Source: Deltaproteobacteria bacterium
GTDB taxonomy: Bacteria; Desulfobacterota; Syntrophia; Syntrophales; Smithellaceae
NCBI GenBank assembly: GCA_025361065.1
Contig: JANYAY010000061.1
Span: 1 to 51,047, forward strand
Reading direction: 5' to 3'
DNA length: 51,047 bases
This document shows positions 1 through 51,047 of this stretch, one piece after another. A program made the position numbers and the translations under genes. The notes beneath the pieces were generated by a model. That model was not told where the DNA came from. It did not search any database and saw nothing but the letters and a program-made list of their open reading frames with translations. Within the stretch, counting starts at the first letter, position 1; the number at the start of each line of letters is the position of its first letter.

Positions 1-183
1 ATTGTGGCCAACAGTTTGCGTGAAGAAGGCGCCGGTTTCCAGAATGATACCAATATAATTACAATCATTGACAGTAGCGGCTTTACGGAATCTCTGCCGA
101 AAATGACAAAAATTGCTGCGGCCGTACAGATTTTTGACCGCATCAAGGATGCAATTGATCTCAGAGGTAAAAACAAAAAGTAA
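1..183 (+). CDS. coaBC: CoaBC, C-terminal end (partial)
   Basis: This open frame runs in from the left edge and stops with TAA at 181-183, giving 60 residues. The residues VANSLREEGAGFQNDTN followed by a leucine-proline-lysine stretch and a final helix match the end of phosphopantothenate-cysteine ligase, where a VAN...GFG.D.N motif precedes the last helix. In bacteria this domain is usually fused to phosphopantothenoylcysteine decarboxylase, giving two successive steps of coenzyme A synthesis. The fusion cannot be verified because the N-terminal part lies outside the window. The stop codon shares one base with the start of the next gene, so the two are probably cotranscribed and translationally coupled. 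Confidence 0.8.
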   Translation: MVANSLREEGAGFQNDTNIITIIDSSGFTESLPKMTKIAAAVQIFDRIKDAIDLRGKNKK

Positions 184-902
184 TGGCGGTAATTACCCCC
201 GAATCAGGTGAGCGGCAATTGCGCTCTGAATTGCTTTCGGCAGCGAAAGCGCTGAAAAGCCATGTAACGAATTCAGATAAATATGCTGCCGGTCTCAGCT
301 GGAGAAAAGTGGAACGAGTGAAGAAAAATACTCAGATTAATGTGAAAAATAATGAAGCGGATTTGGGTAAAATTTGCACGGATATGTCCGGCTGCCAGCT
401 TTGTGGTTTGGGTAAAACCAGGCATAATCTTGTTTTCGGTGCTGGAAATGCTCAGGCTAAAGTTGTTTTTGTTGGAGAGGCTCCCGGAGCGGACGAAGAT
501 GAACAAGGGATGCCGTTCGTCGGCAGGGCAGGTCAGTTGTTGACGAAAATAATTGAAGCAATGGGCTTGAGCCGCAAAGACGTTTATATTTGCAACATTC
601 TCAAATGCCGTCCGCCGCAAAATCGCAATCCATTACCCGAAGAGATTACTGCCTGTGAGCCGTTTTTAAAACAACAGTTAAAAAGTATTTCTCCGCGGAT
701 AATCTGCGCACTGGGAACATTTGCTGCTAAAACGCTGCTGAAAACTGAAGTGCCGATAAGCGTCTTACGCGGCCGTTTTCATTCTTATGAAGGAATAAAG
801 TTAATGCCGACATATCATCCGGCTTATTTGTTGCGCAATCCTTCGGCAAAGAAGATCGTCTGGGAAGATGTGCAGCTGATTATGAAGGAACTGCAAAATT
901 AA
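183..902 (+). CDS. udg: Family 4 uracil-DNA glycosylase (Fe-S)
   Basis: A 239-residue family 4 uracil-DNA glycosylase, which removes uracil from DNA to start base excision repair. Active-site motif A is GEAPGADEDEQG (98-109) and the C-terminal motif is HPAYLLRNP (212-220). Four cysteines fit the usual 4Fe-4S ligands: C71 and C74 as CQLC, C142 in KCRPP and C158 in ACEPF. The first ~60 residues are a variable N-terminal extension as in many bacterial members. Its ATG overlaps the coaBC stop by one base (TAATG), so translation is coupled. The family is common in thermophiles and in many bacteria lacking or supplementing Ung. Confidence 0.93.
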   Translation: MAVITPESGERQLRSELLSAAKALKSHVTNSDKYAAGLSWRKVERVKKNTQINVKNNEADLGKICTDMSGCQLCGLGKTRHNLVFGAGNAQAKVVFVGEAPGADEDEQGMPFVGRAGQLLTKIIEAMGLSRKDVYICNILKCRPPQNRNPLPEEITACEPFLKQQLKSISPRIICALGTFAAKTLLKTEVPISVLRGRFHSYEGIKLMPTYHPAYLLRNPSAKKIVWEDVQLIMKELQN

Positions 903-934
903 TTTTTAATGCAGTTGAAAGAAGAGGTAAAATA

Positions 935-2239
935 ATGGTCAAAAAAATTATCTCCATCCTGATTTTGCTTTTATTAGCAGCGAGTGTCTGTGCTACGGCC
1001 TCGGAAAAGAAACCGGTATTCAATATGATCGGCATTGACGGCATCATTACCGCACCAACGGCAAAATATATAGCGAAAAGCATTGAAGAAGCAGGTAAGG
1101 AAGGCGCCGAAGGGCTTATTATTTTACTCGATACGCCGGGGGGGATGGATACCGCAATGCGTGATATCGCAAAAAGTATTCTTAATGCTCCTCTGCCGGT
1201 AATTGTTTTTGTTTATCCTCCCGGAGCCCGTGCTGCATCAGCCGGGGTGATTATTACTGCGGCGGCTCATGTTGCAGCGATGGCGCCCGGTACCAACATA
1301 GGGGCGGCTCATCCTGTAGCCATCGGTATCGGTGGCAGCGGGATGGACAAAACTATGTCGAAAAAAGTAGAAAATGATGCTGCCGCCTATGTCCGCAGTA
1401 TTGCTAAATCCAAAGGGCGTTCGGAAGAGTGGGTGGAAAAGGCAGTCCGAAAAAGTGAATCAATTACTGCTGAAGAAGCGCTGAAATTAAATGTTATTGA
1501 TTTTGTCGCCCCCGATGTCGAAAAGCTTTTGAGTGCCATTGATCAAAAAGAAATAAATTTGGCAGGTGGTAAAAAGAAAATATCAACAAAGAATGCGGTA
1601 ATAAATAATAAGAAAATGGGAACGCGTCAGGGAATACTCGCGGCGATTTCCGATCCCAATATTTCGTATATCCTTTTGCTGGTCGGCCTGGCGGGATTGT
1701 ATTTTGAACTATCTACACCGGGTGCCATATTGCCGGGAGTGATTGGCGGCATATCTCTTTTGCTGGCTTTTTTCGGCTTATCCACACTGCCGGTGAATTA
1801 CACGGGAATATTACTGATAATATTCGGTGTGATTTTGTTTATCGCCGAGATAATGGTGATGAGTCATGGAATACTTTCTGTAGGAGGTGTAATTTCATTA
1901 ATCATGGGATCACTGCTTTTATTCGATACAACCGACCCGGCTTTGCGGATTTCGTTGCAAGTTTTAATCCCGGCGGTAGTTGTGGCTTCAGCATTCTTTA
2001 TAGTTGTTATCTGGCTGGCAATGAAGGCGCAATTGAGGAAAAAATATTCCGGAGCGGAAGCAATGATTAATGCTGAGGCTGAGGCAGTAACCGACATAGC
2101 CGAGGAAGGAGAAGTCTTTTTAAAAGGAGAATACTGGAAGGCGAAAAGTGAAAAACCGATCAAGAAGGGAGCGAAAGTGAAAATTCTCAAGCTTGAAGGT
2201 CTTAACTTAAGCGTGGAAGAAATAAAAAAAGAACAATAA
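935..2239 (+). CDS. nfeD: NfeD-family membrane serine protease
   Basis: A 434-residue long-form NfeD protein (ClpP-class, PH1510-like). It has a signal peptide or N-terminal membrane segment at residues 1-22, a ClpP/crotonase-like protease domain at about 28-210 with the probable nucleophile S102 in RAASAG, and a lysine-rich stretch at 139-144 that should hold the catalytic lysine of the Ser-Lys dyad. Four to five membrane segments follow (about 235-375), then the C-terminal NfeD OB-fold. The next gene encodes a slipin. NfeD/slipin pairs are a known conserved unit in which the protease cleaves the C-terminal part of its stomatin partner. A good GAAAGAAGAGG-type ribosome site precedes the ATG. 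Confidence 0.92.
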   Translation: MVKKIISILILLLLAASVCATASEKKPVFNMIGIDGIITAPTAKYIAKSIEEAGKEGAEGLIILLDTPGGMDTAMRDIAKSILNAPLPVIVFVYPPGARAASAGVIITAAAHVAAMAPGTNIGAAHPVAIGIGGSGMDKTMSKKVENDAAAYVRSIAKSKGRSEEWVEKAVRKSESITAEEALKLNVIDFVAPDVEKLLSAIDQKEINLAGGKKKISTKNAVINNKKMGTRQGILAAISDPNISYILLLVGLAGLYFELSTPGAILPGVIGGISLLLAFFGLSTLPVNYTGILLIIFGVILFIAEIMVMSHGILSVGGVISLIMGSLLLFDTTDPALRISLQVLIPAVVVASAFFIVVIWLAMKAQLRKKYSGAEAMINAEAEAVTDIAEEGEVFLKGEYWKAKSEKPIKKGAKVKILKLEGLNLSVEEIKKEQ

Positions 2240-2258
2240 ATAAAAGGAGGAAGATAAT

Positions 2259-3023
2259 ATGGTTGGAGCTTTTTCTTTACCTGCAATTGTTGTGATTGTA
2301 CTGGTGGTTATGTTTCTGGCTTCCGCCATTCGTATTTTAAATGAATACGAAAGGGCGGTTGTATTTCGTTTGGGAAGAATAAGAGATGTCAAGGGACCCG
2401 GCTTGATTATCATCATTCCCGGTATTGATAAAGTGGTAAAAGTGGATATGCGCACAATTACTTTGGATGTTCCTCCCCAGGATGTTATCACGAAAGATAA
2501 CGTATCCATCAAGGTAAGCGCCGTTGTTTATTTCCGCGTAATGGATGCTAATGCGGCAGTGACTAATGTCGAAAATTATCTTTATGCCACCTCCCAGTTG
2601 GCGCAGACCACACTTCGAAGCGTTTGCGGACAGATGGAATTAGATGAAATCCTTTCCGAGCGCGAAAAGATCAATATGCATTTGCAGGCAATTTTGGATC
2701 GCAGTACCGAGCCCTGGGGTATTAAAATATCTTTGGTCGAAGTAAAGCACATTGATTTACCCGAAGAGATGAAGCGTTCGATGGCCAAACAGGCCGAAGC
2801 GGAAAGAGAAAGAAGGGCGAAGGTGATCAATGCCGAAGGTGAATTCCAGGCGGCACAGAAATTGATAGACGCAGCGGAGCTGATGGAAACACAACCAATG
2901 TCTTTGCAGTTACGGTATCTGCAAACTTTAAATCAGATTGCCGCGGAAAATAATTCTACAATAGTATTCCCCATTCCGATTGATTTATTTAAACCACTTA
3001 TAAAAATGGCGGAAAAAGCATAA
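2259..3023 (+). CDS. Slipin / SPFH (band 7) membrane protein
   Basis: A 254-residue prokaryotic stomatin-like protein. A single N-terminal hydrophobic segment (about 6-23) is followed by the band 7 domain starting at [11 protein letters not shown] (30-40), including GPGL (46-49) and the VDMR...LDVP stretch, and a charged helical coiled-coil region (about 170-215, rich in EAERERRAK). The C-terminal tail is hydrophobic. It lies 19 bp downstream of nfeD behind a strong AGGAGG site, so the two form the classical NfeD/slipin operon. Such proteins oligomerise in the membrane and are thought to organise membrane domains; the exact role here is inferred from family. Confidence 0.92.
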
Positions 3024-3034
3024 ATTATTAAAAA

Positions 3035-3058
3035 GGCGGCAGAAGGAAATCTGCCGCC
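3035..3058. terminator. Intergenic hairpin after the nfeD-slipin pair
   Basis: A perfect 9-bp inverted repeat (GGCGGCAGA / TCTGCCGCC) with a 6-nt loop sits 12 bp after the slipin stop codon. No uninterrupted T-run follows on either strand, only an AT-rich stretch, so it may act as a weak terminator or as an mRNA-stabilising stem between the slipin gene and the next small gene. Confidence 0.5.
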
Positions 3059-3086
3059 AAATATATTTGAGAGAGGTGAAGGTTTT

Positions 3087-3401
3087 ATGCCAAGTGAAAA
3101 ACGCAACATTCTTACCGGCGGCATGATTTTAATTACTCTGGGAATATTGATTTATCTGAGCAAGGCTGGAGTTTACTCTTTTGGACAAACATGGCCGGTA
3201 TTGATTATTGTCATTGGAATATGCGCTATTATACAAAGAGTTAAAGATTTCGGGGGCTGGTTTATAACTGTGGCCGGCGCTGTTTTTCTTGCTAATGAAT
3301 TTTTTGGTATTGAGCTTTCCAAATATTCCCAATATATATTGCCGGCAGTGCTTATTTTGCTGGGAATATTTGTTTTATTAAGGCGACGCAAACGCAACTA
3401 A
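3087..3401 (+). CDS. Small integral membrane protein, LiaI/DUF5668-like
   Basis: A 104-residue protein with four hydrophobic segments (about 7-25, 33-49, 56-72 and 82-97), ending in a strongly basic tail RRRKRN. The arrangement and the motif of paired helices separated by short turns resemble the LiaI/LiaF-type transmembrane region (DUF5668), often found near envelope stress or band 7 proteins. It has an AGAGAGG-type ribosome site and follows the slipin gene by 63 bp, so it probably shares the nfeD-slipin envelope context. No enzymatic motif is visible. Confidence 0.7.
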   Translation: MPSEKRNILTGGMILITLGILIYLSKAGVYSFGQTWPVLIIVIGICAIIQRVKDFGGWFITVAGAVFLANEFFGIELSKYSQYILPAVLILLGIFVLLRRRKRN

Positions 3402-3430
3402 TAAAGATAGAAAGCTGAAGTTATCCGGTT

Positions 3431-4120
3431 ATGTCTTCCAAATCCAAGAAGATTCTGATTATTAGCGATTTTGATGGCACAATATCGACGGTCGATTTGG
3501 GCAATCAAATCATTAATAAATTTGCCACGGCGAGTTTAAGCGATATTGAGAAGGCATATGTCAAAGGGAAAATTGGTTCCCGCATTGCTTATGAGAGAAT
3601 GGCCAAAAGAATTAAAGGCAGCCGCGAAAAAATGCTCGAGCACATTCTGGCAATCGAAAAACTTGATCCTTATTTTCCCGAATTCTGTTCTTTGAGCAGG
3701 GATAAAGATATTGATGTAAAGATAGTATCCGATGGTTTGGATTTCTATATCGAAGCTGTTCTGGACAAACACGATCTTCAAGGCATGGAGTATTATGCTA
3801 ACCTGGCTGTCTTTGGTGTGGATAATTCTTTTTCCATTGAATTTCCCGGCAGAAATGATTTTTGCGGACGTTGTGGAACCTGCAAAAGCAGGATACTGAA
3901 TTCTCACCGTCTGATCTACGATAAAATCATTTATATTGGAGACGGTTATTCCGATTTCTGCCCTTCTCGGTATGCTGATGTCGTATTTGCCAAGAATATT
4001 CTCTATCAGCGCTGTGAGCAGGAAGGTACGCCTTGTATGTCATTTACCGATTTCAGCGAGATCAATAATTATCTCAAAGAAAATTATTCAACCACCTCGC
4101 AGCAAGATTGCGAGGTATGA
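3431..4120 (+). CDS. HAD-superfamily phosphatase, MtnX-like
   Basis: A 229-residue HAD-IB phosphatase. Motif I is SDFDGT (12-17; nucleophile D13 and acid/base D15), motif II is IVSDG (around 99), and motif IV is YIGDGYSDFCPS (around 168-179). The cysteine cluster FCGRCGTCKSR (about 145-155) is a feature of the MtnX-like subgroup. MtnX acts in methionine salvage, but no other salvage genes lie nearby, so the substrate is open. The last ten or so residues and the stop codon lie inside a dispersed repeat that begins near 4090, so the native C-terminus was probably replaced by repeat sequence. Confidence 0.8.
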   Translation: MSSKSKKILIISDFDGTISTVDLGNQIINKFATASLSDIEKAYVKGKIGSRIAYERMAKRIKGSREKMLEHILAIEKLDPYFPEFCSLSRDKDIDVKIVSDGLDFYIEAVLDKHDLQGMEYYANLAVFGVDNSFSIEFPGRNDFCGRCGTCKSRILNSHRLIYDKIIYIGDGYSDFCPSRYADVVFAKNILYQRCEQEGTPCMSFTDFSEINNYLKENYSTTSQQDCEV

Positions 4121-4188
4121 AATGAACGTCATAATATCGCGAGCGAGCTCACGAGAATTAACGCTCGTCCCGCGTGAGCGGGATTAAA
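4090..4188 (+). repeat. Dispersed palindromic repeat, family A, copy 1
   Basis: About 100 bp sharing long blocks with 18951-19052 (same orientation) and with 19764-19825 and 24511-24610 (opposite orientation). It starts with AACCACCTCGC, contains GAGGTATGAAATGAACGTCA and ends with TCCCGC-GTGA-GCGGGA, a 6-bp stem with a tetraloop. This copy overlaps the 3' end of the HAD phosphatase gene. It also contains an in-frame GTG at 4174 that would falsely extend the aminotransferase downstream. Confidence 0.88.
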
Positions 4189-4206
4189 TATGCTAAAGAG
4201 GTTTTT

Positions 4207-5388
4207 ATGTCCATTTCCCAAAAAATTAAAGCAGCAAGTGCGCAGTCATCAATGATCCGAAAAATGTTCGAACAAGGTCCGATACTGAAAAAGAAATTCG
4301 GGGCTGATAAAGTTTATGATTTCAGCCTGGGTAATCCCAATGTGGAACCGCCGGAGAATTTCAAAGAAGAACTGAAAATTATAGCTCAGGAAATCATCGC
4401 CAATAAGCATGGTTATATGCACAATGCCGGCTATGCGGAAACCAGGCAGGTAATTGCCGCCAAGATAAACAGAATTCACGGCCTCAAACTCGACGGCGAG
4501 CATGTAATTATGTCCTGTGGTGCCGGTGGAGCCCTCAATGTAATTTTCAAGGCCTTACTTGATCCGCAGGACGAAGTCGTTGTGCCGGTGCCTTTCTTTA
4601 TGGAATATACCGCCTACGTTGATAATTACGGCGGTGTTCTCCGCAAAGCAAAAACCACGGACGACTTTTCGCTCGATGTTGCGGCTATCGCTGCGGCTGT
4701 CAATGATAAGACCAAAGCAATACTAATCAATTCGCCCAATAATCCCACAGGAAAAGTATACAGTGCACAGAACATCTCCGATCTGGCGCGGATGTTGAAC
4801 AAGAAAAGCAGTGAACTGAAAAAAACAATTTATCTTGTTTCCGATGAGCCTTACAGTGAAATTGTTTATGATGATGTTGTCGTGCCCAATATCTTTTCCG
4901 CTTATAAGAACAGCATCATTGCCTACTCCTACTCGAAAACATTATCATTGCCCGGAGAAAGAATCGGCTATATTGCTGTCAACCCGGAAATTGAAGAGGC
5001 CGAAGAGTTGCTCAATGCCCTGATTTTATGTACGCGGATTTCCGGTTTCGTGAATGCTCCGGCACTGATGCAGAGGATTGTCGCCAGACTTCAGGATGTT
5101 AAAGTTGATGTTGATGTTTATAAAAGAAAACGTGATCTGCTTTGCTCGGGACTGGAGAAAGCCGGGTATAAATTTGAAAAACCGCAGGGTGCGTTTTACT
5201 TATTTGTGCAAAGCCCGATTCCGGATGACGTAGCGTTTGTCCAGATGTTGTTAAAGAGAAATATTCTTGTCGTTCCCGGCAGCGGTTTTGCCGCTCCCGG
5301 TTATTTTCGTATAGCTTACTGCGTCGATGATGCGACGATTGTTAATTCAATGGATGGGTTTGCGGAAGCGATCAAAGAGTGTAAATGA
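4207..5388 (+). CDS. PLP-dependent aminotransferase, class I/II
   Basis: A 393-residue fold type I aminotransferase. Visible landmarks are FSLGNPN near the N-terminus, SPNNPTGKVY, the PLP phosphate/ring contact VSDEPYSEI, the Schiff-base lysine in SYSKTLSLPGERIGY, and the C-terminal substrate arginine in FRIAYCV. The ATG at 4207 is preferred because AAAGAGG lies 5-6 nt upstream; a longer reading from GTG 4174 starts inside a dispersed repeat. It belongs to the AspB-like group. Substrate could be aspartate, an aromatic amino acid or alanine; sequence alone does not say. A second, distinct aminotransferase lies at 21742. Confidence 0.88.
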   Translation: MSISQKIKAASAQSSMIRKMFEQGPILKKKFGADKVYDFSLGNPNVEPPENFKEELKIIAQEIIANKHGYMHNAGYAETRQVIAAKINRIHGLKLDGEHVIMSCGAGGALNVIFKALLDPQDEVVVPVPFFMEYTAYVDNYGGVLRKAKTTDDFSLDVAAIAAAVNDKTKAILINSPNNPTGKVYSAQNISDLARMLNKKSSELKKTIYLVSDEPYSEIVYDDVVVPNIFSAYKNSIIAYSYSKTLSLPGERIGYIAVNPEIEEAEELLNALILCTRISGFVNAPALMQRIVARLQDVKVDVDVYKRKRDLLCSGLEKAGYKFEKPQGAFYLFVQSPIPDDVAFVQMLLKRNILVVPGSGFAAPGYFRIAYCVDDATIVNSMDGFAEAIKECK

Positions 5389-5397
5389 GATTTGTGC

Positions 5398-5590
5398 TGT
5401 CATTGCCCGGCTTTACCGGGCAATCCAGTTTCGAGCAACAAATGCAGAGATGAACAATGATTGATAATGTATTCTTATGTATTTGCTTTGTGGAATGTAT
5501 TTAGAAGTCTGTCTTTCCCAAAGTAAAATAATTTCATGCTTATGCTCTCATCAAGCTATCTGGATTGCCGGATCAAGTCCGGCAATGACA
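5398..5590. repeat. Spacer bounded by inverted 31-bp palindromic repeats
   Basis: Two 31-bp units, 5398-5428 and 5560-5590, are inverted relative to each other. After reverse-complementing the first, both begin CTGGATTGCC and end GGCAATGACA, with different 11-bp centres, and each is itself a hairpin (ATTGCCCGG/CCGGGCAAT and ATTGCCGGA/TCCGGCAAT). The 131 bp between them are AT-rich with no recognisable gene. This is a REP/BIME-like or MITE-like unit between two gene ends facing each other, and it could also terminate transcription from both sides. Confidence 0.82.
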
Positions 5591-5599
5591 TAAAGTTAT

Positions 5600-8171
<2,572 letters not shown>

Positions 8172-8235
8172 GGGCTGGATAGTAGCTTTACTTTCTTGTA
8201 AAGTCAAATTAAAAGCTTTTAATGAGCCTTGATTT

Positions 8236-8379
8236 TCCGAAACGAAGTGCTCGGAAAAACTTAGAGCGAATTATCCCGCCACCTTTAGATGGCAGGGATG
8301 ATCCCCATTCGCTTCGCTCAGGGGATAGTTCCACTTACGCTTCAAACTTCACTGCGTTCGTTTTCAGCTTGTGTCACTA
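8236..8379 (-). repeat. Dispersed repeat, family B, copy 1
   Basis: The reverse complement of 8321-8379 aligns with 45941-45999 without gaps, about 46 of 59 bases identical by eye; the shared run GCTGAAAACGA and the run GTTTGAAGCGT are the clearest. Downstream in the element are two hairpins, ATCCCC/GGGGAT and ATCCCTGCCA/ GTGGCGGGAT with a 7-nt loop. The unit fills the divergent gap between the ligA operon and the phosphodiesterase gene and holds no gene. Confidence 0.68.
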
Positions 8380-8427
8380 AATAAAACTTGTTTTTTTTAT
8401 TTCTTGCCGTTAATAACTAAACAAAAT

Positions 8428-8919
8428 ATGGAAGCGAATAAAGTTAAAATTGGCGTCATTTCTGATACTCATCTGCCGGGTTTCGACGAAAAATTAAACA
8501 AAATCGTCCATGAACATTTTGGCGATTTGGATATTGTTATTCATGCCGGAGATTTAGTTGATTTGCGCGTTTTGGATATATTCGCCGGTTTTGAGATTAA
8601 AGCAGTCTTCGGCAATATGGATTATCCTTCCGTCAAAGAAAAATTACCCGAGCAATTATTTTTTGAAATACGGGGATTTAAGTTTGGAGTTGTTCACGGA
8701 TGGGGCGCGCCTGCGGGAATAGAGGAAAGAATATTAGCCAAAACAGGTAACTTGGATTGTATAGTTTACGGGCATACGCATCAGCCGACTTGCCACAAAA
8801 ATGCCGGTGTACTTTTTTTCAACCCCGGGTCACCAACGGACAAACGTTTTGCAGCAGATAGATCGATAGGCATATTAGAAATTGACAAAGGGGTATCAGG
8901 TAGGATAATTAACCTCTAG
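8428..8919 (+). CDS. YfcE/MJ0936-type metallophosphoesterase
   Basis: A 163-residue phosphodiesterase of the YfcE/MJ0936 type, which hydrolyse phosphodiester bonds with two divalent metals. The metal-binding motifs occur in order: SDTHLPG, HAGDLVD, FGNMDYP (GNxD), VVHGWG and YGHTHQP, followed by FNPGSPT. I start at the ATG at 8428, directly before the core MEANKVKIGVISDTH. A GTG reading from 8371 would add 19 residues that come from the family B repeat. The natural nucleotide or signalling substrate is unknown. Its stop TAG touches the left end of a MITE-like element. Confidence 0.85.
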   Translation: MEANKVKIGVISDTHLPGFDEKLNKIVHEHFGDLDIVIHAGDLVDLRVLDIFAGFEIKAVFGNMDYPSVKEKLPEQLFFEIRGFKFGVVHGWGAPAGIEERILAKTGNLDCIVYGHTHQPTCHKNAGVLFFNPGSPTDKRFAADRSIGILEIDKGVSGRIINL

Positions 8920-9080
8920 CAGACTGTTGAAAAAGGCTTATCTGCTGTGTTGCGCTTTGGCTCTCGCTGCTCACGTACGTTTGAAGTACGCTCCGCTGCT
9001 TGATCCTCGCGCGCCTTGCATCTAAACCTTCGCGTGCCCTCTTGTGACCTTTAGGTTATTAGGGTATTTGAACAGCCTGC
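8919..9080. mobile_element. MITE-like element with terminal inverted repeats
   Basis: A 162-bp non-coding unit bounded by imperfect terminal inverted repeats: GCAGACTGTTGAAA at the left and, reverse-complemented, GCAGGCTGTTCAAA at the right (12 of 14). The trinucleotide CTA flanks both sides (8916-8918 and 9081-9083), a possible 3-bp target duplication. Inside is a smaller inverted repeat CGTAC...GTACG around TTTGAA. It has no transposase and would need one supplied in trans. It begins exactly at the stop codon of the phosphodiesterase gene. Confidence 0.72.
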
Positions 9081-9122
9081 CTAACCGGGGTTTTTAAAAG
9101 ATATATTAGGTATTTTGGGAAT

Positions 9123-9608
9123 ATGGATACAATTTTTGCACCGTGGCGAATGGAATATATTAAAAGTGAAAAGCCCGCAGGCTGTGTATTCTGTCAATGT
9201 TCGATCAGATGCGACGATTATGTAATATACGAAGGTAAATCCTGCTTTGTGATGATGAACAGATATCCGTATGTGAATGGCCATTTGATGATCATTCCCG
9301 TGCGGCATATTGGTAAAATCGAAGATTTAACCCCGGAAGAAAGAAGTGAAATTTTTGCCTTGTTAGATACAACGGTGAGAGTGCTCAAAGAAGCAATGAG
9401 TCCGGATGGTTTTAATATGGGCATGAATATTGGTAAAGCGGCCGGAGCGGGTATTGAAGAACATATTCATGTGCATGTAATTCCACGCTGGGAAGGCGAT
9501 ACAAACTTTATGAGTGTTATAAATAATATACGGGTTATACCGGAGGATATGCCGACAACGGCTAATAAACTTGCTCCTCTTTTTAAGAAATATCACCGGG
9601 AGGAATAA
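9123..9608 (+). CDS. HIT-family hydrolase (Ap4A phosphorylase/FHIT-like)
   Basis: A 161-residue histidine-triad nucleotide hydrolase. The triad HIHVHVIPRW (114-123; H114, H116, H118) supplies the catalytic histidine, and CVFCQC near residue 21 resembles the zinc-binding pair of the bacterial Ap4A phosphorylase/FHIT-like subgroup. The N-terminal IFAPWRMEYI is also typical of that subgroup. Members cleave dinucleoside polyphosphates or nucleotide monophosphate conjugates. A LapA-like gene starts 4 bp after its stop, so both are probably cotranscribed. Confidence 0.9.
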   Translation: MDTIFAPWRMEYIKSEKPAGCVFCQCSIRCDDYVIYEGKSCFVMMNRYPYVNGHLMIIPVRHIGKIEDLTPEERSEIFALLDTTVRVLKEAMSPDGFNMGMNIGKAAGAGIEEHIHVHVIPRWEGDTNFMSVINNIRVIPEDMPTTANKLAPLFKKYHREE

Positions 9609-9612
9609 TTAA

Positions 9613-9924
9613 ATGAAAGTAATATCTTTAATTGTACTTATAGGTTTTGCTTTTTTTATTGTTACTTTTTCTCTGGAAAATGCAGCGCCGGTTCATCTTA
9701 AATATTACAATTTTGTTGATATGGTTGTTCCCATGTACATGCTGCTTTTTATATCACTTCTTACGGGTATAGTTATTACCGGCTTCATCGGGATAATTGA
9801 AAGATTTCGTTTAAACCGGGCTATTAGCCGTTTGAATAAAACCATTCGTGACTTGCGCAAAGAACTTCGCGCCAATGAACCGCCACCGATTATTGAAGAA
9901 CCAAAAACACCATCTCAATATTAA
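9613..9924 (+). CDS. LapA-domain membrane protein (DUF1049)
   Basis: A 103-residue inner-membrane protein with two hydrophobic helices (about 1-19 and 37-60) joined by the FSLENAAPVHLKYY linker that is typical of the LapA/DUF1049 domain, then a charged, probably coiled-coil cytoplasmic tail (about 63-90). E. coli LapA works in assembly of lipopolysaccharide with LapB/YciM; whether this copy does so is inferred from the domain only, since no lapB gene is in the window. Its last base overlaps the start of the next gene. Confidence 0.82.
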   Translation: MKVISLIVLIGFAFFIVTFSLENAAPVHLKYYNFVDMVVPMYMLLFISLLTGIVITGFIGIIERFRLNRAISRLNKTIRDLRKELRANEPPPIIEEPKTPSQY

Positions 9925-10400
9925 TGACGGAAAATAAAAAATATCTTACCGATGCGTCTTTAGCCAAATTGGCCAAATGGCTGCGGTTGATCGGTTATGA
10001 CACAATTGTTTTTCCGCGGGAAGCCGGCAGGAATTTGCTGAATCTGGCTTGTGCTGAAAAAAGAATTGTTCTTACCAAAAGACGAGATATGCCGGAGCGC
10101 CAATTTTCCGGAGAATTATATTTTGTTGCAGGTCTTGATATTGAAAGCCAGTTCAAAGAAGTTATTGACAAATTCTCTCTGACCATAGAGAAGCAAAAAA
10201 TATTCAGGATTTGTCTTAAGTGTAACGCCGGGTTATCTTCCATAGCGAAAGAAGATGTATATGACCTGGTGCCGCCGTATGTTTTTGCCAATTGCAGCGA
10301 ATATAATCAATGTCCGCGCTGCCGGAATGTTTATTGGCCGGGAACCCATCAACGCAATGCTCTGCGATTCCTGGAAAAATTAGGCATAAACCCGCAGTAA
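9924..10400 (+). CDS. Mut7-C RNase-domain protein with zinc ribbon
   Basis: A 158-residue Mut7-C/PIN-like domain protein. The N-terminal LTDASLAKLAKWLRLIGYDT contains the conserved aspartate D10 and the KLAKWLR signature; the C-terminal half has a zinc ribbon formed by C97, C100, C130 and C133 (CLKC ... CPRC), followed by YWPGTH. The domain is predicted to be an RNase related to PIN nucleases, but experimental roles are scarce. The start ATG overlaps the LapA-like stop by one base (TAATG), so coupling is likely. A strong terminator follows. Confidence 0.86.
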   Translation: MTENKKYLTDASLAKLAKWLRLIGYDTIVFPREAGRNLLNLACAEKRIVLTKRRDMPERQFSGELYFVAGLDIESQFKEVIDKFSLTIEKQKIFRICLKCNAGLSSIAKEDVYDLVPPYVFANCSEYNQCPRCRNVYWPGTHQRNALRFLEKLGINPQ

Positions 10401-10403
10401 AAA

Positions 10404-10441
10404 AGCATTGATACCCTTTGATTGTAAAGGATACCAATGCT
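10404..10441. terminator. Bidirectional Rho-independent terminator
   Basis: A 16-bp stem AGCATTGATACCCTTT / AAAGGATACCAATGCT, with two positions that can be G-U pairs, closes a 6-nt loop. It sits between the convergent Mut7-C gene and the EF-G-2 gene, with an A-run on its left and therefore a T-run when read from the minus strand. It probably ends both transcripts. Confidence 0.85.
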
Positions 10442-10452
10442 GGAGGTAAATT

Positions 10453-12534
10453 CTATTCTTCTTTATCTTTTTTCGATTCAGCAATAATCTTTTCGGCAAT
10501 ATACGCGGGCACTTCTTCGTAATGGGACTCAGTATAAGTGAAATTTCCCCTGCCGCTCGTCATGGAACGCAAATCCGGAGCATACTTTAAGATTTCGGCC
10601 AGTGGCACCTGACCTTTGATTATCTGATGCGAGCTATTGGTATCCATACCCAGAACACGGCCGCGACGGCTATTCAAATCACCGATAACATCGCCCATGT
10701 ATTCGTCGGGAACTTCGATATCGATATTTACTATCGGTTCCAACAAGATGGGCTGACAATCCATAACGCCTTTTTGAAAGGCCATAGAGCCGGCAATTTT
10801 AAAGGCCATTTCCGATGAGTCCACTGTATGGTAAGATCCGAATGTCAGTGCTATTTTAAAATCTACCACAGGATAACCGGCAAGCACACCTTTCGCTGCC
10901 GCTTCCACAATACCTTTTTCGACAGCCGGACGGTATTGACCTGGAATAACGCCGCCGACAATTTTATCTTCAAACAGAAAACCGGCGCCGCGCGGTTGCG
11001 GTTCGATATCAATCCAGCAATCGCCAAATTGACCACGTCCGCCGGATTGCTTCTTATATTTGCCTTGAACGTTGGTTTTTCCTTTGATTGTTTCCTTGTA
11101 GGGAACTTTGGGCGTATTCAAATTCACTTCAACGCCGAATTTTCTTTTCATTTTTTCAATGTTGACTTCGATATGTACCTGGCCCATCCCGGAGAGAATC
11201 ATTTCCTTAGTCTCAACATTGCGGGAAAATACAATCGTCGGGTCTTCTTCCGTAAGACGATGGATGGAAGAAGCAATTTTATCTTCATCTCCGCGGGTTT
11301 TGGGCTCTATTGCAAAAGACATAATTGGATTAGGCACTTCCACTTTATTAAATATTATCGGAGCCTTTTCCGCGCAAAGTGTGTCACCGGTTACGGTATC
11401 TTTAAGTTTGGCCACTCCGGCTATGTCACCGGGAATTAATGCGTCGGCTTGTTTTTGATTTTTACCTTCGAGAAAGAAGATATGACCGAACTTTTCCGTA
11501 ATTTTCTTCGTAGAGTTGTAAACGCTGGAATCAGGCGAGAGTTTTCCGGAATATACACGAAACAGTGTCAAACGGCCGGCATAAGGATCGGCGATGGTCT
11601 TGAAAACGATAGCGGAAAACGGTGCGTCTTCTGCAGGCATTCTTTCTTCTATGGTATCGGTGCCTGGTTTTTTACCTTTCCTGGGAGCACAATCGGCCGG
11701 GGAGCGAAAAGAACCGACGGCAAGATCAAGCAATAAAGAAACTCCGATGCCTTTTGTTGCCGACCCGCAGATAAGCGGAATCAGGGAGCCTGCGGCAACA
11801 CCTTTTTTCAATCCGGCTTTGAGTTCTTCCGGAGAGAGTTCACCTGCTTCCAGATATTTGTTCATCAGGTCATCATCAGCTTCAGCGATATCCTCGACCA
11901 TCGTATCGCGGTACATTTTAGCTTCATCCAATATTTCGGCGGGAATATCTGTTGCTTTGCCGACTCCTTTATTATCACTGAATAAATAGGCTTTAAAAGC
12001 GATCAAATCTATAATGCCGCCAAATTTGTCTTCGGCACCGATAGGAAGGCAAATGGGGGTGACCTTTTTCTTAAATTTATCTTTTATGCTGTCCAGGACT
12101 TTGTTGAAGTTGGCGCGTTCACGATCCATTCTGTTGATAAAAATTGCCCGGGGGAGACTGAATTCATCAGCCAGTTCCCATACCTTTTGCGTCTGAAATT
12201 CCACACCACCGACTGCATCAATGATAATGACTACATTATCCACAATGCTTAGGGAGCATTTTATATCAAAGGCAAAATTGGAATCACCCGGCGTATCGAT
12301 GAAATTTATTTTATGCTTATCCCATTCGACGAAATTTGCCGCTGAACTGATGGATACTCGCCGTTTTTGTTCTTCCGGTTCGTAATCCATAACTGAGCTG
12401 GCATCATCGACACGGCCCAACCGTTCGTTTTTTCCGGAAACAAATAAGAGGGATTCACAAAGAGAGGTTTTGCCTGTGCCGCCGTGACCAACTACGGCCA
12501 GGTTTCTCAGAGATTTGGATTCGTACTTTGCCAT
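10453..12534 (-). CDS. Elongation factor G-like GTPase (EF-G-2 type)
   Basis: A 693-residue translational GTPase with all EF-G domains. G1 is GHGGTGKTS (16-24), G3 is DTPGDSNF (80-87) and G4 is NRMD. The effector stretch is KRRVSIS (58-64) instead of the RGITI of canonical EF-G, and the N-terminal region resembles the EF-G-2 group described in Thermus. I therefore call it an EF-G-2-like paralogue, with a canonical fusA presumably elsewhere. The ATG at 12534 is chosen because AAAGGAG lies 6 nt upstream; the longer TTG start reads through the ribosome site. It stands alone, without rpsL, rpsG or tuf neighbours. Its cellular role, ribosome recycling or something else, is unsettled. Confidence 0.9.
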   Translation of the reverse strand: MAKYESKSLRNLAVVGHGGTGKTSLCESLLFVSGKNERLGRVDDASSVMDYEPEEQKRRVSISSAANFVEWDKHKINFIDTPGDSNFAFDIKCSLSIVDNVVIIIDAVGGVEFQTQKVWELADEFSLPRAIFINRMDRERANFNKVLDSIKDKFKKKVTPICLPIGAEDKFGGIIDLIAFKAYLFSDNKGVGKATDIPAEILDEAKMYRDTMVEDIAEADDDLMNKYLEAGELSPEELKAGLKKGVAAGSLIPLICGSATKGIGVSLLLDLAVGSFRSPADCAPRKGKKPGTDTIEERMPAEDAPFSAIVFKTIADPYAGRLTLFRVYSGKLSPDSSVYNSTKKITEKFGHIFFLEGKNQKQADALIPGDIAGVAKLKDTVTGDTLCAEKAPIIFNKVEVPNPIMSFAIEPKTRGDEDKIASSIHRLTEEDPTIVFSRNVETKEMILSGMGQVHIEVNIEKMKRKFGVEVNLNTPKVPYKETIKGKTNVQGKYKKQSGGRGQFGDCWIDIEPQPRGAGFLFEDKIVGGVIPGQYRPAVEKGIVEAAAKGVLAGYPVVDFKIALTFGSYHTVDSSEMAFKIAGSMAFQKGVMDCQPILLEPIVNIDIEVPDEYMGDVIGDLNSRRGRVLGMDTNSSHQIIKGQVPLAEILKYAPDLRSMTSGRGNFTYTESHYEEVPAYIAEKIIAESKKDKEE

Positions 12535-12711
12535 GAAAGCTCCTTTCAATATCTCAATAAATCAGGATAAAGCAGCTTGATTTAAATGCGCGCTTTTTTA
12601 ACTCATCCGGCAGGTAAAATCAAGACAATTTTCGTTGACTTTTGCTGATTGATATCAGACACGGCCTTTATAAATGTGTAATTGAATATTTCTGCACAAA
12701 TGGCTGTCAGG

Positions 12712-13107
12712 TTATCCTAATATAACACTTAATATTTTATTGATAAGGGAATCCGTGTCCGGGATTTTACCCAGAGAAATAAGGCCAAAAGGCTGAGTTG
12801 TTTCCGAAGCGGATACTATCTTCCCATTTTTTAAAATTTCTACTTTTAATGTGCCTTCAGCTGCGGTTTTACGGAAAACACAAACTGCGGCCATACCCTT
12901 ACCCGTAAATTCCACAGGAACGACAGACTCAACATTTACCGGTTTGGGAATTCCCCCGATACCGACAAATGAATAATGACCGCTGAACTTTAGAGATTGG
13001 CTGCCCGTTATCTTGACTGTATAGGATGACTCCATCTCTTTTAAGTTATCTCCACATCCGGAGAGAAGCATCAAGGCCAGTGTCAGACACAGCAATATCT
13101 TTTTCAT
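12712..13107 (-). CDS. Putative lipoprotein of unknown function
   Basis: A 131-residue exported protein. A short basic, hydrophobic signal ends in the lipobox LLSGC, so the acylated cysteine would be C18. The mature part is beta-rich (YTVKITGSQSLKFSG and similar alternating stretches) with no family I recognise. The start at 13107 follows AGGGG with good spacing; an in-frame ATG five codons upstream is not used. It is 27 bp downstream of the CDF transporter gene on the same strand and may share its transcript. Confidence 0.72.
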   Translation of the reverse strand: MKKILLCLTLALMLLSGCGDNLKEMESSYTVKITGSQSLKFSGHYSFVGIGGIPKPVNVESVVPVEFTGKGMAAVCVFRKTAAEGTLKVEILKNGKIVSASETTQPFGLISLGKIPDTDSLINKILSVILG

Positions 13108-13134
13108 AATTTCCCCTTTCATTTTCAGTCCAAC

Positions 13135-14118
13135 TTATTTGGCGGAAGGTATTGTCTTTATATGATTCTGAATTTCACACCGTTCTTTTTCCGAAAGAAG
13201 ACAGCCGCCAAGACAATCTTCATCACAATCTCCATCACAGGGCTCCACATGAATGGTCACACTGGTATTAGGATACTTATTCTCAATATCTTTGGCAATT
13301 TCTTCCGTTATTAAGTGAGAATTAACCACACTCATCTGTGGCTCCACCTTTATATGAAAATCAACAAAACGGAAATGCCCGGCTTTGCGTGTGCGCAGGC
13401 GGTGATAACCGTGAAAGATATTTCCATATTTCAGGATTTCCCCGTGGATCCATTCTTCTTCCTCAGCAGGAAGATTGGCGTCGAGCAAATCGCCGGCAGA
13501 TTGTATGGTTAAATCATATGCCGCCTTGATAATCAGCAGAGCAACAGCAATTGCCGCCACCGAGTCCAGCCAGTAAAAATTAACGTGCGGGAAAAACCAT
13601 TGACCGGTCCACATCAAACCAAGGCCAACCATCACCCCGGCCGACGTGTATACATCTGTCCGCAAATGCCAGGCATCAGCCTGCAGAGCAATTGAATCCG
13701 TTTCGCGCCCGACCTTAAATAGTCTTTGTGATACGGCGATGTTTACTACGGTTGAAATCAGCATTACACCGATGCCCCAACCCAGATTGTCCAGAGGTTC
13801 CGTTTTGCCCATTTTTTGGAACGCCTCATAGATAATCCATCCGGCGGCAACAAAAATCAGCAGGGCTTCAATAGTTCCGGAAATATTTTCAATTTTGCCA
13901 TGTCCGAAAGAATGCTTTTTATCGGCCGGCTTGCTGGATGTTTTCACGGAAAAAAGAGCAATGATTGACGCCAGTAAATCAACGCCGGAGTGAATTGCCT
14001 CGGAAATGATGGATACGGAACCAATGATCAAACCAACAATAAGTTTCATAGACACGAGTGCACTGTTGGAAATAACAGACAACAGCGCTACCCGTTCTTT
14101 TCGTTTTTGAACATTCAT
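13135..14118 (-). CDS. Cation diffusion facilitator metal exporter
   Basis: A 327-residue CDF transporter with six predicted membrane helices and a C-terminal cytoplasmic domain. The transport site motifs are H43xxxD47 (HSGVD) in helix 2 and H151xxxD155 (HLRTD) in helix 5, and KHSFGHGKIE follows helix 2 as in the family. Such proteins export divalent metals (zinc, iron, cobalt, cadmium, manganese) against protons. Unusually, the last ~35 residues carry five cysteines (C294, C298, C302, C306, C314), a likely extra metal-binding tail. A His-rich zinc-ribbon protein is encoded just upstream in the same direction, supporting a metal-handling operon. Confidence 0.92.
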   Translation of the reverse strand: MNVQKRKERVALLSVISNSALVSMKLIVGLIIGSVSIISEAIHSGVDLLASIIALFSVKTSSKPADKKHSFGHGKIENISGTIEALLIFVAAGWIIYEAFQKMGKTEPLDNLGWGIGVMLISTVVNIAVSQRLFKVGRETDSIALQADAWHLRTDVYTSAGVMVGLGLMWTGQWFFPHVNFYWLDSVAAIAVALLIIKAAYDLTIQSAGDLLDANLPAEEEEWIHGEILKYGNIFHGYHRLRTRKAGHFRFVDFHIKVEPQMSVVNSHLITEEIAKDIENKYPNTSVTIHVEPCDGDCDEDCLGGCLLSEKERCEIQNHIKTIPSAK

Positions 14119-14136
14119 AAATACGACATTGCCCTT

Positions 14137-14421
14137 TCAGTCGAATAGTTCCCGCAGAAAACTTTTCCTTTTATGGTGATCATAACTCCCATGTTTATCG
14201 GAGTGATGCCCATCATGATGTTTGTAATTATTGTCGTCATCATAACGATTTTCGTTGGGCCCGGGAGCAGCTTTTACCGTAGTTTGTTGCTCCATACGTT
14301 CCATAATTTTTTCCAGTTCTCCCCGGTCCAGCCAGATACCGCGACATTGCGGGCAGTAATCAATTTCGACACCCTGTTTTTCGGCTAATTGCAGAGAGAT
14401 ATTACAAATGGGACAATTCAT
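14137..14421 (-). CDS. TFIIB-type zinc-ribbon protein with His-rich tail
   Basis: A 94-residue protein. The N-terminal zinc ribbon has C3, C6, C23 and C26 and the hallmark CPQCRGIWLDRGELEKI of the zf-TFIIB-like family. The remaining part is unusually histidine- and aspartate-rich (H68, H69, H72, H73, H77, H82, H83 among many D and N residues). The ATG at 14421 has AAAGGAG 6 nt upstream; an upstream TTG would extend it by nine residues but lacks a ribosome site. It lies 18 bp from the CDF exporter, so it may be a metal buffer or sensor for that transporter; this is inference. Confidence 0.84.
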   Translation of the reverse strand: MNCPICNISLQLAEKQGVEIDYCPQCRGIWLDRGELEKIMERMEQQTTVKAAPGPNENRYDDDNNYKHHDGHHSDKHGSYDHHKRKSFLRELFD

Positions 14422-14533
14422 TTTTTCTCCTTTTTGGTTAATAAGCAAGATTGAACTTTACCTGATCGTCAGATTTTCCGGTGAAACTTAAAAGTCTCGT
14501 CGGAACAAAAGCAGGCAAGAAAAAACGTCATTT

Positions 14534-14851
14534 TTATGATTGAGAAGGGGGTGCTTTGTTGGAAATGTAATATAATGTCTTGAAAAAAGGTACACTGGAT
14601 AAGCTTGCAACAATCCTTCCGGAAACAGGGGGAAGTATTAACGAGAGGAGTAAATGATTTGACGCCAAAGCAATGTCAGTAGCTGGATTTGCTTTCTTCG
14701 CTCCAATGGATACCGAGTTGCTTATTTTACACAGAGAGCAGGTGTTAAGGCGAAAAGAGTTGTTATGGTGATGCAATGCGGAAATAATAAGCGCGCCCAA
14801 AAAACATAACATGGAAATAGATATAATATTCTTTTTGAACAATACTTTCAT
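14534..14851 (-). CDS. Small exported/membrane protein, His- and Cys-containing
   Basis: A 105-residue reading frame with a basic N-terminus and one hydrophobic segment (about 9-25), then ALHHHNNS and CSLC, and a second hydrophobic stretch near the middle. Short proteins with a single membrane segment followed by a histidine cluster and CxxC occur near metal transporters, but I do not recognise a family. The ribosome site is weak. It lies 99 bp downstream of the ABC permease and 112 bp upstream of the zinc-ribbon gene on the same strand. Coding status is plausible, not certain. Confidence 0.45.
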   Translation of the reverse strand: MKVLFKKNIISISMLCFLGALIISALHHHNNSFRLNTCSLCKISNSVSIGAKKANPATDIALASNHLLLSLILPPVSGRIVASLSSVPFFKTLYYISNKAPPSQS

Positions 14852-14950
14852 TTGTCCGATTTACTCACTTCGCATCAGTAGCGATTGTTTCCTAGCCGAA
14901 GAATACAAGGCTGTCAAGAACCAAATGACGGAACCAAATGCCAGTTTAAG

Positions 14951-16651
14951 TCATGTTTGCCTGTCTCGCAGGTTTCTTTCGCCCAGACGCATGGGGTAAA
15001 TAATTGCAAATATGCAGAGGAAAAGGGCCAGAGTAAAGGAGCCGATAAGCCAGGCTATCTGCCAAAGCGCCAAACTTTGATGCCGCATGCCCGCCATGAA
15101 GATATAGTAAACAGGTCCGGCCTCCAGAATAATCACAGTAGCAATTAAAGCAAAGCAGAGAATCATGAAAAGCAGGCCGCCGAAGCTCGTTACTACCTGT
15201 GCCGGGTTTTCGGACTGGAAGTTCGGATAGACCGCGCCTAATCCAACTCCCATAGCCACCATCGCCGGCACGAGACAGAATATGGTTAAAACAGATAAAA
15301 CCATCATAAAAGTCGAAACTTGCAAAAGCAGGTTGGAGGCAACAATAAGCAACTCTGCCATTATAATCAGCGGAAAATAGTAAACGAAAAATTTAATCCA
15401 CAGAAAAGTTTTCAAAGATACCGGTGCCGCCCGGATAATCCAGAATGCGGCGCCTTCCGTACTTACTGCGGGAAAGACAAAACGGACGGCCAGCGCCGAA
15501 AGTACAAAAGCAGCCAGCCCCATATTTAAAAAGGAAAAGAGATTTTGCAGGAAAACAGTATTAATCGGCGATTTATCCAGAGGCAAAACGGAAAAATTGT
15601 AAAGGTAAATTACGATTAAAGCGGCCATCAGAAATAGTTGCGGCCATTGAGTGGAGTCCCGGAAAAATGTCCGAATTTCCTTTATGGCAAAGGCTTTTGC
15701 TGTACGAGGAAGAAAATTAAGCAAATTTTCCCATTGCAGACCTTGGGATTTTACCGGGGCGAAAAGACGCTGAGGCGTTGTCTGTGATTTGGAAAAACCT
15801 TTAAAATATGACGTTTGAGCGATGATGCCGGCAAAGAACAAAAACATGAAGGCGCAGCTTCCGAGAAGGGCAATATTAAATAGTGAACTACTAAATTCTT
15901 TTTGGAGACCAGCTTTGATGGCATCAGTAATCCAGGTGGTCGGTAAAAGCGGCGAACTGGGAGTCTGCATTGAATTTAAATAAAGAATAGCGGACGCAAA
16001 GCTGTCCGGGTTAACCAGTTGCTCCGGCCTTGTTAAACGTAAAACTGAAATGAGCAGCAGGACTAATATGACGCCAAGAAGAATCAATATTGTTCGAATA
16101 CGTCCTGCCGGTAGAATTTTTGCTCCAAACAGTACCAGAATGCTGCTTGCAGCCGAAGTAAGCAGGCACATGAATATTATTGCCAGGAATACAATCAGAT
16201 AAAAAAATATGCCCGCTTTGTAAATAATGCCGTAGGACAGGAATACGGGAAGGCTGAAGAGAAGGATCATCCAGGAACTGTCAAATGTGCTGATAAGCCA
16301 GCGCGAGAAGAAAATATCTTTGGCCGAAACAGGAAAAGAATGTAAAAGCTGCAAGTCCCGGCTCAGATATAGATGAGAAAGGCAATTGATAATATTACTG
16401 AAGATCAACAAGGCAAAAAAAGTCATCACCATCATGGAAAGAAGTTTCATCGCCAGAACATTGCCGAAGTCCTGGACGCTTTGGAAATAAAGCAGGATGC
16501 GGTAGCAGATAATAAAAGTACCACCCCAGAAAAGAAGGCCGATTACTCCAAATATCAGGAGTCTTATCCAGAGATTTCTTTTATTGCCCCGGCGCAGATT
16601 ATTCAAAGAAGAAAATATGCGCGGTTTTAATAATTCGAAAATTGTTTTCAT
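14951..16651 (-). CDS. ABC exporter permease (large, ~12 TM)
   Basis: A 566-residue integral membrane protein with about twelve hydrophobic segments and no ATPase motif. Its layout, with an N-terminal 'YLSRDLQLLHSFPVS' loop near residues 92-106 and a long cytoplasmic loop in the middle, matches the large ABC exporter permease group rather than the shorter ABC-2 type. Its ATG overlaps the stop of the ATPase gene by four bases (ATGA), so it forms a heteromeric exporter with it. The substrate is unknown. Confidence 0.86.
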   Translation of the reverse strand: MKTIFELLKPRIFSSLNNLRRGNKRNLWIRLLIFGVIGLLFWGGTFIICYRILLYFQSVQDFGNVLAMKLLSMMVMTFFALLIFSNIINCLSHLYLSRDLQLLHSFPVSAKDIFFSRWLISTFDSSWMILLFSLPVFLSYGIIYKAGIFFYLIVFLAIIFMCLLTSAASSILVLFGAKILPAGRIRTILILLGVILVLLLISVLRLTRPEQLVNPDSFASAILYLNSMQTPSSPLLPTTWITDAIKAGLQKEFSSSLFNIALLGSCAFMFLFFAGIIAQTSYFKGFSKSQTTPQRLFAPVKSQGLQWENLLNFLPRTAKAFAIKEIRTFFRDSTQWPQLFLMAALIVIYLYNFSVLPLDKSPINTVFLQNLFSFLNMGLAAFVLSALAVRFVFPAVSTEGAAFWIIRAAPVSLKTFLWIKFFVYYFPLIIMAELLIVASNLLLQVSTFMMVLSVLTIFCLVPAMVAMGVGLGAVYPNFQSENPAQVVTSFGGLLFMILCFALIATVIILEAGPVYYIFMAGMRHQSLALWQIAWLIGSFTLALFLCIFAIIYPMRLGERNLRDRQT

Positions 16652-17382
16652 AAAAAAGTATCTTCTTTAATTATTGTGAGAAACACCTCTTCGAGCCTCG
16701 CTGCACCTAGCTTGGCTATGTTCCGTAATTCACTGATGTTACCTTGCGCCAGCAGCATGCCCTTATGAATTACACCGATTCTTTGACATAATTCTTCCGC
16801 TATGCTCAAAGTGTGGGTGGAAATAAAGATGGTTATTTTTTTCCGGGCCAGATCCTGAAAAATATCCTTAACCATATGCACAGCCGCCGGATCAAGACCG
16901 ACCATCGGTTCATCGATGATCAATACTTGCGGATCATGGAGCAGGGCGGAGGCAATGATGAGCCTTTGTTTCATACCATGGGAATAAGCTTCGATCAGTT
17001 CGTCGGCCCAGTCCCAGAGGGCAAACTGACGCAGCAGTTGTTCTGCCTTTTGCGGGAAAGTTTCGGGGTCAACAGCGTAAAGATCTGCCGAAAAATGAAG
17101 AAACTCCATGCCGGTCAGCTTTTCATAGAGGAATGGCCTGTCCGGTACGAAGCCAATCATTTTTTTAGCTGCTACGGGGTCGCAGGTCATATCCACGCCA
17201 CCGATTATAATACTGCCGGATGTCGGGGCGAGAATGCCACCCATCATGCGGATAGTTGTGGTTTTACCGGCACCGTTGGGGCCGATAAAACCATAAATTT
17301 CTCCGGCGCAAACGTTTAGGCTGAGCTTATTTACGGCAATAGTAGTGCCATAATCTTTTGTTAATTCTTGTACTTGAATCAT
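16648..17382 (-). CDS. ABC transporter ATP-binding protein
   Basis: A 244-residue ABC ATPase. Walker A is GPNGAGKTT (34-42), the signature motif is YSHGMKQRL, Walker B is VLIIDEP with the D-loop VGLDP, and the H-loop histidine is in ISTHTLS. The GMKQRL signature and high similarity to drug/Na+ exporter ATPases (CcmA type) fit an exporter. It is the middle gene of three overlapping genes: the transglutaminase-like gene overlaps its start by four bases, and its end overlaps the permease start by four. Confidence 0.95.
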   Translation of the reverse strand: MIQVQELTKDYGTTIAVNKLSLNVCAGEIYGFIGPNGAGKTTTIRMMGGILAPTSGSIIIGGVDMTCDPVAAKKMIGFVPDRPFLYEKLTGMEFLHFSADLYAVDPETFPQKAEQLLRQFALWDWADELIEAYSHGMKQRLIIASALLHDPQVLIIDEPMVGLDPAAVHMVKDIFQDLARKKITIFISTHTLSIAEELCQRIGVIHKGMLLAQGNISELRNIAKLGAARLEEVFLTIIKEDTFL

Positions 17383-18851
17383 TTTGTCTGCTCCAGTATC
17401 TCCAGTTTGATTTTGCCCATGACGCCTATCAAATCCAATTGTTCGCTACTTTCACCACGAACCAGCCGGATATGAGTCACATCGGCGGGGAATTGATTAA
17501 ATACCGCATCGGCTGTAATCCAGTTCCCGATATAAGCAATATTCCAGGCGTGATAATAAAACCGGCCATGCAGATATACCAGGCCTGTCTCTATTTGTGC
17601 GGGAATGCCGGCAGTTCTCAATAAAGCGGCAACAAGGACAGCATGCTCATTACAATCGCCGACTTTGTTTTTTAAAACTTCCAGCGCATTCGGTACGGAT
17701 AAAACCGGTTTTTTCTCCACATTACGATAAACCCAGTGAACAATTTTTTTTACTTTTTGTTCGGGGACGTCATCTGTTTTAATAATTTTATCTACCTGCG
17801 CTTTCATTTGCGGATGGTTGGCTTGTACCAGGGGAGTAGCCTGGAGAAAAAAGGTAACATCTTGGGTCGGCTTATTAGCTGATGATTGCAGTACAGAGGA
17901 TGATGGCCGTTCCCTGGTAATTGTTAAAATATCTTTACGGAAGCTTTGCCTGTCGCCATTAAGATAGAGTAACAGGCCGCCGATACCGCTGATTTTAATT
18001 TTGAGCCGGCTTAATTTTTCCGCGTCGTCAATTTTGAGATTGGCAGGGATAGATGCGATTTGCGTAAAATCAATACTGCCATTTTGTGATATTCCTTCCT
18101 GCGCTTTTGCCGGACTTACCTTTTCCAGGGAAAGACCCAGAATTCCGGTTTCTTTTAAAGTATCTCCATCTTTACCCATCCAGGTGCAATTATTGGCACC
18201 CATAAAATCAGCACAGTATTTTTGGGCGAGAATTCGTTTTCCCATTATCGAGATTATTTCATCGGCATTCCGTGTTACTCTAATTGATCGCATAGCTTGA
18301 GTCGCAGGATCGAAAATACTGAAATTGCGGGTTATATTTTTCCCCAAATTAGCGCGAAAGGCGGCGTCGTATATGCTGCCACTCATATGGGGTAACTCCT
18401 GGAGAGGAATTTCGCTTTTCTGTTGGGCCTCAGGCAGACCGGTGAAAAGAATCAGCTTATTTTTGGCAACATATCCATGGGCATTGAAGCGAAAGAGGCT
18501 GGAGGTTAAATCAAAATTGAAGGAGGAAACAGTCATGTCGGGATTAAGGTCGCCTTGCGTGGAAATATTGAGCGGCTGCATTACTCCCATAGTATTAATC
18601 TGCATGAATACATTTTCCGTAAAGTGAAAACCTTTATCCCGAAGAGTAAAGGTGCGGTGCACGACCCCGATCTTTTTGCCGTTTTGCTGAATGTTCATCC
18701 ATGTATCGGTAGGACGCTGTGCTTTGGGTGATTGAATAACCGGCAGTGGACCCTGATTTTTCCGGAAAAATTCCAGGTGAATGGCCAGCAGAGTGATGAA
18801 GGTGATTGTTACGAAAATCCCCCATACAAAGGACCAGCTGATTTTAGACAT
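17379..18851 (-). CDS. Membrane-anchored transglutaminase-like protein
   Basis: A 490-residue protein with one N-terminal membrane anchor (about 6-28), a long beta-rich periplasmic region with no family I recognise, and a C-terminal transglutaminase-like domain whose triad is intact: C400 in GDCNEH, H434 in YYHAW and D448 in TADAVF. Such domains act as proteases, amidases or cross-linking enzymes. The start at 18851 is favoured because the sigma-70 promoter just upstream predicts transcription from about 18882, downstream of a longer ATG at 18890. It overlaps the ABC ATPase gene, suggesting a joint role in handling an exported or envelope substrate. Confidence 0.85.
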   Translation of the reverse strand: MSKISWSFVWGIFVTITFITLLAIHLEFFRKNQGPLPVIQSPKAQRPTDTWMNIQQNGKKIGVVHRTFTLRDKGFHFTENVFMQINTMGVMQPLNISTQGDLNPDMTVSSFNFDLTSSLFRFNAHGYVAKNKLILFTGLPEAQQKSEIPLQELPHMSGSIYDAAFRANLGKNITRNFSIFDPATQAMRSIRVTRNADEIISIMGKRILAQKYCADFMGANNCTWMGKDGDTLKETGILGLSLEKVSPAKAQEGISQNGSIDFTQIASIPANLKIDDAEKLSRLKIKISGIGGLLLYLNGDRQSFRKDILTITRERPSSSVLQSSANKPTQDVTFFLQATPLVQANHPQMKAQVDKIIKTDDVPEQKVKKIVHWVYRNVEKKPVLSVPNALEVLKNKVGDCNEHAVLVAALLRTAGIPAQIETGLVYLHGRFYYHAWNIAYIGNWITADAVFNQFPADVTHIRLVRGESSEQLDLIGVMGKIKLEILEQTK

Positions 18852-18888
18852 GGGCTGAAGACCTGTGCAATAAAATAATTTTATAATC

Positions 18889-18917
18889 ATTATATAGATG
18901 GGTCAGATAAGAGTCAA
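18889..18917 (-). promoter_or_regulatory. Sigma-70 promoter of the transglutaminase-ABC operon
   Basis: On the minus strand TTGACT (18912-18917) and a perfect TATAAT (18889-18894) are separated by 17 bp. The predicted start site is near 18882, giving a leader of about 31 nt to the ATG at 18851. The match excludes the longer gene start at 18890, whose ATG overlaps the -10 box. Confidence 0.75.
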
Positions 18918-18950
18918 CTAGTACCGAATTGTATGAGTGATTGATAATGA

Positions 18951-19052
18951 ATCAACCACCTGGCGAGCTCGCTGTCGAGGTATGAAATGAACGTCATTAT
19001 ATCACAGCCAGTTGCGAAGAATTAACGCTCGTCCCGCGTGAGCGGGATTAAA
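18951..19052 (+). repeat. Dispersed palindromic repeat, family A, copy 2
   Basis: About 100 bp in the same orientation as copy 1, sharing AACCACCT, CGAGGTATGAAATGAACGTCAT and the terminal GAATTAACGCTCGTCCCGC with the GTGA tetraloop hairpin. The middle segment differs (ATCACAGCCAGTTGCGAA). It lies in the divergent gap between the transglutaminase operon and psd, with copy 3 in opposite orientation on the far side of psd. Confidence 0.88.
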
Positions 19053-19120
19053 GATATATTGACAAGCTTACCTAATTATAATATCAACAAACCCTTCATT
19101 TCAGGAAAGATAATTATTTT

Positions 19121-19762
19121 ATGAAACATGACAGTATCATTGCTCAAGAAGGTTATCCTTTTATTATATTTTTCCTTATTATTACTGTTTTTGTTGCCTT
19201 TTTAGGTGTCTGCTGGCTGCTTATTTTGTCTTCCTTAATCACATTTTTTACCATTTGGTTTTTCCGTAATCCCGAGCGGTCTTTTCAGGAAGGGAAAAAT
19301 CTTGTTATTTCTCCTGCGGACGGCAAAGTAATTAAAGTGGAAGATATCTATATGAATGGTACAATCACGGGAAAATTCAAAAAAATTAGCATTTTTATGA
19401 ATGTTTTTAATGTCCACGTCAACCGTGTTCCGTATAGTGGAAAGATTGAAACAATTAATTATCACAAGGGGAAATTCGTTTCTGCCAATCTGGATAAAGC
19501 ATCCAGTGACAATGAACGCAATGAAATACATATCCGCACGGAAAGCGGCTCTTCTATCTGGGCGGTGCAGATTGCCGGTCTGATAGCACGGAGGATTGTT
19601 TGCTGGGTCAAAACAGGAGATACAGTCAAAAAAGGTGAAAGATTCGGTTTAATTCGCTTTGGTTCCCGGGTCGATGTTTATTTACCGGAAGATTCCCGCA
19701 TTGCCGTTAAAATCGGGGAGAAGGTTAGGGCAGGTGAGACACCTTTAGGATATTTGCCATAA
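19121..19762 (+). CDS. psd: Phosphatidylserine decarboxylase proenzyme (short form)
   Basis: A 213-residue pyruvoyl-dependent decarboxylase that makes phosphatidylethanolamine from phosphatidylserine at the inner membrane. Two N-terminal hydrophobic helices (about 10-47) precede the catalytic part, which contains SPADGKV (64-70), the NVFNVHVNR stretch and the cleavage motif RFGSRVD (179-185). Self-cleavage between G181 and S182 would create the pyruvoyl group. The ~210-residue length is that of the short 'archaeal-type' Psd found in many bacteria. It is followed by pssA, its pathway partner, after a repeat. Family A repeats flank the gene on both sides. Confidence 0.95.
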   Translation: MKHDSIIAQEGYPFIIFFLIITVFVAFLGVCWLLILSSLITFFTIWFFRNPERSFQEGKNLVISPADGKVIKVEDIYMNGTITGKFKKISIFMNVFNVHVNRVPYSGKIETINYHKGKFVSANLDKASSDNERNEIHIRTESGSSIWAVQIAGLIARRIVCWVKTGDTVKKGERFGLIRFGSRVDVYLPEDSRIAVKIGEKVRAGETPLGYLP

Positions 19763-19763
19763 T

Positions 19764-19825
19764 TTAATCCCGCTTAAGCGGGACGAGCGTTAATTCTCCG
19801 CAGCGAGCTCGCGAGGTGGTTGATT
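19764..19825 (-). repeat. Dispersed palindromic repeat, family A, copy 3 (short)
   Basis: A 62-bp copy in opposite orientation to copies 1 and 2. It retains TTTAATCCCGC...GCGGGACGAGCGTTAATTCTC at one end and GCGAGCTCGCGAGGTGGTTG at the other, but lacks the central 35-40 bp of the full unit. It starts two bases after the psd stop codon. Confidence 0.85.
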
Positions 19826-19850
19826 AAATGACTTTTTTCAAGAGACTATC

Positions 19851-20627
19851 ATGAATAAAGAAACATCGCTTAAAAAAATCCGCATAAAAAAAGGCATTTA
19901 TGTTTTACCTAATCTTATTACCACGGCATCCCTCTTTGCCGGTTTTTATTCCATCATTGCTTCCATTCAAGAAAAATTTGTCGTTGCCGCTATAGCCATT
20001 TTGGTTTCTCTTGTTTTAGACGGGTTGGATGGCAGGATTGCCCGTATTACCAACACCACAAGTAAATTTGGCGCTGAATACGATTCATTGTCCGATTTGG
20101 TGGCCTTCGGTGTGGCGCCCTCGCTCCTGGTATTCAACTGGGCAATGTTTTTCTATGGCAAGTGGGGATGGATTGCTGCATTTATGTTTGTGGTTTGCGG
20201 AGCATTAAGACTGGCGCGTTTTAATATCCAGATAGGCATTATTGAAAGCAAAGTATTTAATGGTTTACCTATCCCGGCGGCGGCGGCGGTTGTTGCCACA
20301 ACGGTGCTTTTTTTCGACTATGCCGGTGTGGAAGGGCAGTTTCATAATCCTTACCTGCTGTTTTTTGTCATTGTTCTTTCTTTATTGATGGTCAGTAACG
20401 TCAAGTACTACAGTGGCAAGGATATGAAGCTTTTTGCCCGTAAACCTTTCATGTCTTTCTTCTTTCTGGTTCTTCTCTTAATTATTATTGTGGCTATTCC
20501 AGTAATCATGGCTTTTGTAGTGATGCTGGGATATGTGATCTCCGGGCCGCTCTGGTGGTTGACAAAATTCAGCCGGCAGTTGGCTCAAAAGAGCAGGGAA
20601 AAGAAAAAAAATAAACAGGCTCTGTAG
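19851..20627 (+). CDS. pssA: CDP-diacylglycerol-serine O-phosphatidyltransferase
   Basis: A 258-residue CDP-alcohol phosphatidyltransferase with the signature DGLDGRIAR followed eight residues later by G-x3-D-x3-D (FGAEYDSLSD), which binds the metal and CDP-diacylglycerol. About seven or eight membrane helices span the rest. It makes phosphatidylserine from CDP-diacylglycerol and serine, the substrate of the upstream psd product. It is of the Gram-positive/delta type II PssA rather than the E. coli peripheral type. The lysine-rich tail EKKKNK is cytoplasmic. Confidence 0.94.
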   Translation: MNKETSLKKIRIKKGIYVLPNLITTASLFAGFYSIIASIQEKFVVAAIAILVSLVLDGLDGRIARITNTTSKFGAEYDSLSDLVAFGVAPSLLVFNWAMFFYGKWGWIAAFMFVVCGALRLARFNIQIGIIESKVFNGLPIPAAAAVVATTVLFFDYAGVEGQFHNPYLLFFVIVLSLLMVSNVKYYSGKDMKLFARKPFMSFFFLVLLLIIIVAIPVIMAFVVMLGYVISGPLWWLTKFSRQLAQKSREKKKNKQAL

Positions 20628-20674
20628 ATTTTGGATAAATATAAATCGGTCTGTGAAGATATTGTGTAAAAATT

Positions 20675-21232
20675 ATGAGAATTACCGGAGGTAAAGCCAA
20701 AGGAAGGATATTACAGTTTCCTTCCTTATCAAAAGAAAGGCCGACTTCCGATTTTCTGCGTGAAGCTCTTTTTAATTTACTGGGTCCTCTTACGGGAAAA
20801 TCGTTTCTTGACCTTTTTGCCGGTTCGGGGAGTGTTGGAATAGAGGCTGCCAGCCGCGGTGCAAAAGAAATCGTTTTTATTGAAAAAGATAAGAAACTTG
20901 CTGCTATTACCCAAAAAAACATTGTTGCCTGCAATCTTGATGAGAATTGCCGGATTATAGCCCGGGATTTTAGTGCCGGTTTGCGTGATCTGTTTAACAA
21001 TAAATATGAGTTTGATGTTGTTTTTGCCGATCCTCCTTATAGTCGGGGGTTAGTGGGCCAAACAATAAAATTATTGAAAGAAAATCCGGTTTTTACGGAA
21101 GAAACCGTAGTAGTGATTCAGCATTCGATAAGAGAGGATATAGCATCACTTCTCGATGAAATAACAATTCTCCAAGATCAGAGAAAATATGGCGACAATG
21201 CCCTGACTTTTTTACAAATGGAGCGCCCATGA
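20675..21232 (+). CDS. rsmD: 16S rRNA (guanine966-N2)-methyltransferase RsmD
   Basis: A 185-residue S-adenosylmethionine-dependent methyltransferase, normal for RsmD. The N-terminal MRITGGKAKGR and RPTSDFLREALFN stretches are family-specific; SAM binding is at LDLFAGSGSVGIEA, and the catalytic N-methyltransferase motif is FADPPYSRG (DPPY). It modifies G966 of 16S rRNA. Its stop codon overlaps the coaD ATG by four bases. RsmD-CoaD adjacency is widespread in bacteria. Confidence 0.95.
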   Translation: MRITGGKAKGRILQFPSLSKERPTSDFLREALFNLLGPLTGKSFLDLFAGSGSVGIEAASRGAKEIVFIEKDKKLAAITQKNIVACNLDENCRIIARDFSAGLRDLFNNKYEFDVVFADPPYSRGLVGQTIKLLKENPVFTEETVVVIQHSIREDIASLLDEITILQDQRKYGDNALTFLQMERP

Positions 21233-21738
21233 CACAAGAAAAGCTTGTCCGTAGAATCGCAGTTTATCCCGGTTCCTTTGATCCAATTACCAATGGCCAT
21301 CTGGACATCATCAAAAGGGGAATTCGCATATTTGATGAAATCATAATTCTTGTTGCCTACAATCCCAGCAAGTCTTCCTTGTTTACAGTGGAAGAGCGGG
21401 TGACAATGATTGAGGAAACCATCATGGACATAGAAGGAGTCCGGGTGGACAGCTATTCCGGACTTCTTGTCGATTATCTGAAAAAAACAGGCGCCAGTAT
21501 AATTCTGCGAGGTATGCGTGCTGTATCCGATTTCGAATATGAATTCCAGATGGCCCTGATGAATCGCCGTCAGTCCAGAGAAGTTGAGACAGTGTTTCTC
21601 ATGAGCGGCTTCAAGTGGTTCTATACAGGTTCCCAGATCATCAAACAGGTCGCCAGCATCGGGGGATCGGTAAAAGGTTTGCTGCCGGCTAAAGTTCATA
21701 GAAAACTGCTGGCAAAATTTAATAATGGGAGGAAGTAG
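21229..21738 (+). CDS. coaD: Phosphopantetheine adenylyltransferase
   Basis: A 169-residue nucleotidyltransferase carrying out the fourth step of CoA synthesis, adenylylation of 4'-phosphopantetheine. The N-terminal AVYPGSFDPITNGHLDII contains the T/HxGH ATP-binding motif (NGHLD), RGMRAVSDFEYE is the phosphopantetheine-binding stretch, and YTGSQIIKQVA stands where the family has SSS-x-V-KE. Translationally coupled to rsmD (ATGA overlap); aspB starts three bases after its stop. Together with the coaBC end at the left edge, two CoA genes lie in this window, though not linked. Confidence 0.95.
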   Translation: MTQEKLVRRIAVYPGSFDPITNGHLDIIKRGIRIFDEIIILVAYNPSKSSLFTVEERVTMIEETIMDIEGVRVDSYSGLLVDYLKKTGASIILRGMRAVSDFEYEFQMALMNRRQSREVETVFLMSGFKWFYTGSQIIKQVASIGGSVKGLLPAKVHRKLLAKFNNGRK

Positions 21739-21741
21739 TTT

Positions 21742-22935
21742 GTGAAATTAGCATCAAGAGTGGCGAAGATTAAACCGTCAGAAACTTTGGCCATTACGGC
21801 CAAAGCCAATGCCTTGAAGGCGGAGGGCCGGGATGTGATTGGCTTTGGCGCCGGCGAGCCTGATTTTGATACACCGGCAAATATTAAAGCCGCCGCGATC
21901 AAAGCTATTGAAGATGGTTTTACCAAATATACGCCTGTAGGCGGTACGGACGAATTAAAGGATGCAATCATTGCCAAATTAAAGCGCGATAATGCTCTGG
22001 AATACAAACGTTCGCAAGTTGTGGCTTCCTGCGGGGCCAAACATACTTTATACAATCTGGCTCAGGCTCTTTTTGAAACGGGTGACGAAGTTATCATTCC
22101 TGCACCTTACTGGGTTTCTTATCCCGATATTGTAATTCTCGCGGGCGGTCAGCCGGTGATTGTCGAAACGAAGGAAAAAGACTGTTTTAAAATGAAACCG
22201 GAACAACTGCAAGCTGCAATAACCGGTCGCACAAGGGCTGTGGTGATCAATAGTCCGTCCAATCCCACGGGGGCTGCTTATTCACCGGATGAGTTAAAGG
22301 CTATTGCTGACGTTCTGATTGACAAAGATATAATTGCTATTTCCGACGATATTTATGAAAAAATAATTTATGCAGATTTCTCTTTTGCCAATATTGCAAC
22401 GGTTGAGCCGAAAATGAAAGAAAGAACAATCGTCGTCAACGGTGTTTCCAAAGCGTATGCCATGACCGGCTGGCGCATTGGTTACGCAGCCGGCCCTGAA
22501 CAAATTATTGCCGCTATTAATAAAATTCAAAGTCAAAACACATCCAATCCGGCTTCTATTTCGCAGAAAGCTGCTGTGGAAGCGCTAAACGGAGATCAGG
22601 AAGTTGTAGGTCTAATGGTTTCCGAATTCCGGAAAAGAAGAGATATTATTGTACAATTGCTCAATGAAGTTGACGGCATAAAATGCTTATTACCGGAAGG
22701 TGCCTTTTACGTCTTCCCCAATGTTTCCGAAATATTTGGTCGTTCATTCCAGGGCAAAAAGATAACCAATTCCACTGAATTGATTGATTATCTATTGGAT
22801 GAGGCCAATGTCGCCACCGTTCCCGGTGCTGCTTTCGGCAGTGACAGTCATATCCGTTTGTCTTATGCGACATCTTTAAAAAATATTGAAGAAGGTTTGA
22901 AGCGAATAAAGAACGCGATTGCTAAATTGTCTTGA
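21742..22935 (+). CDS. aspB: Aspartate aminotransferase (AspB type)
   Basis: A 397-residue fold type I aminotransferase of the thermophile/Bacillus AspB (I-gamma) type. Landmarks are FGAGEPDFDTP near the N-terminus, SPSNPTGAAY, DDIYEKIIY, the PLP lysine in VSKAYAMTGWRIGY and the C-terminal IRLSYA arginine. It starts with GTG at 21742 behind GGGAGGA. It interconverts aspartate and oxaloacetate, or prephenate/arogenate in some relatives. It is the last gene of psd-pssA-rsmD-coaD-aspB. Confidence 0.92.
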   Translation: MKLASRVAKIKPSETLAITAKANALKAEGRDVIGFGAGEPDFDTPANIKAAAIKAIEDGFTKYTPVGGTDELKDAIIAKLKRDNALEYKRSQVVASCGAKHTLYNLAQALFETGDEVIIPAPYWVSYPDIVILAGGQPVIVETKEKDCFKMKPEQLQAAITGRTRAVVINSPSNPTGAAYSPDELKAIADVLIDKDIIAISDDIYEKIIYADFSFANIATVEPKMKERTIVVNGVSKAYAMTGWRIGYAAGPEQIIAAINKIQSQNTSNPASISQKAAVEALNGDQEVVGLMVSEFRKRRDIIVQLLNEVDGIKCLLPEGAFYVFPNVSEIFGRSFQGKKITNSTELIDYLLDEANVATVPGAAFGSDSHIRLSYATSLKNIEEGLKRIKNAIAKLS

Positions 22936-22973
22936 GCCTTTTTGCAAAATCAACTTGATCCTGCCATAAACTG

Positions 22974-23044
22974 ATAACCTAGGTTACAAGCGGTCACAAG
23001 AGGCCGCGCGGGGTCGCAAGACCCGCGGGGGTGGTCAAGTAAAT
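22974..23044. repeat. Palindrome cluster between aspB and the PurF-like gene
   Basis: A GC-rich spacer with three hairpin candidates: the palindrome AACCTAGGTT (22976-22985), CGGTCACAAGAGGCCG, and GCGGGGTC-GCAA-GACCCGC around 23008-23026. The block GGTCACAAGAGGCCGCGCG differs at two of 19 positions from the reverse complement of part of the MITE-like element at 8919-9080 (9031-9060). It may be a decayed relative, and could also terminate aspB transcription. Confidence 0.6.
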
Positions 23045-23077
23045 GATGGTATCGGCTCCGAAGAGAAAGGAAAACCA

Positions 23078-24481
23078 ATGGGGGGTATTTTTGGAGTAGT
23101 GTCACAGGAAAATTGCGTACAAGCGCTGTTTTACGGTACTGATTATCATTCACATCTCGGTACGGAAAATGGCGGTATGGCGGTATTGGGAGCAAAAGGA
23201 TTCCACAATGCGATCCATAGCATTTCTCAGGCGCAATTCAAATCGAGGTTTATTGACGACTACAGGAAAATGGAAGGTTGCTTCGGAATCGGGGCAATTG
23301 ATGATGTAGCACCGCAACCTTTGATCATCCGTTCTAAATTCGGTGCTTATGCTGTCGTGGCTACAGGGCTCATCAGCAATAAAGACAGATTAATCAGCGA
23401 ACTTCTTAACGAAGGAGTATCATTTAGTGAAATGGCCGGCGGGGGCATCAACAATGTAGAAATTGTTGCTCGCCTCATTAACCGTGGGGATAATATTGTC
23501 GAAGGAATTGCTTCCATGCGCGGCGCCGTTGAAGGATCAATCTGTGCATTAGTCTTGACCCGGGATGGTATTTATGCTGCGCGGGATAAGTTTGGCCGCT
23601 TTCCTCTGGCAATAGGCAAAAAGAAAGACCGTAATGAAAAGTCATATGTTGTAGCCACCGAAGCCAGCTCTTTTGAAAATCTGGGCTATGAATTGGTCAA
23701 GTTCCTGGGTCCCGGCGAAATTTCATTAATTTCACCTGATGGAATTCGACAAATGAAACCCGAAGGGAGCGAAAAGAAAATATGCTCATTTTTGTGGATA
23801 TATACCGGGTATCCGTCTTCGACCTATGATGGCATTGGTGTAGAACGGACACGAGAACGTTGCGGGAGCTATTTAGCCAGGCGCGATAATGTGGAAGCGG
23901 ATTTCGTTGCCGGCATACCTGATTCCGGAGTCGGTCATGCCATCGGCTACGCTATGGAATCGGGAATACCTTTCCGCCGACCGCTCGTTAAATATACTCC
24001 GGGTTATGGACGCAGCTATACGCCGCCATCTCAGGATATAAGGGATCTGGTAGCAACAATGAAACTGAGTGCAGTTCATGACGTTATTAATGGCAACCGG
24101 ATGATAATCTGCGATGATTCCATTGTCCGGGGTACACAGCTGAAGAATTACACTATAAAGAAATTGTGGGATAACGGGGCTCGCGAAATTCACATTCGTC
24201 CTGCTTGTCCACCTTTAATGTTTCCCTGTATATATGCATCTTCCACGCGATCATCAGCGGAGCTGGCCTGCCGCAAAGCAATTCGTGTTCTCGAAGGGAG
24301 AGAACCGGATAATCCCGAAGAGTATCTTGATCGATCGGGGGCGAAACATGCCAAGATGATTGACTGGATTCGTCACGATCTCAACGTCACTTCCCTGAAG
24401 TATCTGGAAATTGAAGATATGATAGCCGCTATCGGGCTTCCGGAAGATCAATTATGCCTCCACTGCTGGCAGGGCAGGTAA
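23078..24481 (+). CDS. PurF-like amidophosphoribosyltransferase without nucleophile
   Basis: A 467-residue protein with the two PurF domains: an N-terminal class II amidotransferase fold (1-230) and a C-terminal phosphoribosyltransferase with the PRPP loop CDDSIVRGT (345-353). Canonical PurF starts M-C-G-I-x-G, and the Cys2 side chain is the glutaminase nucleophile. Here residue 2 is glycine (MGGIFGVV) and the LQHRGQ region reads YHSHLGTE. The cysteines that bind the Fe-S cluster in Bacillus PurF are retained: C236, C384, C460 and C463. So a phosphoribosyltransferase with a dead glutaminase domain is likely. Substrate could be ammonia or another amine. It is a single gene flanked by repeats; no pur genes are nearby. 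The ribosome site is GAAAGGA. Confidence 0.85.
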   Translation: MGGIFGVVSQENCVQALFYGTDYHSHLGTENGGMAVLGAKGFHNAIHSISQAQFKSRFIDDYRKMEGCFGIGAIDDVAPQPLIIRSKFGAYAVVATGLISNKDRLISELLNEGVSFSEMAGGGINNVEIVARLINRGDNIVEGIASMRGAVEGSICALVLTRDGIYAARDKFGRFPLAIGKKKDRNEKSYVVATEASSFENLGYELVKFLGPGEISLISPDGIRQMKPEGSEKKICSFLWIYTGYPSSTYDGIGVERTRERCGSYLARRDNVEADFVAGIPDSGVGHAIGYAMESGIPFRRPLVKYTPGYGRSYTPPSQDIRDLVATMKLSAVHDVINGNRMIICDDSIVRGTQLKNYTIKKLWDNGAREIHIRPACPPLMFPCIYASSTRSSAELACRKAIRVLEGREPDNPEEYLDRSGAKHAKMIDWIRHDLNVTSLKYLEIEDMIAAIGLPEDQLCLHCWQGR

Positions 24482-24510
24482 GAAGACATTGTTTTATATA
24501 TATCCGCTTT

Positions 24511-24610
24511 TTAATCCCGCTCACGCGGGACAAGCGTTAATTCTCGTGAGCTCGCTCGCGATATAATGACTTTCATTTCATACCTCGCGAGCGAGCTCGC
24601 GAGGTGGTTG
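24511..24610 (-). repeat. Dispersed palindromic repeat, family A, copy 4
   Basis: A full-length copy in opposite orientation to copies 1 and 2. It begins TTAATCCCGC-TCAC-GCGGGA and ends with the near-perfect palindrome CCTCGCGAGCGAGCTCGCGAGG (24583-24604) followed by TGGTTG. It best shows the family layout: a short hairpin, a GAGCTCGC-type middle hairpin and a long terminal palindrome. It lies between the PurF-like gene and the ispG promoter. Confidence 0.88.
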
Positions 24611-24636
24611 CTTCTGCTATTCCGGTAAATTATCCA

Positions 24637-24665
24637 TTGTCAGAGAAAGAGCGCCATGTTATAAA
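24637..24665 (+). promoter_or_regulatory. Sigma-70 promoter of ispG-proS
   Basis: TTGTCA (24637-24642) and TATAAA (24660-24665) are separated by 17 bp; transcription would start near 24672, 28 nt before the ispG ATG, with the ribosome site CCGGAGG in between. Confidence 0.6.
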
Positions 24666-24699
24666 TTTTATCAGACTATATCAGTGAAAGCCGGAGGCT

Positions 24700-25773
24700 A
24701 TGGAAAATTTATCCAGGATAAATAGAAAGAAAACCAGGAAAATAAATTTAGGTGGTGTGCCCATCGGGGGCGATGCCCCGATAACAGTTCAATCCATGAC
24801 CAGCACTAATACTGCCGACGTGAATGCCACGGTTGCTCAAATCCAGGCACTGGAAGAAGCAGGCTGCGAAATTATACGCGTTGCCATCCCCGATCAGGAA
24901 TCGGTAGATGCTATTGCCGAAATCAAAAAGAGAATTAATGTCCCCTTGATAGCCGATATTCACTTCCATTATCAGTTGGCAATAGATGCAATGAAGCAGG
25001 GAGTTGCCGGTATTCGGATTAATCCGGGCAATATTCCCCGCGAAAAAATCCGGGAAATAATTAAAGTGGCTAAAGAACGGGATGTCGTGATCAGGATTGG
25101 AGTCAATGCCGGATCATTGCAAAAGGATTTAGTGCTGGAATACGGCGGTGTTACGGCAGAGGCTCTGGTCGCCAGCGCTCTCAAAAATATTGAGCTCTTT
25201 GAAGAGGAAGGATTCGATAAGCTGAAATTGTCACTGAAATCATCCGACGTGCCGATTATGATTGAAGCCTATAGGGCTATTGCCGAAAAAACCGATTATC
25301 CTTTGCATCTGGGTGTGACGGAGGCGGGAACGCTGGTAGCGGCAGCGATAAAATCATCTCTGGGTATTGGAACTTTGCTTTATCAGGGAATCGGCGACAC
25401 AATTAGAGTTTCCGTTACCGGTAATCCTATGCTGGAACTGCCGATTGCTTACGGAATTTTACGCTCGTTGAAAATAAGAAGAGTCGGCCCCGAAATAGTT
25501 TCCTGTCCCACTTGCGGTCGCTGCCAGATCGATCTTTTAGGGTTAACGGAAAAAATTGAAAAAGCCCTGGCCGGCAGAAAAGAATATGTGAAAGTAGCCT
25601 TGATGGGTTGCGTTGTTAATGGTCCGGGTGAGGCTGCCGACGCCGACATCGGAATCGCCGGTGGTAAGGGTTTTGGCATGCTTTTTAAAAAGGGAGTTGC
25701 CTATAAAAGGGTAGAAGAAAAAGATTTTGTGCCGGTTTTACTCGAAGAGATAAAATCATTGGACAATGAATAG
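24700..25773 (+). CDS. ispG: 4-hydroxy-3-methylbut-2-enyl diphosphate synthase
   Basis: A 357-residue IspG/GcpE, the Fe-S reductase that converts MEcPP to HMBPP in the MEP isoprenoid pathway. The TIM-barrel N-terminal part begins NLGGVPIGGDAPITVQSMT-like and carries HFHY (HxD/HF core) and RINPGN; the C-terminal domain holds the 4Fe-4S ligands in SCPTCGRC and GCVVNGPGEA, whose glutamate is the fourth ligand. Length is that of the bacterial one-piece enzyme. proS starts 11 bp after its stop, so both form an operon from the promoter at 24637. The ispG-proS pair, often with rseP, is common in proteobacteria; rseP is absent here. Confidence 0.96.
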   Translation: MENLSRINRKKTRKINLGGVPIGGDAPITVQSMTSTNTADVNATVAQIQALEEAGCEIIRVAIPDQESVDAIAEIKKRINVPLIADIHFHYQLAIDAMKQGVAGIRINPGNIPREKIREIIKVAKERDVVIRIGVNAGSLQKDLVLEYGGVTAEALVASALKNIELFEEEGFDKLKLSLKSSDVPIMIEAYRAIAEKTDYPLHLGVTEAGTLVAAAIKSSLGIGTLLYQGIGDTIRVSVTGNPMLELPIAYGILRSLKIRRVGPEIVSCPTCGRCQIDLLGLTEKIEKALAGRKEYVKVALMGCVVNGPGEAADADIGIAGGKGFGMLFKKGVAYKRVEEKDFVPVLLEEIKSLDNE

Positions 25774-25784
25774 AAGGGGGTTGA

Positions 25785-27551
25785 ATGCGTTATTCAGAGA
25801 TGTTTCTGCCAACCGGAAGGGAAGTCCCTTCCGATGCTGAAGTTATAAGCCACCAATTGATGATTCGTGCAGGGATGATCAGGAAATTAACCAGTGGCAT
25901 CTATTCTTATTTGCCGCTGGGTTATCGGGTTATCCGCAAAGTAGAACAAATTGTTCGTGAAGAAATGAATAAAGCGGGAGCGCAGGAAGTATTTCTGCCG
26001 ATGGTTCAGCCGGCTGAGCTCTGGCAGGAATCGGGCCGCTGGGAATATTATGGCAAAGAATTGCTGAGGTTCCATGACCGTCATGAACGGCAATATTGTC
26101 TGGGACCTACTCATGAAGAAGTGATTACCGATCTTGTTCGCAATGATATCAAGACTTATCGCCAGTTGCCCCGTAATCTTTATCAGATCCAGACAAAATT
26201 CCGGGATGAAGTCCGTCCCCGTTTTGGTGTGATGCGCTGCCGTGAATTCGGGATGAAAGATGCCTATAGCTTTGATGCCGATGAGGCGGGGGCTGAAGCC
26301 AGTTATGAAAAAATGTTCGCCGCCTATAATAACATCTTCAACCGTTGTGGTTTAAAATTCCGTCCGGTGGAAGCCGATTCCGGCAGTATCGGCGGTAAGT
26401 ATTCGCATGAATTCATGGTCATGGCTGAATCCGGTGAAGATGCCATGATCGTTTGCGATAAATGCTCTTATGCCGCCAATCTGGAAAAGGCTGAAGCCGG
26501 CAGACCAAAAAAAGTTGACAGTACGGAGAAAGATTGGCTTATCCTGGAGAGCGTGCATACTCCGAATGTGCGGACGATCGAAGAACTCAGTGATTTTTTG
26601 CAAGTCGGCCCCCAGGATATTGTAAAAACATTAATCTTTAATGCCGATGGTAAACCCTGCGCAATATTGATTCGCGGTGATCAGGAAGTCAATGAGATTA
26701 AAGTAAAAAATTATTTAGGCGCCAATGAACTTACACTCGCCGACGACGAAATGATTATGCAGGCGACCGGCGCACCCCGTGGATTTGCCGGAGCAGTAAA
26801 AATTAAAACCCGGGTCATTGCCGATTATTCTGTTATGAACATGATTAATTTTGTCACCGGCGCCAATAAAGAAGATTATCATTTAAAAAACGTCAATATC
26901 GGCCGCGATTGCGAGGTGGAATCATTTGCGGATCTGCGTGTTGTGGGAAAAAATGATAAATGCCCGCGCTGCTCCGGGAATATTCAATTTGTGCGCGGCA
27001 TCGAAGTAGGTCATGTTTTTAAGCTGGGAACGAAATACAGCAAATCCTTGAAAGCATCGTATCTGGACAAAGATGGCCAGGAAAAGATAATGATTATGGG
27101 TTGCTACGGAATAGGGATAGGAAGAACCGTTGCTGCGTGCATTGAACAGAATAATGATGCCAACGGTATAGTCTGGCCCATTCCTCTGGCACCTTATCAT
27201 GTTATTATCACTCCGGTGAATGTGAATGAAGGAGATGTCTTAAAAGCCGCCGACAAAATTTATAATGACTTGCAGGCTATGGGAATCGAAGTTATTTTTG
27301 ATGACCGTGATGAAAGGGCAGGGGTGAAATTTAAAGATGCCGACCTGATCGGCATTCCTTTGAGAGTAATTGTCGGCCAAAAAAATCTTATTTCGGGAAA
27401 TGTAGAGTTGAAAAATAGAAAATCCGGAGAAACGAAGCTTTATCCTCTGGAGAAAATAGTATCCGAGATCAAAAAAAATATTGACGAAGGTTTAGAACAA
27501 GGGATTGCAACCACCCATGCGGGTGGCAAGACCCCTTGTTCTAGGATATAG
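25785..27551 (+). CDS. proS: Prolyl-tRNA synthetase, bacterial type
   Basis: A 588-residue class II synthetase of the bacterial type, with the editing (INS) domain between motifs 2 and 3. Motif 1 is near YLPLGYRV, motif 2 is [17 protein letters not shown], the INS domain spans about 225-405, and motif 3 is GIGIGRTV; the C-terminal anticodon-binding domain follows. Normal length is about 570. The last 16 or so residues, from about [12 protein letters not shown] on, are encoded by a 51-bp palindrome and probably replaced the native end. Co-transcribed with ispG. The cognate tRNA-Pro(TGG) gene lies 4.4 kb downstream. Confidence 0.96.
27493..27543. repeat. Palindrome forming the 3' end of proS
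   Basis: The 51-bp unit starts TAGAACAAGGG and ends CCCCTTGTTCTA; the arms pair along almost their whole length around the central CCACCC-ATGC-GGGTGG hairpin. It lies inside the proS reading frame and contributes its final residues and then, just downstream, the stop. It would also form a long hairpin in the mRNA and could act as a terminator. It resembles an inserted palindromic repeat. Confidence 0.7.
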
Positions 27552-27630
27552 ATTCTTTAACAAAAGGCTTTAGAATGACATTGCGACACATCATCTAACC
27601 ACCGGAAGTATAGATTAGCTGGGAACTTTC

Positions 27631-29775
27631 ATGTTACGAATTACTGATATTCTCGATAAAGCGCAATCTTACCTGCCCGCCGAAGAATTAGAAATGATCG
27701 AGAAAGCTTATATCTATTCGGCAACGGTACATCAAGGGCAGGTCAGACTATCCGGAGAACCATATCTTACTCACCCCATGGAAGTTGCAGGCATCCTCGT
27801 TGATATGAAGCTGGATGCGGCAACCATCATCAGCGGCTTATTACACGATACTGTAGAAGACACATTAACCACTCTGGAACAAATAGAAAAAGAGTTCGGC
27901 AAAGATGTTGCTTTCCTGGTCGGCGGATTGACCAAGTTAAGTCTAATATCTTTTGGTTCACAAGAAGAGAGGCTGGCCGAGAATTTCCGTAAAATGATCT
28001 TAGCTATGTCTGCGGATATCCGTATTCTGCTGGTGCGACTGGCCGATCGTATTCACAACATGAAAACATTGCAGTATCAGACCCCGGATAAAAGGGCTTA
28101 TATTGCTAAAGAAACTATGGATATCTACGCACCGCTGGCGAATCGTCTGGGGATTAACTGGATGAAAATATTGCTGGAAGACCTCTCCTTTAAATATTTG
28201 CATCCGGAAGAATATAATGAATTATCCCGGCGCGTGGTTAAAACCAAAGAATCACGCGACCTTTATACTGAAGAAGTAAAAAGTATTATTCGGCGCGAAC
28301 TGGAAAAGTTTTCCATTAAAGGAGAAGTGGAAGGGCGGGCAAAACATTTATACGGTATTTATAAAAAAATGCAGGAGCAACATCTCGATTTTGATGAAGT
28401 TTATGATCTTATCGCTTTTCGTCTGATCCTGGATTCCGATAATGTGAAATTATGTTATGAGGCGCTCAGTTCCGTCCATGCTTTATGGAAGCCGGTTCCG
28501 GGCAGATTTAAAGATTATATTGCGATGCCCAAAGCCAATAATTATCAATCTTTGCATACAACAGTCATCGGCCCTTACGGGGAGAGGCTGGAAATCCAGA
28601 TTCGGACGAAAGCAATGCATGAGTGGGCGGAAAAGGGCATTGCTGCTCACTGGAAATATAAAGAAGGCCGAACCTTTAAAGACGATGAAGATACTCAAAT
28701 AAAGAAACTTCGCGAAATGCTGGAAATGCAGCAGGAGATAAAAGATCCGCGGGAGTTCATGTCTAATCTGAAACTGGCGTTGTTTCCGGAGGAAGTCTAT
28801 GTCTTCACACCCAAAGGAGATGTTAAATCTTTTCCCAAGGGGGCAACGCCAATTGATTTTGCGTACAGCATTCATACCGATGTCGGGAACAAGTGCATCG
28901 GCGCCAAAGTTAACCGGAATATTGTTCCTCTGAAATATGAACTGCAAAATGGTGACCGGGTAGAGATCACGACGCAAGCCGGGCATCACCCCAGTAAGGA
29001 TTGGTTGAAATATGTTGTAACGACAAGAGCAATCTCCAAGATCAGGAATTGGATTAATCTGGAGGAGAAGAAAAGCTCTTTGGCGTTGGGACGCGATTTG
29101 CTGGATAAAGAATTTAAAAGGCATAATTTAAAATTAAGCACTTCCGTCAAATCGGAAGAAATAAGAAAATTGTTTGTTGAACATGGCGTAAATTCTCTTG
29201 ATGATCTGATATCTCAGGTCGGTTGTGGCCGTATTTCCGCCAAACAAATTGTCAATCATTTTCTTGTTGAGGAACTGGCTAAAATTCCGGGGCCGGCACT
29301 GGAAAAAGTTAAGAAAAAACCGGAAGCGACGCCGTCACTGGGCATATCATTAACCGGCATCGACAATGTGATGGTCAAGTTTGCCAAGTGTTGCAATCCT
29401 ATTCCCGGAGATGACATAGCCGGATATATATCACGGGGCCGCGGCATTACCGTGCATACGAGAAATTGCCCACATATCAAAAATCTCGACCCGGAAAGGA
29501 TTGTCGATGTTAATTGGGATGTCCGGGAGAAGCAGACTTATCCTGTTCGTATCAAAGTCGTCTGCGCCGACCGCAAAGGTATTTTAACTGAAGTCAGTTC
29601 GACGATCTCCTCATTTGATGTAAATATCAGTTACGCCCAGGTAGAAACAATTGATCTGATCGCTACCTGTAATTTTGTGATCGATGTGAACAATTTAAAA
29701 CAACTCAATCAAATAGTGCTGGCTATTAAACAATTGAAAGCAGTCAAATCCATCGAGAGAATGCGCAAATCCTGA
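27631..29775 (+). CDS. rel: Bifunctional (p)ppGpp synthase/hydrolase (Rel/SpoT)
   Basis: A 714-residue long RSH protein. Order: the HD hydrolase domain with HPMEVAGIL and the intact metal motif LLHDTVEDT; the synthetase domain with RAKHLYGIYKKM, YDLIAFRLI and the substrate stretch GRFKDYIAMPKANNYQSLH; TGS domain (VYVFTPKGDVKSFPKGAT); the zinc-finger/CC region with FAKCCNPIPGDDIAGYI; and a C-terminal ACT domain. Both catalytic halves look intact, so it should make and degrade the alarmone, as the single Rel enzyme does in most deltaproteobacteria. No promoter is obvious in the 79-bp gap after proS. Confidence 0.96.
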   Translation: MLRITDILDKAQSYLPAEELEMIEKAYIYSATVHQGQVRLSGEPYLTHPMEVAGILVDMKLDAATIISGLLHDTVEDTLTTLEQIEKEFGKDVAFLVGGLTKLSLISFGSQEERLAENFRKMILAMSADIRILLVRLADRIHNMKTLQYQTPDKRAYIAKETMDIYAPLANRLGINWMKILLEDLSFKYLHPEEYNELSRRVVKTKESRDLYTEEVKSIIRRELEKFSIKGEVEGRAKHLYGIYKKMQEQHLDFDEVYDLIAFRLILDSDNVKLCYEALSSVHALWKPVPGRFKDYIAMPKANNYQSLHTTVIGPYGERLEIQIRTKAMHEWAEKGIAAHWKYKEGRTFKDDEDTQIKKLREMLEMQQEIKDPREFMSNLKLALFPEEVYVFTPKGDVKSFPKGATPIDFAYSIHTDVGNKCIGAKVNRNIVPLKYELQNGDRVEITTQAGHHPSKDWLKYVVTTRAISKIRNWINLEEKKSSLALGRDLLDKEFKRHNLKLSTSVKSEEIRKLFVEHGVNSLDDLISQVGCGRISAKQIVNHFLVEELAKIPGPALEKVKKKPEATPSLGISLTGIDNVMVKFAKCCNPIPGDDIAGYISRGRGITVHTRNCPHIKNLDPERIVDVNWDVREKQTYPVRIKVVCADRKGILTEVSSTISSFDVNISYAQVETIDLIATCNFVIDVNNLKQLNQIVLAIKQLKAVKSIERMRKS

Positions 29776-29802
29776 AAAATACTAATCATAATCATTTGGA
29801 TG

Positions 29803-29830
29803 TTGACAAACATAGACAGTTTGCTATAAG
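29803..29830 (+). promoter_or_regulatory. Sigma-70 promoter of the amidase-rph-rdgB operon
   Basis: A perfect TTGACA (29803-29808) is followed, after 16 bp, by TATAAG (29825-29830). Predicted start near 29837, giving a leader of about 120 nt, which contains an inverted repeat annotated separately. Confidence 0.7.
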
Positions 29831-29881
29831 CCGTCTAGCAAAAGAATCATGAACAAATAAATGCTGGGAACGGCATAAGGT

Positions 29882-29925
29882 GCCGTAACGAAATATAGAA
29901 AATAAACAAATTATTTCGTAACGGC
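29882..29925 (+). promoter_or_regulatory. Leader inverted repeat upstream of the amidase gene
   Basis: The 13-bp arms GCCGTAACGAAAT and ATTTCGTAACGGC (one mismatch) enclose an 18-nt AT-rich loop. The stem lies in the predicted untranslated leader and could be an mRNA structure or an operator for a dimeric regulator. No T-run follows, so a terminator is unlikely. Confidence 0.5.
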
Positions 29926-29960
29926 TCCTAAGCAAGCGCAAACTTAGCTCAGGAGAAATG

Positions 29961-30653
29961 ATGATCTGGAGAACAAGAAAAGTACTAATTATTTCAGGAT
30001 TGCTGCTGCTCTTTGTCATTATTTGCGGAGTGCCGTATTCATCTGCTGCGGAGAAAAAACATCTGGTGGTGATTGATCCGGCTCACGGCGGTCAGGATAT
30101 CGGCGTCAAAATTACCGAGAGTGTTGGAGAAAAGGATGTTACACTGGCTATTGCTCTCGCATTGCAGAAGGAACTGGCAAAAGAGGGCAATTGGGAAATT
30201 GTCTTGACACGCGATGCGGATAAAGCAATCAGTTTTGAAGACCGCAGGAAAGCCATTGCCAAAATCAAGCCGGATTTATTCTTAAGTCTGCACATTAATG
30301 CCGGTTTTGGCAAGAGTGCAGCAGGATTTGAAATTTATTACCCCGGTTTTAAAGATATAACTGATCAAAAAAAACAGGTCAAAGATGGACAGAAAGATGT
30401 AAAGAATAAATATCTCAACGATTCCGTAAGACTCGCTCAGATTTTAAAAAAAAATCTGGATACATTGTTTCCCCGTAAAGAACGGGGCTTAAGGGAAGCC
30501 GACACACCCATTCTGGAAGGAATGAATATTCCGGCGGTAGTTGTGGAGATTGGCTTTGCCACAAATCCTGAGGAACGAAAGAAGCTGCTTGCCGCAAATA
30601 GTCAATCCGAAATAGCAAAAACTCTGGCCAAGAGCATTAAATTATTTTTTTAG
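29961..30653 (+). CDS. N-acetylmuramoyl-L-alanine amidase (Amidase_3)
   Basis: A 230-residue zinc amidase that cleaves the peptide from the glycan strand in peptidoglycan. A signal peptide or anchor (about 8-26, cut near SSAA) is followed by the Amidase_3 domain: [10 protein letters not shown] carries the first zinc histidine, SLHINAG the second, and [12 protein letters not shown] the catalytic glutamate. There is no AMIN domain, so it is a short form. AGGAG lies 5 nt before the second of two adjacent ATG codons, so I start at 29961; the first ATG at 29958 is possible. rph begins 8 bp after the stop. Confidence 0.93.
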
Positions 30654-30661
30654 GAGATGCA

Positions 30662-31390
30662 GTGATTAGAAGAAGTCTCGAGAGAAAGTGGGATGAACTG
30701 AGGCCCATTAAAATTACGAACAACTATTTAAAAGATTCAGCTTCTGTTCTTATTGAATTTGGCAATACGAAAGTTATTTGCACTGCAGCTCTGGATGATA
30801 AAACGGCGCCTTTCTTAAGGAACACGGGTAAAGGCTGGTTAACTGCTGAATACTCCATGCTACCGATGGCCACGCAGACGAGAACAGCACGGGAAGTTGT
30901 CCGCGGCCGCCAGGGTGGCCGGACTCACGAAATTCAGCGGCTGATCGGAAGATCTCTCCGGGCAGTCACGAATCTAACTGCTTTCGGTGAAAAAACTATT
31001 TATATTGATTGTGATGTTATTCAAGCGGACGGAGGAACAAGGACGGCATCAATTACCGGTGCGTTCGTTGCACTGGTGGATTTATTCAAAAAGATGAAGC
31101 AAGATGGTATCGTGGAAAAAATTCCCGTCATCGATTATGTATCGGCAATCAGTGTCGGTATTGTGGATAATGAAGTCATAATTGATCTGGAATATAAAGA
31201 AGATTCGCAAGCACAAGTCGATATGAATTTTGTAATGACGGGATCGGGTTTGTTTATTGAAGTTCAGGGCACTGCTGAACATCTGCCGTTCAATAAAGAG
31301 CAATTAGATAAAATGACCGAACTGGCCGCCACCGGCATCAAAAAAATTACCGCCAGGCAAAAAGAGATTACCGGTGATTGGCAGTCATGA
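30662..31390 (+). CDS. rph: Ribonuclease PH
   Basis: A 242-residue phosphorolytic 3'-5' exoribonuclease that trims tRNA 3' ends. Characteristic stretches are [19 protein letters not shown]-like at the start, [48 protein letters not shown] and [18 protein letters not shown]. Length is standard. It starts with GTG behind GGAGATG, and its stop overlaps the rdgB ATG by four bases. rph-rdgB is a widespread bacterial pair. Confidence 0.96.
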
Positions 31391-31977
31391 AAATTGTTTT
31401 CGCATCCGGAAATGAGGGGAAAGTAAAAGAAGTCCAAGCAATGCTGGTAGGAACAGGGATTGAGATGGTCTCTCTTAAAAGTTATTCCGGCGTTCCGGAG
31501 ATTGTGGAAGACGGCACAAGTTTTCTGGCCAACGCATTAAAGAAAGCTAGAATTATTGCGGAATTTACCGGTGAAACAGTATTGGCGGATGACTCCGGTT
31601 TGCTGGTAAATATCTTAAATGGAGAACCGGGCATCTATTCTTCCCGTTATGCCGGCCTTGGGGCAACTGACGAAGAAAACAATGCCAAACTCTTAACTAA
31701 ATTGAAAAATATTCCTGCGGAAAAAAGAGTTGCTTCCTTTCAATGTGTTTTAGTTTTTTACAGAAAAGACGGGACTTTCGAATCCTTCGAAGGCAACTGG
31801 CAGGGGCAAATTATAGATGAACGACGTGGTGACAATGGCTTTGGTTATGATCCGATTTTCTGGATCCCGGAGCTGAAAATGACTGCCGCGGAACTACCGG
31901 CCGATATTAAGAACAAAGTAAGTCATCGCGGGCAGGCGGTTGCTAAATTCAAAAGCAGTCTGTTGATGAAAAGATAA
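31387..31977 (+). CDS. rdgB: XTP/dITP diphosphatase (RdgB/HAM1)
   Basis: A 196-residue nucleotide-pool cleaning enzyme that hydrolyses dITP, XTP and related purines. Signatures are [12 protein letters not shown] at the N-terminus, LADDSGLLV (catalytic aspartates) and the C-terminal SHRGQA. The ATG at 31387 overlaps the rph stop; a TTG reading three codons upstream has no advantage. The tRNA-Pro gene starts 12 bp after its stop and may be read from the same transcript. Confidence 0.95.
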
Positions 31978-31989
31978 AAGCATTAAAAA

Positions 31990-32066
31990 CGGGGCGTAGC
32001 GCAGCTTGGTAGCGCGCCTGCTTTGGGAGCAGGATGTCGCAGGTTCAAATCCTGCCGCCCCGACCA
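31990..32066 (+). tRNA. tRNA-Pro (anticodon TGG)
   Basis: A 77-nt cloverleaf. The acceptor stem pairs CGGGGCG with CGCCCCG, the anticodon stem CCTGC/GCAGG encloses TTTGGGA with anticodon TGG, and the T arm is GCAGG-TTCAAAT-CCTGC. The CCA end is encoded (32064-32066). Its T-arm and 3' end are the apparent integration site of a small island; an 18-bp copy lies at 33913-33930. Confidence 0.96.
32039..32056 (+). repeat. attL-like site in tRNA-Pro
   Basis: The 18-bp sequence GCAGGTTCAAATCCTGCC, the T-arm of tRNA-Pro, is repeated exactly at 33913-33930, bounding about 1.9 kb that contains an integrase remnant. Tyrosine integrases commonly recombine at tRNA 3' ends, so this is the likely left boundary. 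Confidence 0.6.
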
Positions 32067-32077
32067 TTTTAATGTAG

Positions 32078-32353
32078 TTATTTTGAATGCTTATCTATCT
32101 TGTTTTCGTTCAGTAAATATTCAGTAAACTCCACAACCTTGCCTCTGTTTTCCAAAGCTTCTAACATCCTCGTTGGTGTCCGTTTTACGTACTTGCGTGT
32201 CATATCCGTGGAAGTGTGAACGTAAATATCTCTGACCATTTCAAGGTCAACCCCATTGTCCAAAAGCTGAAAACCTAACGAGTGCAGGATGGCATTCTTC
32301 TGATTAATCTTTATTTCGGCAATTTGACGGTCAGACTTCCATATATCACGCAT
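32078..32353 (-). pseudogene. Tyrosine integrase C-terminal remnant
   Basis: A 91-residue reading frame whose second half resembles the end of phage-type integrases: HSLGFQLLDNGVDLEMV aligns with the HxLR...LL-G-D-L segment, and VHTSTDMTRKYVKRTP with the GHSS...T-Y segment carrying the nucleophilic tyrosine. The first arginine box and the HxLR arginine are absent or degraded, and nothing upstream continues the protein. It sits directly next to tRNA-Pro, pointing towards it, as integrases do. Called as a truncated remnant rather than an active recombinase. Confidence 0.72.
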
Positions 32354-32557
32354 CTTCCTTTCGTGATATATGGGCGTTTTCCGTCATAAGTGAAAATGTG
32401 TTCAGAGAATGATAGTCTATTAACCTTTAGTATTTCAAGCACTTGATTTTAAAAGTGGGAAGTGGTTACTTTTTCAGTATGTAACTAATGTAATTATCCG
32501 GTCCTGACCGATAAAAAGATCATCCTCAGAGCTTTCCCTCAAATAATTTGCATTAAT
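32354..32557. other. AT-rich spacer of the tRNA-Pro island
   Basis: This stretch between the integrase remnant and the CRP-like site holds no credible gene. It includes ATATATCACGAAAG-type sequence immediately before the remnant start. It is part of the 338-bp gap that ends with the regulatory region and leader described separately. Confidence 0.5.
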
Positions 32558-32573
32558 TGTGACGTATGTCACA
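32558..32573 (+). promoter_or_regulatory. CRP/FNR-family operator (perfect TGTGA-N6-TCACA)
   Basis: TGTGACGTATGTCACA matches the CRP-type consensus exactly. In deltaproteobacteria, related regulators such as HcpR recognise the same or a very similar palindrome. Its centre lies at 32565.5, 41.5 bp upstream of the start site predicted from the TATAAT at 32595, the position of a class II activator. Confidence 0.75.
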
Positions 32574-32594
32574 GAAGATTCTTCTTTTACCTTG

Positions 32595-32600
32595 TATAAT
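32595..32600 (+). promoter_or_regulatory. -10 box of the activator-dependent promoter
   Basis: A perfect TATAAT lacks a recognisable -35 box at 17 bp (CAGAAG stands there), which is typical when an activator replaces the -35 contact. Predicted transcription start is near 32607, some 30 nt before a 21-codon leader ORF. Confidence 0.68.
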
Positions 32601-32636
32601 TCCAGCCGTAAAAGACCTCAATGTAAGGAGGATTAC

Positions 32637-32702
32637 ATGTTTATGAAGAACAAACCAATACTTTACACAATTTCCGAAAGGAGAAAATACTATGCCAATT
32701 AA
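32637..32702 (+). CDS. 21-residue leader peptide ORF
   Basis: A short frame ATG...TAA behind a very strong ribosome site (TAAGGAGG, 5-6 nt spacing). The peptide begins MFMKNKPILYT and ends with the basic RRKYYAN. Its stop codon lies inside the start region of the next gene, whose own ribosome site AAAGGAG is within it, so translation of the leader may control or couple to the downstream gene. Too short for similarity evidence; called on ribosome site and arrangement. Confidence 0.5.
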   Translation: MFMKNKPILYTISERRKYYAN

Positions 32703-32997
32703 TCAAGTGTCACAGGTAGATGCCGCTTATATGATTATCCCGGCAACTGCAACAAATGCAAGCCAAACCGCTTCCCCAGACGCACCGGCAGAGCAAACAG
32801 CTCCCCAAGCGAAAACAAAGTCGACCACCGACACTGTATCAATAAGCAGCGCTGCCAAGGCGGCTTCAGAAGAAGCTAAAGTGACGGCTGCTCAAACTGC
32901 CAAAGAAGCGGAGAGATTGCTGGCAAAACAGGATGCTGAGAAAACAGTAACTGAAGCTCCCGCCAACAATATTAGTCTTACTGATCTATTTATATAG
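32692..32997 (+). CDS. Low-complexity 101-residue protein of the island
   Basis: A 101-residue protein that I do not recognise. It is rich in alanine, threonine and glutamine and has no membrane segment. It contains TTDTVSISSAAKAASEEA (about 44-61), a type of motif seen in short secreted or flagella-associated proteins, and then a charged helical stretch (AKEAERLLAKQDAEK). The ATG follows AAAGGAG and overlaps the leader ORF. It is expressed from a promoter with a perfect CRP-type site, so it may respond to an anaerobic or carbon signal. Confidence 0.65.
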   Translation: MPINQVSQVDAAYMIIPATATNASQTASPDAPAEQTAPQAKTKSTTDTVSISSAAKAASEEAKVTAAQTAKEAERLLAKQDAEKTVTEAPANNISLTDLFI

Positions 32998-33220
32998 CAG
33001 CAGTTCTTTCCCGAATTGCTTGTAAAGTATTTTCCTTTGCCTAAATGGAAAAGCTTCTGTTGTATAACCATATTCTCTCTAATAAAGTGAGTTCAAATAT
33101 CAAAAGCAGTGTCGATTCGGCTCTGCCAGGCGTCGCACTGGTAGATTACTATGTTGTGAAGGGCGCAAACGTATTTGCTTTATACCTCGTTGTAATATAT
33201 ATGATTTAGAAAAAAACAAT

Positions 33221-33706
33221 ATGCTGATAACTAAAAGAAAGAATTATTTAACTGAATTTTCACTTAAACAGAAACTTGTACCGACAATTTTGTTTGTACT
33301 GCTTTTTCTAGTAGGTCTTGTAATACTATTACAATATGAATTATTATACATAGGAGCTTACCTGATATTGTGGCTTGTATCATATCCAGTTATTTATGCA
33401 GGCACTTGTCGTTACTGTGCAAATTATGGCAAACCATGTCCTATTATACTTGAAGGAGGGATGGTTCACTGGGTTTTTGATCGGGTCAATAAACCATATG
33501 GAATGATGCAGCTTATCTGGGCATCTGTTGCTTATTTACTTCGTATTGTTGTCCCATTCATTATTATTATTCAAAACCAGTTATGGACATGGGGAATACT
33601 ATATGGGGCTACCTTTATAGGATTCTGGTTTTCCCATTTAAGGATTACCGGGTGTCCTAATTGTGTTAACTATCAATGCCCGCTTAATCCTGGCACAAAA
33701 TATTAG
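33221..33706 (+). CDS. Cysteine-rich four-helix membrane protein
   Basis: A 161-residue membrane protein with about four hydrophobic segments (about 20-38, 40-60, 97-118 and 122-139). Two similar cysteine clusters lie at the same kind of position after helices 2 and 4: CRYCANYGKPCP (63-74; C63, C66, C73) and CPNCVNYQCP (145-154; C145, C148, C153). The doubled CxxCxNY...CP pattern suggests a bound metal or a redox disulfide site. I recognise no family name. The ribosome site is poor, and base composition is more AT-rich than in the flanking housekeeping genes, consistent with acquired DNA. Confidence 0.65.
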   Translation: MLITKRKNYLTEFSLKQKLVPTILFVLLFLVGLVILLQYELLYIGAYLILWLVSYPVIYAGTCRYCANYGKPCPIILEGGMVHWVFDRVNKPYGMMQLIWASVAYLLRIVVPFIIIIQNQLWTWGILYGATFIGFWFSHLRITGCPNCVNYQCPLNPGTKY

Positions 33707-34042
33707 ATGATTGTTCCCGTCCAGCCTATTGTTGCGCTTCGGCTGATTTCTATGTTAAACCTTTCAAGTCGTAATTCACAACATCAGAAATATTCAAAAA
33801 CATTTGTTAATAGGTGCCGACAAAAATAAAAGAAGGAATATAAGTAGCCGTTATCAAATCATTATCATCATCAATTGATACATAATAATAACAGATATTT
33901 ACAATCGGCGGGGCAGGTTCAAATCCTGCCCCGCCCTAACCAATGATATCAAGGGATTTAATATTTGCTTGATTAAACGTTTTGACGGACATATTGTATT
34001 CGACGGGCGACAGTCCTCAGAAAAAACGGAAGGGAGATAAGG
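33707..34042. other. Right end of the island and upstream region of the dehydrogenase
   Basis: A 336-bp gap. The left part is AT-rich with no gene. It contains the tRNA T-arm copy (33913-33930) and then a possible promoter for the dehydrogenase: TTGATT (33969-33974), 17 bp, TATTGT (33992-33997). The ribosome site AAGGGAGATAAGG precedes the ATG at 34043. Confidence 0.5.
33913..33930 (+). repeat. attR-like copy of the tRNA-Pro T-arm
   Basis: Exact 18-bp copy of 32039-32056 within an 11-bp stem hairpin (GGCGGGGCAGG / CCTGCCCCGCC). It cannot fold a full tRNA because no D or anticodon arm precedes it and the acceptor spacing is wrong. Read as the right border of the integrated island. Confidence 0.55.
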
Positions 34043-34993
34043 ATGAAAAACCCTATTAAAATGGTATTTCTGGATGCGGTAACAGTAGGTGAAATTGACA
34101 ACCTTCCGGCTATTCAATCACAAGGCGAGTATACCGCCTACGAGACGACCTTGCCGGAGCAGCGCATGGAGCGGATACGCGGGCATAATGTCGTCCTCAC
34201 CAATAAAGTAGTCATTGACCGCGAGGTGATGGACGGATGTCCGGAGATTGAATTGATTTGTGTCGTGGCCACGGGGATGAATAATATCGATCTGGAGCAT
34301 GCCGCTAATAAGAGAATCACCGTAAAAAATGTCGCCGGATATTCTACCGAATCGGTGACCCAGAGCACTTTTTCCATGCTCTTCTATTTAATGCACAGCA
34401 GCGCCTACTATGATGACTATGTAAAATCGGGAGAGTACGCCAGAAGCCTGGTGTTCACCCATCAAGGCCGCATGTTCTGGGAATTAAAAAACAAGATCTT
34501 CGGAATTATCGGGATGGGAAACATCGGCAAACGGATCGCACAGGTAGCCCAAGCTTTTGGTGCACGTGTCGCCTATTACTCGACCTCGGGCAAAAATCTG
34601 GAAGGGACAGGTTACCCGCATCTGCCGCTGGACGAATTGTTGAGCACTGCCGATGTGGTATCCATTCACTGTCCGCTGAACAACGATACGCGGAATTTAC
34701 TCAACGAAGACCGGATCAAACGGATGAAACCAACGGCATATCTCCTGAATATGGGCCGGGGAGGCATTGTAGATGAACAGGCTTTGGCGAGTGCTATTGA
34801 TGAACACCGGATTGCCGGAGCCGCACTCGATGTGCTGACTTCCGAACCGATTTCCAAGGATAACCCACTTCTGCGGGTTCGCAATCCCGAAAAGATTTTC
34901 ATCACACCCCACATTGCATGGGCCAGCAGGGAAGCCCGCCGGTTGCTGATAGAAAAAACAGCCGAAAATGTCCGCAGTTATTTTGCGCAATAA
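34043..34993 (+). CDS. D-2-hydroxyacid dehydrogenase (hydroxypyruvate reductase-like)
   Basis: A 316-residue NAD(P)-dependent D-2-hydroxyacid dehydrogenase. The nucleotide-binding motif is GIIGMGNIGKRIAQVA (GxGxxG), and the catalytic residues sit in NMGRGGIVDEQ (Arg), LDVLTSEP (Glu) and FITPHIAW (His). It resembles glycerate dehydrogenase/hydroxypyruvate reductase; substrates such as hydroxypyruvate, glyoxylate or other 2-oxoacids are possible. It is the first gene after the tRNA-Pro island and is followed 42 bp later by the tandem flavodoxin gene. Confidence 0.9.
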   Translation: MKNPIKMVFLDAVTVGEIDNLPAIQSQGEYTAYETTLPEQRMERIRGHNVVLTNKVVIDREVMDGCPEIELICVVATGMNNIDLEHAANKRITVKNVAGYSTESVTQSTFSMLFYLMHSSAYYDDYVKSGEYARSLVFTHQGRMFWELKNKIFGIIGMGNIGKRIAQVAQAFGARVAYYSTSGKNLEGTGYPHLPLDELLSTADVVSIHCPLNNDTRNLLNEDRIKRMKPTAYLLNMGRGGIVDEQALASAIDEHRIAGAALDVLTSEPISKDNPLLRVRNPEKIFITPHIAWASREARRLLIEKTAENVRSYFAQ

Positions 34994-35035
34994 CTGCTTT
35001 AAGTTATCTTCATTAGACGAAAAGAGGAAAAGTCC

Positions 35036-36415
35036 ATGAATATAGTCGTCTTAAACGGAAGCCCCAAAGGGGAGCTGAGTGTAACTCTCCAGTACGCCCG
35101 TTTTGCCGCGAAGAAATTTCCGCAGCATTCATTTAGATTTTTCTCTATCGCCCAGAATATCAAAAGACTGGAAAGAGATGCAGCAGTTTTTCAGGAAGTC
35201 ATGGACGCAGTTAAAGAGGCAGATGGTGTGTTATGGGCATTCCCCCTGTATTTCCAGCTGGTTTCCTCGCAGTACAAACGGTTTATCGAATTGATCTTCG
35301 TAAGGCAGCAGCAACCGGCCTTTGCGGGAAAATATACCGCCTCGCTTTCCACATCGGTTCATTTTTTCGATCATACGGCGCATAATTATATCCACGCAAT
35401 TTGCGACGACCTGCAAATGAAATACGTAGGAGCCTATTCTGCGGGCATGTATGACCTGATGCGCAAAACGGAACGAAAGCGCTGGCTCGACTTTGCGGAA
35501 TCATTCTTTGATTCTGTCTCCCGGCAGATCCCTGTGGCGCGGGTTTATCCGCCCTTGTCCACCGGCACTTCTATTTTTCAGCCCGGAGCTTCCAAGGCCG
35601 CACTGGATGCGGACGGCAAAAAAATTCTGGTGATCACGGATGAACAGAACCAGGCAGGGAATATTTCCGCCATGATAAAATCATTTACGGGAAACTTCCG
35701 CAAAGAAGTGGAAGTCATCTGCCTGACGGACATTGATATCAAGGGCGGCTGCCTCGGGTGTTGCAAGTGCGGGCTGGATAACGTCTGCGAATATGCGGGG
35801 AAAGACGGCTTTATTGACTTCTACAATGAAAAAGTGAAAAAAGCGGATATTGTGGTTTTTGCCGGCGCCATCCATGACCGTTATCTCTCCGCCCAGTGGA
35901 AAACATTTTTCGACCGTTCTTTCTTCAATACCCATATGCCCACTCTGATCGGCAAACAGATTGCGTTTCTGATTTCCGGGCCATTGGGTCAGATTCCCAA
36001 TCTCCGACAGATTCTGGCAGCCTATGCAGAATTTCAGGAAACCAATCTGGCGGGAATTGTCACGGATGAAACAGGCAGTTCCGGTGAGATCGATTTACTG
36101 CTGACCGAATTGGCCGGCAAACTTGTTCGGCCGATAGCTGATGGTTTCATGCCTCCCATGACTTTTCTGGGCATCGGTGGCCGGAAAATATTCCGGGATG
36201 AGGTTTATGGAATGCTGCGTTTTGTTTTCCAGTCGGATCACCGCTATTACAAGGGCCGCGGCCTTTATGATTTCCCCCACAAGAATTATAAAGCGAGGCG
36301 TTTGAATTTGATGATGACCATGCTCACGAAGCTCCCGCCTTTCCGGAAAAAATTTCTGAAGATGCTCAAGGATGAGATGGTTAAGCCTATACGCCATGTA
36401 GCAGATCATAAGTAA
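35036..36415 (+). CDS. Tandem flavodoxin-fold NAD(P)H oxidoreductase
   Basis: A 459-residue protein made of two flavodoxin-like NADPH-dependent FMN reductase domains. Domain 1 (about 1-180) starts VVLNGSPKGELSVTLQ, with the phosphate-binding loop, and has FPLYFQLVSSQYKRF. Domain 2 (about 196-380) starts ILVITDEQNQAGN, has GGCLGCCKCGLDNVC and the contact region GAIHDRYLSAQWKTFFDR. The cysteine cluster matches the CxxCxxC stretch of iron-sulfur-flavoprotein-type family members. Two copies fused in one chain is uncommon. It could serve electron transfer or quinone/azo reduction; I cannot choose from sequence. Confidence 0.85.
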   Translation: MNIVVLNGSPKGELSVTLQYARFAAKKFPQHSFRFFSIAQNIKRLERDAAVFQEVMDAVKEADGVLWAFPLYFQLVSSQYKRFIELIFVRQQQPAFAGKYTASLSTSVHFFDHTAHNYIHAICDDLQMKYVGAYSAGMYDLMRKTERKRWLDFAESFFDSVSRQIPVARVYPPLSTGTSIFQPGASKAALDADGKKILVITDEQNQAGNISAMIKSFTGNFRKEVEVICLTDIDIKGGCLGCCKCGLDNVCEYAGKDGFIDFYNEKVKKADIVVFAGAIHDRYLSAQWKTFFDRSFFNTHMPTLIGKQIAFLISGPLGQIPNLRQILAAYAEFQETNLAGIVTDETGSSGEIDLLLTELAGKLVRPIADGFMPPMTFLGIGGRKIFRDEVYGMLRFVFQSDHRYYKGRGLYDFPHKNYKARRLNLMMTMLTKLPPFRKKFLKMLKDEMVKPIRHVADHK

Positions 36416-36539
36416 CGTCACTCTCAGTGCGCAGCTCTCGACATTGCGGTGACCTGTACCCAATAGCTATGTTCAATGGCTGCATCGCTTCGAGTGTTCA
36501 ACTCCTGTCGCTCTCGATCAGTAATATCAAGGGGTCATA

Positions 36540-36601
36540 TTAAATCCGCAGCCCATTATTTTTATGGGATACGGCTTTAGGTTGCGGATCGTCGTTTTTT
36601 A
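36540..36601 (+). terminator. Candidate terminator after the flavodoxin gene
   Basis: The arms ATCCGCAGCC and GGTTGCGGAT (one mismatch) flank an AT-rich loop and are followed four bases later by a run of six T (36596-36601). It lies about 125 bp after the stop codon, so it is a plausible but not textbook terminator. Confidence 0.45.
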
Positions 36602-36651
36602 GTGTAAATTCCCCCCAATTTTGGTTGCTGCCGTAAAAAAAGAGAAGAAAG

Positions 36652-37692
36652 ATGATCATAATGTTACACTACTTTTCCCCGAAAAAAGTAATCTTATTAT
36701 TTCCTGTAATCGTTTTTATCTGTTTTTTCAATGCATGCAGTCACATTGCGCAGCCGCAGGATTGTGTTGCTTATCGGGCGGCTTTTGATGTGGGCTCCGA
36801 AACGACAAAGCTGAAGGTTGCCAGAGTTAATAAATGTCTCCAAAAGAATGAAGCAATCATTTACAAGAATGAAGTAAAGGTTCCGTATGCCGAAAATCAC
36901 CGCTCAGGAGCATTTAGTCCGCAAATACGCAACAGCGGGATTATAGCTCTTACCAGATTAAAAAATGAAGCGATTAACAATGGGGCCGAAGCTTTTTCCG
37001 GAGTGGCTACCGAAGCTTTCCGGCAAGTATCCGACACATTGGAATTCCTCGGGGAAATTAAAAAGCAAACGGCAATAGCGATAAAACTAATTGATCAGGA
37101 TCAGGAAGCCGTCTTAGGCTATCTGGCCGCCACAGCTGCTTTAACGGACAGGCCGGAGAATATTGTTGTCTGGGATATCGGCGGCGCTTCGATGCAAATG
37201 ATTTTACGGAAGAAAGACAAGGAATTTTTAATTTATCGCGGGAAAATTGCTTCCGTTTCTTTTAAAGAAAGGATATTGACTCAAATTCAGCAGCAAAAAC
37301 CGGAAAAACATTTATCACCTAATCCCATCGGCAGAGAAAATCTAAAAAAGGCAATAGAGATGGCGTCGGCTGCCGCAGGGGATGTGCCGGAAAAAATCAA
37401 AAAAGTTATCAATGAACCGGATACTGTAATTCTGGGCATTGGCGGGGTGCATAACGAAAGTATAAGAAAGCAGCTTAAATCTGGTGCCCGCTATACACAG
37501 GAAGAAATAATGAATGCAGTGAACATGCGGATTGGATTGAACGATAAGGATATCGGCGGGCATTATGCGGATACGGAAATTTCCAACTTGATTTTAGTCC
37601 TCGGTTTTATGGAAAGACTGGGGATAAAAGAAGTCATGCCGGTTAATGTAAATTTGGCCGATGGTGTTTTGATTGATCAGGAATTTTGGTAA
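36652..37692 (+). CDS. Ppx/GppA-like phosphatase, putative lipoprotein
   Basis: A 346-residue member of the ASKHA exopolyphosphatase/GppA family. The two nucleotide-binding signatures are AFDVGSETTKLK (about 45-56) and VVWDIGGASMQM (phosphate 2). Unlike cytoplasmic Ppx enzymes, it starts with a hydrophobic signal ending in FFNAC, with a candidate lipobox cysteine C29, and the conserved fold begins immediately after. Hence it may be exported and lipid-anchored. The length, ~310 residues after the signal, matches the short GppA-like form. Two start codons three apart (36652, 36661) are equally possible. Followed by a DUF4337-type gene. Confidence 0.75.
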   Translation: MIIMLHYFSPKKVILLFPVIVFICFFNACSHIAQPQDCVAYRAAFDVGSETTKLKVARVNKCLQKNEAIIYKNEVKVPYAENHRSGAFSPQIRNSGIIALTRLKNEAINNGAEAFSGVATEAFRQVSDTLEFLGEIKKQTAIAIKLIDQDQEAVLGYLAATAALTDRPENIVVWDIGGASMQMILRKKDKEFLIYRGKIASVSFKERILTQIQQQKPEKHLSPNPIGRENLKKAIEMASAAAGDVPEKIKKVINEPDTVILGIGGVHNESIRKQLKSGARYTQEEIMNAVNMRIGLNDKDIGGHYADTEISNLILVLGFMERLGIKEVMPVNVNLADGVLIDQEFW

Positions 37693-37722
37693 ATTAATAT
37701 TATTGAGGAGGATATTTTTTTT

Positions 37723-38259
37723 ATGGCAGAAGAACCAAAGGAACAATGGCTGAATTATCTTGCACTGACAACAGTTATCCTTGCTGTTTGCGCGACGCTT
37801 TCCACTTTTAGAGGTGCCGGTTACTCCACGCGTTCGGTACTATCCCAGACACAGGCGGCTAATCAGTGGTCTTATTATCAATCCAAGAGTATTAAAGGCT
37901 ATTTATATGAAAACCAGAAAGAATCAATGGAATTGGAACTGAAAAAAAATAAAGCGAAACTTCCGAAAGTTTTGCTCGATGAATATGAAAAGAAAATAGC
38001 GGGATATAGTCAAAAATTAAAGCGGTATGATGAGGAAAAGGCGGTAATTTCCCAGGAAGCGAAGAAACTGGAATCTGTCAGAGATGAAGCGCAAAAACAT
38101 TCTCAGACCTTTGGATTGGCTGTTATCTTTTTACAAATTGCCATATTACTGTCTTCAATTGCCGCCTTATTGAAGAAAAAATACGTTTGGATTCTGGGTA
38201 TGTCTGCCGGAGGTGTGGGAATATTTTTTTTCGTCGACGGCTTTTTATTGTTCTTTTAA
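37723..38259 (+). CDS. DUF4337-type membrane protein
   Basis: A 178-residue protein with one N-terminal membrane helix (about 12-29), a long charged central coiled coil (about 60-128) and two C-terminal helices (about 131-150 and 156-176). The N-terminal WLNYLALTTVILAVCATLSTF and NQWSYYQSKSIKGYLYE stretches match the DUF4337 family of unknown function. A good GAGGAGG site precedes the ATG. It ends 12 bp before the convergent glpC stop. Confidence 0.8.
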   Translation: MAEEPKEQWLNYLALTTVILAVCATLSTFRGAGYSTRSVLSQTQAANQWSYYQSKSIKGYLYENQKESMELELKKNKAKLPKVLLDEYEKKIAGYSQKLKRYDEEKAVISQEAKKLESVRDEAQKHSQTFGLAVIFLQIAILLSSIAALLKKKYVWILGMSAGGVGIFFFVDGFLLFF

Positions 38260-38271
38260 AACTGAATCTTA

Positions 38272-39450
38272 TCAGACCTTGATTCCCAGCGATTCGTAAA
38301 TAATCTCCGCCGGATCAAAAGCTTCCATTCCGGAAAGACCGCTAAGCTGCATCCGGCAGGAACCGCAATCGGCAACAATCGCCTCGGCGCCCGTTTTTTT
38401 TATCAACGACACGGCGCGCCCTCCCAGTTGAAGCGCCGTAGCTTCGTTGATTTTTTTAAAGCCGTAACTGCCGTTTAGTCCGCAACAGGCGTCATCCAGA
38501 ATCCGGCATTGCAAAGAGGGGATCAATCTCAGCAGATTGGCGGCAGGATAACCAATCTCCAGCGCTCGCAGATGGCAAGGGATGTGATAAGCAAGAGTGC
38601 GATTGACTTCCTTGAAAGCGGGTTTGATTTCCTGTTCAGCGATCAGCTTGAGAACATACTCATGCACGTTATAGCTGTTTTCCGCAATTTTTTTCGCTCC
38701 GGGTATTTCCATAATCCCCTGATAATCGTGCAGCAGGCACAGGCCGCAGGATGTGCAAGTGTAGACCACATCATATCCCGCGTCGATATAATTAGACAGA
38801 GAGGCAACGTTCTTTGCGGCAAAAGAACGCGCCAGAGCCAGGTTGCCGTTGCCCAACGCGGGTAGTCCGCAGCACCACTGGGATGGCAATACAACATCAA
38901 TTCTCAATGACTGAAGTATCTGAATAATTTTTCGACCGATGTCAGGACGGTAAAAGTTGATGAAACAGCCATAAAAAAAGGCGACTTTCCGAACTTCGCG
39001 GTTGCGTGTTTTCTTTTCCTGCCGTAGTGTTTTGAAACTGAATTTGGGAAAAGGAATATAGGTCGCGATGCCAAGGCGTTGGAATATTTTTTTTCCGATT
39101 TTCGTCGCAGCGACTCTGTTGGCCAGCGGCGCCGTCATCGATCCGAGCGTGGAGAGATAGTAGTTGTTGGCGAAAAGCAAATGCGCCGCTGTGTGGGGAT
39201 GTTCCAAGCCATATTTCTGTTGCGCACGGAGAATAATCTGCGCGGGTTCCACGCCGCAGGGACAGGCCATTTCACAGCGTTTGCACTGGCTGCAAAGCAA
39301 TACCCAGTCATCGACTGATTTTTTTCCGTCACTCCGAAAGCGCTGAGCATCGGGACCTGATTGTTTGGGTCCCGGAAACTCGGGATTGACCCGAAACACA
39401 GGGCAATTTTCCACGCAAATGGTACAACGGATGCAGTGTTCATACTTCAT
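38272..39450 (-). CDS. glpC: Anaerobic glycerol-3-phosphate dehydrogenase subunit C
   Basis: A 392-residue iron-sulfur protein that anchors the GlpAB catalytic dimer to the membrane and passes electrons to menaquinone. Two 4Fe-4S motifs are at the N-terminus (CIRCTICVENCP and CSQCKRCEMACPCG), followed by two CCG domains with CCGLPALGNG and CCGLNGSYGF. The ATG at 39450 overlaps the glpB stop by four bases; a longer reading upstream comes from a different start that lies within glpB. It is the last gene of glpABC. Confidence 0.93.
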   Translation of the reverse strand: MKYEHCIRCTICVENCPVFRVNPEFPGPKQSGPDAQRFRSDGKKSVDDWVLLCSQCKRCEMACPCGVEPAQIILRAQQKYGLEHPHTAAHLLFANNYYLSTLGSMTAPLANRVAATKIGKKIFQRLGIATYIPFPKFSFKTLRQEKKTRNREVRKVAFFYGCFINFYRPDIGRKIIQILQSLRIDVVLPSQWCCGLPALGNGNLALARSFAAKNVASLSNYIDAGYDVVYTCTSCGLCLLHDYQGIMEIPGAKKIAENSYNVHEYVLKLIAEQEIKPAFKEVNRTLAYHIPCHLRALEIGYPAANLLRLIPSLQCRILDDACCGLNGSYGFKKINEATALQLGGRAVSLIKKTGAEAIVADCGSCRMQLSGLSGMEAFDPAEIIYESLGIKV

Positions 39451-40643
39451 TGCAGGTACTCCAGGCAGGACCGGGCCGCCGCATGTCCTGTGGTCATCGC
39501 GAAACCATGGCCACAACCATTTTTCAGCGCTTCCGTATGGGCAAGGATTGCGCCGCAGACAAAAATATTATCCCAGGGGCAACCCACGGCCCGGAAGGAT
39601 GTATCGACCATAATACCCGCCTGACCGATACCATGATTGGCGGAAAAATAATCCTGATCAAACCAGCCCTCTCTTTGGCTGGGCACATGGACCGGCAGGC
39701 CGAATACCGGCTCTACAATGGTGTCGCGCTCTGCGTGAAGGCCTCCGCCGACAAATGATCCGGTGGCAAGAACAAATGCTCGGGCGTTGAGGCTGTTAGG
39801 ACGGCCGCGTGATTCGGCCGTCACTGCTTCAATGAGCCTTCCTGCTTTTTCCACACCCACAACCGGCCAGCCCCAGTAAATAACCCCGCCCTTGCTGCGA
39901 AAATGGTCTTTCAGCGCGTTAAACAGTCGTCGCCCGGGCATGGAAGGCGGAATGGTGGGAATTTCAAAAACAGGACGTTTCAGGCGAGACGCGATCCTTT
40001 TCATGATGGCCGTTGCCGACTCCAAACCCAGGACAGCAGGAACGGCTATTTTGTCTGCACTGATGTTGAGGTTTTCCAGCCACGATATGAACGCTTCCAG
40101 AAACGCGTCATCTTCAAATTTGGCCGCGATGCCCATTGTCGTGGAAACTCTGGCGTCGTAGGTGGAGAAAGACGCGTTTTGGAGTCGGGAAATGATGTAG
40201 CTGGGATAAAAATCCTTAAGACCGGTAAACGTAACAATTTGTATTTTTTCATCAATGCTTTGCGGGGAAGACTCCATCGTCAAGGGCGTCAGGCAGGTTG
40301 TTTTGAATGTGCCGATGGCGGAAATAACCTGCCGGTTTTTTTCCAGAGTTCCCGTGTAGGGGATGTTCATATCTGTCATGACTTGTTGAAAATCAGTCAG
40401 CGCCTGAAGGATTGTTTCTGAAGAAACCAGATGAAAGGGATGAAGATCGGGCAGGTTGGCAATTCCCTGCAAAGGGTTCTCATTTTGCGAGCAAACGTCG
40501 ACACAACCTGTGGACAGACAAGCGGTCGGCTCTCCCGCCGTAACCAATGCCACATTTAAACCCTGACCGGCCAGAAGGGTACCCGCGGTTAAACCCGCCA
40601 CGCCCGCTCCGATCACAATGACATCGTATTCAATAACGCTCAC
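39447..40643 (-). CDS. glpB: Anaerobic glycerol-3-phosphate dehydrogenase subunit B
   Basis: A 398-residue flavoprotein subunit. The N-terminal YDVIVIGAGVAGLTAGTLL binds FAD, and NHGIGQAGIMVDTSFRA and CGAILAHTEALKNGCGHGFA are family-typical C-terminal stretches. It starts with GTG at 40643, overlapping the glpA stop (GTGA), with AGAGG upstream; a longer reading would need a start inside glpA. With GlpA and GlpC it oxidises sn-glycerol 3-phosphate to dihydroxyacetone phosphate. Confidence 0.92.
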   Translation of the reverse strand: MSVIEYDVIVIGAGVAGLTAGTLLAGQGLNVALVTAGEPTACLSTGCVDVCSQNENPLQGIANLPDLHPFHLVSSETILQALTDFQQVMTDMNIPYTGTLEKNRQVISAIGTFKTTCLTPLTMESSPQSIDEKIQIVTFTGLKDFYPSYIISRLQNASFSTYDARVSTTMGIAAKFEDDAFLEAFISWLENLNISADKIAVPAVLGLESATAIMKRIASRLKRPVFEIPTIPPSMPGRRLFNALKDHFRSKGGVIYWGWPVVGVEKAGRLIEAVTAESRGRPNSLNARAFVLATGSFVGGGLHAERDTIVEPVFGLPVHVPSQREGWFDQDYFSANHGIGQAGIMVDTSFRAVGCPWDNIFVCGAILAHTEALKNGCGHGFAMTTGHAAARSCLEYLQ

Positions 40644-42142
40644 TTGTTCCTCTCCATGGCAAGAATGCCCAGGTAGATATATTCGACAAGCTGTTCCTCC
40701 CGCAGTTGATCGCCCCAAAGCGCGCAGCGGATACCGCGAAACCGCCTCTGGAGGAATTCCCGCAGAGACTGCACGGATTGCTCCGCCGTTAAAATCTGCA
40801 TGTCATGCATAATGCCGAGAGCGCGAAACGTGCAGAAACCGCCCTGACAGGGCCCCATTCCCAGCCGCGTTCGATGCTGAATATCGCCGACATGCCGGGT
40901 TCCGGTCTGTTCGATAATCCGTTCCACTTCCTTGCGGGTCACAAGTTCGCATTCGCAGATAATATTCTTCATGTCCGCCAGACGTTTGGAGAGAGGATAA
41001 CCGCTGAGTTCTTCCTGGCCGTCCAGAGGTTTTTCGGCTGTTTCACATGCTCGCTTCAGATTAAAGGCGCTCATGATGATATCAACCATTTTTTCCGCCA
41101 TGAGCCGGAAGGTCGTGAGTTTTCCACCGACGATGCTGTACATACCGTTTTGATGGTCGATAATCTGAAAGCCGCGTGAAATTTCGCGGCTGTCGAGTTT
41201 TTGCGATTTGAGCAAAGGGCGGACACCGGAAAACGCCCGGATGACTCGCGTATTGTTGAAATGCGGAATCATTCGGCCCGCCTCACTGATGATCGTATCC
41301 ACTTCCGAAGGTGTAATGGCGATTTTATCCGGGTCTTCCACCGTAAGCGATGTAGTTCCGGCCAGACAAACGGCTTCGTTGGGAACGATAATATCTCCGT
41401 CCGAAGATGGCCGCAGACGGTTGATAACCATATTGGTCAGGCGGTGATTAGTGATTACCAGCGAACCTTTAGACAAGGTAAGGGGCACTGTGCAGCCGAC
41501 AAGTCCGGCGATGAGATTGGTCCAGGCGCCCGAGGCGTTAACAATGATGTTGCCGTAAATTTGTTTTATCTCACCGGTGGCTGCGTCGGTGGCCTTGACA
41601 CCGATACAGCGGCCCCGGGACTGTATGATTTCCGTCACTTTGTGGCGCGTAAAGCTTAATCCGTCCTTGAGCTTCGATGTTCGCATGTTGAGCATGCAAA
41701 GGCGAAAGGGATCGATGGAACAATCGGGAACTTTGATGGCCTCCTCAATCTCCGGATTAAGATTGGGCACAAGTTCAAGCGCTTTGGTGGAAGAAATGAC
41801 TTCCGTCGGAATGCCGATTTCCTCACAGCTTCTTAAAAACCGTTCCCGGAAAAGTTTGGAATCACCGGGCAAACGCACAAACAATCCGCCGGTGGGCTCC
41901 ACGCATTTCTCGGCGATGCGGCGGAGAATAATATTTTCATCGTAACATTCCTTGGCCGCAACCGGATCGGACACCGCATAGCGGCCGCCGCTGTGCAGAA
42001 GACCGTGGCAGGCTCCGGTAGCTCCCGCTGCGAAATCTCCCTTTTCAATCACACAATGCGGGATACCGCGCAGTGCCAGATCTCGGGCAATGCCGCAACC
42101 GGTGGCTCCACCGCCAATGATAATGACATCCGTCTTGATCAT
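40640..42142 (-). CDS. glpA: Anaerobic glycerol-3-phosphate dehydrogenase subunit A
   Basis: A 500-residue catalytic subunit. FAD binding is at VIIIGGGATGCGIARDLAL near the N-terminus with GGRYAV downstream; the C-terminal BFD-like [2Fe-2S] region holds CECELVTRKE and CQGGFC. This is the anaerobic (GlpA) rather than the aerobic GlpD form, since glpB and glpC follow with overlapping codons. It begins 24 bp after the phosphomannomutase stop, so it may share that transcript. Confidence 0.95.
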   Translation of the reverse strand: MIKTDVIIIGGGATGCGIARDLALRGIPHCVIEKGDFAAGATGACHGLLHSGGRYAVSDPVAAKECYDENIILRRIAEKCVEPTGGLFVRLPGDSKLFRERFLRSCEEIGIPTEVISSTKALELVPNLNPEIEEAIKVPDCSIDPFRLCMLNMRTSKLKDGLSFTRHKVTEIIQSRGRCIGVKATDAATGEIKQIYGNIIVNASGAWTNLIAGLVGCTVPLTLSKGSLVITNHRLTNMVINRLRPSSDGDIIVPNEAVCLAGTTSLTVEDPDKIAITPSEVDTIISEAGRMIPHFNNTRVIRAFSGVRPLLKSQKLDSREISRGFQIIDHQNGMYSIVGGKLTTFRLMAEKMVDIIMSAFNLKRACETAEKPLDGQEELSGYPLSKRLADMKNIICECELVTRKEVERIIEQTGTRHVGDIQHRTRLGMGPCQGGFCTFRALGIMHDMQILTAEQSVQSLREFLQRRFRGIRCALWGDQLREEQLVEYIYLGILAMERNK

Positions 42143-42166
42143 CTCAGCCTAATTTGACAGATATAT

Positions 42167-43504
42167 TTAAATATGGAGAAGGTCTTCCACTTCTTTGCGG
42201 ATCAATTGCAAACTATTTACCGAAGAAGCTTCAAAGCGCAATACTATTACAGGTTGAGTATTGGAAGAGCGGACTAGAGCCCAGCCATCATTAAATGGAA
42301 TGCGCACACCATCGATATCGATTAGACCGGGAGTATTCCGGTAGTGATTTTTGATCTTATTTACCACATCAGCTTTTTTATCATCCGGGCAATCAATTCG
42401 AATTTCCGGTGTGGCAAAGGTTTCCGGCACATCGGAAAGAAGAGAACTGATTTTTTCGCCGGTACGGGATAATATTTCCAGAAGTCGCAAGGCAGCGTAA
42501 ATGGCATCATCATAACCAAAGTAACGATCGGCAAAAAAGATATGCCCGCTCATTTCGCCGCCCAGAACTGCTCCTTCCTCTTTCATCTTGGCCTTGATCA
42601 GTGAATGTCCGGCTTTCCACATAATCGGCCGTCCGGAATGTTTTTTAATGTCGTCATACAAGACCTGGGAGCACTTTACCTCGCCGATAATTGTGGAGCC
42701 TGGTTTTTCCTCAAGGATATAACGCGCAAAGAGCAAAAGCAATTTATCTCCCCAGATGATTTCGCCTTTATCGCTGATTACGCCGATGCGGTCGGCATCG
42801 CCGTCAAAAGCTATTCCTAAGTCTGCTTTTTCTTCCCCGACGAGTTTGATCAGATCTATTAAATTATCTTCGACGGTGGGATCGGGAAAGTGATGAGGGA
42901 AGTGTCCATCCGGGTCACAATAAATGGCTGTGACATCACAGCCCAGGCGTTTGAGCAGGGGCAGGGCAAAACGTCCACCCACTCCATTGCCGGCGTCGAC
43001 AATAACTTTCAGCTTTTTATTGATCGCAACATTCTTGAAAAGATAGTTTTCATATTCTCCGGATATGTCCTGGCTTTTGGCAGCAGCCTGGCCTGTTGAA
43101 TATTGCCCCTTTTCGATGATCTTTCGCAATTCCTGAATTTTTTCGCCGTATATTGTATCATTACCGATACAAATTTTGAAGCCGTTAAATTCCGGTGGAT
43201 TATGGCTGCCCGTGATCATCACTCCGCCATCTGTTTTCAGGTGGCGAATGGAAAAATAAAGCATGGGAGTGGCACAAAGTCCGATATCGATTGTTTCAAT
43301 ACCGCAGGAACTAAGGCCTTTAATTAAGAAATTGTGATAGGCATCAGAACTTAAACGGCAGTCCCGGCCGATAGACATGCTCTTGACATTATGCAGGGTT
43401 GCATATGTGCCGATAGCACGACCTAAGTCAAAAACAAATTCTTCATTTAAATCCTGATTGACGACGCCTCTGACATCATATTCTCTAAAGACATTTGGAT
43501 TCAT
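42167..43504 (-). CDS. Phosphomannomutase/phosphoglucomutase (AlgC type)
   Basis: A 445-residue alpha-D-phosphohexomutase. The four conserved elements are visible: FREYDVRG at the start, the phosphoserine loop TGSHNPPEFNGFK, the metal loop FDGDADRIGVI and the phosphate-binding RSSNTQP near the end. AlgC-type enzymes interconvert mannose- or glucose-1-phosphate and 6-phosphate for surface polysaccharide or central metabolism. A near-consensus promoter lies 58-86 bp upstream. glpA follows at 24 bp. Confidence 0.93.
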   Translation of the reverse strand: MNPNVFREYDVRGVVNQDLNEEFVFDLGRAIGTYATLHNVKSMSIGRDCRLSSDAYHNFLIKGLSSCGIETIDIGLCATPMLYFSIRHLKTDGGVMITGSHNPPEFNGFKICIGNDTIYGEKIQELRKIIEKGQYSTGQAAAKSQDISGEYENYLFKNVAINKKLKVIVDAGNGVGGRFALPLLKRLGCDVTAIYCDPDGHFPHHFPDPTVEDNLIDLIKLVGEEKADLGIAFDGDADRIGVISDKGEIIWGDKLLLLFARYILEEKPGSTIIGEVKCSQVLYDDIKKHSGRPIMWKAGHSLIKAKMKEEGAVLGGEMSGHIFFADRYFGYDDAIYAALRLLEILSRTGEKISSLLSDVPETFATPEIRIDCPDDKKADVVNKIKNHYRNTPGLIDIDGVRIPFNDGWALVRSSNTQPVIVLRFEASSVNSLQLIRKEVEDLLHI

Positions 43505-43561
43505 TAAATATCACTTTCCGAAGGAAATTAAATTGAGGAAAACTTTCTTTTTCGTGCCGGA

Positions 43562-43590
43562 AGTATAGGAAAAGATCGCTAACGTGTCAA
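43562..43590 (-). promoter_or_regulatory. Sigma-70 promoter of the phosphomannomutase-glpABC genes
   Basis: On the minus strand, TTGACA (43585-43590) and TATACT (43562-43567) are 17 bp apart, an excellent match. Transcription would start near 43555, leaving a ~50-nt leader before the ATG at 43504. Confidence 0.75.
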
Positions 43591-43635
43591 TATAATACTG
43601 ACCACAAATACCGGGCATGATAAAATGATTTTCGC

Positions 43636-45036
43636 CTATTTTTTGTTTGCATTCTCCATGATTTTCTTTTTGAGTCCGGGCTTGTCGAGCAGATCGGTCG
43701 TGTATGTCCCGGACAGGAAATCCTCATCTTCCAGCACCGCGCGATGGAGCGGAATAGTTGTCTTAAGACCGCTTAAGCGCAATTCGCCGAGTGCCCGTCT
43801 CATGCGCGCGATGGCTTCGTCGCGCCCTCTTCCCCAGGTCATCAGTTTCATGAGCAGCGAATCGTAATAAAAGGGAACAGTGTATCCTTCGTAAATTCCC
43901 TCATCGATCCGGACAGAGGGCCCCAGCGGATAACGGAGCTTTGTAATTGTGCCCGGCGATGGAAGAAAAGTGACGGGATCCTCCGCGTTGATCCGGCATT
44001 CCATAGCATGCAATTTTATTGCAATATCGTCCTGATTGATGTCGAGCTGATTGCCGGCCGCGATCTTAATCTGTTGTTTGACGATATCGATTCCCGCTGA
44101 AATTTCCGTAATGCAATGCTCGACTTGCAGCCGCGAGTTGATTTCGTTGAAATAAAATTCCCGGCTGTTGCCCGGTACATAAAAGAACTCGACAGTCATG
44201 GCTCCCACATAATTCAGGCTCATGGCTACGTCGATTGCTGCTGCACCCATTTTCATCCGCAAAAAGGGAGTTAGTACGGAGCAGGGCGATTCTTCAATGA
44301 GTTTTTGAAACCGGCGTTGCACAGAACAATCTCTGTCTCCGAGATGAACAACATTGCCGAATTGATCCGCAAGTATCTGGAATTCGACGTGCTTGACTCC
44401 CGTAAGATATTTTTCTATGTAGAAGTCAGAAAGACCAAAAGCCTTGCGGCTCCGGGATCTTGCAGCTTCTATCACCTTGTCCAGTTCATTTTTGTTTCTG
44501 GCGATTATAATGCCGATACCACCGCCCGCGCCGGACGGCTTGACAACGACGGGATAGCCGATTTCGGCGGCGGTCTCTCTGGCCTGACAGATGCCTTGAT
44601 TGCCGGTATCGGTGATGGCTTCATCGGAACCGGGAGTTACGGGAATATTAATCATCTTCATCAATTGCCGTGCGCGATTTTTAGGTTTGGCCTTGTACAT
44701 GCACTCGCTGGAAGGACCGATAATAATTATTCCGCGCCTTTCGGCTTTTTCAAAAAATTCGGGGTTTTCGGAAAGAAATCCGTAACCGGGATGAATAGCT
44801 TCGGCACCGCAACGTTCGGCAGTATCAAGTACTTTTTCAATGTTGAGATAACTTTGCAATGCTTCCGGCGGGCCGATTTCGTAGGCTTCATCGGCCAGAT
44901 GGACATGCAGGGAGCTTTTGTCCACTTCGGAATAAATGGTGGCTGTCCGGATACCCATATCCTCACAAGTGCGGATAATGCGAACTGCAATTTCTCCACG
45001 ATTGGCAATTAAAATTTTTTTGAATGTTTTGCTCAT
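43636..45036 (-). CDS. accC: Biotin carboxylase (AccC/PycA type)
   Basis: A 466-residue biotin carboxylase with the biotin carboxylase N-domain (ILIANRGEIAVRIIRTCEDMG), the ATP-grasp core with KPSGAGGGIGI and HLGDRDCSVQRRFQK, and the catalytic EINSRLQVEH stretch. It carboxylates biotin on a carrier protein. No accB, biotin-carrier or carboxyltransferase gene is beside it, so it could be the A subunit of fatty-acid acetyl-CoA carboxylase, pyruvate carboxylase or another acyl-CoA carboxylase. The ATG at 45036 opens MSKTFKKILIANRGE; a 42-residue upstream extension is not coding-like. GGAGG lies 13 nt upstream, which is long. Confidence 0.92.
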   Translation of the reverse strand: MSKTFKKILIANRGEIAVRIIRTCEDMGIRTATIYSEVDKSSLHVHLADEAYEIGPPEALQSYLNIEKVLDTAERCGAEAIHPGYGFLSENPEFFEKAERRGIIIIGPSSECMYKAKPKNRARQLMKMINIPVTPGSDEAITDTGNQGICQARETAAEIGYPVVVKPSGAGGGIGIIIARNKNELDKVIEAARSRSRKAFGLSDFYIEKYLTGVKHVEFQILADQFGNVVHLGDRDCSVQRRFQKLIEESPCSVLTPFLRMKMGAAAIDVAMSLNYVGAMTVEFFYVPGNSREFYFNEINSRLQVEHCITEISAGIDIVKQQIKIAAGNQLDINQDDIAIKLHAMECRINAEDPVTFLPSPGTITKLRYPLGPSVRIDEGIYEGYTVPFYYDSLLMKLMTWGRGRDEAIARMRRALGELRLSGLKTTIPLHRAVLEDEDFLSGTYTTDLLDKPGLKKKIMENANKK

Positions 45037-45079
45037 TATTTCTTCATTTCCTCCGGCGATTAATATGTAATCCGGGCAT

Positions 45080-45922
45080 CTATCTGCTGTTCCCGGAAAT
45101 ATAACTATTTGATAAAATTTTCTTAATTTTTTGCGACGAAGATGAGACCGGTAAACTATCATCAGAAATAATGCGTAAGAAATTCATTATAATATAAAAA
45201 GTTGCACCCCAAAGAATTTCTTGTTCTCCCCGGGCATCATTGAGGATCATACAGGGAAATTGATTATCAGGAAATGAATGGTTAAACGGTGTTTCAATTT
45301 CCAAAAATGCATATCTGGAACTATCGAAAAAAGCACTAACCGGAATTTCCAATATCTTTTCCACTTCAGAACTTAATTTGAATTCAAAAGGTTTAGGGGC
45401 AAGGCATACTAAGGGAAAAATTGTCCGCGCGATAAGGGTTAAAGAATAACAGGGGAGGGCGCCTAAAAAGGAAACCGTAAAAGGATTCAGGCCGATTTCT
45501 TCCCATGCCTCCCTTACCGCATTTATCAGAAAAAGGCGGATTAAATTTGTTGTTTCTCTATCTTTATGAACTGTGGCCCGGGAAATTTGTTTCTGCAATG
45601 AAGGAATTAATCCTGTTGTTAAAAGATTACTGATAATTTTATCGGTTAACGGATGAAGCATGCCGCCCGGGCAACTGATATCACCGGCTTGAGATACCTT
45701 GCTCGAACGTTTAATAAGTTGGAAAACATATTCGGAATTGCCGGGACTTAATTGCTTATAACTCAGCAAGAGAACAACTCCGGCGGCAAGTTGAGGTGTA
45801 GCTGCTGAAGATGAATATTTAATTTGCCGATATTTTTCTCTGTAATCAATAGTTATTGAAGATAGTTTATTAACTATAAATGATGGGAGCATGTCTTTGT
45901 GCTGAAAAATATTGATATCCAT
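45080..45922 (-). CDS. NUDIX hydrolase, CoA pyrophosphatase-like
   Basis: A 280-residue NUDIX protein related to the CoA diphosphatase (NudL/YeaB) group. GDISCPGGM begins the NUDIX box and REAWEEIGLNP carries the catalytic REx2EE core. The two halves are separated by an unusually long insert of about 45 residues, whereas the standard box is 23 residues in all. The downstream LGALPCYSLT part and APKPFEF stretch match the CoA pyrophosphatase signature. It may clip CoA or short acyl-CoA. The gene ends 43 bp before the accC start. Confidence 0.8.
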   Translation of the reverse strand: MDINIFQHKDMLPSFIVNKLSSITIDYREKYRQIKYSSSAATPQLAAGVVLLLSYKQLSPGNSEYVFQLIKRSSKVSQAGDISCPGGMLHPLTDKIISNLLTTGLIPSLQKQISRATVHKDRETTNLIRLFLINAVREAWEEIGLNPFTVSFLGALPCYSLTLIARTIFPLVCLAPKPFEFKLSSEVEKILEIPVSAFFDSSRYAFLEIETPFNHSFPDNQFPCMILNDARGEQEILWGATFYIIMNFLRIISDDSLPVSSSSQKIKKILSNSYISGNSR

Positions 45923-45940
45923 AAAAACCCGAAATCAAAT

Positions 45941-46050
45941 TAATGACACTCGCTGAAAACGAGCGCAGCTCGGTTTGAAGCGTCAGTGGAATTGATCCCG
46001 GAAGGTAAGCTATCCGGGATCTCTTTAGTTATGTTTCCCTCAACAAGCTG
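45941..46050 (+). repeat. Dispersed repeat, family B, copy 2
   Basis: Bases 45941-45999 align with the reverse complement of 8321-8379. Right after the shared core is the perfect hairpin GATCCCGG ... CCGGGATC (8-bp stem), which takes the place of the two hairpins of copy 1. It lies between the NUDIX gene and the hydrolase gene and contains no reading frame. Confidence 0.68.
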
Positions 46051-46077
46051 GCCAAATTTCTCGAAGCTTAATTGGGT

Positions 46078-47070
46078 TTAATCCCTTTCATTAATCATCG
46101 CGGCAATTTTTTCCTGATGCCAGCAGCTGAAAGGGAATAAGTCCAGAAATCCGCAGTGTCCACCAAATTTTTGCCGGGATATCTGAACATATTCATTTTC
46201 CTGCAATTTGGAAAAATCTTCCAGAGGAATTACCGGATCATCTTCAGCAATAAATATATTAACCGGTAAATTGAAATTTTGAAAGAACTCATTATCTAAC
46301 GTATATAAATTGAAATAGTCACGGTATGAAGGATAATCAGGGAAATAGGGCATCATGGATTCAGTCAAATCCATACAGGTTTTAGCTTGCAGTAGTTTGC
46401 TGAAGTCATATTTATGCGGAAAGAGCCGTTGTTTGTTTATCAAAGACCGTTTCCATTTCTTCAAAAAATATTGACGATAAAAGAAGGGACCATTATCTAT
46501 CGCCAGCGTAGTTTTATAAGGATCAAGCGGCGGACTGACAGCGAAAATATGTTTTAATCCTTTTACCGGAGTTTTCGCATGTTTCCGGCCAACTCGCAGG
46601 GCGAAATTTGCCCCTAAGGAAAATCCGATAATATACACAGGTGAATCAGCAGCCAGCAGAGCCAATTGACTTACTGCATCGAATGTTTCTTCTATAAGTG
46701 CTCCATGGAAAAGACCTTCATTTAAATGATGGGAATCGCCATGATCTCTGAGATTCAGGCGGCAAATGGAAAAACCCAGGTCATAAAAATATTTACCGGC
46801 GGCGAGTACATAAGCGGAAGAAGAGGAGCCTTCCCATCCATGTATTATAATGATTAAACCTCGGGGATTTACCTGAGGGGATAAAAAGGAGAGTAACCGG
46901 GAGCCAAAGGAGGTGGTAATTATTTTTTCTTGAGCTTTCTGAAGCATTGGATTTTTGCCGGGAATACGCAGACGGGAACTGGAAAGAATTGATTGCAGAT
47001 GAGGATTCCGAATAAATACGGAAGGTTTAAAATTAAAATTGACTGGCTTTGTGTTGTTCTTGTTTATCAT
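46078..47070 (-). CDS. YheT-type alpha/beta hydrolase
   Basis: A 330-residue hydrolase of the YheT/YbbA-like group. RNPHLQSIL is a family signature near the N-terminus, HGWEGS is the oxyanion-hole region, the nucleophile is serine in IGFSLGANFA, and FGGHCGFLD carries the histidine. Members hydrolyse esters or thioesters of unknown physiological substrate. I start at 47070 (MINKNNTK). Readings extending to 47154 include residues encoded by the neighbouring tRNA gene and are artefacts. A terminator hairpin of the tRNA overlaps the upstream region. Confidence 0.85.
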   Translation of the reverse strand: MINKNNTKPVNFNFKPSVFIRNPHLQSILSSSRLRIPGKNPMLQKAQEKIITTSFGSRLLSFLSPQVNPRGLIIIIHGWEGSSSSAYVLAAGKYFYDLGFSICRLNLRDHGDSHHLNEGLFHGALIEETFDAVSQLALLAADSPVYIIGFSLGANFALRVGRKHAKTPVKGLKHIFAVSPPLDPYKTTLAIDNGPFFYRQYFLKKWKRSLINKQRLFPHKYDFSKLLQAKTCMDLTESMMPYFPDYPSYRDYFNLYTLDNEFFQNFNLPVNIFIAEDDPVIPLEDFSKLQENEYVQISRQKFGGHCGFLDLFPFSCWHQEKIAAMINERD

Positions 47071-47084
47071 TAATTTATAATAAA

Positions 47085-47119
47085 ACAGGGCTTGAGGAGA
47101 TTCCCAAACCCTGTTTGAT
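47085..47119 (-). terminator. Terminator of tRNA-Met
   Basis: On the minus strand, AAACAGGG and CCCTGTTT enclose a second helix TTGGGAA...CTCCTCAA and are followed by TTATT. It is placed 3 bp after the tRNA gene end. Confidence 0.72.
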
Positions 47120-47121
47120 GT

Positions 47122-47198
47122 TGGTGGCGGTGCCCTGATTTGAACAGGGGACACTACGGATATGAGCCGTATGCTCTGACCAGCTGAGCTACACCGCC
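47122..47198 (-). tRNA. tRNA-Met (anticodon CAT)
   Basis: A 77-nt tRNA with acceptor GGCGGTG/CACCGCC, D arm TAGCTCAGCTGGTCAGAGCA, anticodon arm TACGG-CTCATAT-CCGTA (anticodon CAT), T arm CCCTG-TTCAAAT-CAGGG and encoded CCA. The overall sequence resembles elongator tRNA-Met more than tRNA-Ile2; initiator features such as a mismatched first pair are absent. Confidence 0.93.
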
Positions 47199-47225
47199 TT
47201 CGAAGACAAAATTAATTTGATCGAC

Positions 47226-47254
47226 GCTATATATAACCGTTTAAATTTTGTCAA
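47226..47254 (-). promoter_or_regulatory. Promoter of tRNA-Met
   Basis: On the minus strand TTGACA (47249-47254) is followed after 17 bp by TATAGC (47226-47231); the predicted start site is about 20 bp before the tRNA. Confidence 0.6.
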
Positions 47255-47257
47255 TAA

Positions 47258-48976
47258 CTATTGATTGACGGTGTCCAATTTATAAACGACAATTACACTT
47301 TTATCTCTTACAGATGTGCCTACTGATAAAACTAATGCCAAAACCAGTTCCGGTTTACCGTCGTTGTCGATATCTTTAAAGACATAATCGGCAACATAAC
47401 CATTAATTTTTTTCGTTCTCCAGTTTTCGGCCATACCTAAGCCATCCCATTCCAAATTATATATTTCGCTGGAGGTGAATAATTTGACGTTTTTTAATAG
47501 ACGACCCGATGCAGATGAGTTTTTAACAATAATTAATTCTTTTTTCCCATCTTTATTGAGGTCATATGTAAGTATCCGTAAATTAATATAAGCGCTCTTT
47601 ACATTTTCTGAGTCCTCATATCGCTTCTTATCTCCGACATTTTCGATGTAGTTATTACTGCCGCCAAACTCTTCATCACCTCGCCAGATAAGATCATCAT
47701 TTTTAAAACCAAAAGTAAAAAGCTGGCGGAAAGGTTTATTTGTTTTTCGGAAAATACAGATATGGTCTAAATCATCCAGCGCAAGGATTTTTTCATCATT
47801 ACCACCCGTGCCAAAATCATCCATGACTAAACCGTAAATGGACAAGCCCCTGGGTATTTTCATTTTTTGATCTTCTACAAACTTGCCGTCTCTCCAGATC
47901 ATTTCATAAATTTGTGTATCAAATATTGCGCCAAAACCATATGACTGACATAGCAGCAGAGGAATTCCCGAAGGTGTTTCAATTACCCGTAAAAACCACT
48001 TCAGATCAGAAGCAATTTTAACATATTTTCCGTCTTTAAATTCTAAAACGAAGGAATCGAGATTGGAGTCATTAACAGATGTTATAAAAATTTGCTTCAT
48101 ACCACTTCTTTTGATGTCCGCCACATCGACCGATAAATATTTATCATAACGTTTTCCTTCAATTTTTTGCAAAAGTCGAAGTTCGGCTTCAGACTTTTCG
48201 TATATATAAATATTATGATCATCGATCGTAACTACTTCGTTTTTGCCGTCACCGTTGACATCACCAATATCCATACCTTTAAATTCGGTTGAAAATTGCT
48301 GACTCATCCAAAAACCCTTGCGTTTAAACGGATCAGCAGGAGCATTAATTAAGTCGGTATTAATTACAGAAGTCAACGTTCCCTTTTTACCTGATTTCAT
48401 CCCGGCAATTATCAGTGATTCACGGGAAATTCCCGGGGCTACCGATGGCGCTGCCGGAGAAGCAGGTGCAAGTGCAGGTGCAGGTGCAGCAACTTGAGGA
48501 TCAGTACCAAGAATATGCTGGACAATCCGTTGCGAAAAATCGTTAATTTTGGGAATGACTTCATCCATATTGGGAGATTGAGTAAAAAAACCGACACCGG
48601 ATTTGGTGGTCGCAATATCGACCAATTTACCGTCAACACTGATGCTGCTGCCAATTTTGGTTACGCTGCCCCAAACTACATAATCCGATTTTAATTTTTT
48701 ACCGATGATGTATACTTCAGCTAAAGAAATTCCTTTAATATTTGATTTTTTTAATTCTTCCGCAACGACGTCTTTAGCAGTAACCTCAATTTTGTTGGAA
48801 ACAGCAATCCGTGTGATAAGCATGTCCTGTATTCCCTGCTTAACATATTCGATATTTTCCGAGCTATTCAAGGTGAAGGGTAACACAGTTATGACATACT
48901 TTTCCTTTGCCCATAACGATCCGGTGGACATTATAATAACAGCTAAACATATCATATATTTAAAGATCTTTTTCAT
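47258..48976 (-). CDS. Exported TolB-like N-domain / FG-GAP repeat protein
   Basis: A 572-residue protein with a signal peptide (1-23, SLWA). Residues about 26-155 resemble a TolB/FlgO-like domain (ITVLPFTLNSSENIEYVKQGIQDML, then a DYVVWGSVTKIG stretch). An Ala/Pro-rich linker follows (about 161-180), encoded by short GCAGGT/CCTGCA repeats. The C-terminal part has FG-GAP/VCBS-like calcium motifs: DVNGDGKNE, DLNKDGKKE and DIDNDGKPE. Such proteins are envelope or secreted; the ligand is unknown. Strong AAGGAG ribosome site. Family members are found in deltaproteobacteria as uncharacterised proteins. Confidence 0.8.
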   Translation of the reverse strand: MKKIFKYMICLAVIIMSTGSLWAKEKYVITVLPFTLNSSENIEYVKQGIQDMLITRIAVSNKIEVTAKDVVAEELKKSNIKGISLAEVYIIGKKLKSDYVVWGSVTKIGSSISVDGKLVDIATTKSGVGFFTQSPNMDEVIPKINDFSQRIVQHILGTDPQVAAPAPALAPASPAAPSVAPGISRESLIIAGMKSGKKGTLTSVINTDLINAPADPFKRKGFWMSQQFSTEFKGMDIGDVNGDGKNEVVTIDDHNIYIYEKSEAELRLLQKIEGKRYDKYLSVDVADIKRSGMKQIFITSVNDSNLDSFVLEFKDGKYVKIASDLKWFLRVIETPSGIPLLLCQSYGFGAIFDTQIYEMIWRDGKFVEDQKMKIPRGLSIYGLVMDDFGTGGNDEKILALDDLDHICIFRKTNKPFRQLFTFGFKNDDLIWRGDEEFGGSNNYIENVGDKKRYEDSENVKSAYINLRILTYDLNKDGKKELIIVKNSSASGRLLKNVKLFTSSEIYNLEWDGLGMAENWRTKKINGYVADYVFKDIDNDGKPELVLALVLSVGTSVRDKSVIVVYKLDTVNQ

Positions 48977-49096
48977 GTTTGTCTCCTTCTGTAATGATGC
49001 CTATCCTTTTAGGATACCCGAGACTTCTATCATTTAAAAAATGATAATTCAAGGCTCATTTCTGCTAAGAAAATATAATTCAGACGGGTTAAGGGG

Positions 49097-50986
49097 CTAG
49101 GCAGGAGCAACCGGTGACGGTTCTTCTTCTGTGAAATTAATTATTAGATGATAAACACCATATTTGAATTTTGATTGAACTGCAAAAGGCAATTTTTGAT
49201 AAACTTTAAGCATGGGTTTATTATCACAAAGTACATCGGCGGAAAAACCGGTAATTCCCTGTTCCCGGGAATACTGAATCAGCATTTGCAGCAGGAATGA
49301 TGCTATCCCATGTCCTACGAATTTTTCATCAACGACAAATGCCGTGTCCGCCAGAGAATTTTCCTGGTGGCGACTATAACGGCCTTCGGCAATTATTTCC
49401 TCCCGTCCCGCTTCTTCGACAACGCCGACAATGGACATGTCGCGCTGGTAATCAACATTGACATATTCCTGCATTTTGGAATGCGGCATGGTTTTAATGG
49501 GACTGAAATAACGGTAAAAAACAGCATCGTCGGAAAAACGATAAAAAAGCCGTCGCATTGCTTCTTCATCGGAAGGCTTAATGGCGCGAAAAGAAACTTT
49601 TATGCCCTCAGAAAATTTATGCATTGTGGCTATTTTCTCCGGATAAAAATGGCCGGAGTCCTGCAGGTAAATTTGGTCGGCGTAAATAATCCTGGCTTCT
49701 TTAGCCATATTAACTAATTGTGCCCGATCATCCGGATGGGCGATATCAATCAGGGCTTGTGCTCTTTCTCTGACCGATTTGCCGAAAAACGAGGCGATGC
49801 CGTATTCAGTGACAATTAAATCCAATGATTCTCTAGTAGTGAATTGGTTAGGGAATTTATCTACAGAAAGCAGAATATTGGATTCTTTTTTCAGATTGCG
49901 GCTGGGCAAGGCAAAAATGGCTCTTCCGCCGTTGGAGCGTTCAGCACCCGTAAAGAGTTCCTGAATTTGCCCGGGACCGGCCGTTACATTACCTTTGCCG
50001 ACATGGAGAGCAATATTCCCGGTAAGATCAATTTTTCGTGCCGGTAAAATTACAACTAGTTTATCAATCAAGCCCAATTTTAAATGATCAGCAATAAGAT
50101 CAATACCCTGAAATTCAATAAGAGGATTATTGTGCAGCCACTGCATTAGTTCGGGAGTTCCCTGGGCATAAGCGGCCAGAGATTTCCCCGGAAAAGATTT
50201 TTTCTTTTTATTGGTGATCGCACCACATTTTATTAAATCCATTAATACATCGGTGAATGTGTAGGTATGAATTCCCAGATGGTTTTTATGCTTTAGATAC
50301 TTGCCTAATGCTTCATAGAGTGATCCGGTAAAAGTGGAAAGGCAACTGCCATCCTCGATCATTGTGGCAATGTTGGCGGCAATTTTATCCACGATAGGAT
50401 CCACCGTCCAGCGGGGAAAGTAAATTAATGGCTCTTCTGCTTTAATTAAATAATCAAAATCATCTACATGAACAAACGTGTCACCCATTGTTCGAGGCAC
50501 TTTTTCATTAATTTCACCAATGGTAATAGAAGCTTTTACCATAGCTTGTTTGGCAATATCTACGGATACTCCCAGGCTGGAAAAACCGGCATCATCCGGT
50601 GGTGATATTTGGATAAAAGCAGCATCTATCTTGATTGCACCGGACGCAACAAGTCTCGGAATACTGGACAACGGGCAAGGGATCATATCGACAAAACCCG
50701 CTGTAATCGCTTCACTGGCCAGCCATCCGGAAAAGAAAGTTTTTAAACGAAATTTGTGCTTATTTTGCGAAGTGCTTAAGGAAACAACATCACCCAGGCT
50801 GATAAGCTGGATTAACTCCAGATCACTTAAATTAGCCATCTGTGCGGAAAAGAGATGTTTTACCAGTGTACGTGGCTCTGCAACTCCTGTTCCCAGGAAA
50901 ATACTCATGCCTGGTTCAATGCCGGACATGGCAACGGAAGGTGCTACTATTTTTTGTTTCCACTCAGGTTCAGGTATTTTTTGCAT
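49097..50986 (-). CDS. Acetyl-CoA hydrolase/transferase fused to GNAT domain
   Basis: A 629-residue fusion. Residues about 1-440 form an acetyl-CoA hydrolase/CoA-transferase family I enzyme, with FLGTGVAEP near the start and VTEYGIASFFGKSVRERA as the typical C-terminal signature (the catalytic glutamate lies in VTEYG). The C-terminal domain (about 455-620) is a GNAT acetyltransferase with FRAIKPSDEEAMRRLFY and GHGIASFLLQMLI (acetyl-CoA pyrophosphate loop). The same fusion is known in syntrophic and other deltaproteobacteria. It could exchange or hydrolyse acyl-CoA and acetylate proteins, as in Pat-type GNAT domains of CoA ligases, but this is inference. The start has 61 bp left to the window end, so the promoter is incomplete. 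Confidence 0.9.
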   Translation of the reverse strand: MQKIPEPEWKQKIVAPSVAMSGIEPGMSIFLGTGVAEPRTLVKHLFSAQMANLSDLELIQLISLGDVVSLSTSQNKHKFRLKTFFSGWLASEAITAGFVDMIPCPLSSIPRLVASGAIKIDAAFIQISPPDDAGFSSLGVSVDIAKQAMVKASITIGEINEKVPRTMGDTFVHVDDFDYLIKAEEPLIYFPRWTVDPIVDKIAANIATMIEDGSCLSTFTGSLYEALGKYLKHKNHLGIHTYTFTDVLMDLIKCGAITNKKKKSFPGKSLAAYAQGTPELMQWLHNNPLIEFQGIDLIADHLKLGLIDKLVVILPARKIDLTGNIALHVGKGNVTAGPGQIQELFTGAERSNGGRAIFALPSRNLKKESNILLSVDKFPNQFTTRESLDLIVTEYGIASFFGKSVRERAQALIDIAHPDDRAQLVNMAKEARIIYADQIYLQDSGHFYPEKIATMHKFSEGIKVSFRAIKPSDEEAMRRLFYRFSDDAVFYRYFSPIKTMPHSKMQEYVNVDYQRDMSIVGVVEEAGREEIIAEGRYSRHQENSLADTAFVVDEKFVGHGIASFLLQMLIQYSREQGITGFSADVLCDNKPMLKVYQKLPFAVQSKFKYGVYHLIINFTEEEPSPVAPA

Positions 50987-51047
50987 AGTTTTAAATTTTT
51001 ACCGGTATAACATAAAATAATACGGACATAAAATGACAAACACTGCC

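Follow-up and report, generated by a model that had tools for sequence, protein, structure and literature searches.

A candidate class II CRP-family promoter in a small tRNA-Pro island and a palindrome at the stop codon of its likely regulator

Organization of the locus

The window analysed here is a stretch of 51,047 nucleotides from a Deltaproteobacteria bacterium (genome G000), and the unit under study lies within an island of 1.87 kb adjoining a tRNA-Pro gene (Table 1). The insert is flanked by the duplicated 3' end of the tRNA, with the two 23-nt repeats lying 1874 nt apart. Of a tyrosine integrase of the phage type, only the C-terminal part is left beside the tRNA, with a Pfam Phage_integrase match below the cut-off (E 2e-4) and a PHROG integrase match at E 0.003. 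No regulator gene was found within the 1.87 kb. Comparison with three congeners showed that rdgB and tRNA-Pro were kept in all three and that the DNA past tRNA-Pro differed in each, and no clean empty junction after tRNA-Pro was seen among them. Two further features were observed in the right part of the island. Positions 33045-33209 hold a fragment that resembles a PEP-CTERM protein in its C-terminal part (GVALVDYYVVKGANVFALY); 73 bp of it (33127-33199) are 86% identical in DNA to a gene in contig 11 of the congener G001. Positions 33221-33706 encode a Cys-rich membrane protein of 161 aa (CRYCANYGKPCP, with GCPNCVNYQCP) without any match in Pfam, NCBIfam or PHROGs.

Table 1. Coordinates of the features of the island and of the candidate regulated unit in the window.
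Feature	Position	Strand	Basis or remark
Left island repeat, 3' end of tRNA-Pro(TGG) 31990-32066	32039..32061	+	repeat comparison
Phage-type tyrosine integrase remnant, 91 aa	32078..32353	-	C-terminal part only
Operator TGTGACGTATGTCACA	32558..32573	.	candidate site for a CRP-family dimer, centre 32565.5
-10 hexamer TATAAT	32595..32600	+	sequence; 21 bp after operator; no -35 box
Predicted transcription start	32607..32607	+	inferred, 7 nt after -10
Shine-Dalgarno AGGAGG of leader ORF	32626..32631	+	sequence
Leader ORF, 21 aa, MFMKNKPILYTISERRKYYAN	32637..32702	+	ORF translation; ATG at 32637
Shine-Dalgarno AAAGGAG of 101-aa gene	32677..32683	+	sequence; within leader ORF
101-aa Ala/Thr-rich orphan protein	32692..32997	+	homologues in G003 (two), G126, G088 and G270
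Right island repeat, copy of tRNA 3' end	33913..33935	+	repeat comparison; 21/23

The operator and its promoter

The operator matched TGTGAC-N4-GTCACA at 12 of 12 specified bases, and its centre lies 41.5 bp upstream of the start predicted from TATAAT. A scan with the two-hexamer consensus returned no promoter with a TTGACA-like box 16-18 bp before this TATAAT. The original prediction had described an exact consensus palindrome in class II position ahead of a -10 without a -35 box, followed by a 21-codon ORF with a strong ribosome site that overlaps the next gene, all inside an island. These descriptions hold, with the small correction that the inner four bases of the operator, GTAT, are incompletely symmetric.

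The palindrome by itself is only mildly improbable and is weak evidence. The exact string TGTGAC-N4-GTCACA occurred once in the 3.95-Mb genome against about 0.21 copies expected, so that its uniqueness is a weak argument. The shorter core TGTGA-N6-TCACA occurred three times, and its reversed control not at all; the three copies were the window operator, a site inside a coding gene on contig C81, and a site on contig C128 spanning the stop codon of a CRP-family gene. Sites with one mismatch to the palindrome numbered 19 (9 in the control), most of them within genes, while those with two mismatches numbered 72, below the 99 of the reversed control, and a large regulon built on such loose matches was therefore ruled out. 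Within the window, the 12 matches with up to three mismatches were uninformative, since 10.1 were expected. What makes the palindrome convincing is the perfect TATAAT at the spacing for -41.5, together with the comparative data on the flanks of the CRP-family gene described below.

The leader ORF and the 101-aa protein

The string AGGAGG-N4-9-ATG was found three times in the 51-kb window, the leader start among them, and with so few copies chance is an improbable explanation of that start. The leader ORF and the 101-aa gene share 11 nt. The leader was not found upstream of the two homologues of the 101-aa protein in the same genus (G003); judged from sequence, the leader start looks real, yet it is not conserved. 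No RNA structure in the leader was more stable than that of shuffled sequences (z = +0.5), no Rfam family matched beyond tRNA, and neither a codon run nor a stall-like sequence was present in the ORF. A role of the leader as an RNA regulator was ruled out on the first two of these results. An inverted repeat, ATGTAA-GGAGGA-TTACAT, was observed at 32620-32637 and would enclose the leader Shine-Dalgarno in a loop of six bases; the fold of minimum energy does not contain it.

The 101-aa protein had no match in Pfam, NCBIfam or PHROGs. Its closest relatives are the two proteins of G003, uncultured delta proteobacterium AlinenLipids_bin-4002, with 48 and 44% identity; weaker ones were found in G126 and G088, and one more in G270, elsewhere in the phylum. 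The family is marked by MxINxVxQ at the start and TDTVxIS in the middle of the protein, and most relatives have QT-x-x-EA and RLLAKE in the C-terminal helix region. Structure prediction returned a single helix at 52-87 with low confidence (pLDDT 53). The protein probably has a disordered N-terminal half and a C-terminal helix, and the family is probably disordered. The neighbourhoods of the relatives vary: the gene follows a two-component pair or an ABC transporter, precedes a TatA-like gene, or lies beside a transposase. By these comparisons the protein is a member of a rare, scattered orphan family without a fixed partner. No relatives were found on phages, plasmids or viral contigs. Apparent extra paralogues in the genome itself and in G001 proved false, being frames antisense to or overlapping a thiolase-like gene.

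CRP/FNR proteins of the genome

A Pfam HTH search found three CRP/FNR proteins in the genome. An HcpR-like protein is encoded next to hcp in divergent orientation, and its recognition helix TIPETLSR (P-E-T-L-S-R) has Pro at CRP position 180; in the hcpR-hcp intergenic region (L041, contig C32), TTGACTTAAGTCAA matches the HcpR motif of the Pro/Ser180 type exactly. The second protein, encoded near a thioredoxin gene, has the helix ATPEALSR (P-E-A-L-S-R). A palindrome CATTGACTTAAATCAATG just before its gene (L042, contig C3) is a possible autoregulatory site. The third protein, named CRP3 here (240 aa, C128:28645-29364), has the helix SLTRETATR, which corresponds to Arg180/Glu181/Arg185, and it is the only one of the three with R-E-T-A-T-R. 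Comparative analysis of HcpR proteins has associated Arg180 with G3 of TGTGA and with TGTGA-N6-TCACA, and Ser or Pro180 with TTGAC-N4-GTCAA (Rodionov 2005, PMC1274295; PMC545781), and the Desulfovibrio HcpR motif is wTGTGAnnnnnnTCACAw (PMC1274295). By this residue-180 rule (PMC1274295), the window site would not be read by either of the two Pro180-type regulators. A search for copies of TGTGA-N6-TCACA near hcp, which had been proposed as a check of an HcpR regulon, found none, nor were any found near the second Pro-type regulator.

In Clr and CRP, an Arg-Ser pair binds the phosphate of cAMP. The sensor domain of CRP3 has A-P at the position of this pair in the cAMP-binding Clr, and thus lacks Arg82-Ser83, the residues of the canonical phosphate contacts. 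CRP3-type sensor domains carry DG-x-T-A/S-P-A-T at this position, and the readable orthologues resemble CRP3 of G000.

CRP3 across the order

Among the 155 genomes of the order, 24 contained CRP3-like genes, at 26 loci. The motif TGTGAY-N4-RTCACA, with 11-12 of 12 matches, overlapped or abutted the CRP3 stop codon at 15 of the 26 loci, from six families, while the reversed control pattern was found at none of the 26. The stop-codon TGA usually lies inside the first half-site (TTG TGA), and conservation of the protein does not explain the motif, since the coding sequence ends before the second half-site. At the inner positions that are C/G in the window operator, the flank motif is often T/A (TGTGAT-N4-ATCACA), and both kinds of inner bases occur among the flanks of CRP3 orthologues. 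The CRP3 3' ends with the palindrome at the stop codon were those of L045, L089, L046, L090, L098-L105, L048, L050 and L106.

The distribution of CRP3 is patchy. Two of the three congeners (G002 and G003) lack it, and the nearest relative, with 86% identity, belongs to another family (G061), against only 79% for the congener G001; this pattern suggests horizontal movement of CRP3. Neither CRP3 nor, upstream of the two 101-aa relatives, the palindrome was found in G003. A CRP3-like protein and a 101-aa relative occurred together only in G000 and G088 among the searched genomes, and the G088 relative is a fragment at a contig end whose upstream region is missing.

In G000, G001, G061, G060, G034 and G021, the gene next after CRP3 encodes a membrane protein of 90 aa without a Pfam family, and the same protein was recognized by resemblance in G037 and G056. 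It is a conserved, recurrent neighbour of CRP3 (L045 and relatives), and in some cases an ExeA-like AAA_22 ATPase comes after it. An AAA_22 ATPase after CRP3 was identified by Pfam in G034, with similar proteins in G015, G030 and G021; other products encoded after CRP3 are, in G122, a protein resembling Flp/Fap pilins (a match under the curated cut-off), in G129 a protein carrying a prepilin methylation motif, and in G071 an SCPU-domain protein. Judged by these neighbours alone, the putative CRP3 targets lean to envelope or appendage functions. Small literature searches returned nothing relevant on CRP sites at stop codons and no result on Crp/Fnr in Syntrophus and Smithella.

Promoter architecture in the CRP3 flanks

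In the 15 CRP3 flanks, with the window excluded, the match to TATAAT peaked 21 bases after the palindrome, the first of 60 offsets, and this is the very spacing between operator and -10 in the window. With 11 deduplicated flanks, none of 5000 shuffles attained the observed mean match at offset 21. Individual -10 elements in the flanks were often weak, and that of G000 itself, GAGTAT, was poor. The spacer in the CRP3 flank of G071 was identical to the window spacer at 17 of 21 bases, a level of match (at least 17/21) reached at 1 of 235,728 background positions. In G071, a short ORF behind AGGAGG also follows the putative CRP3-flank promoter, as does the leader in the window (n=1).

Discussion

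The window site probably serves as operator in a class II CRP-family promoter, and CRP3 is its most likely regulator. In the proposed mechanism, a CRP3 dimer would occupy the operator and substitute for the -35 element, bringing RNA polymerase to TATAAT so that transcription would begin near the predicted start. Strong ribosome loading at AGGAGG would then lead to translation of the 21-codon leader, and its termination 11 nt into the 101-aa gene would link the translation of the two ORFs. The 101-aa product is probably a mostly disordered accessory protein of the tRNA-Pro island, which came under CRP3 control in this strain. Since the only other intergenic exact site in G000 is that of CRP3 itself, the CRP3 regulon in this genome would be tiny, if there is one.

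An active class II promoter read by a different regulator, one imported with the parent element of the island or missing from the assembly, is unlikely, though the most probable of the alternatives. The promoter is located in an integrated island, its best spacer match comes from another genus (G071), and a further CRP-type regulator could be missing because the completeness of the genome is estimated at 97%. The island in its present extent holds no regulator gene, however, and the T/A inner bases of the CRP3 flank in G000, as opposed to C/G in the window, lose force because orthologues carry both.

The spacer match with G071, found at a CRP3 flank of another genus, also speaks against the still less probable reading that the palindrome arose by chance in a degenerating island and that the gene is either untranscribed or served by another promoter. 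So do the intergenic position of the site, the perfect TATAAT at exactly the spacing for -41.5, and the strong ribosome site rightly placed behind them. Such a reading would accord with the decay of the island, seen in the integrase remnant and the PEP-CTERM gene fragment, with an exact copy being expected by chance in one of five genomes, and with the lack of enrichment of loose matches.

The leader had been taken as part of a candidate new small-protein system. That it encodes a regulatory peptide, acting by attenuation or sensing, is very improbable: the strong AGGAGG, the ATG and the 11-nt overlap would suit such a role, but the leader is missing upstream of both same-genus homologues, and it has no stable RNA structure, Rfam match, codon run or stall-like sequence. 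The membership of the 101-aa protein in a rare orphan family without a fixed partner also argues against a new system. Least credible of all is the HcpR regulon of nitrosative or energy stress named in the original prediction, since the fit to the Desulfovibrio motif and the hcpR-like gene beside hcp are outweighed by Pro180, as in readers of TTGAC-N4-GTCAA, by an hcp promoter with TTGACTTAAGTCAA, and by the absence of TGTGA-N6-TCACA near hcp and the second Pro-type regulator. On this sequence evidence, CRP3 takes the place of HcpR as the most likely regulator.

Of more interest than the window unit is a by-product of this analysis, the putative operator that the CRP3 subfamily conserves at the stop codon. 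As a tentative generalization, which we consider possible but doubtful as a whole, CRP/FNR regulators without the cAMP-binding Arg-Ser might form a subfamily whose operator spans the regulator's own stop codon in the whole order, and a class II promoter within the last part of the regulator's coding sequence might serve to activate the gene that follows. The regulator might respond to a new signal and target surface appendages and secretion, and the island gene might be a further target through an acquired copy of the promoter. CRP3 and its stop-codon palindrome form a candidate regulator-operator pair that can be tested in a group without cultured members. With a conserved site at the stop codon of the regulator, the DNA motif of a CRP subfamily can be read from genomes, which makes targets predictable. 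The published residue-180 specificity rule tells apart two regulons that are alike to the eye, and the window unit would be an example of an island gene placed under a host-wide regulator.

The unit can be compared with three known systems. Islands integrated at tRNA genes by tyrosine integrases likewise have a second copy of the tRNA 3' end (here of tRNA-Pro) at their far side and the integrase, in this case a remnant, beside the tRNA, but the present island has just 1.87 kb, a broken integrase and no further mobility gene. In class II CRP-dependent promoters, such as galP1 of E. coli, the operator lies at -41.5 over the -35 region, ahead of a good -10. The window promoter shares this layout, as counted from its predicted start, and the TGTGA-N6-TCACA core, whereas its likely regulator is without the canonical cAMP-binding Arg-Ser, and its activation is a prediction. 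The HcpR regulons of Deltaproteobacteria (Rodionov 2004, PMC545781; Rodionov 2005, PMC1274295) resemble it in the CRP/FNR family of the regulator and in a palindromic operator, which in the Desulfovibrio version is TGTGA-N6-TCACA, but HcpR of this genome has Pro180 and the hcp site TTGACTTAAGTCAA, whereas the window operator is of the Arg180 type.
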